NCBI GenBank assembly: GCA_003224085.1
Contig: QHYK01000057.1
Span: 1-64,000 of the forward strand
Source: Acidobacteriota bacterium
GTDB taxonomy: Bacteria > Acidobacteriota > Terriglobia > Acidiferrales > UBA7541
DNA: 64,000 nucleotides
Reading direction: 5' to 3'
Shown: one piece after another, positions 1 to 64,000 of the stretch
Layout: each line of letters begins with the position of its first letter
Numbering within the stretch: the first letter of the stretch is position 1
Notes under the pieces: model-generated
Databases searched by the model: none
Seen by the model: the letters and a program-made list of their open reading frames with translations, nothing else
Told to the model about the DNA's origin: nothing
Position numbers and translations under genes: made by a program

Positions 1-1084
1 CCAAGGCATTTACAAGGATGAGCGCCAGAACGCCCCCGGCCCCCGTGAGCGTCATGGCTTCCAGCAAGAACTGCCAGGTAATATCGCTGCTTTTTGCGCC
101 GATGGCCTTGCGCACGCCGATTTCGCGCGTCCGTTCTGTCACGCTGACAAGCATGATGTTCATTACACCGACCCCGCCAATCAACAAGCCCACGGCGCTC
201 AAGACAATCATCGCCAGGTAGACCATCAGCATGATCTTGTGGAACTCAGACACTTGTTGTTCTGCCGTACTGATCGAGAAGTTATCTTTCCCGCCAAACG
301 GCACGCCACGCCGCCGCTCGAGGACTTCGCGGGCCTGGTCCACGGCCTGGTCAAGTAGCCCGGCGTAGGCCTGCATCCGCATGCTCACCTCGTCGGCGGA
401 GGGATACAATTTCTTCATGGTGCTGAGAGGGATCAGAATGCGACGGTCTTCATCGCCCATTCCGAAGCCACCTTTCGGCTTTTCCACTACCCCGATGACC
501 AGGAAATCGGCGCCGTCAATCATCACGTCCTGGCCAACGGCATGGCCCTCGGGAAAGAGCACGGGAGCCACGTTTTCTCCCAGCATCACGACTTTTTCCT
601 TGTGCAGGTCGTCGCCCTCGCTGATAAAACGGCCCTCCAGCGTCGATGCATTGGCATAAACCTGGCCAAAGTTGGGCTGCACCCCGCGAAAATCGATGGC
701 TTGCACTTCACCCGCCTTGGTTCGCACGGAATGTGTTTGCATCCAGGGTGGCGTCAGAAACGCGGTGACATCCTTTACCGCCGGGCAGCTGTTCAGGATG
801 GCACGCTCATCGTCCAGGACCAGCGGCTTCCTCAAGCGCTCTTCCAAAGGAGCATCTCCGGCGCCATGCATTCCCTGAGTCCACTTGGAGATAAACGCGG
901 TGTCCGCACCGAATTGCTTGATCTGTTCCTGGATGTTGTAATCGAATCCCGTGATGAGCGCTGCTACCAGCATAATTACGCCGACGCCCAGCACCACTCC
1001 GAAGACGGTTAGGGCGCTGCGCATCTTGTGGGTGCGCAGTGTATCCATCGCCTGCCTCAAGCTTTCCCCGTGCTGTTGTGCCAA
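1..1084 (-). CDS. MacB/FtsX-type ABC permease, second of a pair (partial)
   Basis: Reading the minus strand from a TTG at 1084 gives about 361 codons with no stop before the window edge, so the C-terminus is missing. A first membrane segment follows a short cytoplasmic start with the motif THKMRS, then a large periplasmic MacB-PCD-like region, then the hallmark FtsX segment GGVGVMNIMLVSVTERTREI near 200-110. The TTG is preceded by AGGA about 7 bases away and lies just beyond the stop of the upstream permease, so the two are translationally close. No ATPase domain is fused. It probably acts with a separate ATPase in an efflux or lipoprotein-type assembly. Substrate is unknown. Confidence 0.85.
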   Translation of the reverse strand, partial: MAQQHGESLRQAMDTLRTHKMRSALTVFGVVLGVGVIMLVAALITGFDYNIQEQIKQFGADTAFISKWTQGMHGAGDAPLEERLRKPLVLDDERAILNSCPAVKDVTAFLTPPWMQTHSVRTKAGEVQAIDFRGVQPNFGQVYANASTLEGRFISEGDDLHKEKVVMLGENVAPVLFPEGHAVGQDVMIDGADFLVIGVVEKPKGGFGMGDEDRRILIPLSTMKKLYPSADEVSMRMQAYAGLLDQAVDQAREVLERRRGVPFGGKDNFSISTAEQQVSEFHKIMLMVYLAMIVLSAVGLLIGGVGVMNIMLVSVTERTREIGVRKAIGAKSSDITWQFLLEAMTLTGAGGVLALILVNAL

Positions 1085-1093
1085 GGCTATTCC

Positions 1094-2416
1094 TCAGGCT
1101 TCCGACCGCAGGGCCTCGATGGGATCGAGCCTGGCGGCGCGCATCGCAGGATAGATTCCAAAAAACAGTCCCACCCCTGTAGCGAGCAGCAGCGACAGAA
1201 TCACCGCGGACATGGGAGTGGTCATCGGAAAGGAAATCGTCACTTTCACAAGCCAAATCACGCCGTAAGCCAAACCAATGCCAATCAACCCGCCCGCGGC
1301 CGCCAGCACCGCCGATTCCGCCATGAACTGCAAAAGGATGTGATTCTTTCTGGCCCCAAGAGAACGCCGAATTCCGATCTCCCGCGTGCGCTCCGTCACA
1401 CTTGCCAGCATGATGTTCATGATCACGATTCCACCCACAACCAAAAAGACGCTCACGAGCGCCATGGCCATAAACTCGATATTCCCCATGAGCTGGTGCC
1501 ACAGCGACATGACGGAATCAGAGCCTAGGATGGCGAAATTATCCGGAGCGTTGAAAGCCAGGTGCCGCCATGCGCGCATCAACATCCGCGCTTCGTCCTC
1601 CGTGGCCGGCATCATTTCCGCATAGGGAGCTTGCACGAAAACCGTGACCCAATCGCTCTGCCGGTGCCAGCCCTTCCGGTAGGCGCTCAACGGAATCATC
1701 ATGAAGTTGTCTTGCGATCGGCCAAAAGCTGTCCCGATGGCTTGCGCCACGCCGATGACTTGATAGGAATGCGTTTCTGCCCGGACTGATTTTCCAACGG
1801 GGTCTGCATTCGGGAAAAACTTCTTCGCCAGATCGGCGCCGATGAAGGCGACCTCCGAGTGATGCTCCTCGTCGGCTGGCGTCAGAAAGCGGCCTTGCTC
1901 GACGGTGAGGTTCCGCACATCCGCGAAATTCGGCGTCACTCCCTGAACGCTGGTGCCTTCGAGCATTTGGTCGCCGCTGCGCGTTGAGACGTTCCGGTCT
2001 TCCTCCCCTGCGACTGCCTTGGCAGTCTGCATGTTGTCCCGCAAGCGCTCAAATTCATCCAGAGTAATCAAAGGCCGTTTCTGCGCTTTGATCCAGGCGT
2101 CGTAGCTGGTTATGATTCCAAAGCGGTGCACCAAAAAAACGTTTGCGCCTAAATTCGCGACGCGATCTGCCACATAAGTATTCAAGCCGACCACGGCGCT
2201 CATTACCGTAATCAAGGCGGCAACGGCCAAGATCACGCCCAAGAGTGTGAGAAAGCTTCGCAACTTGTGAGAGCGCAGCGCGTCGATAGCCAGGCGCAGC
2301 GTTTCCCCCAGGGTGACGGCCGCCCTGCGGAACCTGCCAAGCCTTCCAGCAGCGTCCACGGCGGGAGGGATCAGCCGAGGAACCGCGACAAACCCATCAA
2401 TAGGGGTAACTCCCAA
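1094..2416 (-). CDS. MacB/FtsX-type ABC permease, first of a pair
   Basis: This 440-residue inner-membrane protein has one N-terminal membrane segment after SHKLRSF, a periplasmic MacB-PCD-like domain (roughly residues 75-300) and three C-terminal membrane segments in an FtsX domain containing VIMNIMLASVTERTREI. It ends with the family-typical PIEALRSEA. The start is TTG at 2416, chosen because GGAGG sits 6 bases upstream and no ATG lies at a sensible place before the first membrane segment. It is followed 9 bases later by the second permease. The family normally works with a MacB-like ATPase and an HlyD-type adaptor, neither of which is visible here. Confidence 0.87.
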   Translation of the reverse strand: MGVTPIDGFVAVPRLIPPAVDAAGRLGRFRRAAVTLGETLRLAIDALRSHKLRSFLTLLGVILAVAALITVMSAVVGLNTYVADRVANLGANVFLVHRFGIITSYDAWIKAQKRPLITLDEFERLRDNMQTAKAVAGEEDRNVSTRSGDQMLEGTSVQGVTPNFADVRNLTVEQGRFLTPADEEHHSEVAFIGADLAKKFFPNADPVGKSVRAETHSYQVIGVAQAIGTAFGRSQDNFMMIPLSAYRKGWHRQSDWVTVFVQAPYAEMMPATEDEARMLMRAWRHLAFNAPDNFAILGSDSVMSLWHQLMGNIEFMAMALVSVFLVVGGIVIMNIMLASVTERTREIGIRRSLGARKNHILLQFMAESAVLAAAGGLIGIGLAYGVIWLVKVTISFPMTTPMSAVILSLLLATGVGLFFGIYPAMRAARLDPIEALRSEA

Positions 2417-2808
2417 AACCCGCCTCCGACCTCACTCGGTAGTACGTTTTTCGCCCGCCGTCCGTTCCAGGGACACCCCTGGCTTCCACAACCGATTAGA
2501 CGATGGAAAAGGCCCTTTGCTTTGCCCTCGGCCTGAATTACCCTTGAGGCTGGGAGCATGGGGATGTCCTTCGCACTTATCCTTAATTCTACCGCGCCTT
2601 AGGCGCGCAAGGCGCGGGCTGTGGCTTAAGAAACAGATTCAATTCCGGTGTCGACTCCGCTAGCGGCTTGCTCCGAACGGAAGTACCACATTCGTACTGG
2701 CCATCGCTGCCTCGGCAGGAGCGGTGTACAACAATAGTGTGGGCCAGCGAATCCAATAAGTGTTAACGGACCACTCGGGCGGAGTTCTCGCTCCTTGAAC
2801 GACGGACG
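2417..2808. other. Intergenic region between divergent genes, with a perfect hairpin
   Basis: This 392-base gap separates the leftward permease pair from the rightward secreted hypothetical gene and should hold both promoters. I see no convincing gene in it. It contains a perfect 9-bp inverted repeat at 2592-2617 (arms CCGCGCCTT and AAGGCGCGG, 8-base loop). No T-run follows on either strand, so it is not a classical terminator. A smaller repeat, AGTAC/GTACT, lies at 2682-2698. Confidence 0.5.
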
Positions 2809-3723
2809 ATGCGTAAACCGGCTCTTGCTCCCATTGCTTTGCTGTTTCTCACCGCGCCTGGTCACGCGGCGGCGCAATCCGCTGTGTCTGCGCCAGGGCC
2901 AGCCGTGGTTTCCGAACCTTCCAGGCTGCTCGATCACGTGATTGCCAATCAGAAGAAGGATGAAGCGGCCCTGGAAGTCTATGAGTGCATGGAACGGCTG
3001 GAAAGCCGGAAGAATCCGAACGACTCCGCTCCCGCGTCAGTCAAAATCACGCGCGTCATTCCATCCGGCACTGGCATGGACAAGATTCCCGTGGACCCCG
3101 ATGGCAAACCCGCGGACCTGGCCGCGTATCGCTCGCGCTTGGAAAGCCTGGAACATGCCCTCGCGTTGATCGTCAACAACAATCGCACGCAACGCGATGC
3201 CGTGGAAAAATATGCGAAGAAGAAGAAGGAACGGAACGATCTCATCGACGCGGCGCGCAACGCTTTTCTCTTCACCTTTGTCGCACGAGAGCCGCGCGGG
3301 GACCGCATCCTGGCCAAATACGAGATGGCGCCTAATCCGGCGTTCAAACCTACCTCTCGCTTCACTTCCATTTTCACCAGAGTGCATGGATATGTCTGGA
3401 TTGATGAGGATGCCGCGGAGCTCGCGCGCGTTGAGGGCGACGTCACCGAAGACATTTCCATCGGCCTGTTCCTCGGGAAAATCTACAAAGGCAGTCACTT
3501 CATGCAGGAACGGTACGAGGTTCAGCCTGGCCTCTGGCAACCCAGCTTTACGCAGTACGATTTCGACGGCCGTAAGTTATTTTCCGGTTTTTCCATCCAT
3601 GAACGCGCGTTTTATTCCAACTACCGTTACATCGGTCCGCCAAAAGAAGCCATCGAGGCCATTCAAAAAGAGCTAGCGCTTGCCGATTGGAACAAGTCGA
3701 GCTTTGCGGCCGCCGATCCCTGA
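2809..3723 (+). CDS. Secreted hypothetical protein
   Basis: The 304-residue product begins with a clear Sec signal peptide (hydrophobic core about residues 7-21, likely cleavage after AAAQ). The mature part starts with a helical segment containing a single Cys in YECMERLES, a lysine-rich stretch near residue 140, and then a beta-rich half with repeated aromatic residues (FTRVHGYVWIDEDAAELARVEG), which resembles the LolA/outer-membrane-lipoprotein-sorting style of secreted Acidobacteria proteins. That resemblance is inference; I cannot assign a family firmly. It stands alone between two minus-strand units. The ribosome-binding site is weak. Confidence 0.75.
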   Translation: MRKPALAPIALLFLTAPGHAAAQSAVSAPGPAVVSEPSRLLDHVIANQKKDEAALEVYECMERLESRKNPNDSAPASVKITRVIPSGTGMDKIPVDPDGKPADLAAYRSRLESLEHALALIVNNNRTQRDAVEKYAKKKKERNDLIDAARNAFLFTFVAREPRGDRILAKYEMAPNPAFKPTSRFTSIFTRVHGYVWIDEDAAELARVEGDVTEDISIGLFLGKIYKGSHFMQERYEVQPGLWQPSFTQYDFDGRKLFSGFSIHERAFYSNYRYIGPPKEAIEAIQKELALADWNKSSFAAADP

Positions 3724-3753
3724 GCCCTTCTTCCCTTACCGACTCGAAGCAAT

Positions 3754-4200
3754 TCAGTTTTTCGCGGCGGGCTTCTTCGTTTCGAAGCGGATTTCCTTAA
3801 GCATTTCCGACTGCCGGTAAAGCTCCGTTTTCCCCGCGGGAAATTTATTGACGCTCAGCAGGAACGCCAGAACGTCGGTGTCCTGTTCGCGCGTCAAACG
3901 GCCCGGCTTGCTTAGTGGCATGGTTTTGCGGATACGGTCGAAGAGATCTCCCAGGGTCAAGCCATTCCAGTTGGCCTGGAACACACCGCCGGTCAGCGGT
4001 GGAGCGGACTCCCCGCCCGTGAGCATGTCGCCATGGCAAGAAGCACATTCTTTGCTATAGGCCGTCTCGCCGCGCTTGGCTTGCTCTTCGGTGTAGACTC
4101 CGTCCCAGACCGAACGTGTCTCCCCCGGGGCTTGCGCTCGCAACAAGGAAAACGAAGAGACCAGTAGCGCCAGGGTTGATAGAAATAGAGCTTTTCTCAT
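3754..4200 (-). CDS. Small periplasmic c-type cytochrome
   Basis: The 148-residue protein has a signal peptide (residues 1-22, ending LLRAQ) and one haem-binding motif CASCH at about residues 52-56, with a likely distal Met in the segment KTMPLSKPGRLT. This is the standard mono-haem cytochrome c layout (cytochrome CBB3/class I-like). Its ATG overlaps the stop of the PQQ dehydrogenase gene by 4 bases, indicating translational coupling. It is therefore the probable electron acceptor of that dehydrogenase, passing electrons to the respiratory chain. Confidence 0.9.
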   Translation of the reverse strand: MRKALFLSTLALLVSSFSLLRAQAPGETRSVWDGVYTEEQAKRGETAYSKECASCHGDMLTGGESAPPLTGGVFQANWNGLTLGDLFDRIRKTMPLSKPGRLTREQDTDVLAFLLSVNKFPAGKTELYRQSEMLKEIRFETKKPAAKN

Positions 4201-6293
4201 TCGCCCGCCGACGGCAACGTGTAGGCGATGTATTCGCCGGAGTAGGGTCCGCCGCTCACGGCCACTACGATGTATTGCTTGCCGTGGATCATATAGGTCA
4301 TCGGCGAACCACTCTGGGGTCCCGGCAGGTACACCGCGCCGACTTCCTTTCCGGTGGCTTTGTCATAAGCCCGCAGCATGGCGCCACGCGGATGGTCCGC
4401 CGTCGTAGTTACCTGCGCTTCGCCCGCGATGACCAGCGTTTTCGTCACCAGCGTCCCGACATTGTAGGTCTCTTGTCCGGTCCTCGGAATGTTCATGCCC
4501 TTCAAGAGCTCTGAATTGCGAACCACGTCGGGCGTTTCTCCGTGCGCGATCTGCCAGACGATCTGACCTCTGTCGAGATTGATCGCCGTAATCGTTCCGT
4601 ACGGCGGCTTGATCAGCGGCAAACCATCTACATCCAACCGCACATACTGGCTCGCTGGCCGCTTTTTCGGAGGCTTCGCGGAATCGGCGCCTGCATTTTC
4701 TCCCGGGCCGTGCATGATTTGGACTGGTTGTCCCGCGGCGCCCGCAATGTACCGGATGTCGGAAACTTCCTTGGGCGCCTCCACCAACCCGATCGGCTCG
4801 ATGCACGAATTGCATGCATAGATATACGCCATGTGCGTTTCAGGATCGTACGACCCACCGGGCCAATTCGTGCCGCCGGAGGCTGTTCCCATCGTGAGTG
4901 TGCCGAGCGGGCCTTCGAGCTTGCTCACCGTGGGCGGCGTGAAAACGGGCCCGAGATGATATTTCGAGACGATCTCTTTCGCACGCTCGCGCATGGCGGG
5001 AGTGAAATCGATCAAGTCGTCGATAGCGACGCCATTGCGGCTGTAAGCTGGCGGTTTCGAAGGAATAGGCTGCGTCGGCGCATACCATTCGCCCGGAACG
5101 TTTCCAACCTCCACCGGTTTTTCCGGTATGGGCCAAATGGGTTTACCGCTGACGCGATCGAAAAGGTAAAGAAAACCTTGTTTCGAGGGCTGCGCGACGG
5201 CCTTCACCGGTTTCCCATCCACGGTGAGGTCCGCGAGAATCGGCGCCGAGGAAATGTCCATGTCCCAAAGCGGATGGTGCACTAATTGAAAGTGCCATTT
5301 ACGCTCGCCAGTTTTTAGATCAACGCAAACCAGCGTTTCACCGAACAAATTGTTTCCCGGCCGGTGACCACCGTAGAAATCGCTCGTTGGCGATTCCACT
5401 GGCAAATAGACGAGTCCAAGTTGCTCGTCCACGGTAATCTGCGTCCACACGCCCGTGTTGCCGGTGTATTCTGCCGAACCTTTTTCCCAAGTGTCGTAGC
5501 CAAGTTCACCTTTCTTCGGAAGGGTGTGAAAAATCCACAGGCGCTTGCCGGTGCGCACGTCGAACCCGCGCACGTAGCCTTTGTTGTTGCGCATGCTTTT
5601 CGGCGTCATGCCCTCGCGGAACGCTGCGCCAATGATGACCGTGTCTTTTGCCACCACGGGCGCCGATTGAATCCCGATTTCTCCGGTCTCCAGGTCGGGC
5701 ACCCATTCGCCGTTGTTGTTCCATGCCGAGATGGTTTGGTCATCGTCGAGCTTCAGGTCCACCATGCCGTTTTCCCCGAAAGAGGGAACTCGCGAGCCGG
5801 TCTTGGCATCCAGACAAATCAGGCGGAAACCGGGTGTCACATAAAAAATCCGTTCCTCCACGCCATCCGACCAATACGCCAATCCGCGTCCGGAAAGCTG
5901 CCGCGGAGCAGCGCCGCCGCGCTTTCCTTCGTGCTCGCCGTGAATCCAAAGCAGCTCGCCGGTTTCGGGGTCCAGCGCAATCACCGCGCGTCGCGAGCCC
6001 GCCGTCGCATAAAGAACGCCATTTACCATCAAAGGAGTTCCTTCAAGTTTGTATTCGGGCCGGTCGCCGAAATTGTCCGTCTTGATGCGCCAGGCAATCT
6101 CGAGGTCGTTGAAATTGGAAGCGTTGATTTGGTCCAGGGGTCGGTAGCGTGTGCCCCCCATGTCCGCGGCGTAGGAAGGCCACTCCGTGTCCTTCGCACG
6201 ATATTGCGCTCGAGCGGCGACCGAAAACAGCCCGAAGGCTGCAACCAAACACAGGCACGGCAGACTCCTCTCTCTCTCTTTTCTCAAACACAT
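4197..6293 (-). CDS. PQQ-dependent dehydrogenase (quinoprotein)
   Basis: The 698-residue periplasmic protein starts at an ATG preceded by AGGAG and carries a signal peptide ending VAARAQ. The mature N-terminus DTEWPSYAADMGGTRYRPLDQIN is typical of quinoprotein alcohol/glucose dehydrogenases, and propeller-blade tryptophan-docking sequences recur (for example TGKRLWIFHTLP and TGERKWHFQLVHHPLWDMD). Such enzymes oxidise alcohols or sugars using pyrroloquinoline quinone and pass electrons to cytochrome c. The coupled cytochrome gene downstream fits. Adjacent-Cys substrate-site rings of methanol dehydrogenases are not seen; a CNSC motif occurs near residue 465. The substrate is not determinable here. 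Confidence 0.92.
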   Translation of the reverse strand: MCLRKERERSLPCLCLVAAFGLFSVAARAQYRAKDTEWPSYAADMGGTRYRPLDQINASNFNDLEIAWRIKTDNFGDRPEYKLEGTPLMVNGVLYATAGSRRAVIALDPETGELLWIHGEHEGKRGGAAPRQLSGRGLAYWSDGVEERIFYVTPGFRLICLDAKTGSRVPSFGENGMVDLKLDDDQTISAWNNNGEWVPDLETGEIGIQSAPVVAKDTVIIGAAFREGMTPKSMRNNKGYVRGFDVRTGKRLWIFHTLPKKGELGYDTWEKGSAEYTGNTGVWTQITVDEQLGLVYLPVESPTSDFYGGHRPGNNLFGETLVCVDLKTGERKWHFQLVHHPLWDMDISSAPILADLTVDGKPVKAVAQPSKQGFLYLFDRVSGKPIWPIPEKPVEVGNVPGEWYAPTQPIPSKPPAYSRNGVAIDDLIDFTPAMRERAKEIVSKYHLGPVFTPPTVSKLEGPLGTLTMGTASGGTNWPGGSYDPETHMAYIYACNSCIEPIGLVEAPKEVSDIRYIAGAAGQPVQIMHGPGENAGADSAKPPKKRPASQYVRLDVDGLPLIKPPYGTITAINLDRGQIVWQIAHGETPDVVRNSELLKGMNIPRTGQETYNVGTLVTKTLVIAGEAQVTTTADHPRGAMLRAYDKATGKEVGAVYLPGPQSGSPMTYMIHGKQYIVVAVSGGPYSGEYIAYTLPSAGE

Positions 6294-6479
6294 GTCAGCT
6301 TTCTCCTGAGACGCAGCGCTTAGCGAGAGCGCCTACCCGGATTGCCAGACTACCGTCCTTCAAACTACGCGCCAGTCTAAGCCCGCAGAATCCTACTGCA
6401 AAGGATTAGTTTTTTTCACCTGACTTTTTCCCCAGCCAGAAGGAAACACATTTGGCGCCTCCCCTGTGTACACCCGCCA

Positions 6480-6508
6480 TTGCTGGCAGTCACGCCCGGC
6501 GCTATGAT
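6480..6508 (+). promoter_or_regulatory. Sigma70-type promoter of the amidohydrolase run
   Basis: A -35 element TTGCTG (6480-6485) is separated by exactly 17 bases from a -10 element TATGAT (6503-6508), about 44 bases before the amidohydrolase ATG. It lies in the 259-base gap between the divergent PQQ dehydrogenase and amidohydrolase genes. Confidence 0.6.
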
Positions 6509-6552
6509 GCGGCGCGCGAAAATCTTCATTTGTCTGCGCACCGGGAGTTGCC

Positions 6553-7806
6553 ATGCCAAAACCGCTGGGTTTGAAATTCACGGTCTGCCTCACTTTGCCC
6601 GCGCTTTTTTCCACACCGGGACTTCTGGTCGCCCAAGAGCGACCCATCGTTCTGAAAGCCTCTACCGTTCTCGATGGCAAAGGCAAAGTTCTCCACAACA
6701 CCCTCATCGTCGTCAAAGGGGAAAAGATTGCGCGCATCGGAGGAGCACCACCGCAAGGAGCGGTCACTTACGATCTCACGAGCCTGACGGTTTCGCCGGG
6801 CTGGATTGACCTGCACGTTCATCCAACCTGGCATTTCGACGCCCATGGCCGCCTCGCCGGCGAAAACGAGCCCAAGGAGCAGACGGTCCTCGCCGGCGCC
6901 GCGAACAGCTGGAAGATGCTCGCTGCCGGCTTCACCACGGTGCAAAGCGTCGGCTCTCCTCTTGACAAAGACATCGGCGACGCCATCGGCGGCCTCGGAT
7001 TGCCTGGACCACGGATCCTCACGTCTCTCGACCCCATCTTCGGCCGCGGCGACTCTACCGGAACGCCCGAAGAACTTCGCGCCCTCGTTCAGCAGCACGC
7101 CCAGGAGGGCGCAGACCTCATCAAGATTTTTGCTTCCGGCAGCATCCGCGAAGGCGGCAAGCCCACGCTCTCCCAGGACCAGCTCAACGCCATTTGCGAC
7201 GAAGCGAAGAAAGTCGGCCTTCGCACGCTTGTGCACGCCTATGGTCCTTCCGTGCGCATGGCCTCGCTCGCCGGCTGCACCGAAGTCGAGCACGGCCTTT
7301 ACGCCACCGACGACGACCTGCGCTTCCTCGCTGCACAAGGCACGTACTTCGATCCACAAGCCGGGCTTGTTGTCCAGAATTATCTCGACAATAAAGCGCA
7401 CTACTTGGGCATCGGCAATTACACCGAAACCGCTTTTGAAACGATGCAGAAAGTTTTGCCCGAGTTTCAGGAACTATTCCGCCACGCGATTCGCACGCCC
7501 GGTTTAAAAGTGGTGTTCGGAACCGACGCGGTTGCCGGAGCACACGGGCGCAACGCCGAGGAGTTTCTGTATCGCGTCGAAACTTGCGGCCAAGACGCGA
7601 TGGCGGCACTTGTCTCCGCCAACTCGCTGGCCGCCGAAGCGCTCCGCATGCAAAACCGCATCGGCTCGCTCTCTCCAGGTTTCGAAGCCGACATCATCGC
7701 GCTCGACGGCGATCCGCTAAAAGACATTACCGCTGTGCGCCGCGTGGTCTTCGTGATGAAAGCCGGAAAGGTGTTCGTGAATCTGCCAACAGGGCAAAAT
7801 AAATAG
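6553..7806 (+). CDS. Secreted metal-dependent amidohydrolase
   Basis: The 417-residue protein has a signal peptide ending LLVAQ and an amidohydrolase (imidazolonepropionase/prolidase-like) TIM barrel. Visible metal and active-site motifs, in order, are DLHVHP (about residue 93), the lysine in LIKIFASGS (about 190), LVHAYG, EVEHGLYA and GTDAV (about residue 322), followed by the terminal GFEADIIALDGDPL typical of the family. It probably hydrolyses a cyclic amide or an Xaa-Pro-like dipeptide in the periplasm. It opens a five-gene same-strand run with peptide and amino-acid functions and has its own promoter upstream. Confidence 0.9.
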   Translation: MPKPLGLKFTVCLTLPALFSTPGLLVAQERPIVLKASTVLDGKGKVLHNTLIVVKGEKIARIGGAPPQGAVTYDLTSLTVSPGWIDLHVHPTWHFDAHGRLAGENEPKEQTVLAGAANSWKMLAAGFTTVQSVGSPLDKDIGDAIGGLGLPGPRILTSLDPIFGRGDSTGTPEELRALVQQHAQEGADLIKIFASGSIREGGKPTLSQDQLNAICDEAKKVGLRTLVHAYGPSVRMASLAGCTEVEHGLYATDDDLRFLAAQGTYFDPQAGLVVQNYLDNKAHYLGIGNYTETAFETMQKVLPEFQELFRHAIRTPGLKVVFGTDAVAGAHGRNAEEFLYRVETCGQDAMAALVSANSLAAEALRMQNRIGSLSPGFEADIIALDGDPLKDITAVRRVVFVMKAGKVFVNLPTGQNK

Positions 7807-7813
7807 GCGCCCG

Positions 7814-8938
7814 ATGGCCGCCAGGGTTTCTTCCTTTCTCCTGTTCCTGTTTTTCTTCAGCGCTCCCGCCGAAGCGCGCTGGTGGAAAGTGCAAACCAGC
7901 GGCATCGAAACCAACCTTCGAGCCGTCAGCGCCGTCTATGCCCAGGATCAGAAAGGGAGGCAATATCCCGTCGTTTGGACCTCCGGCTCCAACGGCGTGA
8001 TCCTGAAATCCCTCGATGAAGGAAAGACGTGGCAGCGATTGCGCGTTAAAGATTCGGATTCGCTGGATTTTCGCGGTATGGTGGCATTCAGCGAAAAAAC
8101 TGCCTACGTCGTGTCCAGCGGCGACGGAGACAAATCGGGCGTCTACAAGACTGCCGACGGCGGCGAAACCTGGGAGCTTCAGTACACCGACAATCGCAAG
8201 GAGTTCTTTCTCGACTCCCTTGCTTGCCTTTCCGAAAAAGAGTGCCTGGCCCTCGGTGATCCCATCAACGGCAAATTTCTCCTGTTGAAGACGTCCGATG
8301 GCGAACACTGGAACCCGCTCCCTGCGAACAATATGCCGCCAGCCCTGCCCGGCGAAGGCGCATTCGCTGCCAGCAATTCTTGCCTCGTGTTCTCCAGCGA
8401 GAAAGAGATTTTCTTCGGCACCGGCGGTCCGGCTGCTCGAGTTTTTCATTCGGCAGACGGCGGTCTCACCTGGACCGTCGCCAGGACCCCGCTAGTTCAA
8501 GGCAACCCTTGGTCCGGAATTTTCTCTCTGGGCTTCGATGAGGACAACCGGCTGATTGTGCTGGGCGGCGATTACAAAGAACCGGATTACGCCGAACGGG
8601 TCGCCGCTACTTCACTGGACAAGGGAAAGACCTGGCAGCTTGCCGCTCGTCAGCCCGGCGGCTTCCGTTCGGGCATAGCTCACCTCGACCACGGGCGAAT
8701 GGTGGCTGTTGGACCAAACGGTGAAGATGTCACAAATGATTCAGGAGTCCACTGGAAGCACACGGACTCGTTGAATCTCAATGCAGTGGCCATTCTGGAC
8801 ATCGGAACCGGTTGGGCCGTTGGTCCGCACGGCACGATCGCCCGCTTCGTCAACCATTTCAAGCCCTCCATCCGTCCTCGCAATGGCCGCGCCAAGCAAC
8901 TGCTTCTCTCACCTACCGGCGCCGCCGCAGCCGAGTAA
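7814..8938 (+). CDS. YCF48/BNR-repeat secreted beta-propeller protein
   Basis: The 374-residue protein has a signal peptide (to about residue 21) and repeated BNR/Asp-box-like units such as SLDEGKTWQRL, TADGGETWELQ, SADGGLTWTVA and SLDKGKTWQLA, spaced through the chain. This is the YCF48/Hcf136-like propeller seen in many bacterial secreted proteins and sialidase-like folds. Catalytic sialidase residues are not evident. It begins 7 bases after the amidohydrolase stop, so co-transcription is likely. Its function is probably binding or assembly, which is inference. Confidence 0.85.
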   Translation: MAARVSSFLLFLFFFSAPAEARWWKVQTSGIETNLRAVSAVYAQDQKGRQYPVVWTSGSNGVILKSLDEGKTWQRLRVKDSDSLDFRGMVAFSEKTAYVVSSGDGDKSGVYKTADGGETWELQYTDNRKEFFLDSLACLSEKECLALGDPINGKFLLLKTSDGEHWNPLPANNMPPALPGEGAFAASNSCLVFSSEKEIFFGTGGPAARVFHSADGGLTWTVARTPLVQGNPWSGIFSLGFDEDNRLIVLGGDYKEPDYAERVAATSLDKGKTWQLAARQPGGFRSGIAHLDHGRMVAVGPNGEDVTNDSGVHWKHTDSLNLNAVAILDIGTGWAVGPHGTIARFVNHFKPSIRPRNGRAKQLLLSPTGAAAAE

Positions 8939-9018
8939 CTTCTTGGCTCCCAGTTTCAAGTGGTCGTATAGTTCTTCCTTCTCGGATATCAGCAATAACC
9001 TTTTCGCGGAGGTTCTCC

Positions 9019-10578
9019 ATGCCCGATTTAGCGAACGCCAATTCGAATTCCAGCCTCGATAAGGACCACCAACCCGATCGCCGGACCTTCCTTCAGGGCG
9101 CCGCCGCAGCCGCCGCGCTGACCGCCATGCCCCGCTGGGCGCATGCGTATCCCGACGACTTTGCCGCCATTGGCGCGGAAATCGAAAAGCGTCACGACGA
9201 AGCTGTCAGGCGCCTGCAAACGTGGATTCGCCAGCCCTCCATCGCCGCCGAAAATCGCGGCATGAACGAAGGTTGCGAGATGATGCAGCAGATGCTCGGC
9301 GAGGCGGGGTTCAGCGGTATCAAAAAAATGCCCACCGACGGCCAGCCCGGCGTTTTCGCCACACTCGACGCCGGGGCTTCCAAAACGCTCGGCCTTTATT
9401 TCATGTACGACGTAAAACAAGCCGACCCCGCCGAATGGTCTTCCCCGCCATTCGAGGCTGCCCTCGTTGACAAGCCTGGCCTCGGAAAAATCATCCTGGG
9501 TCGTGGCGCGGTCAACCAGAAAGGTCCCGAAGCAACTTTCCTCGCCGCTCTGCACGCGATTCGCGGCTCAGGAAGGAAAATGCCCGTCAACCTCGCTTTC
9601 GTCGCCGAAGGCGAAGAAGAAATCGGCTCGCCGCATTTTCCGCAGGTCGTTCACCAGCCCGAAGTGATGGCCGCGCTCAAGAAATGTGTTGGAATTTTCA
9701 TGCCTCAGGCGTCCCAGGGCCTCGATGGCCAGGTGACCATGACGCTCGGCGCCAAGGGCGTCATCGAATGCGAACTGACCTCCAGCGGCGAGCGCTGGGG
9801 CCGCGGCCCGCGCAAGGACGTGCATTCGAGCAACAAAGCGCGCCTCGACAGTCCTGCCTGGCATCTCCTCGAGGCCCTCGCCTCGCTGGTCTCTCCCGAC
9901 GGCAACGATCCGGCCATCGAAAATTACACCGCGAAAGCTCGCCCGCTTTCCGACGCCGAAAAGAAAATGATCGCCGATGCGGCGAAGCGCCTAAATGAAG
10001 CGGACGCGAAAAAACTCCTTGGCGTCGAGCGCTGGGTGCATGATGCGAGCTGGGAGCAAGCGCTCGAACTCCTCATTTCGCGACCCACCGTCAACATCGA
10101 AGGTCTGGTCGGCGGCTACACCGGTCCCGGCGGAAAAACGATTCTTCCCAGCAAAGCGGTGGCCAAGCTCGACCTCCGGCTCGTTCCCGACATGACTGCG
10201 GCTGAATCCCTCCAGCTCCTCCGCGCGCACCTTGCCAGGAAAGGCTTCGGCGACATGGAGGTGAACATGACCGGCGGCTACGATCCCACTTCCACGCCTG
10301 CCGATTCCTTGCTGATCCGCGTGGAAAGCGCTGTTTATCGCCGAAGCGGCATCGATCCCGTCCTTTTGCCGCGCAACGCCGGCTCCTGGCCCGGCTATGT
10401 CTTCACCGGCGATCCTCTCCGCTTGCCCGCTGGACACTTCGGGCTCGGCCATGGCAGCGGCGCGCATGCACCGGACGAGTATTACGTCATCGAATCCAGC
10501 AATCCCAGAGTGCAAGGCATGAACGGCGCCGTGCTCTCCCACGTGGAATATCTCTACGAACTGGCGCAAGCAAGCTAA
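9019..10578 (+). CDS. M20/M28-clan metallopeptidase-like protein with altered metal ligands
   Basis: I start at the ATG preceded by GGAGG, giving 519 residues; an open frame extends further upstream but overlaps the previous gene. A twin-arginine-like signal (DRRTFLQGAAAAAAL, about residues 20-35) suggests Tat export. The M20 order is recognisable: FMYDVKQADPAEW (residue 128 on), GRGAVNQKG (about 162), AEGEEEIGSP (about 200), a dimerisation domain, then GAHAPDEY (His near 483). Compared with the canonical HYDVQP and GRGAxDxKG, the first metal-ligand His is Met129 and the bridging Asp is Asn166. It may be a divergent or inactive peptidase clade. The neighbours suggest peptide or amino-acid use. 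Confidence 0.88.
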   Translation: MPDLANANSNSSLDKDHQPDRRTFLQGAAAAAALTAMPRWAHAYPDDFAAIGAEIEKRHDEAVRRLQTWIRQPSIAAENRGMNEGCEMMQQMLGEAGFSGIKKMPTDGQPGVFATLDAGASKTLGLYFMYDVKQADPAEWSSPPFEAALVDKPGLGKIILGRGAVNQKGPEATFLAALHAIRGSGRKMPVNLAFVAEGEEEIGSPHFPQVVHQPEVMAALKKCVGIFMPQASQGLDGQVTMTLGAKGVIECELTSSGERWGRGPRKDVHSSNKARLDSPAWHLLEALASLVSPDGNDPAIENYTAKARPLSDAEKKMIADAAKRLNEADAKKLLGVERWVHDASWEQALELLISRPTVNIEGLVGGYTGPGGKTILPSKAVAKLDLRLVPDMTAAESLQLLRAHLARKGFGDMEVNMTGGYDPTSTPADSLLIRVESAVYRRSGIDPVLLPRNAGSWPGYVFTGDPLRLPAGHFGLGHGSGAHAPDEYYVIESSNPRVQGMNGAVLSHVEYLYELAQAS

Positions 10579-10598
10579 GCGCGAGTCGAATCCAGATT

Positions 10599-11975
10599 GT
10601 GACTCCGCCACAAAACCCCCGTCCACCGTCTTCGCCCAGCAGTGGCCTCGCGCGCCATCTCGGCCTTTTCGGCACCACCATGGCCGTGATGGGCGGCATC
10701 ATCGGCGCTGGAATTTTCATTAATCCGTATCTCGTCGCCGAACGCGTGCACACTGCGTTCCTCATCCTGTCCGCTTGGATTGCGGGTGGCCTCCTTGCGC
10801 TCCTTGGGGGCTTTATCTACGCCGAACTCGCCGCCCGCTTGCCCGTCGTCGGCGGCCAGTACGCTTATCTGCGCGAAGCGCTCCATCCCGGCGTCGCGTT
10901 CCTTTATGGCTGGGTGCTGCTCCTGGTCATCCAAACCGGCGGAATGGCTGCCGTGGCCGTCACGTTCGCCCGCTATTTTCTCGAACTAACGCACTGGCCC
11001 GTCAACGATTCCCTCATCGCCTCCTCAGCTCTCGCGCTTCTCACCGCCATCAACTGTCTCGGCGTCCGCGCGGGCAGCCGTGTGCAATCCGCCATGACGC
11101 TCACGGCCATCGCCGCTATCGCCGTGCTCGAACTTTTTAGCTTACTCCGCGGCGGCCCGTCGCAAATTTCTTTTCGGCCGCTCCTCGCCCACCGGCCTTC
11201 CCTGAACCTGGCTCTGGCCTTCGGCTCCGCGATGACACCTGTCCTTTTTGCCTACGGCGGCTGGCAGACCTCCAGCTTCCTTGGCGGCGAAGTCCGCGAC
11301 CCGCGCAAAACTCTTCCTCGCGGCCTTGTCCTTGGCGTTCTGGGCGTCATTGCCGTCTACACGTCTGTGAATTTCGTTTATGTCCGCGCGCTCGGCCCCG
11401 CCGGACTCGCCGTCACAACCACACCGGCCTCCGCCGTCATGCGGGCAGCCCTCGGTCCTCGCGGCGGAGCACTCATTGCCGCGGGCATTGCCTTTTCTGC
11501 CTTCGGCTTTCTTGCCCAATCCATGCTGACCGCTCCTCGCGTCTATTTCGCCATGGCCGAAGACCGCGTCTTCTTTCGCACCGTCGGCTGGGTCCATCCC
11601 CGCACACGCGTCCCGGTGATCGCCATCGCGCTGCAGGGCCTCTGGGCCGTCGTCATCGCCCTCACGGGAACCTACTCCCAAGTCGTCAACTATGTCGTTG
11701 CGATGGACTCCATTTTCTTTGGCTTGACCGGCGTCTGCCTCTTCCTGCTTCGTCACCGCGACGGCAAAGCCTCTTCTCCTTCTGCGGCTATCGACTACCG
11801 CGTTTCCGGCCATCCTTGGACCACGCTGCTTTTCATCGCCGCGGAATGGCTCGTGGTCGTGAGCACGTTCGGGCGCGATCCTCGCCGCTCTTTCATTGGC
11901 CTTGGCATTGCTCTTGCCGGTTTGCCCGTATACTTCTTCTGGCGCGCAAAAAGCCCGGAGGCCACGGCTGAATGA
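10599..11975 (+). CDS. APC-superfamily amino acid permease
   Basis: The 458-residue protein starts at GTG and has about twelve hydrophobic segments. The first, LFGTTMAVMGGIIGAGIFIN (residues about 24-43), is the characteristic APC/LAT helix-1 motif with the GAGIF substrate-binding break, and later GGWQTSSFLGGEVRDPRKTLPR matches the conserved loop after helix 6. It would import amino acids or exchange them across the cytoplasmic membrane. It lies 20 bases after the M20-like gene and overlaps the aminotransferase by 4 bases, so it likely supplies amino acids to that enzyme. Confidence 0.92.
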   Translation: MTPPQNPRPPSSPSSGLARHLGLFGTTMAVMGGIIGAGIFINPYLVAERVHTAFLILSAWIAGGLLALLGGFIYAELAARLPVVGGQYAYLREALHPGVAFLYGWVLLLVIQTGGMAAVAVTFARYFLELTHWPVNDSLIASSALALLTAINCLGVRAGSRVQSAMTLTAIAAIAVLELFSLLRGGPSQISFRPLLAHRPSLNLALAFGSAMTPVLFAYGGWQTSSFLGGEVRDPRKTLPRGLVLGVLGVIAVYTSVNFVYVRALGPAGLAVTTTPASAVMRAALGPRGGALIAAGIAFSAFGFLAQSMLTAPRVYFAMAEDRVFFRTVGWVHPRTRVPVIAIALQGLWAVVIALTGTYSQVVNYVVAMDSIFFGLTGVCLFLLRHRDGKASSPSAAIDYRVSGHPWTTLLFIAAEWLVVVSTFGRDPRRSFIGLGIALAGLPVYFFWRAKSPEATAE

Positions 11976-13093
11976 GCAGTTCCGCTGGCACGAAACGTTC
12001 GCTCTACATGGAATGGGCCAAGACGTGTTCCCACGCCAAATATAGTCTCGCCACCAGCGGCCTCACCGGCGTTCCCGGCGACGAATTTCCCATCAACCTC
12101 GACGAACTCGAGATCACCGCTCCCGGCGCTTACGGCTACGGGCCGCTTCAACAGCGCCTCGCGCAGCACACCGGCGTTCCGCAAGAATGCATCGTCGCCG
12201 CTGCCGGAACTTCCATGGCCAATCATCTCGCCATGGCCGCCGTCCTTGATCCCGGCGACGAGGTGCTCCTCGAGCAGCCCGCCTACGGCCCGCTTCTCGA
12301 CGTCGCCAACTATCTTGGCGCGCGCGTGAAGCGCCTTCCGCGCCGCTTCGAATCGCGCTTCGTGGTGAACTTGGACGAACTCCAGCGCGCCATCACCACC
12401 TCGACGCGCCTCGTCGTGCTCACCAATCTGCACAATCCCAGCGGCGCGCTTCTCTCCGCGGAAATGGTCGGCGCCATCGGTAAGCTGGCTCTTCGCGCGG
12501 GCGTGCGCGTTCTGATGGACGAGGTCTATCTCGAGATGCTTTTTGGGAAGCCCGCTCCCTTTTGCTTTCCCATCGGAAATGGAATCGCTTCCGCAAAGGA
12601 GAATCCTTTTATCGTCACGAGCAGTCTTACGAAAGTGTATGGCCTAAGCGGCCTGCGCTGCGGCTGGATCCTCGCTGCTCCCGAGCTCGCCCGCCGCATG
12701 TGGCTACTCAATGATTTATTTTCAGCTACGGCCGCGCACCCCGCCGAGCGCCTCTCCGTGATGGCCCTGGACCATCTCGAACAATTCCGCGAACGCTCCC
12801 GAGCGCTGCTCGCCGCCAATCGCGCCTTGCTCGATTCGTTCCTCGACTCCCGCTGCGACCTCGAATGTTTTCGCCCTCCGGCCGGCACGGTGGTTTTCCC
12901 GCGCCTCCCTCATGGCCGTGATCCGGAAGCCTTTTTCAAATTGCTCCGCGAAAAATACGAAACCACCGTCGTCCCCGGCAGTTTCTTCGAAATGCCTCGC
13001 CACTTTCGCATTGGCATCGGCGGCGACACGGGTACCCTTCGCGCCGGCCTCGAACGCCTCAGCGCCGCCCTCGACGCCTTCGCCAAGCAGTGA
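11972..13093 (+). CDS. PLP-dependent aminotransferase, class I/II
   Basis: The 373-residue enzyme has the fold-type I signature: the substrate-side YGYGPLQQRLA segment, TNLHNPSGALL (Asn and Pro contacting the ring), MDEVYLE (Asp pairing with the pyridine nitrogen) and SSLTKVYGLSGLRCGW with the probable Schiff-base Lys221. It resembles the AspC/ARO8-like group that acts on amino acids in the cytoplasm. Its ATGA start overlaps the permease stop. The donor amino acid cannot be deduced. It ends the five-gene run; the next coding sign is a remnant on the other strand. Confidence 0.9.
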   Translation: MSSSAGTKRSLYMEWAKTCSHAKYSLATSGLTGVPGDEFPINLDELEITAPGAYGYGPLQQRLAQHTGVPQECIVAAAGTSMANHLAMAAVLDPGDEVLLEQPAYGPLLDVANYLGARVKRLPRRFESRFVVNLDELQRAITTSTRLVVLTNLHNPSGALLSAEMVGAIGKLALRAGVRVLMDEVYLEMLFGKPAPFCFPIGNGIASAKENPFIVTSSLTKVYGLSGLRCGWILAAPELARRMWLLNDLFSATAAHPAERLSVMALDHLEQFRERSRALLAANRALLDSFLDSRCDLECFRPPAGTVVFPRLPHGRDPEAFFKLLREKYETTVVPGSFFEMPRHFRIGIGGDTGTLRAGLERLSAALDAFAKQ

Positions 13094-13106
13094 GCCTCCT
13101 GTCGCT

Positions 13107-13352
13107 TTACCGCTCTTTGAACAAGGCCAGCGAAATCGCATTCCCGTGCGCGACGTTTCCCGCGTCATTGACGTACAAGTGGTCGCCACTGTGGCAGCTT
13201 GGCAATATTTGCGCGCGGTGGTCGGGGTCGCGCACCGCCTGGTCGAAATCCATCACGCCATCGAATTCACCGCTGCTGTGGAATCGTCGTGCCGATGACG
13301 CGGACTCCCGTTTTGTGAGCGCGAGCTATAAGCAACTGGCGATTGCCGATGT
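13107..13352 (-). pseudogene. Remnant of an SGNH/GDSL-family esterase
   Basis: Two minus-strand pieces in different frames match consecutive parts of a secreted SGNH hydrolase of the XynE/rhamnogalacturonan-acetylesterase type. The first (13352 to about 13267) reads NRQLLIARAHKTGVRVIGTTI; the second (about 13257 to 13107) reads FDGVMDFDQAVRDPDH and then SGDHLYVNDAGN, ending at a TAA. The block carrying the catalytic Asp-His is altered: the usual LHPNDAG is LYVNDAG, so the His is gone. About twenty residues normally found between the pieces are missing, and the N-terminal two thirds are absent. This is a dead gene abutting the aminotransferase 3' end. Confidence 0.7.
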
Positions 13353-13478
13353 CACACCTTCCAGGATCCCGCCTTGGTCGACATGGAAGCCGCTCGCCTG
13401 AAGGCCTGGATCCGCTCGCTTTAGCGAAACGAACGGAAGTCGCAGTAGACAACGACACTGCATGGTGGCAGGTCGTAA

Positions 13479-14300
13479 TCAGTACAAGTGAAAATATCCG
13501 TAGTGCTGTCCCAGGCGAACTTTCGCGTTGAACAATCGCGACAAGTTCTCCTCCGTGAGGATCGCCGCTTTGGGGCCGTCTCTGAGAATCCGCCCTCCGC
13601 GTAGCAGAACCACTCGCTCGATTTCTGGAATGATTTCCGACACGTGATGCGTCACCAGCAAAATGCCGAGACCCGACTGGGCCAGTTCGCGCAACGTTTC
13701 GCGAAGCTGCAGTTGCGCGCCAATATCCAGCGCGCTGCTCGGCTCATCAAAAAGCAGCGTCTGCGGGTCGTGCACCACCGCTCGCGCGATCAACGTCCGC
13801 TTTGCTTCTCCCGAAGACATTTGCGCCACCGGCCGATCCGCAAGGTGCGCGATTCCCAACCGCTTCAGCGCTGCTTCCGCGCGCGCTAAGAGCTCCGGTT
13901 CGGGATGATGGTGGGGAAAAATCCGCGTGCTGCTGAAAAACCCGGATAGCACCACGTCCCGTCCCGTGGCTTCCGTCGTGCACGACGCCAGCAGGTCCGG
14001 CGAAACAATCCCCAGCAGCGACCGAAGCTCAAAAATGTTCCATCGCTCGCGCCCGAGGATCGAAATCGCACATCCCGCCCGCGCCAGCGGATAGCACTCG
14101 CGCGCAATGGTTTTGATCAGCGTGGACTTCCCGCATCCGTTCGGTCCTAGGATGCACACGTGCTCCCCCGCGGCAATCTCCAGGTTCACTTCCTGGAGTG
14201 CCGCGCGGTCGCCGCGCATCACCGTTACGTTTTGGAACGACAGAAGGGGTAGCGCCAAGCGTTGCTGACCTCGATTCGTAACCGAGAACCGCATGGCCAT
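13479..14300 (-). CDS. ABC transporter ATP-binding protein (ModF/iron-type)
   Basis: From the ATG at 14300 the product is 273 residues; an in-frame ATG at 14366 would add 22 residues but overlaps a terminator region. Walker A is GPNGCGKST, the signature is unusual as MSSGEAKR, and Walker B is LLFDEPSSALD, followed by the H-loop in LLVTHHVSEII. The sequence looks like stand-alone ATPases of the molybdate/iron ABC group (ModF-like). No permease gene is adjacent, so its membrane partner must be elsewhere or it works alone. No strong ribosome-binding site is visible; the transcript may have a very short leader. Confidence 0.85.
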   Translation of the reverse strand: MAMRFSVTNRGQQRLALPLLSFQNVTVMRGDRAALQEVNLEIAAGEHVCILGPNGCGKSTLIKTIARECYPLARAGCAISILGRERWNIFELRSLLGIVSPDLLASCTTEATGRDVVLSGFFSSTRIFPHHHPEPELLARAEAALKRLGIAHLADRPVAQMSSGEAKRTLIARAVVHDPQTLLFDEPSSALDIGAQLQLRETLRELAQSGLGILLVTHHVSEIIPEIERVVLLRGGRILRDGPKAAILTEENLSRLFNAKVRLGQHYGYFHLY

Positions 14301-14358
14301 CTTAACTGAGGGAAGGTCACAGCCAAACTCTCGAGGCCCGAGGATCCGGGGAAGGTAC

Positions 14359-14401
14359 CAAAACAAAAAGGAGGTGAAAACAAACGCCCGTTTTCACCTC
14401 C
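14359..14401 (-). terminator. Strong rho-independent terminator (minus strand)
   Basis: A perfect 12-bp inverted repeat (GGAGGTGAAAAC / GTTTTCACCTCC, 8-base loop, 14370-14401) is followed on the minus strand by TTTTTGTTTT. It would stop transcription coming from the 14478-14585 remnant and the TnpB region before the ABC ATPase gene. Confidence 0.85.
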
Positions 14402-14477
14402 CGGGGTGGGTGGGGTGTTGCATGTCGAAGCCCTCAGGCGACTCAGCAGGCCTGCCCTGCCAGGCAGGTCTGCGGCC
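14402..14477. repeat. GC-rich imperfect palindrome
   Basis: The segment contains a near-perfect palindrome around 14450-14473 built of GCAGGCCTGCC and its mirror AGGCAGGTCTGC. It lies between an orphan C-terminal reading frame and the terminator. It may be a mobile repeat or a second RNA hairpin; I cannot tell which. Confidence 0.4.
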
Positions 14478-14585
14478 TCACTCGCGTAGTGCTTTTAGCA
14501 ATTCGATAGGAGACTCACCACCAAAGAGCTTCTCTTTCAGCGGTTTGTAGCACCGCAAAACGCGCCTGTCAATCGCAAAAAACAC
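14478..14585 (-). pseudogene. Orphan C-terminal protein fragment
   Basis: A 35-residue minus-strand frame reading FFAIDRRVLRCYKPLKEKLF and then GGESPIELLKALRE ends in a stop 77 bases before a strong minus-strand terminator. Its amphipathic, charged sequence looks like the natural end of a real protein, and the terminator supports it as an original gene end. No proper start or upstream part exists; the sequence upstream is the right end of a TnpB element. I infer a host gene cut by insertion or deletion. I do not recognise the family. Confidence 0.45.
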
Positions 14586-14629
14586 TCAATTCTGTACCTT
14601 TTCTTCGATGGTAGGCGATCATCTTGCCG

Positions 14630-15310
14630 GATTGACGACTCCCCTAAAGGCGGGGGATTCCTCGGAGTTACTATGCGACATGGCCACCTACCTCCGACGA
14701 TGTTTCCTGCTTCCCGGGCACACGCCTAAACTCGCGTTTAGGTCCTACCGTGCGTCCACAGGCTAATACCGAGCGTCCCTCGGCTAAGATTCTCAAACCT
14801 TCGACGAAAATGTTTACGACGGCATTCTCGTCCCGCTGATGTTCGGTATGGCAACTCGAACACGTCCAACGGTCTTGGAGTTTGAGGTCTACCTTCTTTT
14901 GGTGACAAATGCAGCACAACTTTGAGCCAGTTGAGTGCTCAATTTCTGAAGAAAATCCGTGCGCAGATCGGTTGCTCGCTGACAAATATGAGCCACCCTG
15001 CTACGCGCCTTCTCGCGGTTCTTAGAACCCCGCTCACAACGGCTCAAACGGCTTTTGGGCGGTGCGGAGCTTTGACAGTGCCGCCAGCCAAGGACGAGGC
15101 AACCACACCTGAGACCACCTTCTTCCATTGAAGAAGTTGAACGTCTTGGTGTTCATGTCCACCGATAGGCGATGGCTCGCGGGGCCTACAACAGGCAACG
15201 GCTGCTCTACTTGGAACGAAACATAATATCGGCCTGCAGGCCTCATGCTCAGCACAACCGAGGATGGCTCGCCGCCGTCACACAAGTGGCTGTGCGCTTC
15301 GAGCGACACG
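14630..15310 (-). mobile_element. Decayed IS200/IS605-type element (TnpB, right end retained)
   Basis: The element consists of a broken tnpB (14671-15309) followed on the minus strand by a right-end-like segment at 14630-14665. That segment has a run of C, GCCTTTA, then a run of G and GAGTCGTCAA, which matches the hairpin and TCAA-type ends common at tnpB 3' ends, where the guide RNA (reRNA/omegaRNA) is encoded. The hairpin is partly eroded (CCCC/GGGG only). No TnpA transposase and no recognisable left end are visible. Confidence 0.65.
14671..15309 (-). pseudogene. TnpB (IS605 OrfB) RNA-guided nuclease, frameshifted remnant
   Basis: Three overlapping minus-strand frames carry successive TnpB pieces. 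Frame one (15309-15034) contains PAGRYYVSFQVE followed by LSVDMNTKTFNFFNGR, in place of the usual VGIDLGLKxF RuvC-I motif. Frame two (from about 15075 to 14950) carries RCERGSKNREKARSRVA and TDFLQKLSTQLAQ, the long helical bridge. Frame three (14985-14671) carries the zinc ribbon CCICH...CSSCH and the RDENAVVNI end. The N-terminal 150 or so residues are lost and at least two frameshifts are present, so no active nuclease is made. Confidence 0.8.
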
Positions 15311-15510
15311 GCATCGCAGTCCCACCAATCCCTGCACGAGACTGGAGAGGGCAGTCCTCTGCAAATCCATAATTTCGAAGGGGTTTATCTATTCTCGCGC
15401 AATCGCCACGTGTGTCAAGACTGCCTGCCTCGATATGTGTTGTGGAAAGCCTTGCCCCGAACCCGCCGCCCGCTGCGGCTTGGCAGTTTGCCGCTCCAAG
15501 GTCTCAAGAT

Positions 15511-15801
15511 TCATACAGCGAAGATCTCGTTGATTTTCTCCGCCAGCTTGAAGTCGTAGTCGCTAATGCCCTTCACGCTGTGCGTGGTCAAATCGATCAC
15601 CACTTTGTTCCACACGTTGAACCATTCCGGGTGGTGATCCATTTTCTCCGCCACCAGCGCCACTCGGGTCATGCTGCCAAAGGCGGTCACGAAATCTTTG
15701 CAGGAGATCTCGCGATGCAGTTTGCCGTTCACCACGCTCCATCCCTTCAGCTTCGGCAACTGCGCCGAGACTTCCGCTTCGCTCAGTTTCTTCGCGGCCA
15801 T
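15511..15801 (-). CDS. Pterin-4a-carbinolamine dehydratase
   Basis: I choose the ATG at 15801, preceded by GGAGGAG at good spacing, giving 96 residues, the normal family size; the long upstream open frame is not needed. The active-site motif [21 protein letters not shown] (residues about 58-78, with the His pair and Trp) is diagnostic. The enzyme recycles 4a-hydroxytetrahydropterin after aromatic amino-acid hydroxylation, or acts in molybdopterin or folate salvage in bacteria lacking the hydroxylase. No phenylalanine hydroxylase lies nearby. The 200 bases downstream hold no recognisable gene. Confidence 0.93.
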
Positions 15802-16044
15802 AGCCATCTCCTCCAGAGTGTTTCGAATCGTCGGTGCCATTATGCGGCGCGACCCGGCCCGCGGCAATCTTTCCCTGGTCCTTCTCCAGGGCGGCAGAAG
15901 GCCGAAAGCCTGGCCCCGCCACGCCTCGACCGCGCGACCGCGCGCTTCTGCATTGAATGCGCCTGCAAAATCTTCTATTCTAGGGGTTTCTCTAGTTGCC
16001 CAAACAGGCGGTAGGTGCCCTGCGGCCACAATACGGAGAATCTG

Positions 16045-17061
16045 GTGAAAAAGAAGATTCGCGCCATCCAATATGGTGTCGGCCCCATCGGTGCATCCAT
16101 CGCGAAACTGATGCGCGAAAAGCAAGCCATCGAAATTATCGGAGCCATCGACTTAGACCCCGCGAAGGCCGGCCGTGACCTCGGTGAAGTCGTCGGGGCT
16201 CAGGATGCGCCCTGGGGCGTAAAGGTCTTCGCTGATGCGAAAGAGGCGCTAGACCTAAATCCTGATGTCGTTATTCATTCCACCTCTTCCTCGCTGGCCA
16301 AAGTGATGGACCAATTGACTGCTTGCCTGGAAGCTCAGTCTTGCATCGTTTCGACCTGCGAGGAATTGTCCTACCCGTTTCGCACCCATCCCGAACTCGC
16401 CGCCAAGCTTGACACCACGGCCAAGGAATGGGGCGTGGCGCTGGTGGGCACGGGAGTGAATCCCGGCTTCGTGATGGACAAGCTCGTGGTGACCCTCGCG
16501 GCCGTTTCGCAGCACATCGAAAACGCCAAGGCGCTGCGCATCGTGGACGCCTCGAAGCGCCGCCTTCCGCTGCAGAAAAAAATTGGCGCGGGCATGACCG
16601 TCGATGAATTTCGCGCGCAAGTCAAAGCTGGCGTCGTCAAGCATGTGGGCCTGCCCGAGTCCGTCGCCATGGTCGCGGACTCTCTAAATCTTCCCGTCGA
16701 GACCATCACCGAGACGATCGACCCTAAGGTCGCCACCGATCGTGTGCAGACAGAGTATCTGACTGTTGAGAAGGGACAAGCTGCTGGCGTCCATCAAATC
16801 GGCCGCGGCCTCTCGAAAGACGGCAAGGAACTGGTCAACCTCGAACTACAAATGTATGTCGGCGCGAAAGACCCCGCCGACACCATCACGCTTACCGGCC
16901 ACCCCAACATCAGCCTGGCCATTCCGGGCGGCTCGCACGGCGACATTGCCACGGCTTCCGTTGTCGTGAACTCCATTCCCGTGATTCTCGATGCGCCGGC
17001 GGGCTTGCGCACCTCGCGCGACCTGCCTATTGGCTTCTTCTCCCCCAACGCCAAGCCGTGA
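16045..17061 (+). CDS. Dihydrodipicolinate reductase-like NAD(P)-dependent dehydrogenase
   Basis: The likely start is GTG at 16045 with CGGAGAA upstream (338 residues); an ATG at 16015 is possible. The N-terminus [19 protein letters not shown] is a Rossmann NAD(P)-binding motif, followed by VIHSTSSSL and [13 protein letters not shown]. This pattern fits the 2,4-diaminopentanoate dehydrogenase/DapB-N family, which acts on amino-acid-like substrates, rather than true DapB, whose tetramer domain and catalytic His motif are not seen. It stands alone. The exact substrate is uncertain. Confidence 0.8.
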
Positions 17062-17076
17062 GTGAAGCCGGAAATT

Positions 17077-17318
17077 GAAATTTGAAAATCGAAACTGGAA
17101 ACTCGAATTCCGGGGCTTGGGCTGGTTAGCGGGGACCGCGACGCAGAAACGCCATATGAGGCACCCTTACTATTTTCGGGTCCCTATTCTTTTGCTTTTC
17201 GAATTTCGAATTCCGTTTTTCGGCTTCAGCCAGATACCAAATCCAGCCCAAGCTGGGGTTCCACGAGTCACAAGTCACGAGCCACCAGTCGCTTCTGGCA
17301 TTTCGATTTTCGAATTTC
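17077..17318. repeat. MITE-like element with 18-bp imperfect terminal inverted repeats
   Basis: The left arm GAAATTTGAAAATCGAAA (17077-17094) matches the reverse complement of the right arm TTTCGATTTTCGAATTTC (17301-17318) at 17 of 18 positions. A related TTTTCGAATTTCGAATTCC copy sits inside near 17196. The interior also has repeated GTCAC/GAGTCAC units near 17268-17290. The element is AT-richer than its surroundings, fills the gap between convergent genes and has no open frame of note. It may be a small non-autonomous mobile repeat. Confidence 0.5.
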
Positions 17319-17322
17319 GAAA

Positions 17323-18276
17323 TCAGTTGTGCTTCATGAATTCGCCTTTGTGCCCGGTCAGCGAGTTGTACAGCGTCTCAATGAACGCGTCGGTGTTGAC
17401 GAAGTTGCCCGAAAACTTCTCCCACGGCGCAAGAATTTTCTCCTGCTTCATCTGCTCCAGCGTCTTGTGACCGTCGAGTGCCTTTTGCACCACCGCCGTA
17501 GTTTCCTTCAGCATTTTGGTGTAAGCGCGAACGTCGTCCATATTCGACAGCGCTCCGTGCCCGGGAATGACTTTCACGTCGGCGGGAAGCTGCATGCTGG
17601 TCTTTTCCATCGCGTCAATGATCCCCTGCACGCTGCCGCCGCTAGCCACGTCGATGAACGGAAAGCCGTAGCGCACGAAATCGTCGCCCATGTGCACAAC
17701 ATTATTCTTCGGGAAGAAAATGATGGAGTCGCCGTCGGTGTGCCCCGAAGGAAAATGCATGGCGCGAATGTCTTCGCCGTTCAGGTGGACGGTCACTTCA
17801 TGCTGAAAAGTAATGATGGGCAGAGCCGCTTTTGCCGCGGGCTTGTTTTCCATCTTGATCGAGGCGCCGTTCCCCGCCGTGCCTCCGGTCTCCAGGCGCT
17901 TGCGCACATTATCGTGCGCAATGATGGTTGAACCGGCATTGTTGAACGGCTCGTTGCCGCCGGTGTGATCTCCGTGGTAGTGCGTGTTGATGACGAAGCG
18001 TACAGGCTTGTCCGTGACGCCAATATCTTTCAGCGCTCGTTGGATTTTTTCCGCCAGCGGCGCGAACTGGTCGTCCACAATCACGATGCCGTCTTCGCCC
18101 ACGGAAGCGGCAATGTTCCCGCCGGCGCCCTCCAGCATGTAAATGCTCCCGGAGACTCTGCTGACCTTGATCTCCACTTTGGAAAAATCCTGCTGCTGCG
18201 CAGACGCCGTTCGGCCCAGCGCCATCGCCGCCACAGCAGCCGCCAAAATCATCGCCAGCCGCATCCTTCCGTTCAT
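17323..18276 (-). CDS. Secreted metallo-beta-lactamase-fold hydrolase
   Basis: From the ATG at 18276 (GGAGGG upstream) the product is 317 residues with a signal peptide ending TASAQ. The MBL zinc ligands are complete: THYHGDHTGG (His99, His101, Asp103, His104), SGHTDGD (His179), MGDD (about 198) and PGHG (His240). The arrangement resembles the SoxH/quinoprotein-relay-like and beta-lactamase-related periplasmic hydrolases. It may hydrolyse a lactam, ester or sulfate; the substrate is not shown. It converges with the dehydrogenase across the inverted-repeat element. Confidence 0.9.
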   Translation of the reverse strand: MNGRMRLAMILAAAVAAMALGRTASAQQQDFSKVEIKVSRVSGSIYMLEGAGGNIAASVGEDGIVIVDDQFAPLAEKIQRALKDIGVTDKPVRFVINTHYHGDHTGGNEPFNNAGSTIIAHDNVRKRLETGGTAGNGASIKMENKPAAKAALPIITFQHEVTVHLNGEDIRAMHFPSGHTDGDSIIFFPKNNVVHMGDDFVRYGFPFIDVASGGSVQGIIDAMEKTSMQLPADVKVIPGHGALSNMDDVRAYTKMLKETTAVVQKALDGHKTLEQMKQEKILAPWEKFSGNFVNTDAFIETLYNSLTGHKGEFMKHN

Positions 18277-18392
18277 CTTTCGCCCTCCGTCGAACGGCGC
18301 AGATTGTAGCACCACACCAACAAACCATGACCTAAAGAAAATGCCGCCAACGACGCGGCCGTTGAGGGATGGGCTGGCGCCAGGTGCGAATT

Positions 18393-19610
18393 TTAAGCGT
18401 GGCTCGAGTCTTCCGTGCCGCTAGAGTCCCACCGGGGGAGCGGCCGGCGAGAGAGCAGCGCCTCAGCAGCCCAGCGGCCGAGATAAACGGACAGCGCGAC
18501 GCCGTGGCCGTTATAGCCGGCCAAAACCATTATGTTCTTGCTACGCGGATCGTGCCGGAAAATCGGACGCATTCCTTCGGTGAACAGAATCGGCCCGGCC
18601 CAGCGATGTGTGATGCGCACGGACTTCAGCGCGGGATGCAAATGGCGCACGCGGCTGTCGAGCCAGCGCAACCTTTCCGCCGCTTCCCCTCTGCGCACGT
18701 CGAAGCGGTACAAATTCGGCGCCGCGAATTCGCGGGCGCTCTGATTGGGCTTAGTGAAAAGTGAAGCGATGGAAGCTGGCATGGGAACCAGGCCCGCTCC
18801 AAAAACAATCCCGTTCGAGTCCAGCAGGCGGCCCCACAAATAGGGAAGGTCCAAGGTGTAAAACGGACGGCGCGAGGAAAGACCGATGGCTTTGAGCTGT
18901 GCGGAGGAAAGCGGCGCAGTTGCCAGCGCCAGAGTCAGCTTCGGCTGAGTCCAACCATCCAAACCGGAAAGCTCCAGAGAGAAGGCGTTTGTGGCCAGAA
19001 GAATCTGGCCGGCGCGAATCTCCTTCCTTTGGACTCGACCGTGAGCCGCGCGACGAACGCGCAAGCTTGGCGGATTCGAATACTCGATGCTGTCAACCTC
19101 AGCGTGCTCCATGATTTGTGCCCCGGCTCTTTGCGCGGCGCGCGCGAGCCCGGCGACAACTTTCCCTGGATCCATGGCCCCGCCCGGCACCGCTCGAACC
19201 ACTCTCAAGTCGCCGGAATCGTTCCAGCAAATCGGCGAATCTTTTGCTGGATTCGAGCGGCCTAATTCGTACACCCCCGGAAGCTCCAAGCGGCCGTCGA
19301 TGCGGAGCCCGCGGAGAATTTTCTTGTAGCCCGCGAGCACGTCGCCGAGTCCGGGAAGCCGCCCGCCCGCGGTATCCGCCAGCACGAGCCCGCCGGTACG
19401 CCCACTTGCGCCTTCGCCAAGTGAATTGGCCTCAAGCACCAGCACGGATTTTTCCGGCGCGAGCTTCCGCAACCACGCCGCGGCCGAAAGTCCCGTGAAG
19501 CCGCCGCCAACCATGGCGAAATCCACCTGGTCAGGAAGGCGCTCGGCGGCGGTTGGACGAAAACCCACCGTCCATGGCGACACGCCCCAGGGATGCGTTT
19601 TTCGCGACAT
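18393..19610 (-). CDS. FAD-dependent DAO-family oxidoreductase
   Basis: The 405-residue protein (ATG at 19610; a longer frame to 19667 is open) begins with a dinucleotide-binding motif in FAMVGGGFTGLSAAAWLRK, then VLVLEANSLGEGASGRTGG, as in glycine/D-amino-acid oxidases of the DadA/PuuB group. The C-terminal FAD-contact motif is MVLAGYNGHGVALSVYLGR. It would deaminate a secondary or D-amino acid or a polyamine derivative in the cytoplasm. It follows the hypothetical membrane-protein gene on the same strand. Confidence 0.87.
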   Translation of the reverse strand: MSRKTHPWGVSPWTVGFRPTAAERLPDQVDFAMVGGGFTGLSAAAWLRKLAPEKSVLVLEANSLGEGASGRTGGLVLADTAGGRLPGLGDVLAGYKKILRGLRIDGRLELPGVYELGRSNPAKDSPICWNDSGDLRVVRAVPGGAMDPGKVVAGLARAAQRAGAQIMEHAEVDSIEYSNPPSLRVRRAAHGRVQRKEIRAGQILLATNAFSLELSGLDGWTQPKLTLALATAPLSSAQLKAIGLSSRRPFYTLDLPYLWGRLLDSNGIVFGAGLVPMPASIASLFTKPNQSAREFAAPNLYRFDVRRGEAAERLRWLDSRVRHLHPALKSVRITHRWAGPILFTEGMRPIFRHDPRSKNIMVLAGYNGHGVALSVYLGRWAAEALLSRRPLPRWDSSGTEDSSHA

Positions 19611-19698
19611 TGCTTCTGTTCGATGCCCGGGAAACCCAACGGGCACATCTCCGGCGCGCCGAGGCACGAAGGAGCTCCTACATTCCCAAACCTGCTTG

Positions 19699-20316
19699 CT
19701 ACTTCACCGTCTCGGCTCTGATTTCACTTTTCGGCGGAGCTGCCCGCGACAAGACCACCGCGACGATCGCCAACATACTTACGAGCAGCGGAAACCAGAC
19801 CGGCGAAATCCACGGCTGCGGAATCAGGAAGAGGACGTCGGCATCGCTGAGCGACAGCGGCCAGCGCACCGTGGCCCAAAGCACCGCGTAATAGCTGATA
19901 TCCCAAATCGCGAACGCCCACAGAAAAACCGCTGCGCCCGAGCGGACTTTCGTTGCTGTAAGAAAAGCGACGCTCAACAGTATAACGATCGTGGCGGCCT
20001 CGCGGAGCACTTCCAGAGTGAGCAAACTCTGGGGAAATTGGTTGATCGCCTGCGATTGCTGGTAGAACTCTCCCGACCTCCGCACAACATCCGCCAGCGT
20101 GCCCTGATAACCAGGAAGCAGGCCCGTGGCGGCGCGAAGGTAAACGACCACGGTGGCTTCGACGAAACCGAACGCTGCCGCAAATACTCCGCTCGTCAGC
20201 AATTGCCGCGCCGCGAGCGCAACGCCGCCGCTGCGCTTCCACAAAAAGTAGGCCAATGGCGGAACCAGTACGAGCAGGTTGACCCACCATGGCTCCGCAA
20301 TCAGCTTGAGGCTCAT
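19699..20316 (-). CDS. Polytopic membrane protein of unknown function
   Basis: The 205-residue protein has about five hydrophobic segments (near residues 10-27, 41-60, 103-121, 127-148 and 168-190) and few charged residues in between. The middle loop QQSQAINQFPQSLLTLEVLREAATI is its most distinctive sequence, and AIWDISYY lies in a membrane segment. I do not recognise a named family. It is 89 bases upstream of the FAD oxidoreductase on the same strand and could be co-transcribed. Confidence 0.7.
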   Translation of the reverse strand: MSLKLIAEPWWVNLLVLVPPLAYFLWKRSGGVALAARQLLTSGVFAAAFGFVEATVVVYLRAATGLLPGYQGTLADVVRRSGEFYQQSQAINQFPQSLLTLEVLREAATIVILLSVAFLTATKVRSGAAVFLWAFAIWDISYYAVLWATVRWPLSLSDADVLFLIPQPWISPVWFPLLVSMLAIVAVVLSRAAPPKSEIRAETVK

Positions 20317-20711
20317 GCGGTGATTTTACTTTGAACCGCGAAGAAACGCGTTAAGCGTTGGAGCCGCCGATTCATTGGCTGCCCGAGGCTGCGCCAAATC
20401 GTCCGCCTTGCAGGGCTTACAAACGTAGGGTGAACTCCAATTTGGATATTACTTTCGATCACGAGCCCTACGTGTCGCTGCATTTTCTTGGCGCGGATGC
20501 CTACGCCAACGCAAAGAAAGCGTGAAATGGCTCTCTTAAACGCCTGTCCAGGAAGCTACCACAACACGGCGCAGTGAGCTTCGCCCTCCTCGCTGCAACC
20601 GGGTTTATATATATCGCACTACGATATATTGGTGCGTCTGCGCACGCGGGCGGAGCCGGCAGTTGTGCGGTTGGCTTTCCAGGTGAGATCCAGGGAAGGA
20701 GAATCCAAGAA
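20317..20711. other. Intergenic region, with a possible short coding remnant
   Basis: This gap precedes a small secreted-protein frame. It contains a 31-codon GTG frame at 20430-20525 (NLDITFDHEPYVSLHFLGAD) that could be the end of a lost gene but has no ribosome-binding site. It also holds the palindrome listed separately at 20609-20629. Nothing else is recognisable. Confidence 0.4.
20609..20629. promoter_or_regulatory. Perfect AT-rich palindrome, probable operator
   Basis: ATATATCG and CGATATAT form a perfect 8-bp dyad around the 5-base centre CACTA. It lies about 83 bases before the start of the small secreted frame at 20712. The shape (short dyad, 21 bases total) suits a dimeric winged-helix repressor such as a PadR- or GntR-type protein; the regulator identity is inference. 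Confidence 0.55.
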
Positions 20712-20889
20712 ATGCAAATGAGGCTGGTCCTTGCAGTGGCAATGTTTTCCTGCGCCGGCTTTTTGTTCCAAGCGGCGCCTGTTTTCGCGCCGTCCCGTCG
20801 CGATCGAGGGATTCGTGGACGGAGCGATCGCCGGATTGGTGCTGTCGTTGCTGTATAACGCCTTCACGCAAGTTCGGACACAATCCTAG
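20712..20889 (+). pseudogene. Frameshifted small secreted glycine-rich peptide
   Basis: An ATG with GGGAAGGAG upstream opens a signal peptide MQMRLVLAVAMFSCAGFLF... ending VFAP. The frame then runs off, but the next frame continues sensibly as VAIEGFVDGAIAGLVLSLLY to a TAG at 20887-20889, just before a strong terminator. The total of 178 bases is one more than a multiple of three, so one inserted base explains it. It may be a recent mutation, a sequencing error or programmed shifting. The hydrophobic tail suggests a small membrane or exported peptide. Confidence 0.55.
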
Positions 20890-20910
20890 AAAGGCCAGGG
20901 AGAAAAACGA

Positions 20911-20948
20911 GGGCGACAGCGGAGTTGCGTGCTGTCGCCCTGCTTTTT
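20911..20948 (+). terminator. Rho-independent terminator
   Basis: A perfect 10-bp stem (GGGCGACAGC / GCTGTCGCCC) with a 10-base loop is followed by TGCTTTTT. It closes the small secreted-peptide transcript and separates it from the permease pair beginning at 21224. Confidence 0.88.
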
Positions 20949-21223
20949 AGCAGCTGGCTGAAAAAGGCTTCTGGCGGCGAACCGGGCGAAACGAGGGATT
21001 TCACTTCTTGATAAAAACGGAGAAGAAGCGGATCTCTCGTCGCCTGGCTCCTCCGGATGATTTGCTCTCCGAGCTTTTCAACAAGCGGTTGGGGAGACGT
21101 TGGCCCACGCATTTCCAAGACCACTCCGTTTTCTTGCTTTTCACCCGGCATCCTCGCAATCGCCGGCGGAACGAAACAATGGGCTCGGTTTATGCGTAAA
21201 ATGAGGAGGGAAAGTGTGGCCCA
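20949..21223. other. Intergenic region before the second permease pair
   Basis: Between the terminator and the permease start I see no supported gene. The stretch should contain the permease promoter, but no strong -35/-10 pair stands out. A GGAGGG lies 13 bases before the permease ATG. Confidence 0.4.
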
Positions 21224-22474
21224 ATGAAGCGGGGGGTGCTAAAGCGCGGCGTGCTGTTTCGCGAGCCGGTCGGCGTGGCGCTGGAGACTTTACGCCAGCA
21301 CAAGATGCGCTCCTTCCTGATGCTGCTGGGCATCATCCTGTCGGTTTCCACCCTGATCGTGGTGATTTCCCTGATTTCCGGCGTGAACAAATACATCGCC
21401 GACCGCGTGGCCAATCTCGGCTCCAACGTTTTCCTGCTGACCCGCTTTCCGCTCATCACTGATGTCGAGGAATACGTCAAGGCGAACCGCCGCAACAAGA
21501 AAGTCACCTGGGACGACTACGAGGCGCTGGGCGCCAACATGAAGCTGCCGCTGCGCGTGGGCGTCGAGTTGCGCATCGACGGAAAAGTGCGCGCCGGCTC
21601 GCTTAGCTTGAACGATACCAACATTCGCGGCGTCACCGCCAACATGGGCGACATCGATCCGCTGACGCCGCGCGACGGCCGCTACATTTCCGAGGGCGAC
21701 GATCAGAGCCGCGCGCTGGTCACCATGATCGGCAACGACGTCGCCACCAAACTCTTCCCCAACGTTGACCCCATCGGGCACGAACTGCTGATTGACGGGC
21801 GGCCGTTCCAGATTGTAGGCATCGCCAAGACCATCGGCACGGCGTTCGGGCAATCGCAGGACAATTTCGCGTACATTCCGATTCAAACGTATTTCAAGAT
21901 GTACGGAACGCAGGACACCATCTGGCTCAACATCCAGGCGCGCGGGCCGGAGTGGATGGAGCGCACGGAAGACGAGGCACGCGCGATGATGCGGGCACGC
22001 CGGCACTTGCCGCCAAACGAGCCCGACAATTTCGGCATCTTCGATCAGGGAACGCTGATGCAGCTGTGGAAGAACCTGACCGGAGTGATTGCCACGGCCA
22101 TGGTCGGCGTCGTGTCCGTATTTCTGGTCATCGGCGGCGTGGTCATCATGAACGTGATGCTGGCGACGGTGACGGAGCGGACGCGGGAGATTGGCATCCG
22201 CAAAGCCCTGGGAGCGCGGCGCAGCGACATTCTGCTGCAATTCTTGATTGAATCCGCGGTGATGGCCGCGATTGGCGGAGCGATGGGCGTTATTCTCGCG
22301 TACGCCATTGCCGGGCTCACGAAGGCGGCAACGTCGGTGCCGATGAACGTGCCGTTCGCGGCGGTGCTGATCGCGGAAGTGATTTCTGCGGCGGTGGGAA
22401 TTTTCTTTGGCGTGTATCCGGCGAAAAAAGCGGCAGCGTTGCAGCCGATTGAAGCGCTGCGGCAGGAGGTTTAG
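21224..22474 (+). CDS. MacB/FtsX-type ABC permease, first of a pair
   Basis: The 416-residue protein mirrors the 1094-2416 gene: an N-terminal RQHKMRSF followed by a membrane segment, the phrase DRVANLGSNVF, a periplasmic domain with GTAFGQSQDNF, and a C-terminal FtsX domain with VTERTREIGIRKALGARRSD and the ending PIEALRQEV. These shared phrases show it is a close paralogue. The second permease follows after 5 bases. No ATPase lies next to the pair, so it depends on an ATPase encoded elsewhere. Confidence 0.9.
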   Translation: MKRGVLKRGVLFREPVGVALETLRQHKMRSFLMLLGIILSVSTLIVVISLISGVNKYIADRVANLGSNVFLLTRFPLITDVEEYVKANRRNKKVTWDDYEALGANMKLPLRVGVELRIDGKVRAGSLSLNDTNIRGVTANMGDIDPLTPRDGRYISEGDDQSRALVTMIGNDVATKLFPNVDPIGHELLIDGRPFQIVGIAKTIGTAFGQSQDNFAYIPIQTYFKMYGTQDTIWLNIQARGPEWMERTEDEARAMMRARRHLPPNEPDNFGIFDQGTLMQLWKNLTGVIATAMVGVVSVFLVIGGVVIMNVMLATVTERTREIGIRKALGARRSDILLQFLIESAVMAAIGGAMGVILAYAIAGLTKAATSVPMNVPFAAVLIAEVISAAVGIFFGVYPAKKAAALQPIEALRQEV

Positions 22475-22479
22475 CGTAC

Positions 22480-23754
22480 GTGAAGATCAGGGCACGCTTG
22501 CAGCTAGGAGAGAACGCGGTGATGGCGCTGACCACGCTGCGCGAGAACAAGATGCGTTCTTTCCTGACGGTGCTCGGCGTGGTCATTGGAATCACCGCGC
22601 TGCTTTCTGTGGTGTCTATCCTGATGGGCGTGTACGCGGACGTGAATGCATACCTTTCCGACTACGGGCCGAACACCCTGTTCATTTTCCGGTTCGATCC
22701 GGGCATCCACACCGGGCGGCTGACGCCCGAGGAACGCGCACGCAAGCCGCTGACGCTCGAGGACGCGGAAGCGATCCGGGATTTGTGCCCGGCCGTGCGC
22801 GCGGTCACGGCGAGCTTGTATCCGCGGTTCGAGGAGGATGGGCCGCGGCGCGGCCCAGTCACCGCGCGCTACTTGAGTAAAGAAGTTTCGGGCGTTGATT
22901 ACAGCGGCAATTTGCCGGCAACCGAAGAGGTGTTCAACTCACGTCCCGCGCGCGGAAGATTTTTCAGCGAAGCGGAAAACCAGCACCGCGCCGACGTGGC
23001 GCTGATCGGTTCAGACATCGCCAAGACGCTGTACCCTGACATCGATCCCCTGGGCAAGCCGATTCTGATCGACGGCGTGTCCTACCAAGTGATTGGCGTG
23101 CTTGAGCCGCGCAAGGGCCAATTGGTGAAGGACCAGTCCGCGGACAGAGCGGTGTTGGTGCCGTATCGCACGTATCAGAAGCATCTGCCGATGGACGACG
23201 AGAACCTGGTGGGGGCCGTTGCGTATCCGGGGCGCATGGCGGAAGCTGAGGACCAAATCCGCGGCGTGCTGCGGCGGCGGCGCAACGTGCCCTACAGCAG
23301 GCCGGATAATTTCGGGATGGCGAGCGCGCAACAAGTCGCGGACCAGTTCAAGCAAATTACTTCCTCGGTGGCGCTGCTGATTTCCGTCGTCAGCTCGATT
23401 GGGCTGCTCGTAGGCGGCGTGGGCGTGATGAACATCATGCTGATGTCCGTGACGCAGCGCACGCGGGAAATTGGCGTGCGCAAAGCGATTGGCGCGCGGC
23501 GCAGCGACGTCATCTGGCAATTCCTCACCGAGGCGATTGTGCTCACCGGCTCGGGCGGCGTCATCGGCGTGCTCGCGGGCGGAGGCATCAGCCTCCTGAT
23601 TAATTTGACGATTCCGTCGCTGCCGTCTTACGTTCCGCTATGGGCCATCGTGATGGCCGTGGCCGTCTCCATGAGCGTCGGGCTGTTCTTTGGAATGTAT
23701 CCTGCGATCAAAGCCGCGCGCCTCGACCCCGTCGAAGCGCTGCGGTACGAATAG
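22480..23754 (+). CDS. MacB/FtsX-type ABC permease, second of a pair
   Basis: The 424-residue protein starts at GTG with AGGAGG in the end of the preceding gene. It has RENKMRSF before the first membrane segment, a periplasmic part with DYGPNTLFIFRFDPG, and the FtsX domain GGVGVMNIMLMSVTQRTREI then VRKAIGARRSD, ending DPVEALRYE. It is the partner of the 21224 gene, and the two differ clearly in their periplasmic halves, suggesting an obligate heterodimer around one ATPase dimer. A minus-strand gene lies downstream, so no ATPase follows. Confidence 0.9.
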   Translation: MKIRARLQLGENAVMALTTLRENKMRSFLTVLGVVIGITALLSVVSILMGVYADVNAYLSDYGPNTLFIFRFDPGIHTGRLTPEERARKPLTLEDAEAIRDLCPAVRAVTASLYPRFEEDGPRRGPVTARYLSKEVSGVDYSGNLPATEEVFNSRPARGRFFSEAENQHRADVALIGSDIAKTLYPDIDPLGKPILIDGVSYQVIGVLEPRKGQLVKDQSADRAVLVPYRTYQKHLPMDDENLVGAVAYPGRMAEAEDQIRGVLRRRRNVPYSRPDNFGMASAQQVADQFKQITSSVALLISVVSSIGLLVGGVGVMNIMLMSVTQRTREIGVRKAIGARRSDVIWQFLTEAIVLTGSGGVIGVLAGGGISLLINLTIPSLPSYVPLWAIVMAVAVSMSVGLFFGMYPAIKAARLDPVEALRYE

Positions 23755-23830
23755 AGGGGTCTAAAGCAAACCAGAAGCACCTCTCGAAGGAAGGCACCAG
23801 ATTGCGTTTCTCTCGAGGGCTTAAGAAAGA

Positions 23831-24406
23831 CTAGCGATCGGCTTTTGGTGTTGCCATTCGCTGCTTTTCGTCCACGGAAAACAGAAGAATCTCCAGAGCT
23901 TTCGTCCAGTAAATCTTGGCCTGCTTTGCATTTTCTAACCGCTAAGCGTACAGACCAAACACGTAATTCACCTCGGGATCGGCGGGAGGGGGATAGGTTC
24001 TCTGCTCGCTCGTGAGCGGCCGTAGTTCAACATCCACCCTGGCCTCGCCCGTCGCGGTGGCGTCCACCCGTTGCACCGCATCCCCGAACCCGGGGGCGAT
24101 CACCCGGATCTCGTATTGGCCCGGAGCTACTTCCGTAAGGCGCCAGTGACCCTTCATCGTGATTCCCTGCCTGTACTGTTGCCCAGGGGAGTCGAATAAG
24201 GTCACTGCAACGGTCTGTTTCGCAGGCGTGTTGTCGGGTTCCAAGACGTAAATGTCCAGGTCCGCGGAGGAACTGGTTTGCGTTGGCTGAGCCGATACAA
24301 TCGCGCCTGTAGCGTTAGCAGAGGACAGTGGCTGAACTACAGGTTCGCCTGGAAAGGCGCCGGCGAGAAAAACGTGGCCAAGAACGAGCTGGGCTAGGAC
24401 GCACAC
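23831..24406 (-). pseudogene. Secreted regulatory-like-domain protein interrupted by an in-frame TAG
   Basis: From 24406 the frame encodes a signal peptide and a beta-sandwich region with the motif VAPGQYEIRVIAPGF typical of carboxypeptidase-regulatory-like domains, reaching a TAG at 23942 (154 residues). Past the stop the same frame continues without interruption as RLENAKQAKIYWTKALEIL to a second TAG at 23831. YVFGLYA plus that tail looks like a TPR repeat, so the stop probably cuts a longer protein of about 190 residues. The truncated product could still be secreted. Confidence 0.6.
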
Positions 24407-24540
24407 CGCAACGGCCCTGGCTGATTATCCGGCAAGACCCGATGAATGGAAGAATCATACACCCCCGGCTCGGGAGTGCGAAGAATAGTGGTTCCACACC
24501 CTTGTTGCGTATCAGCTCGGTGTTGCGTATGTTGCTTGCC

Positions 24541-26193
24541 ATGAAGACGACGAAAATTTCGTTCACCGCTGTTGCCGGTCTTGCTTTATCGAGCATGGTG
24601 ACTGTGGCGCAGGCGCAGCAGGCGGTGCCGGCGAATCTGGCGACGGGATTCAACGCGATTCGCGAAGACACGTTGCGCGCGGACTTGACGTTTTTCGCTT
24701 CGGACGCGCTGCAAGGCCGCATGTCGCTGCAAACGGGCGACGAGGTGGCCATCCAGTGGATCGCGTCGGAATTTGCGAAGGCCGGACTAAAACCTGCCGC
24801 GAAGGGCAGCTTCCTGCAGCCCGTCGAGCTGATTGAATATCGCGCGGACCGCGAGCACTGCTACGTGGCGCTCCGGCGCGGCGGCAGCGAGCAGCAGTGG
24901 AAATATCCTGATGCGCTGGGCTCGTACCGTTCGGACGTCGATGTGACGGCGGACGTGGTGTTCGCCGGTTTTGGCATCACCGCGCCAGAGCTGCATTACG
25001 ACGACTACCAGGGAATCGACGCGCGCGGAAAAATCGTGCTGATTTTCGATCACGAACCGCAGGAGACCGATCCCCACTCGATCTTCAACGGCACGGGCAA
25101 CACGCGCTACGCCACGGGACGCGTGAAAATCCTGAACGCGCAAGAGCATGGCGCGGTCGGCGTGCTGATTGTCGCGGAGCCGAACCGCAAGCATCCGTCC
25201 AATCAGGAGCGCGTCGCGCGAATCGGCGGTTCGGAAACCCGAGCCGTGCCCATTCCGTCGCAGGCACTTGCCGAGGATGCGCTCCACACACCCGGGGCCA
25301 TTATTTCCGACGCGGTGGCCAAGCAACTCTTCGCCACCGCGGGAGTGGCTCTTTCGGAGTTGCAGGCGGAGATTGACCGGGACCTGAAGCCGCAATCGCG
25401 CGCGCTGCCGGACACGCAGGTCGCGCTACATTACCGCAACGCGTCGGTCAGCTCCGGCAAAACGTACAACGTTGTGGGTTTGCTCGAGGGCAGCGACCCC
25501 AAGCTCAAGGCGGAAACGATTTTGTTTAGCGGTCACCACGATCACAACGGCATTAGCGGCACGGACATCTGGCATGGCGCCGACGACAACGGCTCGGGCA
25601 CCGTGGGCGTAGTGGCGCTGGCGCACGCTTACGCGGCTAACGCCGCGCATGGCGAAAAGCCGAAGCGCTCCCTGCTTTTTGTCGTGTATGCCGCCGAGGA
25701 GCGCGGACTGCTGGGCTCGTTCTACCTGGCCGCGCATCCGCTGCGGCCGCTCGAGACCACTCGGGCGGTCATTAATTTCGACATGATCGGCCGCAACGAA
25801 ACGGAAAGCGACCAGACCAAGGGGCTCATCGAAATTCCCGCCGACACCACCAACCGCCTGAACCTCATCGGTGCATCGTACAGCCCGGACTATAACCGTA
25901 CTGTCGTGGAAGAAAACAGATATGTCGGCCTCGATTTGGACTACCGCTTCGACCGGGACTATGCGCTGAACATTTTCTTCCGCAGCGACCAGTTTCCATT
26001 CCTGCTGCACAATGTTCCGTCGTTCTGGTGGTTCACCGGCTTTCATCCCGATTACCACCACACGACGGACACCGCCGAGAGGATCAACTACGCGAAGATG
26101 GCTAAGATTCTGCGTCTGTCGTACCTGACGGGCTACCAATTCGCAAACGAGGCGAGGCCTCCGAAATTCATCGCCAATCCCGGCGCCCCTTAG
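24541..26193 (+). CDS. Secreted M28-family zinc aminopeptidase with PA domain
   Basis: From the ATG at 24541 the product is 550 residues with a signal peptide ending VAQAQQ. A PA-type insert occupies about residues 135-290. The M28 zinc site is complete: GHHDHNG and WHGADDNGSGT (His, bridging Asp), EERGLLGS (catalytic and ligand Glu), FDMIGRNE (Asp) and HTTDTAERI (last His). It would remove N-terminal residues from peptides in the periplasm or outside the cell. An earlier in-frame ATG at 24529 is possible. It is divergent from the stop-interrupted secreted gene. Confidence 0.93.
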   Translation: MKTTKISFTAVAGLALSSMVTVAQAQQAVPANLATGFNAIREDTLRADLTFFASDALQGRMSLQTGDEVAIQWIASEFAKAGLKPAAKGSFLQPVELIEYRADREHCYVALRRGGSEQQWKYPDALGSYRSDVDVTADVVFAGFGITAPELHYDDYQGIDARGKIVLIFDHEPQETDPHSIFNGTGNTRYATGRVKILNAQEHGAVGVLIVAEPNRKHPSNQERVARIGGSETRAVPIPSQALAEDALHTPGAIISDAVAKQLFATAGVALSELQAEIDRDLKPQSRALPDTQVALHYRNASVSSGKTYNVVGLLEGSDPKLKAETILFSGHHDHNGISGTDIWHGADDNGSGTVGVVALAHAYAANAAHGEKPKRSLLFVVYAAEERGLLGSFYLAAHPLRPLETTRAVINFDMIGRNETESDQTKGLIEIPADTTNRLNLIGASYSPDYNRTVVEENRYVGLDLDYRFDRDYALNIFFRSDQFPFLLHNVPSFWWFTGFHPDYHHTTDTAERINYAKMAKILRLSYLTGYQFANEARPPKFIANPGAP

Positions 26194-26362
26194 CCCCGAC
26201 CAAGTCAGGGTACAAGGTTTAAGGCGAAACATCTTCCGGCCTCATAATCGGTGTTCATCAAACAGTAGTCCGCTCCTTCCGTCACCCCCTGAGGCCGGAG
26301 AGACTTACGCCTCGACCCCGCCTGGCGCGCTGATTCACAAGTCAGATGGTAGGGGTGCGGGG
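26194..26362. other. Intergenic region between convergent genes, with inverted repeat
   Basis: The gap between the M28 gene and the leftward DUF1801 gene contains a perfect 9-bp inverted repeat CCGGCCTCA (26235-26243) and TGAGGCCGG (26289-26297). It might fold in either transcript as a loose terminator, but no T-run follows. No gene is seen. Confidence 0.4.
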
Positions 26363-26767
26363 TCAGCGGGGTTTGGGTTCGAGCTGGGCGACGCGGGCTT
26401 TCACGATTGTTTTGATCAGGGGAATCGGGAGGGGCTTGTCCAACCGGAAGTGGATGGTCCCTCTGGAGGTGGAGAAGGCTTTCAGTTGGTTTTTGAACTT
26501 GTCGATGATCGCGGCAGTCGGGAACAAGCTGCAATGGTCGGAGAAGGCGGCGAACCATACGAGCACTTTCTTGGTTTTGAAGGCAGGGATTCCGTAGCTG
26601 ATGGTCTCGCCAGCGTCTGGCGGCACAACCGAGCGAATCGCGGCGCGCATTTTGTTCAAGGCGCTGCGGGCGGGTTTCGGGACACGCGCAAAATATTCGT
26701 TGACACTTTTCGCGCGGGATTCTCGCCTTGCCGGAGAATTGCGGCTGCCGGATTTCGATTTTTTCAC
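26363..26767 (-). CDS. DUF1801/YdhG-type protein
   Basis: The 134-residue product starts at GTG 26767. The motifs MRAAIRSVVPPDAGETISYG, IPAFK and LVWFAAFSDHCSLFP are typical of the DUF1801 fold (frataxin-like, YdhG/YdeI group), small cytoplasmic proteins suggested to bind metal or small ligands. The start is chosen because a TGC-TATACT -10 element ends 7 bases upstream, which would make a leaderless transcript; an ATG at 26809 would place the start inside the promoter. It is divergent from tonB-like 26850. Confidence 0.8.
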   Translation of the reverse strand: MKKSKSGSRNSPARRESRAKSVNEYFARVPKPARSALNKMRAAIRSVVPPDAGETISYGIPAFKTKKVLVWFAAFSDHCSLFPTAAIIDKFKNQLKAFSTSRGTIHFRLDKPLPIPLIKTIVKARVAQLEPKPR

Positions 26768-26774
26768 GCGGGAG

Positions 26775-26783
26775 AGTATAGCA
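26775..26783 (-). promoter_or_regulatory. Extended -10 element of the DUF1801 gene
   Basis: On the minus strand TGC precedes TATACT (26780-26775), an extended -10. The GTG start begins 7 bases further on, where transcription should begin, so the messenger probably has no leader. No good -35 is visible, as is usual for extended -10 promoters. Confidence 0.5.
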
Positions 26784-26849
26784 GAGCGCTCGCGGAGGTG
26801 CGGCACCAAGCGGGGTGAAGAGCGGCAAGAATCGCAGTTTGACGAAGGA

Positions 26850-27578
26850 ATGGTGGGAACCCCTCACCTGCAAAAGCCACGCACCTGGGATGATTTTTTC
26901 GTTTCGGTTCTTGGCCATGGCATGGTGGTGGCGTTGGTGATCTTGTTGCCGTTGTATTTCACGAACGCCATCAATATGCCGCAGTTTGACAAGACACTGC
27001 TGGTGGCCCCACCACCGCCGCCACCGCCAGCGGTAGTCCATGTCACCCCGCACGTGCCAAAATCATTTTTTGCGCAAGGCAAGTTGTTCGCGCCGAAAGT
27101 CATTCCCAAACAAATTGCCGAAGTGAGGGAAGAGGCTCCGCCTCCGGAGCCAGCACTTAGCGGTGTGGAACGAGGCGTGGCCGGGGGAGTGCCGGGCGGA
27201 CAACTGGGAGGCGTGCTCGGCGGCATATTAGGAGCAAGCCGTCAAGTGCCGGCACCGGCGCCACCTCCACGAGCACGCAAAGGACCTTACCGCGTGGGAG
27301 GCAAGGTGCAAGCGCCGAAATTGATCTACCAAGTGCAACCGGTCTATCCGCCTCTGGCCAAGCAAGCGCGAGTCCAGGGAGACGTGGTGCTGGACAGCGT
27401 AATCGACCAACAAGGACACGTGACGCAGCTGAAAGTGGTGTCGGGGCCTCCGCTGCTGGTGGAATCGGCAATGCAAGCGGTGGCGCAGTGGAAGTACCAA
27501 CCGACGCTGCTGAATGGGCAGCCCATCGCCGTCGGTATGATGGTGACCGTGCACTTCGATCTGGGTCAGCCGTCGTGA
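26850..27578 (+). CDS. TonB-family energy transducer
   Basis: I start at ATG 26850 (242 residues); the frame is open further upstream. Residues about 17-38 form a single membrane anchor, followed by a proline run (APPPPPPPAVV), a glycine-rich linker (GGVPGGQLGGVLGGILG) and a C-terminal TonB domain with YPPLAKQARVQGDVVLDSVI and AVAQWKYQPTLLNGQP. It spans the periplasm from the inner membrane and energises outer-membrane receptors such as the Oar-like protein at 47807. No ExbB or ExbD genes are in the window. Confidence 0.93.
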   Translation: MVGTPHLQKPRTWDDFFVSVLGHGMVVALVILLPLYFTNAINMPQFDKTLLVAPPPPPPPAVVHVTPHVPKSFFAQGKLFAPKVIPKQIAEVREEAPPPEPALSGVERGVAGGVPGGQLGGVLGGILGASRQVPAPAPPPRARKGPYRVGGKVQAPKLIYQVQPVYPPLAKQARVQGDVVLDSVIDQQGHVTQLKVVSGPPLLVESAMQAVAQWKYQPTLLNGQPIAVGMMVTVHFDLGQPS

Positions 27579-27597
27579 AGCGGACGCGCGGGCAAGT

Positions 27598-28473
27598 TCA
27601 GCGCTTCCAAAATTGCATGACGGCGGAATAGTCGAGGTCTTCCTTGGCGGCGCCTTTGACGGCATTGTAGATTTCGCGCGCGGCGGCGGTGGCCGGCAAG
27701 GCCACGCCGAGTTGATTGCCCAGGTCAAGGGCGAGGCCGAGATCCTTGTGCATGAGGCGCAAAGGGAAACTCGGCACGTACTCGCCCTTGAGGAGATTGG
27801 GAGCTTTGACGTCGAGGACGCCGGAGCGGGCCATGCTGGATTGCATGACCTCGACAAGCTTTTCTCCGGCAATGCCGGCGCGCGTGGTAAGAGCCAGGGC
27901 TTCGGCGAGAGCGTCGACTTGCAAGGCGAGAATCGCGTTCATGGCGAGCTTGACGGTTTGGCCGGCACCGTGGGGGCCGAGATGAAAAAGCTTTTTGCCC
28001 ATGACGTTCAGGACGGGCTCGGCTTCTTTTAAGGTTGCTGCATCGCCACCGATCATGAAGACGAGCTCGGCTTTTTTCGCGCCCCAATCGCCGCCGGTGA
28101 CAGGGGCGTCGAGAAAGCGCACGCCGCGTTCGGCGCAAGCCGCGGCAATCTTGCGCGCCAAGGCGGGGGAGACCGTGCTGGAATCGACGTAGATGCTGCC
28201 CCGTTTGAGGGCTGGCACCGCGCCGCAGGAGCCCCAAAGAACTTGTTCGAGAGCCGGAGGGTCGCTGACGATGGTCAGAAGAAAATCGCAGGCGGCCGCG
28301 ACCTCCTGGGGAGATTTGGCGAGCCTGGCTCCGGCGGCGACAAGTTCATCGGCGCGCGCGGGCGTACGGTTCCAAACCGTGAGCGAATGGCCGGCCTTGA
28401 TGAGATTCATGCCCATGGGGCGACCCATCAAGCCGAGACCGATGAGCCCGATGTGTTTTGCGGGGGAATTCAA
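27598..28473 (-). CDS. 3-hydroxyisobutyrate dehydrogenase-family oxidoreductase
   Basis: The 291-residue cytoplasmic enzyme has the NAD(P)-binding start IGLIGLGLMGRPMGMNLIKAG, the substrate loop FLDAPVTGGDWGAKKAELVF and the catalytic lysine in GQTVKLAMNAI (about residue 173). These are the standard signatures of beta-hydroxyacid dehydrogenases (HIBADH, tartronate semialdehyde reductase, GLYR). Which acid it uses is open. It converges with tonB, leaving 19 bases between them. Confidence 0.92.
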   Translation of the reverse strand: MNSPAKHIGLIGLGLMGRPMGMNLIKAGHSLTVWNRTPARADELVAAGARLAKSPQEVAAACDFLLTIVSDPPALEQVLWGSCGAVPALKRGSIYVDSSTVSPALARKIAAACAERGVRFLDAPVTGGDWGAKKAELVFMIGGDAATLKEAEPVLNVMGKKLFHLGPHGAGQTVKLAMNAILALQVDALAEALALTTRAGIAGEKLVEVMQSSMARSGVLDVKAPNLLKGEYVPSFPLRLMHKDLGLALDLGNQLGVALPATAAAREIYNAVKGAAKEDLDYSAVMQFWKR

Positions 28474-28534
28474 GAGAGACCTCCTCGACGATGGTTTGGC
28501 TTCCAGGGCGAGCGTTTTGCCAAATGAAAGAAGG

Positions 28535-28945
28535 TTATTGTACCGATTTTGGGCGCTGCGAAGCGAGTGCGGTGTCGGAGCGGAGGTTCAGACGGTCTTG
28601 GCGCCGTGAGCCAGCGCGTTTGTGGGCCGCGGCAGCCAAGGCGGCGCGAGGTTCGCCCTCGGAATTCGCGTCGACCGGAGCTTCCGGAGCAGGCCCAGGC
28701 TTGGCAGCTACGGTAGCCGCGTTTGCGGTGACGCCGGAGTCCGGTCTTTCCTGGATGCGAACCAGACACTGATAAGGAATTTCCCAGCGGAAGTGGCCGT
28801 GCTTGCCGCGCTGCTCGAAATTCTGTTCAAGGAAAATGGAGCGGCCGGAATCAGCGACGAAAACCCCGGAAGCGGGCAGAAGAATATCGCCAGCGCGATA
28901 CTGCACTTCCACCCGACGACCGAGAAAGGCTGAGTATCTGGCCAT
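28535..28945 (-). CDS. Conserved hypothetical protein
   Basis: From ATG 28945 (AAGGACAAG upstream) the product is 136 residues. The first half, ARYSAFLGRRVEVQYRAGDI then SGRSIFLEQNFEQ and FRWEIPYQ, looks like a small folded beta domain; the second half is low-complexity and rich in Ala, Pro and charged residues. No signal peptide or membrane segment is seen. I infer a cytoplasmic small protein of unknown role and cannot name a family. Confidence 0.65.
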   Translation of the reverse strand: MARYSAFLGRRVEVQYRAGDILLPASGVFVADSGRSIFLEQNFEQRGKHGHFRWEIPYQCLVRIQERPDSGVTANAATVAAKPGPAPEAPVDANSEGEPRAALAAAAHKRAGSRRQDRLNLRSDTALASQRPKSVQ

Positions 28946-29128
28946 CTTGTCCTTAGTGTCGTCACTTGGCAGTAACAGGCGCAATAGTACGAAAGGTCTC
29001 CCCCCAGTCGAAGTGTGGAAAAAGGCGGGGAAAAGCTGCCGAGCAGGGATGCCGCACGAAAAAATTTGGGTCCATTTTGGGTCCTTTTTCTGGAGACGTG
29101 GTCGAGGGCGGAAGCGAATGGGCCGTGC

Positions 29129-29156
29129 TTGACTTTTGCGCGTGGCGCGATATTGT
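29129..29156 (+). promoter_or_regulatory. Sigma70-type promoter of the DinB gene
   Basis: TTGACT (29129-29134), a 16-base spacer and TATTGT (29151-29156) give a good -35/-10 pair about 42 bases before the GTG start of the DinB-family gene. Confidence 0.6.
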
Positions 29157-29198
29157 CGGCGTCACAAACAGGGCGATTTGCTCGGGAGGAACAGCGCG

Positions 29199-29666
29199 GT
29201 GGCGGGACTAAACGAAACAGTTGCAAATGGTCTGGCAGCGTATTACGAATATGTCGCCGAACATCTGCACAAATGGGTGGACCCGCTGACGAACGAGCAG
29301 TTCTGGCGCAAGCCGTATCCCTACGGGAACAGCGTGGGACACTTGGTACTGCATTTGACGGGGAATCTGAGCTACTACATCGGAGCGCGAATCGCGGAAA
29401 CGGGGTATGTGAGGAACCGGGACAAGGAGTTCACGGACGCGAACCCGCCGCACAAGGACGAAGCGCTCGGGGCGTTTGACCGGACCGTCGGCATGGTGAT
29501 GGCAACGATTCGAAAGCAGCGCGAGGAGGACTGGGGGAAAGTGTATACCGCGGAACGCGAGCCGGAAGCAGAAAACCGCTTCCAGATTTTCGTGCGTTGC
29601 GCGGGGCACGCCTATCATCACGTGGGACAGATTATTTACCTGAGCCGAGAGCTGGCGAGGGCTTAA
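29199..29666 (+). CDS. DinB-family (YfiT/DfsB-like) protein
   Basis: I choose GTG 29199, preceded by GGGAGGAA, giving 155 residues, the usual size. The four-helix-bundle metal-binding pattern shows in VGHLVLHLTGNLSYYIG, and the C-terminal HAYHHVGQIIYLSREL carries the last His ligands. DinB-type proteins are metalloenzymes, often thiol transferases (bacillithiol or mycothiol) or stress-induced hydrolases. The neighbours do not narrow this. Its promoter is the pair at 29129-29156. Confidence 0.85.
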   Translation: MAGLNETVANGLAAYYEYVAEHLHKWVDPLTNEQFWRKPYPYGNSVGHLVLHLTGNLSYYIGARIAETGYVRNRDKEFTDANPPHKDEALGAFDRTVGMVMATIRKQREEDWGKVYTAEREPEAENRFQIFVRCAGHAYHHVGQIIYLSRELARA

Positions 29667-29728
29667 GGCTGGGAAAAAGCTTCGCTTGGACGCAGAGCGG
29701 GCGTCCAGGCGAGCGGTGTGTAACGCGA

Positions 29729-29902
29729 GTGGTCGCGCAGAAACAACTGACGAAGGGCAAGGCTGCCCTTTTGCTGGTGCTGTCCGCGTTGGGGGCGGCG
29801 GTGTCGGCAACGGAGCTGCATGGATGGCACCTCTACGTGGGATTTGCCATTGTGGGTGTTGGTCTTCTGGTTGGATTCCTCATCTGGAACCGCGAATCCT
29901 GA
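29729..29902 (+). CDS. Small membrane protein
   Basis: A 57-residue frame from GTG 29729 reads MVAQKQLTKGKAALLLVLSA... with two hydrophobic segments (residues about 11-28 and 34-53) and ends IWNRES. The fit between charge pattern and two membrane helices makes a real gene likely, though the ribosome-binding site is weak. It sits between the DinB and S9 genes on the same strand. Function is unknown. Confidence 0.5.
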   Translation: MVAQKQLTKGKAALLLVLSALGAAVSATELHGWHLYVGFAIVGVGLLVGFLIWNRES

Positions 29903-29920
29903 GAAAGCGTTTTTGACCGA

Positions 29921-32044
29921 ATGGAGAGGTGGATGGCAATGCGAAGCGTGTCTTTGATGGGCGTTGCGATGATGTGCGCAAGCGCGTTTGCGGTTTCCAC
30001 ACCAGCGCAAGTGGCCGCGAAGGCGGCACAAACGGCGGCATCCGCGGTGCCCACGATCGATCAATCGCTCGAATGGCAAAGCGCCTTCAATCCGAAGATT
30101 TCGCCCGATGCGAAGCGCGTGGTTTACGAGGCGCAGAAAACCAACTGGGAAGAGAACGCCTTCGACCGGAACCTATGGATCGGCGATATCGCGAGCGGCG
30201 AAACGCATGCGCTGACTACGGCAAAGAAATCGAGTACGAATCCAGAGTGGTCGCCGGATGGAAGATGGATCGCGTTTCTCTCCGACCGGCCGGGACAAAT
30301 TGCCGGAACCCCGGAAGCCAAGAAGCAGCTGTACGTGATTGCCGCAGACGGCGGGGAGGCGCAACAAGTCACGAACGTGGAAAACGGCGTAAACGATTTT
30401 GCCTGGGCGCCGGACTCGAAACGCATGGCCATTTCCATGACGGATCCGGAAACCAAGGCCATGAAAGACCGAAAAGAAAAGTATGGGGAATACTCGGTGG
30501 TGCATGGCGATTACCAGATGACGCACCTGTGGACGGTTGAGTTTTCGAACGGAAGCACGACGGCCGCGGAACCGAAGCGTCTGACCGAAGGGGACAAGTT
30601 CAGCGTGGGGGATTTTTCGTGGTCGCCGGATGGGACGCGCGTCGCGTTCAGCGCGCAAAGGAATCCGGATTTGATTTCCGGGGACACATCGGACTTGTAC
30701 GTGGTTCATGTAAACGACAAGACCGTGAAAAAGATCGTGAGCACGGCGGGGCCGGACCGAAATCCGCACTGGTCGCCGGACGGGAAGAACATTGCGTTTC
30801 AAACGGCCGCCGGGTCGCAGTACTTTTTTTATACCAATGGAAGGATTGGAGTGGTGGGCGCGGACGGCGGAGCGGTGCAAATTTTGACCGAGTCGTTTGA
30901 CGAAAACCCCGGGCTGATTGCGTGGGGGCCGGATGGGATTTATTTTGGCGCGGTGCAGAAGACCTCCGTGCACTTGTTTCGTTTGAATCCGGGGACGGGA
31001 GCGGTGGAGAGGCTGAGCGAGCCGGAAGGCATGGTGGCAGGGGGCTTTTCGTTTTCGCGGGATTACAAGAGGGTGGCGTATCGTGCGGCGCTCGACAATC
31101 AATACGCAGAGATTTTCACGACCAGCGCGACTCCTTGGCAAGGCAAGAAGCTCACGGCGATGGGAGAGCAGCTCAAAGGATTTACGCTGGCGCACCGCGA
31201 AGTGGCTTCGTGGGAGTCGGGGGACGGAACGACGATTGAAGGCGTGCTTTACACGCCGGCGAATTTCGACGCCAAGAAAAAATACCCGCTGCTGGTGGTG
31301 ATTCACGGCGGGCCGACGGGCGTGGATCAACCGGTCGTGAATGCGGACCGCTACTATCCCATCGAGCGATTTGTGGCCAAAGGCGCGGTGGTGGTGCGGC
31401 CAAATTATCGCGGCTCGGCAGGTTACGGAGAGAAATTCCGGTCGTTGAATGTGCGGAACCTGGGCATTGGCGATTATGCGGACGTGATTTCGGGCGTGGA
31501 TTCGTTGATCGCGAAAGGGTTCGTGGACAAAGACCGCCTGGGCGCGATGGGCTGGAGCCAGGGCGGCTACATTTCGGCGTACATCACGACCTTCAGCGAC
31601 CGCTTCAAGGCGGTTTCCGTGGGCGCAGGGATTTCCGACTGGTCGACCTATTACGTGAATACGGACATTACGCCGTTTACCCGGCAGTACCTTCATGCGA
31701 CGCCGTGGGACGATCCGGAAATTTATTGGAAGACTTCGCCGATCAGCAACATCGCGAAGGCGCGGACGCCCACGCTGATCCAGCACGGAGAAAATGACAA
31801 GCGCGTGCCGATTCCGAATGCCTACGAACTGCGGCAGGCGCTCGAAGACCGCGGCGTGCCGGTGAAGATGGTGGTCTACAAGGGATTCGGGCACGGGATC
31901 GACAAACCCAAGCAGCAGCGCGCGGTGATGGAAGAAAACGAAAAGTGGTTCGCACAGTACATTTGGGGCGAAAAACCGGAAGAGTCGAAACCCAGCGAAC
32001 CGAAGAAAGACGAGAAGAAATCAACAGCAACGGAAAACCCGTAG
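29921..32044 (+). CDS. Secreted S9-family prolyl oligopeptidase-type peptidase
   Basis: The 707-residue protein (starts at 29921, 29933 or 29939 are possible; GGAGAGG favours 29939) has a signal peptide ending STPAQ, a seven-bladed-type propeller with WSPDGRWIAFLSDRPG-like WSPDG units near 100-330, and an alpha/beta-hydrolase domain from about 430. The triad is visible: Ser in GWSQGGY (about 546), Asp in HGENDKRVP (about 625) and His in GFGHGID (about 657). It would cleave peptides as a dipeptidyl or acylaminoacyl peptidase in the periplasm. Its tail of lysine and glutamate (KPEESKPSEPKKDEKK) is low complexity. Confidence 0.94.
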   Translation: MERWMAMRSVSLMGVAMMCASAFAVSTPAQVAAKAAQTAASAVPTIDQSLEWQSAFNPKISPDAKRVVYEAQKTNWEENAFDRNLWIGDIASGETHALTTAKKSSTNPEWSPDGRWIAFLSDRPGQIAGTPEAKKQLYVIAADGGEAQQVTNVENGVNDFAWAPDSKRMAISMTDPETKAMKDRKEKYGEYSVVHGDYQMTHLWTVEFSNGSTTAAEPKRLTEGDKFSVGDFSWSPDGTRVAFSAQRNPDLISGDTSDLYVVHVNDKTVKKIVSTAGPDRNPHWSPDGKNIAFQTAAGSQYFFYTNGRIGVVGADGGAVQILTESFDENPGLIAWGPDGIYFGAVQKTSVHLFRLNPGTGAVERLSEPEGMVAGGFSFSRDYKRVAYRAALDNQYAEIFTTSATPWQGKKLTAMGEQLKGFTLAHREVASWESGDGTTIEGVLYTPANFDAKKKYPLLVVIHGGPTGVDQPVVNADRYYPIERFVAKGAVVVRPNYRGSAGYGEKFRSLNVRNLGIGDYADVISGVDSLIAKGFVDKDRLGAMGWSQGGYISAYITTFSDRFKAVSVGAGISDWSTYYVNTDITPFTRQYLHATPWDDPEIYWKTSPISNIAKARTPTLIQHGENDKRVPIPNAYELRQALEDRGVPVKMVVYKGFGHGIDKPKQQRAVMEENEKWFAQYIWGEKPEESKPSEPKKDEKKSTATENP

Positions 32045-32470
32045 ATTAAGCGGCCGGAGGTCGGGCTCGACCCAGCCTTCGCGAGCGGCGTTGGTTTGCA
32101 GGAGTTTTTGCGAATAGTACTTGGCGAGAAGATTTTTGTCGGCCAGTTCCGGGTGATCGGAAAGGAACTGCGCGAAGTTGTAGCCCACCGGAGTTTCCAC
32201 TAAAGCGGCGGCAACCAGGCGCATCCAAGCCAGCGTGAGCGTGTGGTGGTATTTCTGCGTTGCGCCATGATGATTGGCAAACCGCAGAATGCCCGCGCCC
32301 ATGCGCTCGGCGGCACGAGTGGCGTCCGAGGATTTCAAGTAGAGCCAGGCGACGCGAATATGTTCGCGGTGGTGAAACCGGTCCGCGGGGAAAGAGAGGT
32401 CCTCGAAAGCGCGCAGAAAATCTTCGTCGCTCCAGGCGCAGGCGCCGGAGCCAGAATTGGTTTCGGCCAT
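32021..32470 (-). CDS. Conserved hypothetical protein with FHHREHIR motif
   Basis: The 149-residue product has no signal peptide. Its helical sequence contains the conserved-looking SFPADRFHHREHIRVAWLYL and TQKYHHTLTLAWMRLV, with several His residues that could bind a metal. I recall this as an uncharacterised bacterial family but cannot name it. The 3' end overlaps the 3' end of the S9 gene by 24 bases on the opposite strand, so the two messengers are complementary at their ends. Confidence 0.7.
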   Translation of the reverse strand: MAETNSGSGACAWSDEDFLRAFEDLSFPADRFHHREHIRVAWLYLKSSDATRAAERMGAGILRFANHHGATQKYHHTLTLAWMRLVAAALVETPVGYNFAQFLSDHPELADKNLLAKYYSQKLLQTNAAREGWVEPDLRPLNLRVFRCC

Positions 32471-32516
32471 GGTTGTTTGGAAATAGAGGTTTGGGATTGG
32501 AACTCCTTTTAGTCTA

Positions 32517-34292
32517 TCACGCTTCGAGCTTGAAGCGCGAGGAGGCGAGGCGGTAGAGACGGCGCCAGAGGAAGCGGTTGATGAGCACCACGATGGTGGC
32601 CATGATCAGTGTAGCGGCCAGCAGCTGGTCGAAGCGGCCTGTGTCGCTGGCGCCGCTAATCGTGCTCCCCAACCCTGCCGTCGAAACGATTCTCCCCTGA
32701 AAATGAAAATACTCCGCAAAGATGCTGGCGTTCCACGCGCCGCCGGACGCGGTCACCATGCCGGTGACCAGATAGGGAAAAATGCCGGGCAGGATCAGGT
32801 ATCGCCAGCGGTCCCAGGAGCCGAAGCGAAAAACCTGGGCGGCTTCCTTGAGGTCGGTGGGAATCGCTGTGGCGCCGGCGATGACATTAAACAGGATGTA
32901 CCACTGCGTTCCGAGCAGCATGAGGAGCATGGCAGCGATTTCGAGGCCGCCGCGAAGACGAAGCAAAAAGAGGAGGAGGATGGGAAACAAGGCGGTCGCC
33001 GGGACGGAGGCGGCCGTCTGAACGACAGACTGAGCGAAGGGCGCCAAGCGGGGATGGAAGCCGATGGCAACTCCGGCGGGGACGGTCCAGAGAGCACCAA
33101 GGAGGAGCGCCGAATTTACGCGAAGGAACGTGAGCGCCGCGCTCCGCAGAAGCTCGATGTAATCTTCACGGTGAAGATCAGAAAGTTCGCGGGCGGCATG
33201 GAAGACGGCAAATCCCAAACCCACAAGAATCGCGGCAACGAGCAAAAAACCAATCCAGGTGCGCGCACGGCCCGGCTTTCGCGCGCCGAAAGTTTCCGCG
33301 GCGCGAAAGGCCCTTTGGGTCAGCGTAATCGTAAGCCAATTGAAAAACGGCCGGATAAGCCGCTGGTACAAGCGATGAACAACCGAAGCGCGGCCAAGAA
33401 CATGGAAGAGGGTCGAGTGAGCAGCAGCGGAGCTTTTCACCTGCTCGAATTTGAATTTGTCCGCCCACACAATGACCGGACGCCAGATCAATTGATCGAG
33501 CAACACGATCAAGGCGATCATGGCGCCGACGCCCCAGAGAATTGCTCTCGTGTTTCCGTTGCTCGCTGCGGTTTGCAGGAACGAGCCCAGGCCGGGCAAG
33601 CGGAAGTCCCTATTGCCGAGCACAAACATTTCGCAGGCCATGAGGGAAAACCAGCCTCCGGCGACGGAGACCATGGAATTCCAAACCAGCCCGATGGTGG
33701 AAAAAGGCAGGTCCAGTTCCGCGAAGCGCTGCCAGCGGCTGAAGCGATAAATGATGGCGGCTTCGCGAAGATCGCGCGGAACGTTTTTCAAGGAAGAATA
33801 AAAACTGAATGCGATGTTCCAAGTCTGGCCGGTGAAAATCAGCAGGATGGAGCCAAGCTCGATGCCAAACTGGCTGTGAGGAAAAAGGGCGACCATCGCA
33901 AGCATGATGGCGGGAAGAAAACTGAGGATCGGAATGGACTGCAGGATATCCAGCAGCGGGATCAGAATCATTTCGGCGCGGCGTGAGCTAGCGGCGATGT
34001 ACCCGTAGGCAACCGCAAGAACCAGGCTGAGGGCATAGGCGACGGCCATGCGCACCAAGGAATAAAACGCGTAAAGAGGCAAGTCGCGAGGGTCTTGTGA
34101 AATCTGTGCTTCGGGGCGCGCCGGAGCGAGCCAGGCGCGGCCGATCGCATAAAGTCCAAAAATTGCGGCAAAGACAAAAAGAAAAACGACGATGTCAATC
34201 AAGAAGCCCCAGCTCGAGCGCGAGCCCGCGGGCTGCTTCGCTGGGGGAGGAAGCGGCGCGGGCTCGGCGGCTCGAAGTGCGGGCGCGTTCAC
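32517..34292 (-). CDS. NitT/TauT-type ABC permease, two permease domains fused
   Basis: The 591-residue membrane protein carries two copies of the binding-protein-dependent permease domain. Each has the EAA-like cytoplasmic loop: DLREAAIIYRFSRWQRFAELDLP near residue 178 and DLKEAAQVFRFGSWDRWRYLILP near 470. One chain can therefore form the whole membrane channel. It starts 8 bases after the stop of the ATPase gene, which makes an operon. Relatives import nitrate, sulfonates, bicarbonate or similar anions. No periplasmic binding protein is encoded in the window. Confidence 0.9.
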   Translation of the reverse strand: MNAPALRAAEPAPLPPPAKQPAGSRSSWGFLIDIVVFLFVFAAIFGLYAIGRAWLAPARPEAQISQDPRDLPLYAFYSLVRMAVAYALSLVLAVAYGYIAASSRRAEMILIPLLDILQSIPILSFLPAIMLAMVALFPHSQFGIELGSILLIFTGQTWNIAFSFYSSLKNVPRDLREAAIIYRFSRWQRFAELDLPFSTIGLVWNSMVSVAGGWFSLMACEMFVLGNRDFRLPGLGSFLQTAASNGNTRAILWGVGAMIALIVLLDQLIWRPVIVWADKFKFEQVKSSAAAHSTLFHVLGRASVVHRLYQRLIRPFFNWLTITLTQRAFRAAETFGARKPGRARTWIGFLLVAAILVGLGFAVFHAARELSDLHREDYIELLRSAALTFLRVNSALLLGALWTVPAGVAIGFHPRLAPFAQSVVQTAASVPATALFPILLLFLLRLRGGLEIAAMLLMLLGTQWYILFNVIAGATAIPTDLKEAAQVFRFGSWDRWRYLILPGIFPYLVTGMVTASGGAWNASIFAEYFHFQGRIVSTAGLGSTISGASDTGRFDQLLAATLIMATIVVLINRFLWRRLYRLASSRFKLEA

Positions 34293-34299
34293 GGGACCG

Positions 34300-35637
34300 T
34301 CAAGCCTCGGTGAGCGTCAGCTTGCCGGACTGGGAATCGTAATCGAAAATCTCGGCGTAGCGGCCCCACTGGATGGCGGTATCGAGCTGGCGGCGGGACT
34401 CCTCGGCACTGAAGTGCTCGTCAAGCAAGTCGCGGAAAAATTCTTCGCTGAGCGTGCGATTGGATTTGGCCCTGAGAGCTTGTTCCATTTGGCGGAGCAG
34501 AGGCACGTTGGCAAGGGCGGCTTTGCGGAAGATGGCTTTGCGTGTCTGAATGTCGGCCTGCGCAAAGGCGTAACCGTCCGGGGTAATGATGGCGTCGCCT
34601 TCCTCGGTGCGGAGAAATCGCAATAACACGGCCGTATCGATAGTAGGGAGGAGGGATTCCAGATCCAGACTGAGTTCCTCGGAGAGGCGGTGCAGGTCCA
34701 CGCGCCCGCCGCGGTCGACAAGGATTTCCAGCAAGCCAGCCAAGCCGCCGGGCCGGGTGTGCGGAAGCATAACTACCTTTGATTTAGGAGGAGCGCCCGG
34801 ACCGTAAGTGCGCGGCGGAACGGTTTCGTCCTTGTGAGCGGGGTGGGTCAGGACGCGGTAAATCGAGTCCACAAGCTCGATGCATTCAGCGCTCTTGCGA
34901 TCGCGAGGATGAGGGATGGATACGGTGAAATCCGCGTGGATGTGCGCGGGGTTGCGGCCGAGAACAATGATGCGGTCGGCGAGAACGACAGCTTCCTCGA
35001 TATTGTGCGTGACGATGAACATGGCGCGCGTGGGAATCTTGTGGTCCAGCCACAGTTCGAGGAGTTCGCCGCGAAGCGTTTCGGCCGTGAGCACGTCGAG
35101 AGCGGAGAATGGCTCGTCCATGAAGAGCACTTCCGGTTCGACTACCAGGGCGCGAGCGACGCCAACGCGCTGCTTCATGCCGCCGGAAAGCTCCTTGGGA
35201 TAAGCGGATTCGAAGCCATCCAGGCCGACAGCGTCCAAGATGCGCAGAGCCCGCTTGTGGCGCTCGATGGGAGGAATGCCGCGCGCTTCGAGTGGAGCTT
35301 CCACGTTTTCGATGACGGTGAGCCAGGGGAAAAGCGCGAAGCTTTGGAAGACAATGGAGACGTTGGGGAATTTTCCGTTGACGGGCTGGCCATGCCAGTA
35401 AACGGAGCCGCCAGTGGCGGGAGAAAGTCCCGTGAGCATGCGCATCAGCGTGGATTTGCCGCAGCCGGACGCGCCGAGCAGAGCGATGATTTGTCCCGGA
35501 TAGATCGCCAGGTTGATGGGCGCAATGACTTGAATGCGGCTGCCGTCCGCCTGGGGATAGTGCTTCTCCAATTGGCGAGCTTCGATGATGGGCTCGGGCG
35601 TTGCATCAAGCGCCGTGTTTGTGTTTGCAGTGCTCAT
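34300..35637 (-). CDS. NitT/TauT-type ABC ATPase with C-terminal AAA-associated domain
   Basis: The 445-residue protein has an N-terminal ATPase (Walker A GASGCGKST about residue 56, signature LSGGMKQR, Walker B VLFMDEPFSALD about 175) and, after residue 280 or so, an added helical domain (GLAGLLEILVDRGGRVDL..., FFRDLLDEHFSAEESRRQLDTAI) known as the AAA-associated domain of anion importers. It energises the fused permease next to it. A GATAAT -10-like box lies 10 bases before the ATG, giving a very short leader. Confidence 0.9.
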   Translation of the reverse strand: MSTANTNTALDATPEPIIEARQLEKHYPQADGSRIQVIAPINLAIYPGQIIALLGASGCGKSTLMRMLTGLSPATGGSVYWHGQPVNGKFPNVSIVFQSFALFPWLTVIENVEAPLEARGIPPIERHKRALRILDAVGLDGFESAYPKELSGGMKQRVGVARALVVEPEVLFMDEPFSALDVLTAETLRGELLELWLDHKIPTRAMFIVTHNIEEAVVLADRIIVLGRNPAHIHADFTVSIPHPRDRKSAECIELVDSIYRVLTHPAHKDETVPPRTYGPGAPPKSKVVMLPHTRPGGLAGLLEILVDRGGRVDLHRLSEELSLDLESLLPTIDTAVLLRFLRTEEGDAIITPDGYAFAQADIQTRKAIFRKAALANVPLLRQMEQALRAKSNRTLSEEFFRDLLDEHFSAEESRRQLDTAIQWGRYAEIFDYDSQSGKLTLTEA

Positions 35638-35735
35638 GCGCGCGTGTATTATCGCTCAACTGTCTGGCAGGCGCACGCAAGCGCTGGAAGCATTAAAGTG
35701 CGATTCCCGCGCGGTTACAATGACATGAACGCGAA

Positions 35736-37460
35736 ATGACCTCTCCTCCGGATGCTCCCGACCCATTGGACGCCAAGGCCACTCGCCGAGGATGGATGGC
35801 GGCATTGGGCGTTTCGTTGGGAACCGCATTTCTGATCATTTCCCCATTTTTCTGGCGGGGAACCGCGTCGGGCCACGACATTGCGTTTCATGCGTCGTCG
35901 TGGCTGGACGTTGCGGGACAGTGGAAGGAAGGAATCGTCTTTCCGCGATGGTGCGAGTGGGCGAACAACGGATTTGGGGAGCCGCGATTCATTTTTTATC
36001 CGCCACTCTCATGGCTGCTGGGGGCGGCGCTGGGATTTGTCGTGCCGTGGAACGCGGTGCCGGGAACCTTCATCGTGCTGGTGCAAACGCTGGCGGGAGT
36101 CTCCATGTTCGCGCTCGCGCGCAGATTTTTTCCAGCGGGAGCAGCCCTGTTCGCGGCGGCTTGTTATACCGCCAATCCGTATGCGCTGCTGGTCGTCTAC
36201 CTGCGCAGCGACTTCGCGGAGGAACTGGCGTGGGCTTTTTTGCCGGCGTTTCTGCTTGCCGCGCTGCAACGGAGCGGCTTGATGGAAAACCGCTGGGGCT
36301 CGGGACCTCGGTCGGCAGCAATTTTTGGGCTATTTTTCGCCGCCATCTGGCTTGCGAATGCGCCGGCAGGCGTTTTGGCCAGTTACAGCATGGCGCTTCT
36401 CTTTGCGTGGGCGGCGATATCAGAAAAGTCTTTCCTGCCCTTATTGCGAGGAGCCGGCGGTCTGGCCCTGGGATTTGGGTTGGCCTGCTTTTATCTCGTG
36501 CCGGCAGCTTACGAACAAAGATGGGTGAACATTGGAGAGGCGCTTTCCTCCGGGTTGCGGCCTGTGGAGAACTTTCTGTTCACCAAGATTGCGGATCCGG
36601 AGCATAACCTCTTTAACTGGATCGCTTCGAGCGTGGCCATCTTATTGAAGCTGCTGACGTGGATTGCCGCTGCCCTGGCGTATCGAAACATAACGGAAGC
36701 GCAAGCCTCGTGGGAGAAGAAAGCGCTTTGGCAATCACTGATTGTGCTTGGCGCCGCAGCAACATTGCTCATGCTTCGACCGAGCGCAATCCTCTGGGAG
36801 TACTTGCCGGAACTGCGATTCGTGCAATTCCCATGGCGCTGGATGGGCATTCTCGCTCTGGCTTACGCCTGTTTCGGCGCGGCGGCAGTCGCGCCGCGAC
36901 GCGTCGCTTGGATTTGGTGCGTCGTCGTGATTCTTGCTATGGCCGGGACAGCTACGTTTCTGGTTAGGAAGGCTTGGTGGGATTCCGACGACATCCCCTC
37001 GCTGCAAGAAGCTATCTCAAGCGGCAAAGGGTTTGACGGCACCGACGAATACGATCCGGCGGGAGACGATCATTCGAATTTGCCGGCAAAAGCACCGCCG
37101 GTGCTGCTGCTGCCAGTGGAAGGCGGGGAAGCGCGTGCGGCCAAAGCCGAGATTCACATCGCCCGTTGGACGGCTGAAGAAAAAGATCTCAGCGTTACTT
37201 CCCCCCAGCCGCTGCGGCTAGCAATTCGGCTGCTGGACTACCCGGCGTGGCGTTTGGAAATAAACGGCCAGCCAGTGAAACCGGAATTCCCGGAAGGGAC
37301 AACACAAGTCATCCTTCCGCTGCCTGCTGGCACGGAGGGAATCAAGGTGGGTTTCGGACGCACACCGGATCGGACTGTTGGAAATGCGCTGTCACTGGCG
37401 AGCTTGGCTGTTTGCGCGGCATTTCTTCGGAAACAACGAACTAGGAACCAGTCGCAATGA
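35736..37460 (+). CDS. Large polytopic membrane protein, glycosyltransferase-C/YfhO-like
   Basis: The 574-residue protein has about ten membrane helices. After the first helix, the loop GHDIAFHASSWLDVAGQWKE followed by FPRWCEWANNGFGEP matches the first exoplasmic loop of the 6-pyruvoyl-tetrahydropterin-synthase-related/GT-C membrane proteins, with an acidic residue where GT-C enzymes hold the lipid-sugar. The C-terminal 170 residues after the last main helix form a periplasmic beta domain (LRLAIRLLDYPAWRLEING), as in YfhO-type proteins. It probably handles lipid-linked sugars in cell-envelope glycan synthesis; this is inference. A TACAAT box lies at 35716-35721. Confidence 0.7.
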   Translation: MTSPPDAPDPLDAKATRRGWMAALGVSLGTAFLIISPFFWRGTASGHDIAFHASSWLDVAGQWKEGIVFPRWCEWANNGFGEPRFIFYPPLSWLLGAALGFVVPWNAVPGTFIVLVQTLAGVSMFALARRFFPAGAALFAAACYTANPYALLVVYLRSDFAEELAWAFLPAFLLAALQRSGLMENRWGSGPRSAAIFGLFFAAIWLANAPAGVLASYSMALLFAWAAISEKSFLPLLRGAGGLALGFGLACFYLVPAAYEQRWVNIGEALSSGLRPVENFLFTKIADPEHNLFNWIASSVAILLKLLTWIAAALAYRNITEAQASWEKKALWQSLIVLGAAATLLMLRPSAILWEYLPELRFVQFPWRWMGILALAYACFGAAAVAPRRVAWIWCVVVILAMAGTATFLVRKAWWDSDDIPSLQEAISSGKGFDGTDEYDPAGDDHSNLPAKAPPVLLLPVEGGEARAAKAEIHIARWTAEEKDLSVTSPQPLRLAIRLLDYPAWRLEINGQPVKPEFPEGTTQVILPLPAGTEGIKVGFGRTPDRTVGNALSLASLAVCAAFLRKQRTRNQSQ

Positions 37461-37625
37461 CCAAGAGAGGCCAACCACAGCTTGTGCCCTCCGCTAAATT
37501 AAGAGCAGTCCACAAGGGGGGCAGGGCGCTCTCCTCGCGGCTTATGTGGATCAGGACTTCACGGTGCCGTCAGCCCAATAGCACACAGCGAGAAGACTAC
37601 TATAATATAATATATAGGACCGGCT
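37461..37625. other. Intergenic region between convergent genes
   Basis: This gap holds the 3' ends of the membrane-protein gene and phoU. It contains a striking AT-only run near 37600-37617 but no terminator-like stem followed by T. No gene is recognised. Confidence 0.4.
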
Positions 37626-38291
37626 CTAGCGGCGGTCGACGGTGGGGTGGCGGACGTCCTGGCCCTGCACAATGTAGATGACGTCCTCGGCGATGTTCGT
37701 GGCGTGGTCGCCGATGCGCTCAAGGTTCTTCGCCGCGAGGATGAGTTCGAAGGCGGGAAACACCACGCTGGAATCGCCCATCATATAGGTAAGCAATTCG
37801 CGGAAAATCTGATCGCGGTAGTAATCCACCTGATCGTCAGTGGCCAGGACTTTGTGCGCCAGTTCGACGTCCCGGCGCACGACGGCGTTGAGGGCGTCGC
37901 GCACCATTTCCTCGACGAGGTCGCTCATGCGAGGAAGGTCCACGTAAGGCTTCACGCGCGGATGGCGGAGGATGCGCAGCGCACCTTGGGCAACGTTGAC
38001 AGCCTGGTCGCCGATGCGCTCGAGATCGTTGTTGATGCGCGAGATGGCCAGGACGAAGCGAAGATCGGTGGCCATAAGCTGGTGCAGGGCGAGGAGTTGA
38101 ACGACGCGGTCGTCGATTTCCATCTGGAGTTCGTTGATGGCGTCTTCCTCTTCGAGGACTCGCTTGGCCAGGGTTTCGTCCGATTCTAAGACAGAATGAA
38201 CCGCCTGGTGCACCGAGCGCTCAGCAAGGCTGCCCATCCAGAGCAAGCGCTCCTTGAGGGCATTCATCTCTTTTTCGAAGTGCCGTTCCAT
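37626..38291 (-). CDS. phoU: Phosphate signalling protein PhoU
   Basis: The 221-residue cytoplasmic protein has two copies of the PhoU three-helix domain. The metal-binding motifs are visible: DLRFVLAISRINNDLERIGDQAVNVA in the first half and ELILAAKNLERIGDHATNIAEDV in the second. PhoU links the Pst transporter to the PhoR/PhoB sensor and restrains phosphate uptake. It follows pstB after 133 bases on the same strand and closes the operon. Confidence 0.96.
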   Translation of the reverse strand: MERHFEKEMNALKERLLWMGSLAERSVHQAVHSVLESDETLAKRVLEEEDAINELQMEIDDRVVQLLALHQLMATDLRFVLAISRINNDLERIGDQAVNVAQGALRILRHPRVKPYVDLPRMSDLVEEMVRDALNAVVRRDVELAHKVLATDDQVDYYRDQIFRELLTYMMGDSSVVFPAFELILAAKNLERIGDHATNIAEDVIYIVQGQDVRHPTVDRR

Positions 38292-38424
38292 CCGCTTCTC
38301 TTTCTAGTGCACGAGCTTGAATTGCAATTCGTAACTCCAGCTGATCCACCCCATGAGATCCCGTGCCTAATCCTTATCGGAAAGGCTCACCCCGACAACT
38401 AAGATGCGCGACACACGGCCGGTG

Positions 38425-39252
38425 TTATCCGAAACGCCCGGTAATGTACGCCTCCGTTCGAGGATCGGCGGGCGTAGTGAAAAGCTGTGGCGTCGGGCTG
38501 AACTCGATGAGCTGGCCGATGAGCAGGAAGGCGGTGAAATCGCTGACGCGGGCGGCCTGCTGCATGTTGTGGGTAACGGTCACGATGGTGCAAAAGTCCT
38601 TCAATTGCACAAGAAGCTCTTCGATCTTGGCGGTGCTGATGGGATCGAGCGCGGAGCAGGGCTCGTCGAGCAGCAGGACTTCCGGGTCAACCGCCAGCGC
38701 GCGCGCAATGCACAAGCGCTGCTGCTGCCCGCCGGAGAGTTCGTAAGCGGACTTGTGAAGGTGGTCCTTCACTTCATCCCAAAGAGCCGCGCGGCGCAGG
38801 CTTTTTTCCACGGATTCCCCGATAGGTTCCTTCGAGCCGTTGATTCTTGGGCCGTAGGCGACGTTGTCGAAGATGGATTTGGGGAAAGGGTTAGGCCGCT
38901 GGAAAACCATGCCGACGCGCCGGCGCAGCGCGGTGACGTCCAGGCCGAGAATATTTTTGCCGTCGAGAAGAATCTCGCCCTCGAGACGAGCGCCGCGAAC
39001 GGTCTCATGCATGCGGTTGAGGGTACGGAGAAGAGTGGACTTTCCGCAGCCGGAGGGGCCGATGAGAGCGGTGACCTTATTCGTGGCAATCCCCAGGCTG
39101 ATGTCAAAGAGCGTCTGCTTGCTGCCATAGAAGAAATTGACCTTGGAAACGGTCATGCGCATGGAGAGGGCCGCCGCAGATTCGCGGGCCGCAGTGTTGG
39201 TCCCGGTGGGAGGAATATTGACAGACACGGCCGGCCTCACAGAAGCATGCAT
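38425..39252 (-). CDS. pstB: Phosphate ABC transporter ATP-binding protein PstB
   Basis: The 275-residue ATPase has Walker [10 protein letters not shown] (about residue 65), the Q-loop in FQRPNPFP typical of PstB, signature LSGGQQQR and Walker [12 protein letters not shown]. About 30 extra N-terminal residues of low complexity precede the core ([11 protein letters not shown]), so a later start at 39162 is possible. The start follows the pstA stop by 3 bases. It drives phosphate import with PstA and PstC. Confidence 0.96.
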
Positions 39253-39255
39253 TGG

Positions 39256-40107
39256 TTAGGACCTCGAAACCGAAACGCTGCGAGCAAGTATGCCACGAGC
39301 CACAATGTTAATTATAAGGATCAAAGCGAGCAAAACCAGCCCGGCAGCCCAGGCCTGACGATGCCAATCTTCATACGGAGAGATGGCGTAGTTGTATATG
39401 GCGACGGGCAGCGAAGCGGTGGGCTGGCTCCAGCCGGGACTCCAAAACCGATTGCCGAGGGCGGTGAAGAGAAGTGGAGCGGTTTCGCCGGCAACGCGCG
39501 CGAAGGCCAACAAAATGGTTGTCAGAATGCCGCGGTAAGCGGAGGGAACAATGACCGTGGCGATGGTTTTCCATTTGCCGGCGCCAAGGGCCATAGCACC
39601 CTCGCGTAAGGAGATCGGAACGGAGCGCAAGAACTCCTCGGTGCTGCGAAGGGTGATGGGAATCATCATCAGCCCGAGGGCAAATCCGCCCGCAAACGTG
39701 GAGAAGTGTTTGAAAGGCAGAACCGCAAGGCTGTACGCGAAGATGCCGATCACAATCGAGGGAACACCATTTAACAGATCTGCTGCGTAGCGAACAATGA
39801 AAGCGGTTGCGGTGCCGCTAAACTCCGCAAGATAGATGGCGCCAAAAAACCCGACCGGCACGCCGATCAACGTTGCAAGGAAGAGCAGCTTCGCGCTGCC
39901 GACGATGGCGTTGGCCATGCCGCCGCCAGGCTCGCCTACGGGAGCAGGCAGCCTGGTAAAGAAATTCCAACTGATCGAAGTGCCGCCGTGGTAGACCAGG
40001 TAGCCGAGGATGAAAAAGAGCACGCAGACAGCGACCACGGCGCAAACACCGGTCATCGAGAGCATGAAGGCGCTCACGAATTTGCGCCAGCGCAGTCGTG
40101 CGCTCAT
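39256..40107 (-). CDS. pstA: Phosphate ABC transporter permease PstA
   Basis: The 283-residue inner-membrane protein has six hydrophobic segments and the PstA cytoplasmic loop REGAMALGAGKWKTIATVIVP, plus PSIVIGIFAYSLAVLPF. Its start overlaps the pstC stop by 4 bases (ATGA). Together with PstC it forms the phosphate channel. Confidence 0.96.
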   Translation of the reverse strand: MSARLRWRKFVSAFMLSMTGVCAVVAVCVLFFILGYLVYHGGTSISWNFFTRLPAPVGEPGGGMANAIVGSAKLLFLATLIGVPVGFFGAIYLAEFSGTATAFIVRYAADLLNGVPSIVIGIFAYSLAVLPFKHFSTFAGGFALGLMMIPITLRSTEEFLRSVPISLREGAMALGAGKWKTIATVIVPSAYRGILTTILLAFARVAGETAPLLFTALGNRFWSPGWSQPTASLPVAIYNYAISPYEDWHRQAWAAGLVLLALILIINIVARGILARSVSVSRS

Positions 40108-41093
40108 GCGAGCCCCGTTCCGCTGCCACGCTGAGAAGTGATCACAATCATTAAGCGAGCCAGGCCGTTCAAAATAAAGGTCAGTAGAAAAAGAACCAGG
40201 CCTAGTTCGATCAGGGACTGCGTGTAGAGTTCGCCGGTGGCTTCCTTGAATTGACTCGCAATTACGGAGGCGATCGAGTCGCCGGGAGAAAGCAGGGAGG
40301 GGCTAATGACCGGAGTATTGCCAATCACCATGGTCACAGCCATGGTTTCGCCAAGAGCACGAGCCAGGGCTAGGAATACGGAGCCAATGATGCCGGTACG
40401 CGCGAACGGCACGACGACTTTCCAGGTTGATTCCCAGCGCGTCGAGCCAAGAGCCAATGCCGCCTCCCTCTGGTCACGCGGCACGGAAAGGAGAATCTCG
40501 CGAGAGACGGAGATGATGTAAGGAATGATCATGATGGCGAGGACAACGCCTGCCGTCAAGAAGCCCAAGCCGTAAGCCGGTCCCTTAAAGAGCGGGAGAA
40601 ATCCAAGATATTGCTTGAGTTGCGGCTGAATGCCATTGCGCATCAGAGGAACAACAATAAAAATGCCGAGCAGCCCGTAAATGACGCTGGGAACGGCGGC
40701 CAGGAGGTCGATGAAAAATTCCAGAGTGTCAGAGAGCCTCAACGGCGCAAGCTCCGCAAGAAAAATAGCCGCGCCGATTCCGAGAGGCACGGCAATCAAG
40801 AGAGCCACCGCGGACGTAACCAGAGTGCCGTAAATAAAGGGGAGGGCCCCAAATTGATCGAAGACCGGGTCCCAAACCGAGGTGCGGAAAAAATTGAGAC
40901 CAAACTGGTGGCGCGGCAAAGCGGATCCCTGCCACAGCTCATAAACCAGCAGGGCGGTAATCAACACAACCGAAGCCGCAAACAAAAAAGTGATCAGGCG
41001 CGCGATCTCGTCGCCGTCGCGCAACCGCGACAAAAAGGAGCGCGAGCCCGCAACGGGACCCCCGCTCGGAACGATGGTAGTTGTCGTGGCCAC
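40104..41093 (-). CDS. pstC: Phosphate ABC transporter permease PstC
   Basis: The 329-residue protein has about six to seven membrane helices, the PstC-type PSVIYGLLGIFIVVPLM and the loop QREAALALGSTRWESTWKVVVP, then ALARALGETMAVTMVIGN. It lies one base after the pstS stop and overlaps pstA. It forms the inner-membrane pore with PstA. Confidence 0.96.
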   Translation of the reverse strand: MATTTTIVPSGGPVAGSRSFLSRLRDGDEIARLITFLFAASVVLITALLVYELWQGSALPRHQFGLNFFRTSVWDPVFDQFGALPFIYGTLVTSAVALLIAVPLGIGAAIFLAELAPLRLSDTLEFFIDLLAAVPSVIYGLLGIFIVVPLMRNGIQPQLKQYLGFLPLFKGPAYGLGFLTAGVVLAIMIIPYIISVSREILLSVPRDQREAALALGSTRWESTWKVVVPFARTGIIGSVFLALARALGETMAVTMVIGNTPVISPSLLSPGDSIASVIASQFKEATGELYTQSLIELGLVLFLLTFILNGLARLMIVITSQRGSGTGLA

Positions 41094-41094
41094 G

Positions 41095-42123
41095 CTATTG
41101 AATGTTGCTCAAAGCTTTTTTTTCCTTGGCGACGACCTCTTTGGGAAGCCGCGCGTAAGAAAGGGCCTCGGCGTAGTTCTGTCCGTCGGAAAGCATCCAG
41201 GAAAGAAAGCCCTTGATGGCGTCGCGCTTGGCGGCATCGGAGATCTTGGAGGGAATCAGCAGCCAGGTGAAACTGGAAATGGGATAGGCTTCCTTCCCGG
41301 GAGCGTTGGTGATGGAGACACGGAAATCGTCGGGCATCGACTTTGCCGCGCCGGCGGCCGCGGCAGTAACGCCGGCAAGGGAGGCCTTGACGAAAACCCC
41401 AGCGGCGTTTCTCACGTTGCCATAAGGGATTTTGTTGGATTCCGCGTAGATTAGCTCGACGTAGCCGATGGAGTTGGGGGTGTTCTTGACCGTTCCGGTG
41501 ACGCCTTCATTCCCCTGGCCCCCTAAGCCGACGGGCCATTTGACGGCCGTGGCCTTGCCAACTTGGTTCTTCCATTCCTCGCTAACCTTGGAGAGAAAGT
41601 CGGTCCAAACGTAAGTTGTGCCGCTCGATTCTGCGCGATGCACCACGATAATGTCGTCGGCAGGAAGTTTGACACCCTTGTTTGCGTCCGCAATGAGTGG
41701 ATCGTTCCACTTGGTTACCTTGCCAAAATAGATTCCCGCCAAGGCTTCGGGAGTGAAATTCAAGGAGCCGGTGACTCCGGGGATGTTGTACGTGGGAACG
41801 ACAGCGCCGAGCACGGTAGGGAAATGGAGAACAGCACAGGCATGCTTTTCCTGGAAAGCCTTTAGCTGTTCATCATTCATGGGGCCGTCCGTGGCGCCGA
41901 AATCGACGGTACCCTCGGTTACCTGCTTGATGCCTCCTCCAGAGCCAATGGATTGATAGTTGATCTGCACGTTCGGATTCTTCTTGTGGTATTCATCAAA
42001 CCACTTGGAATACATGGGAAAGGGGAAAGTGGCTCCCGCCCCAGTTATGGACAAAACGCCCTGCGCCAAGAGGATACCGGCGAGGCCGAGTCCAACCAGA
42101 AAGATTGCTGCGATGCGCTTCAT
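41095..42123 (-). CDS. pstS: Periplasmic phosphate-binding protein PstS
   Basis: The 342-residue protein has a signal peptide (about residues 1-21, cleaved near LLAQG) and the phosphate-binding sequence ITGAGATFPFPMYSKW, then SIGSGGGIKQVTEGTVDFGATDGPM and HRAESSGTTYVWTDFLS, all diagnostic for PstS. It captures phosphate in the periplasm and hands it to PstCAB. It opens the operon and is preceded by the Pho-box-like repeat. Confidence 0.97.
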   Translation of the reverse strand: MKRIAAIFLVGLGLAGILLAQGVLSITGAGATFPFPMYSKWFDEYHKKNPNVQINYQSIGSGGGIKQVTEGTVDFGATDGPMNDEQLKAFQEKHACAVLHFPTVLGAVVPTYNIPGVTGSLNFTPEALAGIYFGKVTKWNDPLIADANKGVKLPADDIIVVHRAESSGTTYVWTDFLSKVSEEWKNQVGKATAVKWPVGLGGQGNEGVTGTVKNTPNSIGYVELIYAESNKIPYGNVRNAAGVFVKASLAGVTAAAAGAAKSMPDDFRVSITNAPGKEAYPISSFTWLLIPSKISDAAKRDAIKGFLSWMLSDGQNYAEALSYARLPKEVVAKEKKALSNIQ

Positions 42124-42174
42124 GCGTATCTCCAGACGTGGATTTGCTTAGTTATCAGAAGTTTGGCGTGCCTT

Positions 42175-42193
42175 TGTTACGGAATTGTTACAA
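42175..42193 (-). promoter_or_regulatory. Pho-box-like direct repeat upstream of pstS
   Basis: On the minus strand TGTAACA, ATTC, CGTAACA form two heptamers with an 11-base period, the spacing used by PhoB-type response regulators. The repeat lies about 52 bases before the pstS ATG, where a PhoB-activated promoter would put its -35 region. Regulation by phosphate starvation is inferred from this and the operon content. Confidence 0.7.
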
Positions 42194-42261
42194 TCCGGCG
42201 AGAGTTCCTTAAATCACAAGCTGCCGCCCGGAAGGGCTATATAGTGATGAAAATAAAACGC

Positions 42262-42655
42262 TTAGGGTGCCACAGCTATCTCTTTTGCGAGAGTTCGTTG
42301 TAGCAATTCCCAAACTGCTGCGGCGTTGCGATCCCGGGAATACTCCAGTGCGGTTCGGCGAGCCCTCGCCCCGATGCGAAGCCGAAGGTCAGTCTGCTCT
42401 TGGAGGCCTCTTAAAAAGCCCGCCGCCAGAGCCGCGGTTGGGAACTTCTGTCCAGGAATATCCTTCAAGAAGCGGAACGTCCCACTGAATACGAGCTCCG
42501 AAATCGTGGTCATGAGCAGCTTCTGCGCCTTTCAAAGTGCAATACGCAACGTGCACATCGAGACTCGGCTCGGCAGCAAGCCGGCGGAAGGCCGGGGCTT
42601 GGTATTGCACAGGGTGAGAAGCAATAAATAGGACGCGATAGCGTTGATCAGGCAT
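42262..42655 (-). pseudogene. Glycosyltransferase remnant with internal deletion
   Basis: The minus-strand ATG at 42655 opens a frame with YRVLFIASHPVQYQAPAFRR, typical of the N-terminus of GT4-type glycosyltransferases, for about 90 residues. A second frame (from about 42440 to the stop at 42262) holds LRLRIGARARRTALEYSRDR and VWELLQRTL, typical of the C-terminal helix of the same enzyme. About 250-300 residues between them are missing, and the frames differ. This is a deletion remnant of a GT-B enzyme directly upstream of pstS. Confidence 0.65.
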
Positions 42656-42962
42656 AACGAAACTTGGCCGTACTTGCCGTAATTGCACGGTGCGACATCG
42701 CCGCGGGAGAAGCTGTGGTTTTCAAAAGGGAAGCCTCGGGCAGAGAGTGCAGAGAGTATAACCCGTTTCGGAAGGCAGGCGGGTGTGCTAGACTAAGGCA
42801 GTTCCGCAGGGGTTTGCGGTTCACCGAAAGTTTCCGCACTGGTGTCGTTTCCTTTGCGCGACCGTGAATGGGCGGCTTTGTGCGACGCCATTTGCGGCGC
42901 GAAATTACAACCAATCGGTGGCCCAGGCCAGAGCCGGGTCAAGAGAAAAATGAGGATTTGTC
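42656..42962. other. Intergenic region before yebC
   Basis: This 307-base gap separates the divergent glycosyltransferase remnant and yebC. A TGTGC-TAGACT extended -10 box lies at about 42785-42794, a plausible yebC promoter, about 170 bases from the start. I see no gene in it. Confidence 0.35.
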
Positions 42963-43718
42963 ATGTCCGGGCATTCAAAATGGGCCACCATTAAGCATAA
43001 AAAAGCGGCCACCGACGCCAAGCGCGGCCGCGTGTTCACGAGAATCATACGAGAAATCACCATTGCGGCGCGCATCGGCGGAGGCGATCCCAACTCGAAC
43101 CCGCGCCTGCGCACGGCTATCGCCGCCGCGAAAAACGAGAACATGCCGAACGACAACATCGAACGCGCCATTCTGCGCGGTACGGGCCAACTCGAAGGCG
43201 AACAGTATGAAGAAGTTACCTTTGAAGGCTACGGCCCGGGTGGCGTCGGCATCCTGATTCAAGCTGTCACCACTAATCGTAACCGGCTGGTGGGAGAGTT
43301 CCGCCACTTGATGAGCAAGAACGGCGGGAACCTGGCGGAAGCGGGTGCGGTGGGATGGATGTTTCACCGGAAAGGCGAAATCTCCGTTCCCAAAGAAGCG
43401 GCGAGCGAAGACAAACTGCTCGACCTGGTGCTCGATGCGGGCGCGGAGGATTTGAAGGACGACGGCTCTGCCTGGTACATCGTGACGCCGCCCGAAGCGC
43501 TGGAGAAAGTAAAGGACGCCTTAACGAAAGCGGGAATCAAGCCACCCTCCGCGGAAATCGCCATGGTGCCGCAGAATTACATTAAACTAACCGGTCCCCA
43601 GGCCGTGCAAATGGTGCGGCTGGTGGAAGCGCTGGAAGAACACGACGACGTGCAGCACGTTTACGCCAACTTCGACATCGACGAATCGGAAATCCAAGCG
43701 GCGGTGGGTGCAAATTAA
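42963..43718 (+). CDS. yebC: YebC/PmpR-family DNA-binding regulator
   Basis: The 251-residue protein starts MSGHSKWATIKHKKAATDAK, the invariant start of the YebC/TACO1 family, and contains GGDPNSNPRLRTAIAAAK and NMPNDNIERAI. Family members have been described both as transcriptional regulators and as factors that help ribosomes translate proline stretches. It is upstream of ruvC, a gene order common in bacteria. The 251-residue length is standard. Confidence 0.97.
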   Translation: MSGHSKWATIKHKKAATDAKRGRVFTRIIREITIAARIGGGDPNSNPRLRTAIAAAKNENMPNDNIERAILRGTGQLEGEQYEEVTFEGYGPGGVGILIQAVTTNRNRLVGEFRHLMSKNGGNLAEAGAVGWMFHRKGEISVPKEAASEDKLLDLVLDAGAEDLKDDGSAWYIVTPPEALEKVKDALTKAGIKPPSAEIAMVPQNYIKLTGPQAVQMVRLVEALEEHDDVQHVYANFDIDESEIQAAVGAN

Positions 43719-43887
43719 CGCCCTCGCGTTCGGCAAATTTTCAGAGTCGGAGTTCCGGCCATTGCGAAATCGCAGTGGCCGTTTTCCTTTTTTTTGGCTG
43801 CCCAATGCGCCACCGCCAGGCCTAGTGCGGCCAGGAGCTCTCACAAAATTATGGCGAGAGAGAAATGTTCGCCGTAAAATTGAGGCG

Positions 43888-44514
43888 ATGAAGCCGGCAA
43901 CCACCTCGCGCGAAACAGCACCATCCAAGGGCTGGATTCGCGTTTTGGGAGTTGATCCGGCCGCTGCCGGGCCAACTGGCTACGGCATCGTGGAGGGCGA
44001 CGGCCGGCGGTGCCGAATGCTGCGTTACGGCGCGCTGAAAGTCACCTCTAAAAAGCCAGGGAATGACGACGGCTCAGCGCTGCAAGAAGTACACGGGCTG
44101 CTCTGCGGGTTGATTGAGGAATTTGCTCCGGACGTTATGGCGGTAGAGGACATTTTTTCCGCTTTGAACGTGAGAACCGCGCTGCGGCTAGCGGAAGTAC
44201 GCGGCGTGGTGTTACTGGCTGCGGCACAGCATAGCGTCGAAGTCCATAGTTATGCGCCGCGGAAAGTCAAAGCGACCATCGCGGGGCATGGCCATGCTGA
44301 CAAAAGGCAAATGCAAATCATGGTGCGCGCAATCCTCTCGATGAATTCAACTCCGGAGCCCCCGGATGCGGCCGACGCGTTGGCGGTAGCCTTGTGTCAT
44401 TTGCTGATGGAGCAAGCCCGGCGGCGCTTCGGGCTGCCTCGGGAGAAAGAATTTGCAAAACCGCGGTGTCGTGCGGGCGTTAGGGGCCTTGGGAGCCCTG
44501 CGTCGCCAATTTGA
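43888..44514 (+). CDS. ruvC: Holliday junction resolvase RuvC
   Basis: I start at ATG 43888, giving 208 residues; a longer frame from 43708 would overlap yebC. The four catalytic acids are visible: Asp23 in LGVDPAAAG, Glu87 in VMAVEDIF, and Asp160 and Asp163 in PPDAADALAV. The stretch HGHADKRQMQIMV matches the DNA-binding loop. RuvC resolves Holliday junctions with RuvAB; those genes are not in the window. The C-terminal 30 residues are basic and variable. Confidence 0.95.
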   Translation: MKPATTSRETAPSKGWIRVLGVDPAAAGPTGYGIVEGDGRRCRMLRYGALKVTSKKPGNDDGSALQEVHGLLCGLIEEFAPDVMAVEDIFSALNVRTALRLAEVRGVVLLAAAQHSVEVHSYAPRKVKATIAGHGHADKRQMQIMVRAILSMNSTPEPPDAADALAVALCHLLMEQARRRFGLPREKEFAKPRCRAGVRGLGSPASPI

Positions 44515-44585
44515 GTTGACCGCGCAAAGCAAGGTAGACCCTCGCGCATCCTAGCGTGTTGAGCGATTGGAAGACAGACGTGACA

Positions 44586-45245
44586 ATGAGAGTTTTGTTC
44601 CAGCGATGTCTTCTGTTATTCGGAGCAGCTTGCCTTTCGGCTGGGTCCACGCTTTCCGCTCCGGCGCCCTGCTCCTCGAAAATGACGTTTCGGCGTGTTT
44701 TCAAGGGCAGCTCCCCCGAATTCATCGAAATCAGCGTGCGGGAAGACTCCGATTTGGCTTCTTATGAAATTCGTCAACTTGATGAGGATGCCGGCGCCTC
44801 ACCGTTCCAAGTCAGCGCGGGATTGCGCAGCAAAATGTTTGATCTTGCCGCCGAGCTGAAGCATTTTCAGGGCCAGGACCTCGATGTTCATCGCAAGATT
44901 GCCTATCTCGGCGAAAAAACTTTTCACTGGGACTGCGGCGCGGAAGTCCATGAGGCGAAATTCAATTACACGATGAACGCTGCCGCATCACAACTGCTGC
45001 AGATTTTCGAGGGCCTCACGCGGCAGCAGGAAAACGCCGACTTGATTTCCCGCCGGATGAAGTACGACCGGCTGGGCGTCAACGATGCGCTGCTGCAATT
45101 CGAATCGGACTTGAATCGCAGCCTGCTGCCGGAGCCGAAGCGCCTGCTGCCCATGCTGGAGCAAATCGCCGGCGACCCGAAGTTTGTGGATATTGCGCGA
45201 CAACGGGCGCGCTCGCTGGCCGAACGCATTCGTCACCAAGGCTGA
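44586..45245 (+). CDS. Secreted hypothetical protein
   Basis: The 219-residue product has a signal peptide (residues about 1-24) and a mature part with two Cys (PAPCSS and WDCGAEV) that could pair. Charged helices (LTRQQENADLISRRMKYDRLG, PMLEQIAGD) dominate the second half. The N-terminal beta-rich region EFIEISVREDSDLASYEIRQL recurs in secreted Acidobacteria proteins. I do not recognise a named domain. It lies between ruvC and the GWxTD gene on the same strand. Confidence 0.7.
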   Translation: MRVLFQRCLLLFGAACLSAGSTLSAPAPCSSKMTFRRVFKGSSPEFIEISVREDSDLASYEIRQLDEDAGASPFQVSAGLRSKMFDLAAELKHFQGQDLDVHRKIAYLGEKTFHWDCGAEVHEAKFNYTMNAAASQLLQIFEGLTRQQENADLISRRMKYDRLGVNDALLQFESDLNRSLLPEPKRLLPMLEQIAGDPKFVDIARQRARSLAERIRHQG

Positions 45246-45348
45246 GAAGCGGATTCGGGATCTTGGCACGTCAACTCCAGTACAGCAGTCGGCGAGAAAG
45301 TTCTCATCTAAGATTCGAGTATGAAAAGCGGAAACGGAAGAGACTGGC

Positions 45349-47469
45349 ATGAATGAGACTAGGCTGAACGGGGGGCCTATAAAGACAAGAGTTTCCCGCA
45401 ACCTTGTGGCGCTTCTGGCCATCGCAGCCTTCTGCGTTCCGCAGCCCGTGCTTGGCCAAAAAAAGCAGAAACTTGAAAAAAGCTATCGCGAATGGCTGGA
45501 GCGAGACGTAACTTACATCATCACGAAAGACGAAAAAGATGCGTTCCTGCGGTTGACCTCAAACGAAGCGCGTGACAAATTCATCGAGGACTTCTGGGAG
45601 ATCCGTAACCCCAATCCCGGGTCGCCATCGAACTCCTACAAGGATGAAATCTATCAGCGCATTGCTTTTGCCGACGCTCGATTCGGCATCGGCTCCGGTG
45701 TGGAGGGATGGCGTACGGACCGGGGGCGCACTTACATCACGCTGGGGCCCCCGCAGCAAAAGCAGGTATTTCGCAATTCCGCAAATCTGTACCCAATTGA
45801 GATCTGGTTCTACGGCGGCGCGAACCCGGCTCTGCCTCCGTTCTTTTATGTGATGTTCTACCAGCGCGAAGGCCGCGGGGACTACCGCTTTTATAGCCCC
45901 TATGCGGATGGCCCCGACAAGTTAGCTACAGGCGTCGAGGCCATCAATTCTCGAGTGGCGGCGCTGAAGTTGATCCGGGATTCCGCCGGGCCGGAAGTAG
46001 CGCGCGTTTCGCTAAGTCTCTTGCCGGACGAGCCTGTGGATGAATCCACGGGAATCGTGAGCCTGGAATCCGACGTCCTGCTGGACAGTATCAAGAATCT
46101 TGCAAATATGCCGGTCAACCGCGACGAAATCCTTAGGCGGCGAACTCTGAGGGAAACTGTGAGCTCGCGGATTCTTCTGGAGGCCCGTAATCTGGACATC
46201 GTGACCTTCCCGGCCCGCGATTCCCGAGGATTGACACGGCTGGACTACGCGGTCCGCCTTCACAATCCGAAGGATTTGAGCATGACCGCGGAACCTGACG
46301 GGCGATACACCTATGCCATCGAAGTACGTGTGGCCGTACTCAGCAAAGACAATCAGCCCATCTTCACGCAAGAGAAGAAACTCGCGGATTCAGTGACCAA
46401 GGCTCGATTCGACGCATTAAAGGACAAAGTGTTTGGCTACGAAGGCATTCTTCCTCTCCCGCCCGGAAAATACCGATTGGATCTCCAATTCACGGACTGG
46501 TCTCAAAAGGCGGCGTACCATACGACGCGTGAAGTGGAAATCCCCGCATTGCCAAAAGACGGATTGGTTGTACCGAGCGTACTGCCCTTTATTTCCGCCG
46601 AGAACGCAGACCCAAGTCTCGCCGATCTGATGCCCTTCGCAGTTGGGGGCGTGCAGTTTACTCCACGGGCTGATAAGGATCCCGTGTTGGGGCCAGGGAC
46701 AAATCTCCAAGTGGTGTATCAAATCTGGGCCCCGGCGAAGGACCCTCGCCAAAATCTCGGGAAGAAGCTAGAAGTGCATTACGCTTATGGCAGGCCCGCC
46801 GCCCCAGGCAGCGCGAAAGAGATCAAGGAAGAAGTCGGCATGGATCAGTTCAACGCGGCCGGCTCCTTGGCGACGGGAAAAAGGCTGTCTCTCGATCAAG
46901 TCAACGGCAACTATATCCTCACGGTGTCCGTAAACAGCCCGGACACAAAACAGGGAAGCTTTGGAACGTTGAATTTCAAGATACTCGATATGCCTCCCGC
47001 ACCGGAACCTTGGGACGTGCTCGAGCCTGGAATTGCTCAGGATGCTGAAAAGGGCGTCCTTGATCAGCAGCGCGGCCTCTGCTACTGGGCACTCGGCCAG
47101 TTGGATGAGGCACGCGCATGGTTTCGGCGCGCATTGCAACTGGATCATTCCAACGAGGTTGCCCGAGCGCGGCTTGTGGACGCCTACTACGCAAAGAAGG
47201 ATTATGCTGCGGTAGTTAGCCTCTATTCGGACGCTGGAGTCACTGAACACACGCATTCGGAGACCCTCCTCCGGATCGCAACCAGTCTGGCGAAGAATGG
47301 AAAAACACCGCAGGCCATTTCTGTCATTGAGAAGGCCATGGCGTCGCGTCCCGAGGAAGGCCTCCTGTATCTGGCTCTTGCGCAATACTACAGCGAGATC
47401 GGCAGCACCGAGAAAGCAGCGGAGCTCACGGAAAAGGCCAAGTCATTGGCGGCCCCTGCGAAGGACTGA
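45349..47469 (+). CDS. GWxTD-domain protein with C-terminal TPR repeats
   Basis: The 706-residue protein has a signal peptide ending VLGQ, a GWxTD domain whose namesake motif is EGWRTDRGRTYITLGPP (residues 119-135), a long beta-rich middle and TPR-like repeats after residue 560 (GLCYWALGQLDEARAWFRRALQLD). GWxTD proteins are almost limited to Acidobacteria and related phyla, and a periplasmic assembly role is only inferred. It is followed by the TonB-dependent receptor and a TPR protein, suggesting a shared outer-membrane process. Confidence 0.9.
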   Translation: MNETRLNGGPIKTRVSRNLVALLAIAAFCVPQPVLGQKKQKLEKSYREWLERDVTYIITKDEKDAFLRLTSNEARDKFIEDFWEIRNPNPGSPSNSYKDEIYQRIAFADARFGIGSGVEGWRTDRGRTYITLGPPQQKQVFRNSANLYPIEIWFYGGANPALPPFFYVMFYQREGRGDYRFYSPYADGPDKLATGVEAINSRVAALKLIRDSAGPEVARVSLSLLPDEPVDESTGIVSLESDVLLDSIKNLANMPVNRDEILRRRTLRETVSSRILLEARNLDIVTFPARDSRGLTRLDYAVRLHNPKDLSMTAEPDGRYTYAIEVRVAVLSKDNQPIFTQEKKLADSVTKARFDALKDKVFGYEGILPLPPGKYRLDLQFTDWSQKAAYHTTREVEIPALPKDGLVVPSVLPFISAENADPSLADLMPFAVGGVQFTPRADKDPVLGPGTNLQVVYQIWAPAKDPRQNLGKKLEVHYAYGRPAAPGSAKEIKEEVGMDQFNAAGSLATGKRLSLDQVNGNYILTVSVNSPDTKQGSFGTLNFKILDMPPAPEPWDVLEPGIAQDAEKGVLDQQRGLCYWALGQLDEARAWFRRALQLDHSNEVARARLVDAYYAKKDYAAVVSLYSDAGVTEHTHSETLLRIATSLAKNGKTPQAISVIEKAMASRPEEGLLYLALAQYYSEIGSTEKAAELTEKAKSLAAPAKD

Positions 47470-47806
47470 CTACTGCCTGAAAATCCTGAGGAAAATGCGG
47501 CTGAGCAGTTCTAGACCAGCCCTTCATGTTAAGAATCCATATTTCCGCATAATAATACGAGAAACCGGATGGAGTTTCTTCCGGAGTTTCGCCGGATTTA
47601 GTATTGCCAGATATAAATGTTTGAATCAGAAGCCTTTAGTGCATGTCAAGTTTAGCTAAGCTTTGGTGGACTTTGTGCATCGTTTTTGAGGGGCGTTGTC
47701 CGATTTTAGGGAGATTCGGGTACCCGGAGTTTACTCTCGGTCTTTCGTCCTAGCCAAACTTCAAGTTCTCCGGTTGAACCTAACTGCGGAAAGGAGTACT
47801 GGATTC
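47470..47806. other. Intergenic region before the Oar-like receptor
   Basis: This 337-base region is AT-richer than the genes and should hold the receptor promoter. A weak stem (CCGGATGG...CTTCCGGAG near 47562-47584) is present. No strong terminator and no gene are seen. AAAGGAG lies 12 bases before the receptor ATG. Confidence 0.4.
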
Positions 47807-50800
47807 ATGAGGAATCGTTGGCTTCGCTTCATTTTGGTGTTGGTGCTTGGGGGAACACTTTATCCCTCGGCCCTTGCGCAGGACCAGAGTTCGGCGCGTG
47901 GCAATCTTAGTGGCTTGGTCTACGACTCAACGAAGGCCGTGGTTCCGGGAGCACAGGTGACGATTACTGGCCCGATTGGCAGCCTTACCCAGACGACCAC
48001 GGAAGAGGGTTCCTTCCTGTTCTCAACCCTGATTCCCGGCAACTACTCCATTAAGGTACAAAAGGCTGGTTTCAAGGTTGCCAGCTTCAAGAGCGCTGAA
48101 GTCCTCATCAACAAGACCACCAGCGTGGAAGTGATTCTTGAAACAGGCCAAATCTCAGAGAGTGTGGAAGTCAGTGCTGCGGCCACGACAGTGGACACTA
48201 CCGCTACATCAGTTAATTCCGATTTTTCCGATGACTTTTATTCGAAGATACCCCTAGGCCGCGGCGTCAGCAGCTTGTTCTACTTGGCCCCAGGCGTGGT
48301 GAGTGGTGGAGGGACCGGCGTCGAGAATCCTTCGATTTCAGGGTCCTCAGGCCTCGAAAACCTGTATGTCGCAGACGGCGTCTCGATCAATGACCCGGCA
48401 TTCGGCGGCATCGGTGTTTGGTCGCGCATTTATGGTCCTCTGGGAACGGGCGTCAACCTCTCATTCGTGAAAGAGGTGCAGGTCAAGACAGGGGGTTTTG
48501 AGCCGCAGTACGGGCACGTTAGCGGCGGCATCGTGCAGCTGGTCACCAAGTCCGGCGGGACTAAGTTCTTCGGAACGATGGGGGGGTATTTCAACGGCAG
48601 AATGATGCAGACCGACTACGCCAACGCCGACGATCCACAGTTCGGAGTCACCAACCTGGTGGGCAGACGTTTGAACAACGCCAACTACGAAGGCGACTTT
48701 GAACTTGGCGGATACGTTCCGCTGCACGGTCTCAAGGACCGGTTATTCTTCTTCGGAACCTTCAATCCATCGTGGAATCACGCGTATTTTGCTCCGGCAG
48801 CTGCGAACCTCGTCACCGGGGCACCGGCTTCCGGTCTCTTCACGATTTACAATGGCTTAGTGGATCGTCAGACGACACGTTGGGACTACGCGGGCAAGCT
48901 AACTTTCAAGATCAGCAACTCGCATACCCTTGAGTCCACGGTTTCCGCTGATCCATCCCATACCAACTCTGCGCCTTACGCCACCCTGACGGCGAACGAC
49001 AAGACCGCGAATTCCTCATGGAACTATGGCACACGGAATTGGTCAGTTCGTTACGATGGCGCCTTTGGCTCAAGTTTCCTCGTTGACGGTGGCTTCACGT
49101 GGGCTTGGAACCACTTCCACGAGCAACCGCTCTTCGACATCACCCAGATTATCGACAACACCCAGATTTATTCGCAGACCAACCAACGCGGTTCCTTCAA
49201 TGCTCAGGGCTTTGGCTTTTCGGAGCCGTACGATTCCCAAACCAAGGGCATTCAGGGCGACGTCACCAAGATTCTCCGTTTGTTTGGCAACCAGCACGCC
49301 CTCAGCGCGGGATATAACTGGCAATTCCCACATTACGATGACATTACTTCCTATTCGGGGGGGCATTTTACAGTGCCCCAGTTGAACGCCACGGGAACTG
49401 ACCCAGGATACGACAGCCAGAACAACCCGCCGGTTGCCGGATCTAGCGCTAATGCAGCCCTAGTGCTTGAGCTTGCTTGTGTCTCGTCGCCCACTACGTC
49501 CAATCAACTTGCGGGTTGCGGGACAACAGACAACAGCACCATCTGCACGCTCTGCCCGCTTATGAATGTGCCGGGCTACGCAAGTCCTGTGCCTGTTGTT
49601 CTGCACCAGGTGCGCGGGCGTTTCGACAAGGGTGTAACTACCAGCACTGGGAAGTATCACGCCGCCTTCGTTAACGATGCCTGGCAGATGGGCAAGCACG
49701 TTACCCTCAACCTTGGCGTGCGCTGGGAACAGCAGCGCCTCAGGGGCAACTTTGTCCAGAAACTTTTCAATGACATGTGGTCACCACGGGTCGGCGTAAT
49801 CGTGGACCCCAAGGGCGACCGCAAATCGAAGTTCTATGCCAACTACGGCCGGTACGCATTCATTCTGCCGCTGGACGCGGCGGTACGGTCCCTTAGCTCG
49901 GAGGCTGACCTTCAGAACACCTATTGGGCGCCGGTGTCGGATTCTAGCGGCAACGTCGTGCTGGACGCACAGAACACCGCAACCTTCCAGCCGGATCAAG
50001 GGCATTTGCTCAATAATGCGAACGGCGGAGTCCCAATCAATGCAGGCTCATTAGTAAGCGGTCCTGGCGAGGCATTCGCTGCTGGGACACGCATGGAATA
50101 CACGGATGAGTTCGTAGTGGGCTATGACCGTGAGTTCCGCGGTGGAATCGTGGCCAGTGTGCGGTACATCGACCGCAGGTTGAAGCGCGTCATAGAAGAC
50201 CAGGGTGGTATCTCCGTGGAGGAATTCAATTCGGGCGTTCCTCTGACTTACGTCATCGGCAACCCCAACGCGGCCCAAGACATCTTTGTTAATCCGAATG
50301 AAACGCTGTTTGGACTCGGAACGACGGTCAACCAAGCGGCCATCAAATCAGCAATCAAAGCGAACAATCAGAATCCCACTGCAGCGAGCGCAGCGGCGCT
50401 GGTGGCTCTGGGCTTCCCGGCCTCTTGCATTGACAGCAACAATTTCGCGACACCCTTCGTAGCCACTAATCAGACTACTGGTGTCAACGCTGCCACAGGA
50501 GGTCCACCGGCGGGAAGCGTTTGCTTCCCCGCGGTCAACACGGGCACTTGGAGCGCTTTCTCAAACGGAGCCTGGAGCCTTCTGCCGGACTGCACAAACA
50601 GGGCTGACAGCAAGGTGCAGGGAAAGTGTGCAGCGTTTGGCGGTGAGTTCTACCCAGACGGCAAGCCAGACACCTACAAAGACCCGAAGCGGGAATACGA
50701 GGCGGTGGAATTTGAAGTCAACAAGTCCTTCAGCCACGGATGGGCACTTTCCGCTAATTACCGCATCTCACAGCTCCGGGGCAACTACGAAGGCGCTTTC

Positions 50801-51346
50801 CGCAACGACAATGGCCAAGCGGATCCAGGCATCAGTTCGCTTTTTGACTTCACCGAAGGGAAGCTCGGCCTCCTTGCCAATCAGCAGAGTATCGGTTTCT
50901 TGAATGGCGACCGCAAGCACGTGCTCAACTTTCATTCAACTTATGTAGTGCCTAACGGGCGGTTGAAGGGGCTAGTGCTCGGCAGCGGCCTGACCGTTCA
51001 GTCGGGTGTGCCCCTGACCACTCTCGTAGCCCAGCAGGCCTATCAGAACGCGGGCGAAGTGCCTATCTTCGGCCGTGGTGATCTGGGGCGGTCCCCAGTG
51101 ACGGGCACTGTGGACGGGCACATCGAATATCCGTGGCGGCTAACGGAACGGTTTCATCTGAATTTTGCGTTCGATGCGTTCAATATCGCCAACACAAAGC
51201 GCGAAACCACGGTGAACCAAGCCTTCGACCAGGGCTTCGGGCTCAACAACGCGGACTTCAAGAAGCCGTTTACTCAGCCCCAGTTCATCACCCAGGGCTT
51301 TGTGGACCCATTCAGTTCGCGGGCCTCGATCAAGCTTACGTTCTAA
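47807..51346 (+). CDS. Oar-like TonB-dependent outer-membrane receptor
   Basis: From ATG 47807 the product is 1,179 residues: a signal peptide ending SALAQD, a carboxypeptidase-regulatory-like beta domain (about residues 28-115, with NLSGLVYDSTKAVVPGAQV and IPGNYSIKVQKAGFK), a plug domain containing FVKEVQVKTGGFEPQYGHVSGG, and a long beta barrel ending AFDAFNIANTKRETTVNQ and ASIKLTF, a C-terminal Phe. This matches the OmpA-related/Oar group. It would import a large ligand with TonB energy. The terminator at 51367 closes the unit. Confidence 0.95.
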   Translation: MRNRWLRFILVLVLGGTLYPSALAQDQSSARGNLSGLVYDSTKAVVPGAQVTITGPIGSLTQTTTEEGSFLFSTLIPGNYSIKVQKAGFKVASFKSAEVLINKTTSVEVILETGQISESVEVSAAATTVDTTATSVNSDFSDDFYSKIPLGRGVSSLFYLAPGVVSGGGTGVENPSISGSSGLENLYVADGVSINDPAFGGIGVWSRIYGPLGTGVNLSFVKEVQVKTGGFEPQYGHVSGGIVQLVTKSGGTKFFGTMGGYFNGRMMQTDYANADDPQFGVTNLVGRRLNNANYEGDFELGGYVPLHGLKDRLFFFGTFNPSWNHAYFAPAAANLVTGAPASGLFTIYNGLVDRQTTRWDYAGKLTFKISNSHTLESTVSADPSHTNSAPYATLTANDKTANSSWNYGTRNWSVRYDGAFGSSFLVDGGFTWAWNHFHEQPLFDITQIIDNTQIYSQTNQRGSFNAQGFGFSEPYDSQTKGIQGDVTKILRLFGNQHALSAGYNWQFPHYDDITSYSGGHFTVPQLNATGTDPGYDSQNNPPVAGSSANAALVLELACVSSPTTSNQLAGCGTTDNSTICTLCPLMNVPGYASPVPVVLHQVRGRFDKGVTTSTGKYHAAFVNDAWQMGKHVTLNLGVRWEQQRLRGNFVQKLFNDMWSPRVGVIVDPKGDRKSKFYANYGRYAFILPLDAAVRSLSSEADLQNTYWAPVSDSSGNVVLDAQNTATFQPDQGHLLNNANGGVPINAGSLVSGPGEAFAAGTRMEYTDEFVVGYDREFRGGIVASVRYIDRRLKRVIEDQGGISVEEFNSGVPLTYVIGNPNAAQDIFVNPNETLFGLGTTVNQAAIKSAIKANNQNPTAASAAALVALGFPASCIDSNNFATPFVATNQTTGVNAATGGPPAGSVCFPAVNTGTWSAFSNGAWSLLPDCTNRADSKVQGKCAAFGGEFYPDGKPDTYKDPKREYEAVEFEVNKSFSHGWALSANYRISQLRGNYEGAFRNDNGQADPGISSLFDFTEGKLGLLANQQSIGFLNGDRKHVLNFHSTYVVPNGRLKGLVLGSGLTVQSGVPLTTLVAQQAYQNAGEVPIFGRGDLGRSPVTGTVDGHIEYPWRLTERFHLNFAFDAFNIANTKRETTVNQAFDQGFGLNNADFKKPFTQPQFITQGFVDPFSSRASIKLTF

Positions 51347-51366
51347 GGGACCACAAACCCAACCCC

Positions 51367-51395
51367 GGAGGGCGCCTCGCAACGCCCTCCTTTTT
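51367..51395 (+). terminator. Rho-independent terminator after the Oar-like receptor
   Basis: A perfect 8-bp stem (GGAGGGCG / CGCCCTCC) with an 8-base loop is followed by five T. It begins 20 bases after the receptor stop codon. Confidence 0.88.
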
Positions 51396-51516
51396 CACTT
51401 ATCGCAGCGCTCTCTATCAAGCGTGCGAATGTGAATGGGGTGACTCTGAACTTTAGCAGCTCATGCGCAAAAGGCCGCTTCATAGCTTTCGCCTGTGTCG
51501 CGTTGAGGAAAACTTG

Positions 51517-52533
51517 ATGTTACGCCCCTCACGTAGTCTTTTCCTGCTGCTCATCGTTCTCGCACCAGTTCCTGCCTTGTATGCACAGAGACCTGGAGCC
51601 GCGCGGCCCAGCGGCGGTGTAATCGATGTACAAGTCCGTTATGCTGACGGGCAACCGGGACCGCGCAATATACATATCCGGCTCGAGGCCGCTGAAGGCG
51701 GCCCGGCAGGCGATTGCGAAACCATAGAAGGCGGCAAATGCCAGTTCAATTTGGCTTCCAGCGGCGTTTACATGGTGCGCATGAGCGAACGCGGCTACCA
51801 GGAAGTGACTGTACGCGTGGAATTGATCGGCAACTCCAGGGGATATGCGACTTTGGAGCTGAAACCAATTCCCGGACAGGTGTCGGCGGAGACGTTGTCA
51901 GCGGCTTCAAAGGGGGATTCCAACGTGGTATCAGCTCTGGACTTAAGCGTTCCAGAGAATGCGCGGCAAGAATTTGAAAAGGGCCAGAACGGGCTAAAAG
52001 AAAACAGGCTGGGGGACGCCGTCTCGCATCTGCGCAAGGCAATCAAACTTTACGACACCTTCCCACAGGCGTACACAGTGCTTGGAACGGCATATCTTGG
52101 ACAACGGAATTGGAAAGAGGCCCAGAGCGCACTCCAGGCGGCCATCAAACTGGATCCCAAGCTTCCCGAGGCGTACCTCGAATTGGGCGCCGTGTTGAAT
52201 CAAACCAAGGAATATCCACGTGCCGAAGCAGCCTTGCTTCGAGGCTTAGAGTTGAATCCCGAAGCGCCGGGCGGTCACTACGAACTTGCCAAGACGTACT
52301 GGGCGCTGGGCCGATGGCAGGAGGCAGCCCCCCACGCCCGCAAGGCGGTCGCCGACGTGCCGGACTTGGCTCCACCACACGTTCTCCTTGGAAACATTCT
52401 GCTTCGTGAGCGCAATGCCCAAGGAGCTCTTCACGAATACCAGGAATACTTACGGCTCGATCCAAACGGCTCCATGGCTCAGGGAGTTCTTCAAATGATA
52501 GAGAAACTGCAAAGGGCAAGCACGCCCAATTGA
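51517..52533 (+). CDS. Secreted TPR-repeat protein
   Basis: From ATG 51517 (TGAGGA upstream) the product is 338 residues with a signal peptide ending LYAQRP. A beta-rich N-terminal domain (residues about 35-130) precedes TPR units from about residue 155: FEKGQNGLKENRLGDAVSHL, YLGQRNWKEAQSALQAAIKLD, NQTKEYPRAEAALLRGLELN and YWALGRWQEAAPHARKAVAD. It sits after the receptor terminator, so it has its own promoter. It may act as a scaffold near the envelope. Confidence 0.87.
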   Translation: MLRPSRSLFLLLIVLAPVPALYAQRPGAARPSGGVIDVQVRYADGQPGPRNIHIRLEAAEGGPAGDCETIEGGKCQFNLASSGVYMVRMSERGYQEVTVRVELIGNSRGYATLELKPIPGQVSAETLSAASKGDSNVVSALDLSVPENARQEFEKGQNGLKENRLGDAVSHLRKAIKLYDTFPQAYTVLGTAYLGQRNWKEAQSALQAAIKLDPKLPEAYLELGAVLNQTKEYPRAEAALLRGLELNPEAPGGHYELAKTYWALGRWQEAAPHARKAVADVPDLAPPHVLLGNILLRERNAQGALHEYQEYLRLDPNGSMAQGVLQMIEKLQRASTPN

Positions 52534-52671
52534 ACGACAGTCATTTGGTTTCCTCGAGTAAATCTAAACCTCGCAGGAGCACACGCCAGCTATTCCAAAG
52601 GACCTGTGTAATGGCGATGTTCCGTCATGCGTATGTTAGGATGACAGATATTCTTGTCCCCTTAGGGATCC

Positions 52672-54608
52672 ATGTTACGTCCAACGCCCCCGCCCCCGCC
52701 CGGTTCGCAGGCAGCCGCTACCGCTTTGCGGTCGCGCAGGACCATGAACCTTTCCGAGAGGGTGGCCATCTCCACTTCCAGCCTATGGGCGCATAAGCTG
52801 CGCAGTATCCTTACTCTGATCGGCGTGGTTATCGGCGTGTCGGCGGTCATCGCCGTGGTCAGCCTGATTAACGGCGCGAATCAATACGTCGCCACACGCG
52901 TGTTCCGGCTGGGTGCGGACGTCTTCGGGTTATCCAGGCAACCCTCCATCATTACCAATGTGAACGACTGGCTGGAATTCCAGAAGCGCAAACGCTTTAC
53001 CTACGATGATTTTGAGGCTGTGCGCGAACAGTGCAAAACGTGCAAAGAGATCGGCGCTTCGCTCGGCGGCCGCGTCGAGGTGAAAAGCGGGCTGAACTCC
53101 CTGAAGGACACCAATCTCCGCGCGTGGACGCCGCAAATGGCCGAATTGTACGACGTGGATCTTGTCGCCGGCCGGCACACCACGGAAGCGGACCTCAGCA
53201 GCGCCGCTCCGGTCTGCGTGATCGGAATGGATCTTGTCGAAAACCTTCTCCCCTCCGTCGACCCTCTCGGAAAGGAGATCCGGTGGAACAATGTCCCGTG
53301 CCAGGTGATTGGCGTTGGAAAAAAGGAAGGCTCCTCGCTCGGAAACTCCCTGGACAATTGGTTCATCTTGCCGCTGAGCACCTACCTCAAGGAGTTCGGC
53401 AACCAGCAGAGTTCTCTGCGCGGCACCGCGCGGGCCGGTTCGGCAGCCAAGATTCAAGCCAGCGTGGACGAGGTCCGCCAAATCATGCGCGGGCGCCATC
53501 ACCTCGCGTACAACGCCAAAGACGATTTCGCGATTGAGACCAGCGACTCCTTCTTGTCTCTGTGGAAGGACATCAGCAGCTCATTCTTGCGGTCACCATC
53601 GCTATTGCTTCGATCTCGCTCGTGGTCGGGAGGCATCGTGATCATGAACATCATGTTTGTGAGCGTCACGGAACGCACCCGCGAGATTGGCATGCGCAAA
53701 GCTGTCGGCGGCACGGCGCGCAGACATCCTGCGCCAGTTTCTTATCGAATCTTCAACCATTGCCGGGATTGGCAGTGCGCTGGGTGTGCTCCTTGGCGTA
53801 ATGGTTGCGGAGGTGGTTTCCTGGCTGACGCCGCTGCCGAGCGCTGTGCGGCTTTGGTCGGTGCTGAGCGGTCTGGCGGCTGCCCAGGCGCGGATAAAGG
53901 CGTGGGCCAGGAAGTCATCATCGACGGCCAGCTTTTCACGGTGATTGGCACGATGGATAAACGCCGTCAAGGCTTTCCAGTGGCTCCAATCCCGAAGACA
54001 ACATTGCGGTCATGCCCGTCACTTCCTTGCGGAAACTCTATCCCAATCCGAGGGATTACGTGATTTTTGCAAAAGCCAGCGACCCCACGCAGGTCGCCCA
54101 GGCGGTCGAAGAAATTCGCGATCTCCTTCGCCGCAAGCGGCGGCTCGCCAACAACATGCCGGACGATTTCGCTTTGTTTACGTCCGACTATTTTCTTGAT
54201 CTCTGGAACAAGATCAGCGGGTTGATCTTTCTTCTGATGTTTGCGGTGTCTTCCGTCGGACTGATTGTTGGCGGCATCGGGGTGATGAACATCATGCTCG
54301 TGTCGGTGACGGAACGAACGCGGGAAATCGGCGTCAGGAAGGCCATCGGCGCGAAGCGCAGCATTATCCTCGCGCAATTCCTGATCGAAGCCGTCACGCT
54401 GAGCGCCCTCGGCGGGGTCATCGGAGTGATGTGCCGTTCCGGACTCAGCGTGCTCCTTCGCTATGGCCTGCATTTTCCGGCGGTCCTGTCTTTGTTCTGG
54501 GTGGTCCCGGCGGTGACCCTTTGCGCGCTGATTGGCATTGTGTTTGGAGTTTATCCTGCCTGGAAAGCCGCCCGCCTTGGTCCCGTTGACGCCCTCCGCT
54601 ACGAGTGA
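52672..54608 (+). pseudogene. Deletion-fused and frameshifted MacB/FtsX permease pair
   Basis: The first 300 residues match a first-type permease (WAHKLRSILT..., a periplasmic part and a residual VIMNIMFVSVTERTREI). Two compensating shifts lie near 53580-53635; after 53700 the frame shifts again to give ADILRQFLIESSTIAGIG. At about 53880 this end joins GQEVIIDGQLFTVIG, which belongs to the middle of a second-type permease, and another frameshift near 53985 leads into an intact tail (54012-54608) with GGIGVMNIMLVSVTERTREI ending PVDALRYE. So about half of each gene is lost. A product is unlikely to function, though the last 198-residue frame is intact. Confidence 0.85.
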
Positions 54609-54650
54609 CTTCTCATTTTTCCTATGCTCGAAGGTACAATCCTACGGGGA

Positions 54651-55421
54651 ATGAACACGCACATGAACGAAGAAGAACTCGGAACTGGCGGCGATCGCTT
54701 TCCCCCGACGCGCCGGTCGGTCATCGAAGCCGTGGCCAGCATTGACGCGGAAGAACGAGCGCGCGCGTTGGAATCGCTCTGCGCGGCCTACTGGAAGCCC
54801 ATCTATAAATACATTCGTCTGCGCTGGGACAGGCCAGCGGACGAAGCGCAGGATCTGACTCAAGGATTTTTTGTCGGGGTGCTCGAGCGCGAATTGCTCG
54901 AAAAGTTCGAGCCAAAGAAGGCCCGCCTGCGAACCTATCTGCGCGTTTGCGTGGACAGTTTTGTTTCGAACGAGGACAAAGCCGACCGTCGCCAGAAGCG
55001 CGGCGGAGACATCCCGCACGTGGCCCTCGATTTTGCCGCCGCCGAGGAGGAATTGGGCAATGCGGTGATGGATCCCGCCAGGATTGTTTCGCCGGAATCG
55101 CTCGACGAATTCTTTGAAAAAGAATGGCTTCGGAGCTTGTTCACTCTGGCAGTCGAGGACTTGCACCAGCTTTGCTTGGCCCGCGGGCGCGAGCGTACGT
55201 TTCATTTGTTCGAGGCTTACGACCTCGAAGACCATGACAAGATTTCCTACGACCAACTCGCGAAGGAATATGCGATTTCCGTGAGCGACGTGAACAACGC
55301 GCTGGCCTGGGCGCGCCGCGAATTTCGTAGAATCTCGCTCGAGCGCCTGCATGAACTCTGCGGCAGTGAAGAGGAATTCCAGCGCGAAGCTCGCGCCGCG
55401 TTCGGCAGTCACGAGAAATGA
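54651..55421 (+). CDS. ECF-type sigma factor linked to a kinase
   Basis: The 256-residue protein has a sigma region 2 (SVIEAVASIDAEERARALES, then YWKPIYKYIRLRW and DEAQDLTQGFFVGVL), the last helix being the typical -10 recognition helix, and a C-terminal region-4-like helix-turn-helix (ISYDQLAKEYAISVSDVNNAL). Such sigma factors are typical of Planctomycetes and Acidobacteria, where they are phospho-controlled by adjacent kinases. The kinase gene overlaps its stop by 4 bases. The first ATG at 54651 is used; 54624 would add nine residues. Confidence 0.85.
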   Translation: MNTHMNEEELGTGGDRFPPTRRSVIEAVASIDAEERARALESLCAAYWKPIYKYIRLRWDRPADEAQDLTQGFFVGVLERELLEKFEPKKARLRTYLRVCVDSFVSNEDKADRRQKRGGDIPHVALDFAAAEEELGNAVMDPARIVSPESLDEFFEKEWLRSLFTLAVEDLHQLCLARGRERTFHLFEAYDLEDHDKISYDQLAKEYAISVSDVNNALAWARREFRRISLERLHELCGSEEEFQREARAAFGSHEK

Positions 55422-56458
55422 AATTTCTTTCGGACAAAGCGATGGACCGCCTGCGCGAAGCCGCGGAAATCCCTGATCTCACCGGCACTCGTTACCGTTT
55501 GCTCGGGCGCGTCGCGCGCGGCGGCATGGGTGTAGTGTACGTCGCAGAAGACGAAAAGCTGGAGCGCCGCGTTGCCCTGAAAGTTCTGGATATGCCGGGG
55601 GCAGACGGCGATCTCGCCAACCGTTTGGTCCGGGAAGCCCTGGTGTTGGCGCGCCTCGAGCATCCGGGCATCGTTCCGGTGCACGACGTGGGAACGCTCT
55701 CCGATGGCCGCGTTTTCTACACCATGAAATTTGTCCAGGGCCAGCGCCTCGACAAATACATCCAGCCCTCTAGGTCCACTACGCATCGCCTGCGGATTTT
55801 CCTGCGCATTTGTGACGCCGTCGCTTTTGCGCACGCACACGGCGTGCTGCACCGGGATCTCAAACCCGCCAACATCATGATTGGGTCCTTCGGCGAAGTT
55901 CTCGTCATGGACTGGGGCCTGGCGAAGCTCCTGAATCAAGAAGTTCGGCCGCCATCGGGAGCTGCCGATCCCGATGCCACGATTTTCGAGAAGCCCGTGC
56001 GGGGAGACGATTCGAACCGTAGCGCGGGGGGCTCCGTCGTCACGGGGCACGGAACTGTGATGGGTACGCCAGGCTATATGTCGCCGGAGCAAGCGCGCGG
56101 CGACGTCGAGCACTTGGACGCGCGCAGCGACATTTTTTCTCTTGGAGCGCTCCTGCGATTCTTGATTGCCAGTGTTTCGAACGCATCCAACCCGGCTGCC
56201 GGAAAGCAACGCCTGGACAAAGCTCTGAAAGCCATATGCTCGAAAGCAACGGCGCCAAATCCCGGGGACCGCTATGCCACCCTTCCGGAAATGGCTCAAG
56301 ACGTCTCGCGCTATCTCGACGGCCTTCCGATAGAAGCCCACCGCGAAAGCTTCATCGAAACGCTGACGCGGTTTTACCGCCGTTACCGCTTCTTTATCTT
56401 GTTGATTGGCGCGTACTTACTGATGCGCGTGTTGATTCTGTTCTTCATGCACCGGTAG
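55418..56458 (+). CDS. Hanks-type serine/threonine protein kinase, membrane-anchored
   Basis: The 346-residue kinase has a glycine-rich loop GRVARGGMGVV (30-40), the ATP lysine Lys55 in VALKVL, the catalytic HRDLKPAN (145-152), DWG in place of DFG (165-167) and [13 protein letters not shown] (216-228). The C-terminal lobe is short. A hydrophobic segment near 325-343 anchors it in the membrane, so the kinase domain faces the cytoplasm and no extracellular sensor is present. Translational coupling to the sigma gene makes that sigma factor the likely target. Confidence 0.9.
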   Translation: MKFLSDKAMDRLREAAEIPDLTGTRYRLLGRVARGGMGVVYVAEDEKLERRVALKVLDMPGADGDLANRLVREALVLARLEHPGIVPVHDVGTLSDGRVFYTMKFVQGQRLDKYIQPSRSTTHRLRIFLRICDAVAFAHAHGVLHRDLKPANIMIGSFGEVLVMDWGLAKLLNQEVRPPSGAADPDATIFEKPVRGDDSNRSAGGSVVTGHGTVMGTPGYMSPEQARGDVEHLDARSDIFSLGALLRFLIASVSNASNPAAGKQRLDKALKAICSKATAPNPGDRYATLPEMAQDVSRYLDGLPIEAHRESFIETLTRFYRRYRFFILLIGAYLLMRVLILFFMHR

Positions 56459-56520
56459 GGCTAAAGGATTTTGCGAAAGCGTTGTATTGAACGGTAGATA
56501 CCAAACAACCCGGAGGAAGC

Positions 56521-56877
56521 ATGAACAAAGTACTGCTGGGACTTCTGTTGGGTGCTGTCTTGGGTGCCATCGACGGAGGAACCGCATGGTTCACGCCGGC
56601 CGCTCGTTCGATGATGGTTGGAATCATTGTTGGGTCCACAATCAAGGGCTTGATCGCAGGAGTTGCGGCGGGAGTCTTTGCCCGCAAAGTAAAGTCGCTT
56701 CCCTTAGGAATCTTGTTCGGACTCGCCGTGGGGTTTGTGCTGGCGTTCCTTGTGGCCTACATGCAGCATGGCTACTACCTTGAGATCATCCTGCCTGGCA
56801 GCATCGTTGGGATGATCGTAGGCTACGCGACGCAAAGATATGGCGCGGCTCCCGCCACATCAAGCGCCCCGCGGTAG
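56521..56877 (+). CDS. Small glycine-rich membrane protein, first of two paralogues
   Basis: The 118-residue protein has four hydrophobic segments and repeated Gly (LLLGAVLGAIDGG, GSTIKGLIAGVAAGVF). GGAGGAAGC precedes the ATG. It shares its architecture and key phrases (KxxPLGxxxG, LPGxxxGxIVGxATQxxG) with the next gene. Function is unknown; channel or ion-handling roles are possible. It follows the kinase gene by 62 bases. Confidence 0.75.
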   Translation: MNKVLLGLLLGAVLGAIDGGTAWFTPAARSMMVGIIVGSTIKGLIAGVAAGVFARKVKSLPLGILFGLAVGFVLAFLVAYMQHGYYLEIILPGSIVGMIVGYATQRYGAAPATSSAPR

Positions 56878-56906
56878 CTTGATGAAAGGCAAGGACTGCG
56901 CAAGAG

Positions 56907-57269
56907 ATGAGTCTATCAAAGCCAATGCTCGGCCTAAACACCGGCGGAACACTCGGACTGCTTGACAGGCTGAGCGGATTCTTCGAGCCATCGCTCGCTC
57001 CAGTGATGACCAGCGTGATTACGTTTTCCATGCTGAAGGGGCTCCTCTCTGGCCTGGCGATGCGTTTCTTTTCGCAGCGCGTCCGGTCCATGCCACTGGG
57101 ATTGTTTGCCGGGATTGTCATTGCCGCTCTTTTGAGCCTGTTGGTGATCCTCAGGGCAGGCCCGGGCCTCTTCTGGGACATCATGCTGCCGGGAATGCTG
57201 CTCGGACTGATTGTGGGATTCGCGACGCAGAAGTTCGGAACGCGAGTGGAAGCCTCTGCATGGCAATGA
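56907..57269 (+). CDS. Small glycine-rich membrane protein, second of two paralogues
   Basis: The 120-residue protein has about four hydrophobic segments and aligns with the preceding gene: SMPLGLFAGIVIAALL to SLPLGILFGLAVGFVL, and LPGMLLGLIVGFATQKFG to LPGSIVGMIVGYATQRYG. Tandem duplication is the likely origin. Its ribosome-binding site is weaker than that of the first copy. The next gene downstream is broken. Confidence 0.75.
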   Translation: MSLSKPMLGLNTGGTLGLLDRLSGFFEPSLAPVMTSVITFSMLKGLLSGLAMRFFSQRVRSMPLGLFAGIVIAALLSLLVILRAGPGLFWDIMLPGMLLGLIVGFATQKFGTRVEASAWQ

Positions 57270-57301
57270 ACTGCGGAAAACATGCAAGGAAGGAGAAGAA
57301 A

Positions 57302-57830
57302 ATGGAGACGTGGATGAAAGCTTTTGGTTTGATCATTCTAGGAATTGCCATCCTGGCAGTGAGAGCCAGCGCCGGGCAATGGTGCAGAAGCCTTCGAAAG
57401 ACTAAAGTCCTTGGTCGGCCATTGGGAAACGGACAAGACCAACATGAACAAGGCCTCGCTCGATTTGGAGCTTACCTCCGGCGGCATCGCCATTCTCGAA
57501 AAGCCGCACATGGTTGAAGACGGAAGACGGCAAGTCTGTCCAGATGATCACGCTGTATTACCTGGACGGCGGCGATGTGAAGCTGGCGCACTACTGCATG
57601 GCGGGCAACCAGCCAGCCATGCGCGGCACATATTCGCGGGAAACCAAAACGCTCACGTTCGATTTAGTGAGCATCTCCAACCCTGAAGAGCGCCGATGAC
57701 GGCCACATGCATCACGCCACGTACACATTCCTCGATAACGATCATTTCAAGACCACTTGGACTTTTCGCAAAGACCAGGAGGACGCAATCACCGAAGAGG
57801 TGACCTACGTCCGCGTGAAGTATTTTCCTC
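57302..57830 (+). pseudogene. Secreted DUF1579-like protein, frameshifted
   Basis: A signal peptide (METWMKAFGLIILGIAILAV...ASAGQ) with AAGGAGAAG upstream is followed, in a shifted frame, by AEAFERLKSLVGHWETDKTN, then after another shift by KSVQMITLYYLDGGDVKLAH and after a third by MHHATYTFLDNDHFKTTWTF. Read together these form one DUF1579-type or lipocalin-like secreted protein of about 175 residues. Three frame breaks make it non-functional. The exact end is unclear, because the last frame runs on into the next gene. Confidence 0.7.
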
Positions 57831-57955
57831 GAAACCAAATTCCGGCCGTTCAACCAGGGCAGGCTAAAGTGCCCGCCCTTGTGTCTGTGACGTGTCTAGA
57901 ATGCCCCGCATCGAAGGAACGGCCGCATTTTGACCGCGCGGCGCGAGGTGATGCG

Positions 57956-58348
57956 ATGGGATTTGCAGCTTTTGCTGGGCAGAAGTATCTGAACCTCGAA
58001 AGCTTCAAGAAGAGCGGCCAGGGCGTGAAGACCCCCGTTTGGTTTGCCGCCGATCCTTCCGCAAAGCTCGATTCGAACGACGCGAAGCTGTACGTGTATA
58101 CCATGGGCGTCTCGGGAAAAGTGAAGCGCATTCGCAACAATCCGCGGGTGAACGTTGTGCCATGCAATGCAAGCGGCAGAGTAAAGGGCGACTGGGTCCC
58201 CGCACGAGCCGAGATACTCTCGGGACGCGAAGCCCAACACGGTATGCAGTTGCTGAACAAGAAATATGTTCCCTGGAAGCAGTTGCTGGATTTCTTCGCA
58301 ATGTTCCGTAAACACGAGCGCGTTGTTTTCCTGATTCGGCCGGCTTGA
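57956..58348 (+). CDS. PPOX-class (pyridoxamine-phosphate-oxidase-fold) F420/FMN-binding enzyme
   Basis: The best start is ATG 57956 (GAGGTGAT upstream), giving 130 residues. FAAFAGQKYLNLESFKKSGQ, VKTPVWFAADPSAKLD, VYTMGVSGKVKRIRNNPRV and LLNKKYVPWKQLLDFFAMFR match the split-barrel PPOX family that uses F420 or FMN to reduce aromatic or flavin-like substrates. The same frame is open upstream into the DUF1579-like remnant, but that part belongs to another protein. It lies alone on the plus strand. Confidence 0.85.
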   Translation: MGFAAFAGQKYLNLESFKKSGQGVKTPVWFAADPSAKLDSNDAKLYVYTMGVSGKVKRIRNNPRVNVVPCNASGRVKGDWVPARAEILSGREAQHGMQLLNKKYVPWKQLLDFFAMFRKHERVVFLIRPA

Positions 58349-58432
58349 TTCTCGTTTTGAATTGAAGCGCAACCGTTTTCCCGCCGCTGGGCGAAAACGT
58401 CACCTCACGGCCGCACTAACGGAAATTGCTCA

Positions 58433-59372
58433 TCAGGACGACGTCCAACTACCGCGACGATGGCGATAAACCCTCGTTTCGATTGGCGAACCTTGGATGC
58501 CCTCACGGCAGGGCTGATGCCGCTGGCTTGCGACACAGCTTGTGTCGCGCTTCAGCCGCTTCAGTTCTGCGCGCATTTCCGCCGCGCTCTGGTAGCGCAA
58601 ATCCCGGTCTTTCTCAAGCGCGGTTCGAACGACTTCGTCGAGTTTTGGCGGGAGCAGGGGATTCAACTCGAGCGGGGATGGCGGAAGCCGATTCAGAATT
58701 CCATCAAAGATGGTCGCGGCAGTGTCGCCTTCGAAAGGAAGCTTGCCGGTCGCCATCTGATAGAGCACCGCGTCTAAAGAAAACAGATCGCTCCGCGTGT
58801 CGAGCTCTTTCCCGCGAGCTTGCTCGGGAGACATGAAAGCAATAGTGCCGACCGCCATCCCCGGCGAAGTGAGGTATTCCGAGGCAGTGGCCAGGGTTGC
58901 GCCAGCGTAAGTCGATCGTTTTTCGACCCGCCACCAGTTTGGCGAGGCCGAAGTCCAAAATCTTCGCCTGTCCCCGCGGCGTGATAACGATATTCCCCGG
59001 CTCGATGTCGCGGTGGATCACGCCTTTCGAATGTGCCGCATCGAGCGCATCGGCAATTTGAATGCCACTATCGAGTAGCTCCTGCAAGTCCGGCCGGTGG
59101 CGTGACAAGTAGCGGTCCAGCGGCTCGCCTTCAACGAGCTCCATGGCGATGAAATATTCGCCGTCCGCTTCGACGATTTCATAGATCGTGCAAATGTTCG
59201 GATGATTCAGGGAAGAGGCGGTGCGCGCTTCAAGTTTGAACCGCTCGAGCGCCTGCTGGTGGTGGCGCGCCAAATCTTGCGGCAAAAACTTCAGCGCCAC
59301 GCGCTGGCCGAGGTGCAGGTCTTCTACAATCAAACTGTGCCCATGCCTCTAGCACCTGATAATAAGAAATCT
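58433..59372 (-). pseudogene. Serine/threonine kinase, frameshifted remnant
   Basis: Minus-strand frames in order give ISYYQVLE (59372), a broken glycine loop GMGTV with stops, VALKFLPQDLARHHQQALERF (about 59310), [33 protein letters not shown] (about 58950), then after a frameshift near 58870 [20 protein letters not shown] and a C-lobe end at 58433. The invariant catalytic Lys of HRDxKPxN is Glu here. So the ATP loop is damaged, the catalytic lysine is lost and the frame is broken. It is a dead paralogue of Hanks-type kinases. Confidence 0.8.
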
Positions 59373-59455
59373 GCCGGATAGGATTCCCTCGCTGCCTTTG
59401 GGACTATAGTTAGCGTCTCATACCATCGTCAATCGGCGTAGGAGCTGGTGACTTC

Positions 59456-60556
59456 TTATACGCGCGAGGCCACGTGCTGTTGCGGGACTTCTGCCAGCGC
59501 GCGAAGCGATTCCTTGTAAGGCGCGCGAGCAACCCCTCGTTCCGTGAAAATTGCGACAATATAGCGAGCCGGCGTCACATCAAAGGCCGGATTTGCCGCG
59601 GGCACGTCCGGCGCAATGCGCAACCCTTTCAGATGCGTCACTTCCGCAGCCGAGCGCTCCTCGATGGGGATATGCTCGCCATCCGGAAGCGAAAGATCGA
59701 AAGTCGAAATCGGCGCGGCGATATAAAACGGCACTTTGTTTTCTTTCGCCAGCACGGCGATTTGGTATGTTCCGATTTTGTTGGCGGTGTCGCCGTTGGC
59801 GGCAATGCGATCCGCTCCGGTCACGACCGCGCCCACTTTCCCGCTTTTTAAAAAGTGCCCAACCATGTTGTCCGTGATGAGCGTCAGCGGAATGCCGCCC
59901 TTGTGCAGTTCCCACGCCGTGAGCCGCGCGCCCTGAAGATACGGCCGCGTTTCCGGCACAAGAACGTGCAGTTTTCGCCCCTGTTCAAAAGCCACCCGGA
60001 TCACGCCTAGCGCCGAGCCAATCCCTGCTGTCGCCAGCGCGCCTGCGTTGCATTGGGTCATCACTTGCCCTTCCCGCGGCATAAATTCCGCACCGAATCT
60101 CCCTATGGCCTCATCCGTCGCACGTTTTTCCAAATGAATTCGTTGGGCTTCCTCCGCCATCCCCAGCTTGATTTTTGCGAGGTCGGAAGTTTTCTCTGTC
60201 AAATGGCCAAAGCGCCGCTTCATTCGCTCGAGCGCCCAGAAGAGATCAACCGCCGTAGGCCGCGTTTTCGCCAGCGTCTCGCAAATCTCAGCGAATTCGC
60301 CGCGAAGCGCTTCCACAGATTTCGCGGAAGAGTACTGCACTCCCAGCGCAGCGCCCATCGCCGCGGCTACGCCAATCGCCGGCGCGCCCCGAATCACCAT
60401 TTCGCGAATGGCTTTCGCCACCTCGTGGTAGTCAGTGTAAGTGCAATAGCTTTCCTCTGCGGGCAAACGCCGCTGGTCCAGCATTACCACGCCGCGGTCC
60501 GTCCATTCGATGGGTTGGGCTACGTACATTCTATTGCCATCCTGGAAAGGTTTCAT
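59456..60556 (-). CDS. mtnA: S-methyl-5-thioribose-1-phosphate isomerase MtnA
   Basis: From ATG 60556 the product is 366 residues; an ATG at 60529 gives a shorter form, and the longer open frame to 60820 overlaps the next gene. The isomerase signatures are present: [13 protein letters not shown], Cys169 in [10 protein letters not shown], Asp249 in [10 protein letters not shown] and [12 protein letters not shown]. It converts methylthioribose-1-phosphate to methylthioribulose-1-phosphate in methionine salvage. Other salvage genes are not nearby. The 3' neighbour on the same strand is a dead kinase. Confidence 0.96.
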
Positions 60557-60650
60557 TGTATCTTGGAACCACACACGCAAGCACCGAACACCCCGACATC
60601 GCAAACATCTCTTTGATGCGGGGGCACCACGAGACACGAGTCGCTTTTTC

Positions 60651-61658
60651 TCAGTGATGTGGAGGCATTTTCGTAAAGCCCTTGGTCGCCACGAAGCCGA
60701 TGAGCGTAAACAACGCAATCGTCGAATTGTATCCGAGATGAAGCAGATAGCTCGCGTACACCGTCCCGGTCCGCGCGCGGACATAAGTAAAGACCATTCC
60801 CACCGCCATGAGCGTGACAACCAGGCCCACGCTCCAGCCGAGTTGATAGCCGTGAACCAGACCGAAGATCGCCCCCGTCACAACAATGCTGGTCCACACG
60901 CCCCGCCGTACAGCGACCGATGGCCCTACTCCAAATGCAGAGGCAACCGAGGATGTCAACCGCGCCAGCAGCGGGTAAAGGTAGCCGCGAAAGAGCGTTT
61001 CTTCCACGAGCGGAGCAAACAACACCGCCATGGCCATGAACAAGAACATGGTGCCACGGTGCCGGAACAACTCCTCGATCGGCGCGTTCTCGGGCGTGCT
61101 GGTCTTCGCATTCACGATGAACACGCCGATGGAAAGCGCGCATCCCAGGAATAAATACGGCCACGGCTTTCGCGGCTCGCGCGGATCACGTGCACCTAAA
61201 GGTCTCCAGCCAAGAGACCGCCAAAACGGCGCATTCGGAAGCAACGCGACGGTTACGTAAAGAAAGAAAAGCAGCGAGGCTTCCCACACCACCATGCTTC
61301 CGACCGCAAAGAGCGGTTTTGAAAAGACGAACTGTTCGAGTTCGTGTTTGTTGGCAAAATGCTGGCGCGCCGGCATGTAATAAACGGAGAAAGTCAGTTG
61401 CACCACGACCAGGCTGATGAACCCGAACAAACCGAAGACAACCAAGTGCACCCAGGACCACGAGATCCTCAAGTCCTCGGGCAGGTTGGAACCTGGAGGA
61501 TGAGCCGCCTCGGGATGAGCCGCGACGTAGGAAATAGGATCGCCCGCGAGCGTGGCAGGGGATTCCGACAAGCAAGATTCCGAACTCCCGGCAGCTGAGG
61601 CTTCTGACTCGCCTGGCTCTCCCGGTGAATCCAGCGGATTTTCGTCAACCAGGCTCAT
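60651..61658 (-). CDS. CPBP-family intramembrane metalloprotease
   Basis: From ATG 61658 (GGAGAGG upstream) the product is 335 residues. A low-complexity N-terminal tail of about 60 residues precedes about eight hydrophobic segments. The CPBP/ABI motifs are complete: [16 protein letters not shown] (EExxxR), FGLVHG (His) and HLGYNST (HxxxN). Members cleave substrates inside the membrane or help protein maturation. It lies 10 bases after the stop of the deoxyhypusine-synthase-like gene and probably shares its messenger. Confidence 0.9.
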
Positions 61659-61668
61659 CCCTCTCCGG

Positions 61669-62658
61669 TCACCGCTTCTTCGGCCAACCTGCTGCCAGCG
61701 CCGCCGCAACCAGGGGCAGCATCAACTCGTGATGGCCCGTGACCGCAAAGCCGCGGGATTCCGGTCCTTTGTGGTTCGGGCCGGAAGCGGTGGGACGCTT
61801 CACTACATTTTGCAACGGGCGGTAGTGCTGAATAAAGTCGAAGTTGGCCGTGGTAATGGGGCGAAGGGGCACGCCAAGATTCCGCACCACCGAAACAGCC
61901 TTCAGAAAGACCTCCGGCAGCACGACCGCGGATCCCCAATTGAGATACACGCCGCCGGGATGCATCTGCTCGGTCAGCGCGCAGAACAGCCGAAAATCGC
62001 GATAGGTGGCGTAGCCGAGAGCCGCGCCGTCGGCCGATGGGTGCAGGTGCGGAATATCCGTCCCGATGGCCAGATGCACGGTCACCGGGATGCGCCGCTT
62101 GTGCGCCGCCGCCAAAACGCTGGACTCTGCATGTTTGACCTCAATGACCCCGCAGTTAAGAAATTGTCCCGCCGCTTCGCCGTATCCGATTCGAATTCGC
62201 TCGGCCAGTTTGGCAATTTCGTTCAGGTACTTGCCGGTCTCCTCCGCCATCCCGAACTGGCCTTCGCCAAGCGCGGCCTCCACGTCTTCCGAAGTATTTC
62301 CGGCCAGGGCGATCTCAAAATCATGAATCAGCGCTGCGCCGTTTATCGCCATTCCCGAAACGTAGCCGCGCTCCATCAAATCGATCAACACGGGGCCGAG
62401 CCCAACTTTGATGACGTGTCCGCCCAGGCCCCAGAGAATCGCTTTGCGTTGCTTGCGCGCCGCATGGATGGCCGTCAGAAGCTGGCGAAGTTCCCGCCCC
62501 GCGAGAATCTGCGGCAGCGAATCCAGAAATTTTGTCAGAGAAGTGTTCCACGCGTCAGGCTTGGCGAATTCCCGCACATTCACCTTGCTCTTCCGCGACG
62601 CCAGCGGATAGGTCCGCACTTCACCAAGCACCAAGGGCTGGATCGAATAAACGCTCAT
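61669..62658 (-). CDS. Deoxyhypusine-synthase-like conserved protein
   Basis: The 329-residue protein contains WGLGGHVIKVGLGPVLIDL, MAINGAALIHDFEIALAGNT, LGEGQFGMAEETGKY and GTDIPHLHPSADGAALG. These recall the deoxyhypusine-synthase fold (NAD-binding, spermidine-type substrates). I am only moderately sure of that link, because the classical active-site Lys segment is not clear. No eIF5A substrate is expected in bacteria, so a small-molecule polyamine reaction is more likely. It lies in a minus-strand row between uvrA and CPBP. A 7-bp hairpin (GTGCTTC/GAAGCAC, 62664-62687) sits in front of it. Confidence 0.65.
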   Translation of the reverse strand: MSVYSIQPLVLGEVRTYPLASRKSKVNVREFAKPDAWNTSLTKFLDSLPQILAGRELRQLLTAIHAARKQRKAILWGLGGHVIKVGLGPVLIDLMERGYVSGMAINGAALIHDFEIALAGNTSEDVEAALGEGQFGMAEETGKYLNEIAKLAERIRIGYGEAAGQFLNCGVIEVKHAESSVLAAAHKRRIPVTVHLAIGTDIPHLHPSADGAALGYATYRDFRLFCALTEQMHPGGVYLNWGSAVVLPEVFLKAVSVVRNLGVPLRPITTANFDFIQHYRPLQNVVKRPTASGPNHKGPESRGFAVTGHHELMLPLVAAALAAGWPKKR

Positions 62659-62795
62659 GATAAGTGCTTCACTCTACGGAGAAGCACGACGAGCCGCAAG
62701 GAAAAGTTGATTTCGGCCGCGCCAATGCTGCGCATTTTCCCCGCCCGCCAGCGTTGTCCTCCCGAGCGAAGCGAGGAATCTGCTTTTGGCAAGCG

Positions 62796-64000
62796 TCATT
62801 TCCCTTTGCTGTTGTTCCCGTTGGAATGTCCGTTCATGCCCAGCACACGCGCAAGCACCTGCCCCGTGTACGATCTCTTCGTCCGGGCCACCTGCTCAGG
62901 CGGACCTTGCGCCACAATGCGCCCGCCGCCTTCTCCGCCTTCCGGACCCAAATCAATAATCCAGTCCGCTTGCTTGATGACGTCGAGATGGTGCTCGATG
63001 ATCAGCACGGTGTTTCCCAAATCCACAAGCCGCTGCAACACGTCGAGCAGTTTTCGCACGTCGTCAAAATGCAATCCCGTCGTCGGCTCATCGAGAATGT
63101 AGAGCGTCCGGCCCGTCTGCCGCTTGGAAAGCTCGCGCGCCAGCTTGATGCGTTGCGCTTCCCCGCCGGAAAGCGTCGTGGCGGACTGCCCCAGCGTCAC
63201 GTACCCGAGCCCCACGTCCACCAGCGTCGAAAGCTTCTGTTGAATCTGCGGAATGTTTTCGAGCAGTTTCAGCGCATCGGCTGACGGCAAATTCAACACG
63301 TCACTGATCGAGTGGCCCTTGTAGCGCACCGCCAGCGTTTCCGAATTGTACCGGCGCCCGCGGCACACTTCGCACATCACGTAAACATCCGGAAGAAAGT
63401 TCATTTCGATGCGCCGCAGGCCGTCTCCCTGGCAGGCTTCGCAGCGTCCGCCCTTCACGTTGAAGCTGAAGCGGCCCGGGCGGTAGCCGCGCTCGCGCGA
63501 CTCCGGCAGCATCGCAAACAGGTCGCGGATCGGCGCGAACACGCCGGTGTATGTCGCGGGATTCGAGCGCGGCGTGCGTCCAATCGGCGCCTGATCAATC
63601 TCGATGACCTTGTCGATGTGCTCCGTGCCAACGATCTGCTTGTGCGCCGCGGGCGCTTCCGAGGAGCGATAGAGTTTTTGCGCCAGCGCGCGATACAAAA
63701 TGTCGTTCACCAGCGTGGATTTTCCCGACCCCGACACGCCGGTGACCACCGTAAACAACCCCAGGGGAATGGTGACGTCAATCTCCCTGAGATTGTTCGC
63801 GCTAGCTCCGAGAATCTGGATCACTTTTCCGTTCTGGCTGCGGCGCTTTTCCGGAACCGAAATTTTTGCCGCGCCGCTGAGATACTGTCCCGTCAGCGAC
63901 TCCGCCGTAGCTTCGATTTGTTCCGGCTTTCCCTGCGCAACCAGATAGCCGCCTGCCTTTCCTGCGCCCGGGCCCAAATCCACTACGAAATCAGCGCGCC
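62796..64000 (-). CDS. uvrA: Excinuclease ABC subunit UvrA, C-terminal part (partial)
   Basis: The frame enters from the right edge with [15 protein letters not shown] and runs about 400 residues to the stop at 62796. It holds the second ATPase: Walker [10 protein letters not shown], the inserted zinc finger CEACQGDG...CEVCRG, signature [18 protein letters not shown] and Walker [13 protein letters not shown]. It ends with a low-complexity Asn/Gly/Ser/Lys tail. UvrA finds bulky DNA damage in nucleotide excision repair. The N-terminal half lies beyond the window. The internal ATG at 63983 is not the real start. Confidence 0.97.

Follow-up and report, generated by a model that had tools for sequence, protein, structure and literature searches.

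Organisation of the locus and predicted product of P0001

The stretch of DNA analysed here, to which we refer as the window, covers 64,000 nucleotides of contig QHYK01000057.1 from an Acidobacteriota bacterium. At positions 9019–10578 of its forward strand lies the gene P0001, which encodes an M20-fold protein of 519 amino acids, followed by a stop codon, with an export signal. The gene belongs to a same-strand run, with gaps of at most 80 bases, composed of an Xaa-Pro-dipeptidase-like amidohydrolase (6553–7806, forward strand; 213.5 bits, below the curated cut-off of 500), a BNR/YCF48-like beta-propeller protein recognised by Pfam directly upstream of P0001 (7814–8938, forward strand), P0001 itself and, as judged from domain matches, an amino acid permease of the APC family (10599–11975, forward strand) and a PLP-dependent aminotransferase (11972–13093, forward strand). 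Further along, on the reverse strand, an open reading frame of 104 amino acids (14674–14985) matches the Cas12f1-like TNB domain (PF07282, 7.1e-8); this would make it a probable TnpB gene fragment of the IS605 type.

The original prediction described P0001 as a Tat-exported protein of 519 residues. The open reading frame is as proposed, and a twin-arginine signal was found by Pfam at residues 19–38 (9073–9132, forward strand; PF10518, 1.3e-5, 25.3 bits against a cut-off of 22.7), so that P0001 is predicted to be exported by the Tat pathway. Homology to the M20 family spans both the catalytic domain (Peptidase_M20, PF01546, 1.1e-12, 48.7 bits, cut-off 24.6) and the dimerisation domain (M20_dimer, PF07687, 3.3e-9, 37.1 bits, cut-off 21), each above its Pfam cut-off. 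The AF2 model of the protein (mean pLDDT 87.4, pTM 0.84) gave two lists of structural matches, both headed by M20 structures, the best match being 4mmo (Z 41.0, rmsd 2.5, 433 residues), with 2zof at Z 37.7, rmsd 2.6 and 452 residues. Since the model is confident and its best matches are M20 enzymes with the two-domain fold, the scaffold of P0001 is the usual M20 one.

By sequence, the closest relatives of known structure are Sso-CP2, the M20 metallo-carboxypeptidase of Sulfolobus solfataricus (4mmo, 5.3e-48), the streptococcal M20 peptidase 2pok, DUG1 and the carnosinases. Sso-CP2 shares with P0001 the two-domain fold, the Asp of the HxD motif, the Glu pair, the HSS of the lid and the last His; it differs in keeping His and Asp at the positions of Met129 and Asn166, and in having a Glu near the position of the third ligand. 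The dipeptidases carnosinase CN2 and DUG1 (2zof, 4g1p) resemble P0001 in fold, lid domain and catalytic Glu. The nearest NCBIfam model, PRK06446 (NF005034), was matched by all 53 members of A1 at 1e-20 or better, and P0001, the one protein for which the cut-off comparison was made, scored 215.3 bits against a cut-off of 369.

Metal-site and catalytic residues

To read the active site, P0001 was aligned by phmmer to carnosinase CN2, whose residues are numbered here by our own count from the chain offset. CN2 binds two metals through five ligands, His99, the bridging Asp132, Glu167, Asp195 and His445, with Glu166 as the catalytic residue; one metal is held by His99, Asp132 and Asp195, the other by Asp132, Glu167 and His445 (PMC6271292). 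The counterparts of Asp131, Glu200 and His269 of P0001 are named catalytic in M20 enzymes (PMC11511702, PMC6271292).

It had been proposed that two metal ligands are replaced in P0001, Met standing for the first-metal His and Asn for the bridging Asp. Both replacements are real: Met129 (9403–9405, forward strand, as are all codons given below) is encoded by ATG and falls on CN2 His99, and Asn166 (9514–9516), encoded by AAC, falls on the bridging Asp132. The count of two was, however, too low. At the position of the third ligand, CN2 Asp195, P0001 has the residues MPQA (228–231; 9700–9711, the column being uncertain by about one residue), where canonical rows of the alignment have SDT or ADG; the acid is absent, and this ligand is therefore also missing. 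Segment 228–231 is free of Asp, Glu, His and Cys in 104 of the 107 altered rows of the close set described below, the exceptions being L092, L109 and L111.

The residues of the Glu pair and the last His are kept, as had been proposed: Glu200, the general base in M20 enzymes (CN2 Glu166), and Glu201, a metal ligand (CN2 Glu167), at 9616–9621, and the metal ligand His483 (CN2 His445) at 10465–10467. Also retained are the catalytic Asp131 of the HxD motif (CN2 Asp101; 9409–9411) and His269 of the lid domain (9823–9825), so that both catalytic acids and the lid His are all present in P0001. Three of the five metal ligands of CN2, namely His99, Asp132 and Asp195, thus have no counterpart, and Glu201 and His483 are the only ones left. 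Following the grouping of the ligands in CN2, one metal would be without any protein ligand, and the other would lose the bridge and keep two.

Three further positions deserve mention. Gln233 (9715–9717) occurs in all 107 altered rows of the close set, the 19 canonical rows having Met or Val. His478, in a GHGxGAH motif (10450–10452), is mostly Pro in canonical rows; judging from the alignment, it is a possible candidate for a new metal ligand. Arg387 (10177–10179) is conserved in canonical and altered rows alike and may have a role towards the substrate.

Fixation of the altered site in close relatives

Scanning genome contigs yielded 143 relatives, of which 80, with identities of 60–86%, were kept; their records are named for Acidobacteria, Gemmatimonadetes, Verrucomicrobia, Chloroflexi, Eisenbacteria, Deltaproteobacteria, Rudaea, Dokdonella and Luteimonas, among others. 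All 80 carry Met129, Asp131, Asn166, Glu200, Glu201, His269 and His483. Strains identified by name among the carriers of a relative include Rudaea cellulosilytica DSM 22992 and Dokdonella immobilis CGMCC 1.7659. Of 396 genomes sampled from the phylum, 28 had P0001-like genes (E <= 1e-80), as did 22 of 41 relatives. Among eight farther members, at about 41–45% identity, Met was found in all eight and Asn in all seven that could be read at that position.

The close set used for column counts comprised 126 rows, from which identical copies were excluded; it includes some fragments and two entries for the window's gene (P0001 and L081). The genome of the window also has a canonical paralogue, L082. 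Position 129 is Met in 107 rows and His in 19; position 166 is Asn in every readable altered row (106/106) and Asp in every canonical one (19/19). Asp131, Glu200, Glu201 and His269 are identical across the whole set (126/126), as is His483 in every row with a letter there. Gln233 is accompanied by Lys246 in all 107 altered rows, neither occurring in any of the canonical ones, and His478 was read in 101 of 104 lettered altered rows.

Pairwise dN/dS values ranged from 0.017 to 0.118 (16 pairs), which indicates that the altered protein is maintained under purifying selection. The suggestion that P0001 is unlikely to be a random pseudogene is borne out by these values and by the occurrence of Met with Asn in all of the kept relatives. 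A reading in which the source genome carries a local mutation, a decaying gene or an assembly error was ruled out on the same grounds, the residues being identical in the 80 relatives and dN/dS lying well below 1; nothing but the unusual residues themselves speaks for it, and we regard its chance as negligible. Moreover, the alignment of homologues that had been put forward as a check gave the same answer, as the neighbour-sharing relatives L001, L003 and L004 carry Met and Asn, not His and Asp.

A wider branch of altered proteins

A wider set was assembled by a profile search further out and from 40 more stretches of DNA. It contains 185 rows from loci picked by hand, hence a non-random sample, with open reading frames shorter than 380 amino acids excluded (L189 is therefore absent) and the window's gene again present twice (P0001 and L113). 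All four canonical residues at positions 129, 166, 201 and 483 were found in 38 rows, and the remaining 147 are altered. In the altered rows, with counts dominated by the close set, Asp131 is present in 146 of 146 lettered rows, Glu200 in 144 of 147, His269 in 146 of 147, Glu201 in 141 of 147 and His483 in 140 of 144 lettered rows. Across the wider branch, conservation of His478 breaks down (119 of 144 lettered altered rows). The replacements met in the branch include Gln or Asn at position 129, Lys or Ala at 166, Gln, Ile or Leu at 201 and Phe or Tyr at 483. Nine rows from the two sets, plasmid rows included, have lost Glu201 (to Gln, Ile, Leu, Ala or Gly); Asp131 is kept in all nine and Glu200 in six, the other three having Asp (L186, L188) or Arg (L187).

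Beyond the relatives of P0001, three groups of altered proteins could be told apart. The first consists of proteins with the motifs YW[MQ]YDTMP, GRGATNSKGP and EGDEE, and with signals that, by eye, look like those of lipoproteins. The second (L184, L185, L187 and L192) has Asn129, Asp, Gln or Glu at 166, Gln201 and Phe or Tyr at 483, giving the states NDQF, NQQY and NEQF; within this group, the catalytic Glu200 is replaced by Arg in L187. The third is the pair L186 and L188, which keeps His129 and has Asn166, Asp200 and Ala or Gly at 201 (HNAH and HNGH).

Genes of the lipoprotein type were repeatedly seen in more than one copy. Tandem copies number three in genome G147 and two each in G191, G333 and G112; G061 has two in tandem and another about 8 kb away, and G261 has two copies separated by about 5 kb. 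In the tandems of two or three such genes at loci L172, L173, L174, L175 and L211, residue 129 is Met or Gln and residue 166 is Asn, as they are at L176, whose two copies are likewise about 5 kb apart. An Allosphingosinicella record (L073) holds two altered M20-like genes as neighbours.

To place these groups, unrooted trees were computed on thinned sets, with canonical rows drawn from genomes of the same phylum and from two plasmids. In a tree of 45 rows from which the replaced-ligand columns were omitted, altered and canonical rows were split with support of 100/100. In a tree of 53 rows, all altered groups except the HNAH/HNGH pair fell on one side of a branch (100/100); the altered label requires two changes, and this pair sits with the canonical row L207, which suggests a second, independent loss of ligands. 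When plasmid rows were added and L207 was excluded (52 rows, 36 of them altered), the altered rows again lay on one side of a branch (100/99). The altered proteins thus form, in these sequence trees, a deep branch set apart with full support from the sampled canonical M20 rows. As DapE, CPG2, PepV and M28 were left outside, the trees do not give the point at which the branch attaches within the whole of M20. The loss of ligands would be the derived state, because the ligands are common to M20 and M28 (PMC6271292). The idea of a divergent M20 clade therefore holds, and the branch is wider than proposed. Queried with P0001, L213, L214 and L216, the solved structures returned 4mmo and 2pok as best matches, and for these four proteins none closer came up that would lie inside the altered branch.

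Members on plasmids

A search of plasmid proteins returned 54 matching records; of seven that were read, five are altered and two canonical. The member on a plasmid of Gemmatirosa kalamazoonensis KBS708 is 60% identical to P0001 and has the Met/Asn pair, and that of Cytobacillus oceanisediminis, a member of the Bacillota, also has Met/Asn. Two haloarchaeal members (L213 and L215) have Met129, Lys166 and Ile or Leu at 201, where the Lys in place of the bridging Asp might stand in for the charge of the metal. A Bosea member has His129, Ala166 and Leu201. The four altered members that carry an annotation are all named M20/M25/M40 family metallo-hydrolase.

The Cytobacillus gene (L214) lies amid oligopeptide ABC transporter genes and three genes of the M14 or succinylglutamate-desuccinylase type, and the Bosea gene (L216) is the last in a run of ABC transporter genes. 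One haloarchaeal gene is found downstream of an M32 carboxypeptidase and an aminotransferase, the other downstream of ABC transporter genes of the sugar type.

Genomic context and export signals in the relatives

The loci of 105 relatives were scanned for up to four genes per side, a rough script serving to call the open reading frames. Many contigs end sooner, so that the counts are lower bounds; neighbours were named mostly by resemblance to proteins of the window. A beta-propeller-like gene lies directly upstream in at least 12 of the 105 loci, and other recurring neighbours are an ABC ATPase (at least 11), a PQQ dehydrogenase (at least 9), a 735-amino-acid protein of no assigned identity (at least 9) and an amidohydrolase (at least 8). 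In the window itself, a PQQ-dependent dehydrogenase beta-propeller (4197–6293, reverse strand; PF01011, 2.2e-176) is divergent from the P0001 run, and it is this gene that has a similar one near at least 9 of the 105 relatives. At five loci named for Gemmatimonadetes (L013, L017, L019, L022 and L023) a SusC-type gene is near the altered gene, with Pfam read for L023 and L019 only, and a SusD-type gene is also near the first four of them, where Pfam was read for L019.

The gene run of the window is common to close relatives only; elsewhere we found SusC/SusD-type genes, Vps10-type propellers or unrelated genes. Within four genes per side at the 105 loci, a conserved operon naming a substrate was not found, and none of the neighbours examined that would name one is common to the family. 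The neighbourhood of P0001 hints loosely at the use of peptides or amino acids and at no particular substrate. The peptide-use operon of the original prediction thus remains plausible in the window, but it does not extend to the family as a whole.

A crude rule assigned Tat-like signals to 75 of 106 altered rows, passing over some signals that to the eye look Tat-like; the remaining 31 fail the rule, some being Sec- or lipoprotein-like and others free of any signal. Tat export was considered as a clue to a cofactor and set aside as weak.

Interpretation of the altered site

In P0001 and its close relatives, all three protein ligands of one metal, the bridging Asp included, are replaced, and the replacement is fixed under purifying selection; Glu201 and His483 of the other metal, and the catalytic Asp131, Glu200 and His269, are retained. 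Judged by the roles of the ligands (PMC6271292, PMC4012986), a centre without the first His, the bridging Asp and the third Asp would be deprived of one metal and hold the other more weakly, which would make the standard di-metal hydroxide mechanism very unlikely. The finding is larger than first described, in that three ligands are lost and the branch is deep and widespread.

Two readings deserve most weight. On one, to which we would give an even chance on the sequence data, the two-metal centre was taken apart and the cleft given a new use, the handling of peptides or acyl-amino acids with at most one metal. The lid would close on a small peptide or an N-acyl amino acid outside the cytoplasm, and the chemistry would be carried out by Glu200 and Asp131, with one metal at most, bound where Glu201 and His483 survive and with Asn166 or the new His478 perhaps completing the site, and not by the standard di-metal hydroxide. 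On the other, quite possible though we would put it somewhat short of even, catalysis is lost altogether and the M20 cleft binds peptides or a partner, for instance in scavenging or in delivery for uptake. Such a pseudopeptidase is in keeping with the loss of three of five metal ligands and with the transporter genes near some relatives (SusC/SusD-type at the five Gemmatimonadetes-named loci, oligopeptide ABC at L214 and ABC at L216), but no uptake gene was found to be common to the family among the 105 loci. Its best evidence is the NDQF-type group of the same branch, in which nearly all ligands are gone and the fold persists: neither Glu201 nor His483 is left in these proteins, Glu200 is gone as well in L187, and such losses suit a binder better than a repurposed enzyme. 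The pair L186 and L188 also counts against a repurposed enzyme, having kept the first His and yet changed to Asp200 and Ala or Gly at 201, and Glu200 and Glu201 could have been conserved for structural reasons. Further points against it are that Met with Asn makes a poor Zn or Mn site, that His478 varies in the wider branch and that no family-wide neighbour at the loci examined names a substrate. On the other side, Asp131, Glu200 and the lid His269 are present in nearly all altered rows, more than would be expected had catalysis been lost; their retention argues that a substrate still sits in the cleft, and for this reason we favour the repurposed active site over a pure binder.

Other explanations fare worse. 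That P0001 is an ordinary di-metal hydrolase, which tolerates Met and Asn or has rebuilt both sites from His478, Gln233 and Lys246, accords with the unchanged overall fold and with these three residues being new and conserved in the close set. Among the altered rows of that set that can be read, however, none has the bridging carboxylate, and the remaining ligands are also lost in some members of the branch, so that we consider this improbable. Less probable still is an exported copper or soft-metal protein in which Met129, His478 and His483 would form a Met/His2 site for redox or metal binding. All three residues hardly vary across the close set, and Tat-like signals are frequent among the altered rows, but position 129 is Gln or Asn elsewhere in the branch and some of the 31 rows failing the Tat rule are plainly Sec-like.

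Relation to known systems and significance

The single-metal M20 enzyme 5-nitroanthranilate aminohydrolase (5k8m–5k8p) is among the structural matches of P0001, at only 13–16% identity; no literature on it was found in the open-licence papers searched. The pseudometallopeptidase Ebp1, of family M24, is a metallopeptidase relative that keeps two of five metal ligands (PMC11266112). P0001 likewise keeps two of five, but it belongs to another family and, unlike Ebp1, retains the catalytic Asp and Glu. In the searched text of that 2024 review of pseudometallopeptidases, 'M20' occurs only within two reference DOIs, and the metal ligands of M20 have been called strictly conserved (PMC4012986). Among the matches listed by title and start of abstract in the open-licence literature, M20 proteins with replaced metal ligands did not appear, which does not prove that they have not been described.

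More tentatively than for P0001 itself, the branch as a whole may consist of M20-fold enzymes of bacteria and haloarchaea that act without a two-metal centre, by chemistry based on Glu200 and Asp131 with one metal or none, in several types of site and with some genes in tandem. A branch that lacks the metal ligands but mostly has the catalytic Glu and Asp shows, as a natural experiment, how metals can be lost from a metallohydrolase, and its graded site states (at positions 129, 166, 201 and 483: canonical HDEH, MNEH, QNEH, the haloarchaeal Met-Lys-Ile/Leu, and NDQF) lend themselves to comparison. The automatic naming of such genes as 'metallo-hydrolase' is unsafe. If our reading is true, a classic family of metallohydrolases would have in this branch a counterpart poor in metal or free of it, masked by the annotation 'M20/M25/M40 family metallo-hydrolase'.
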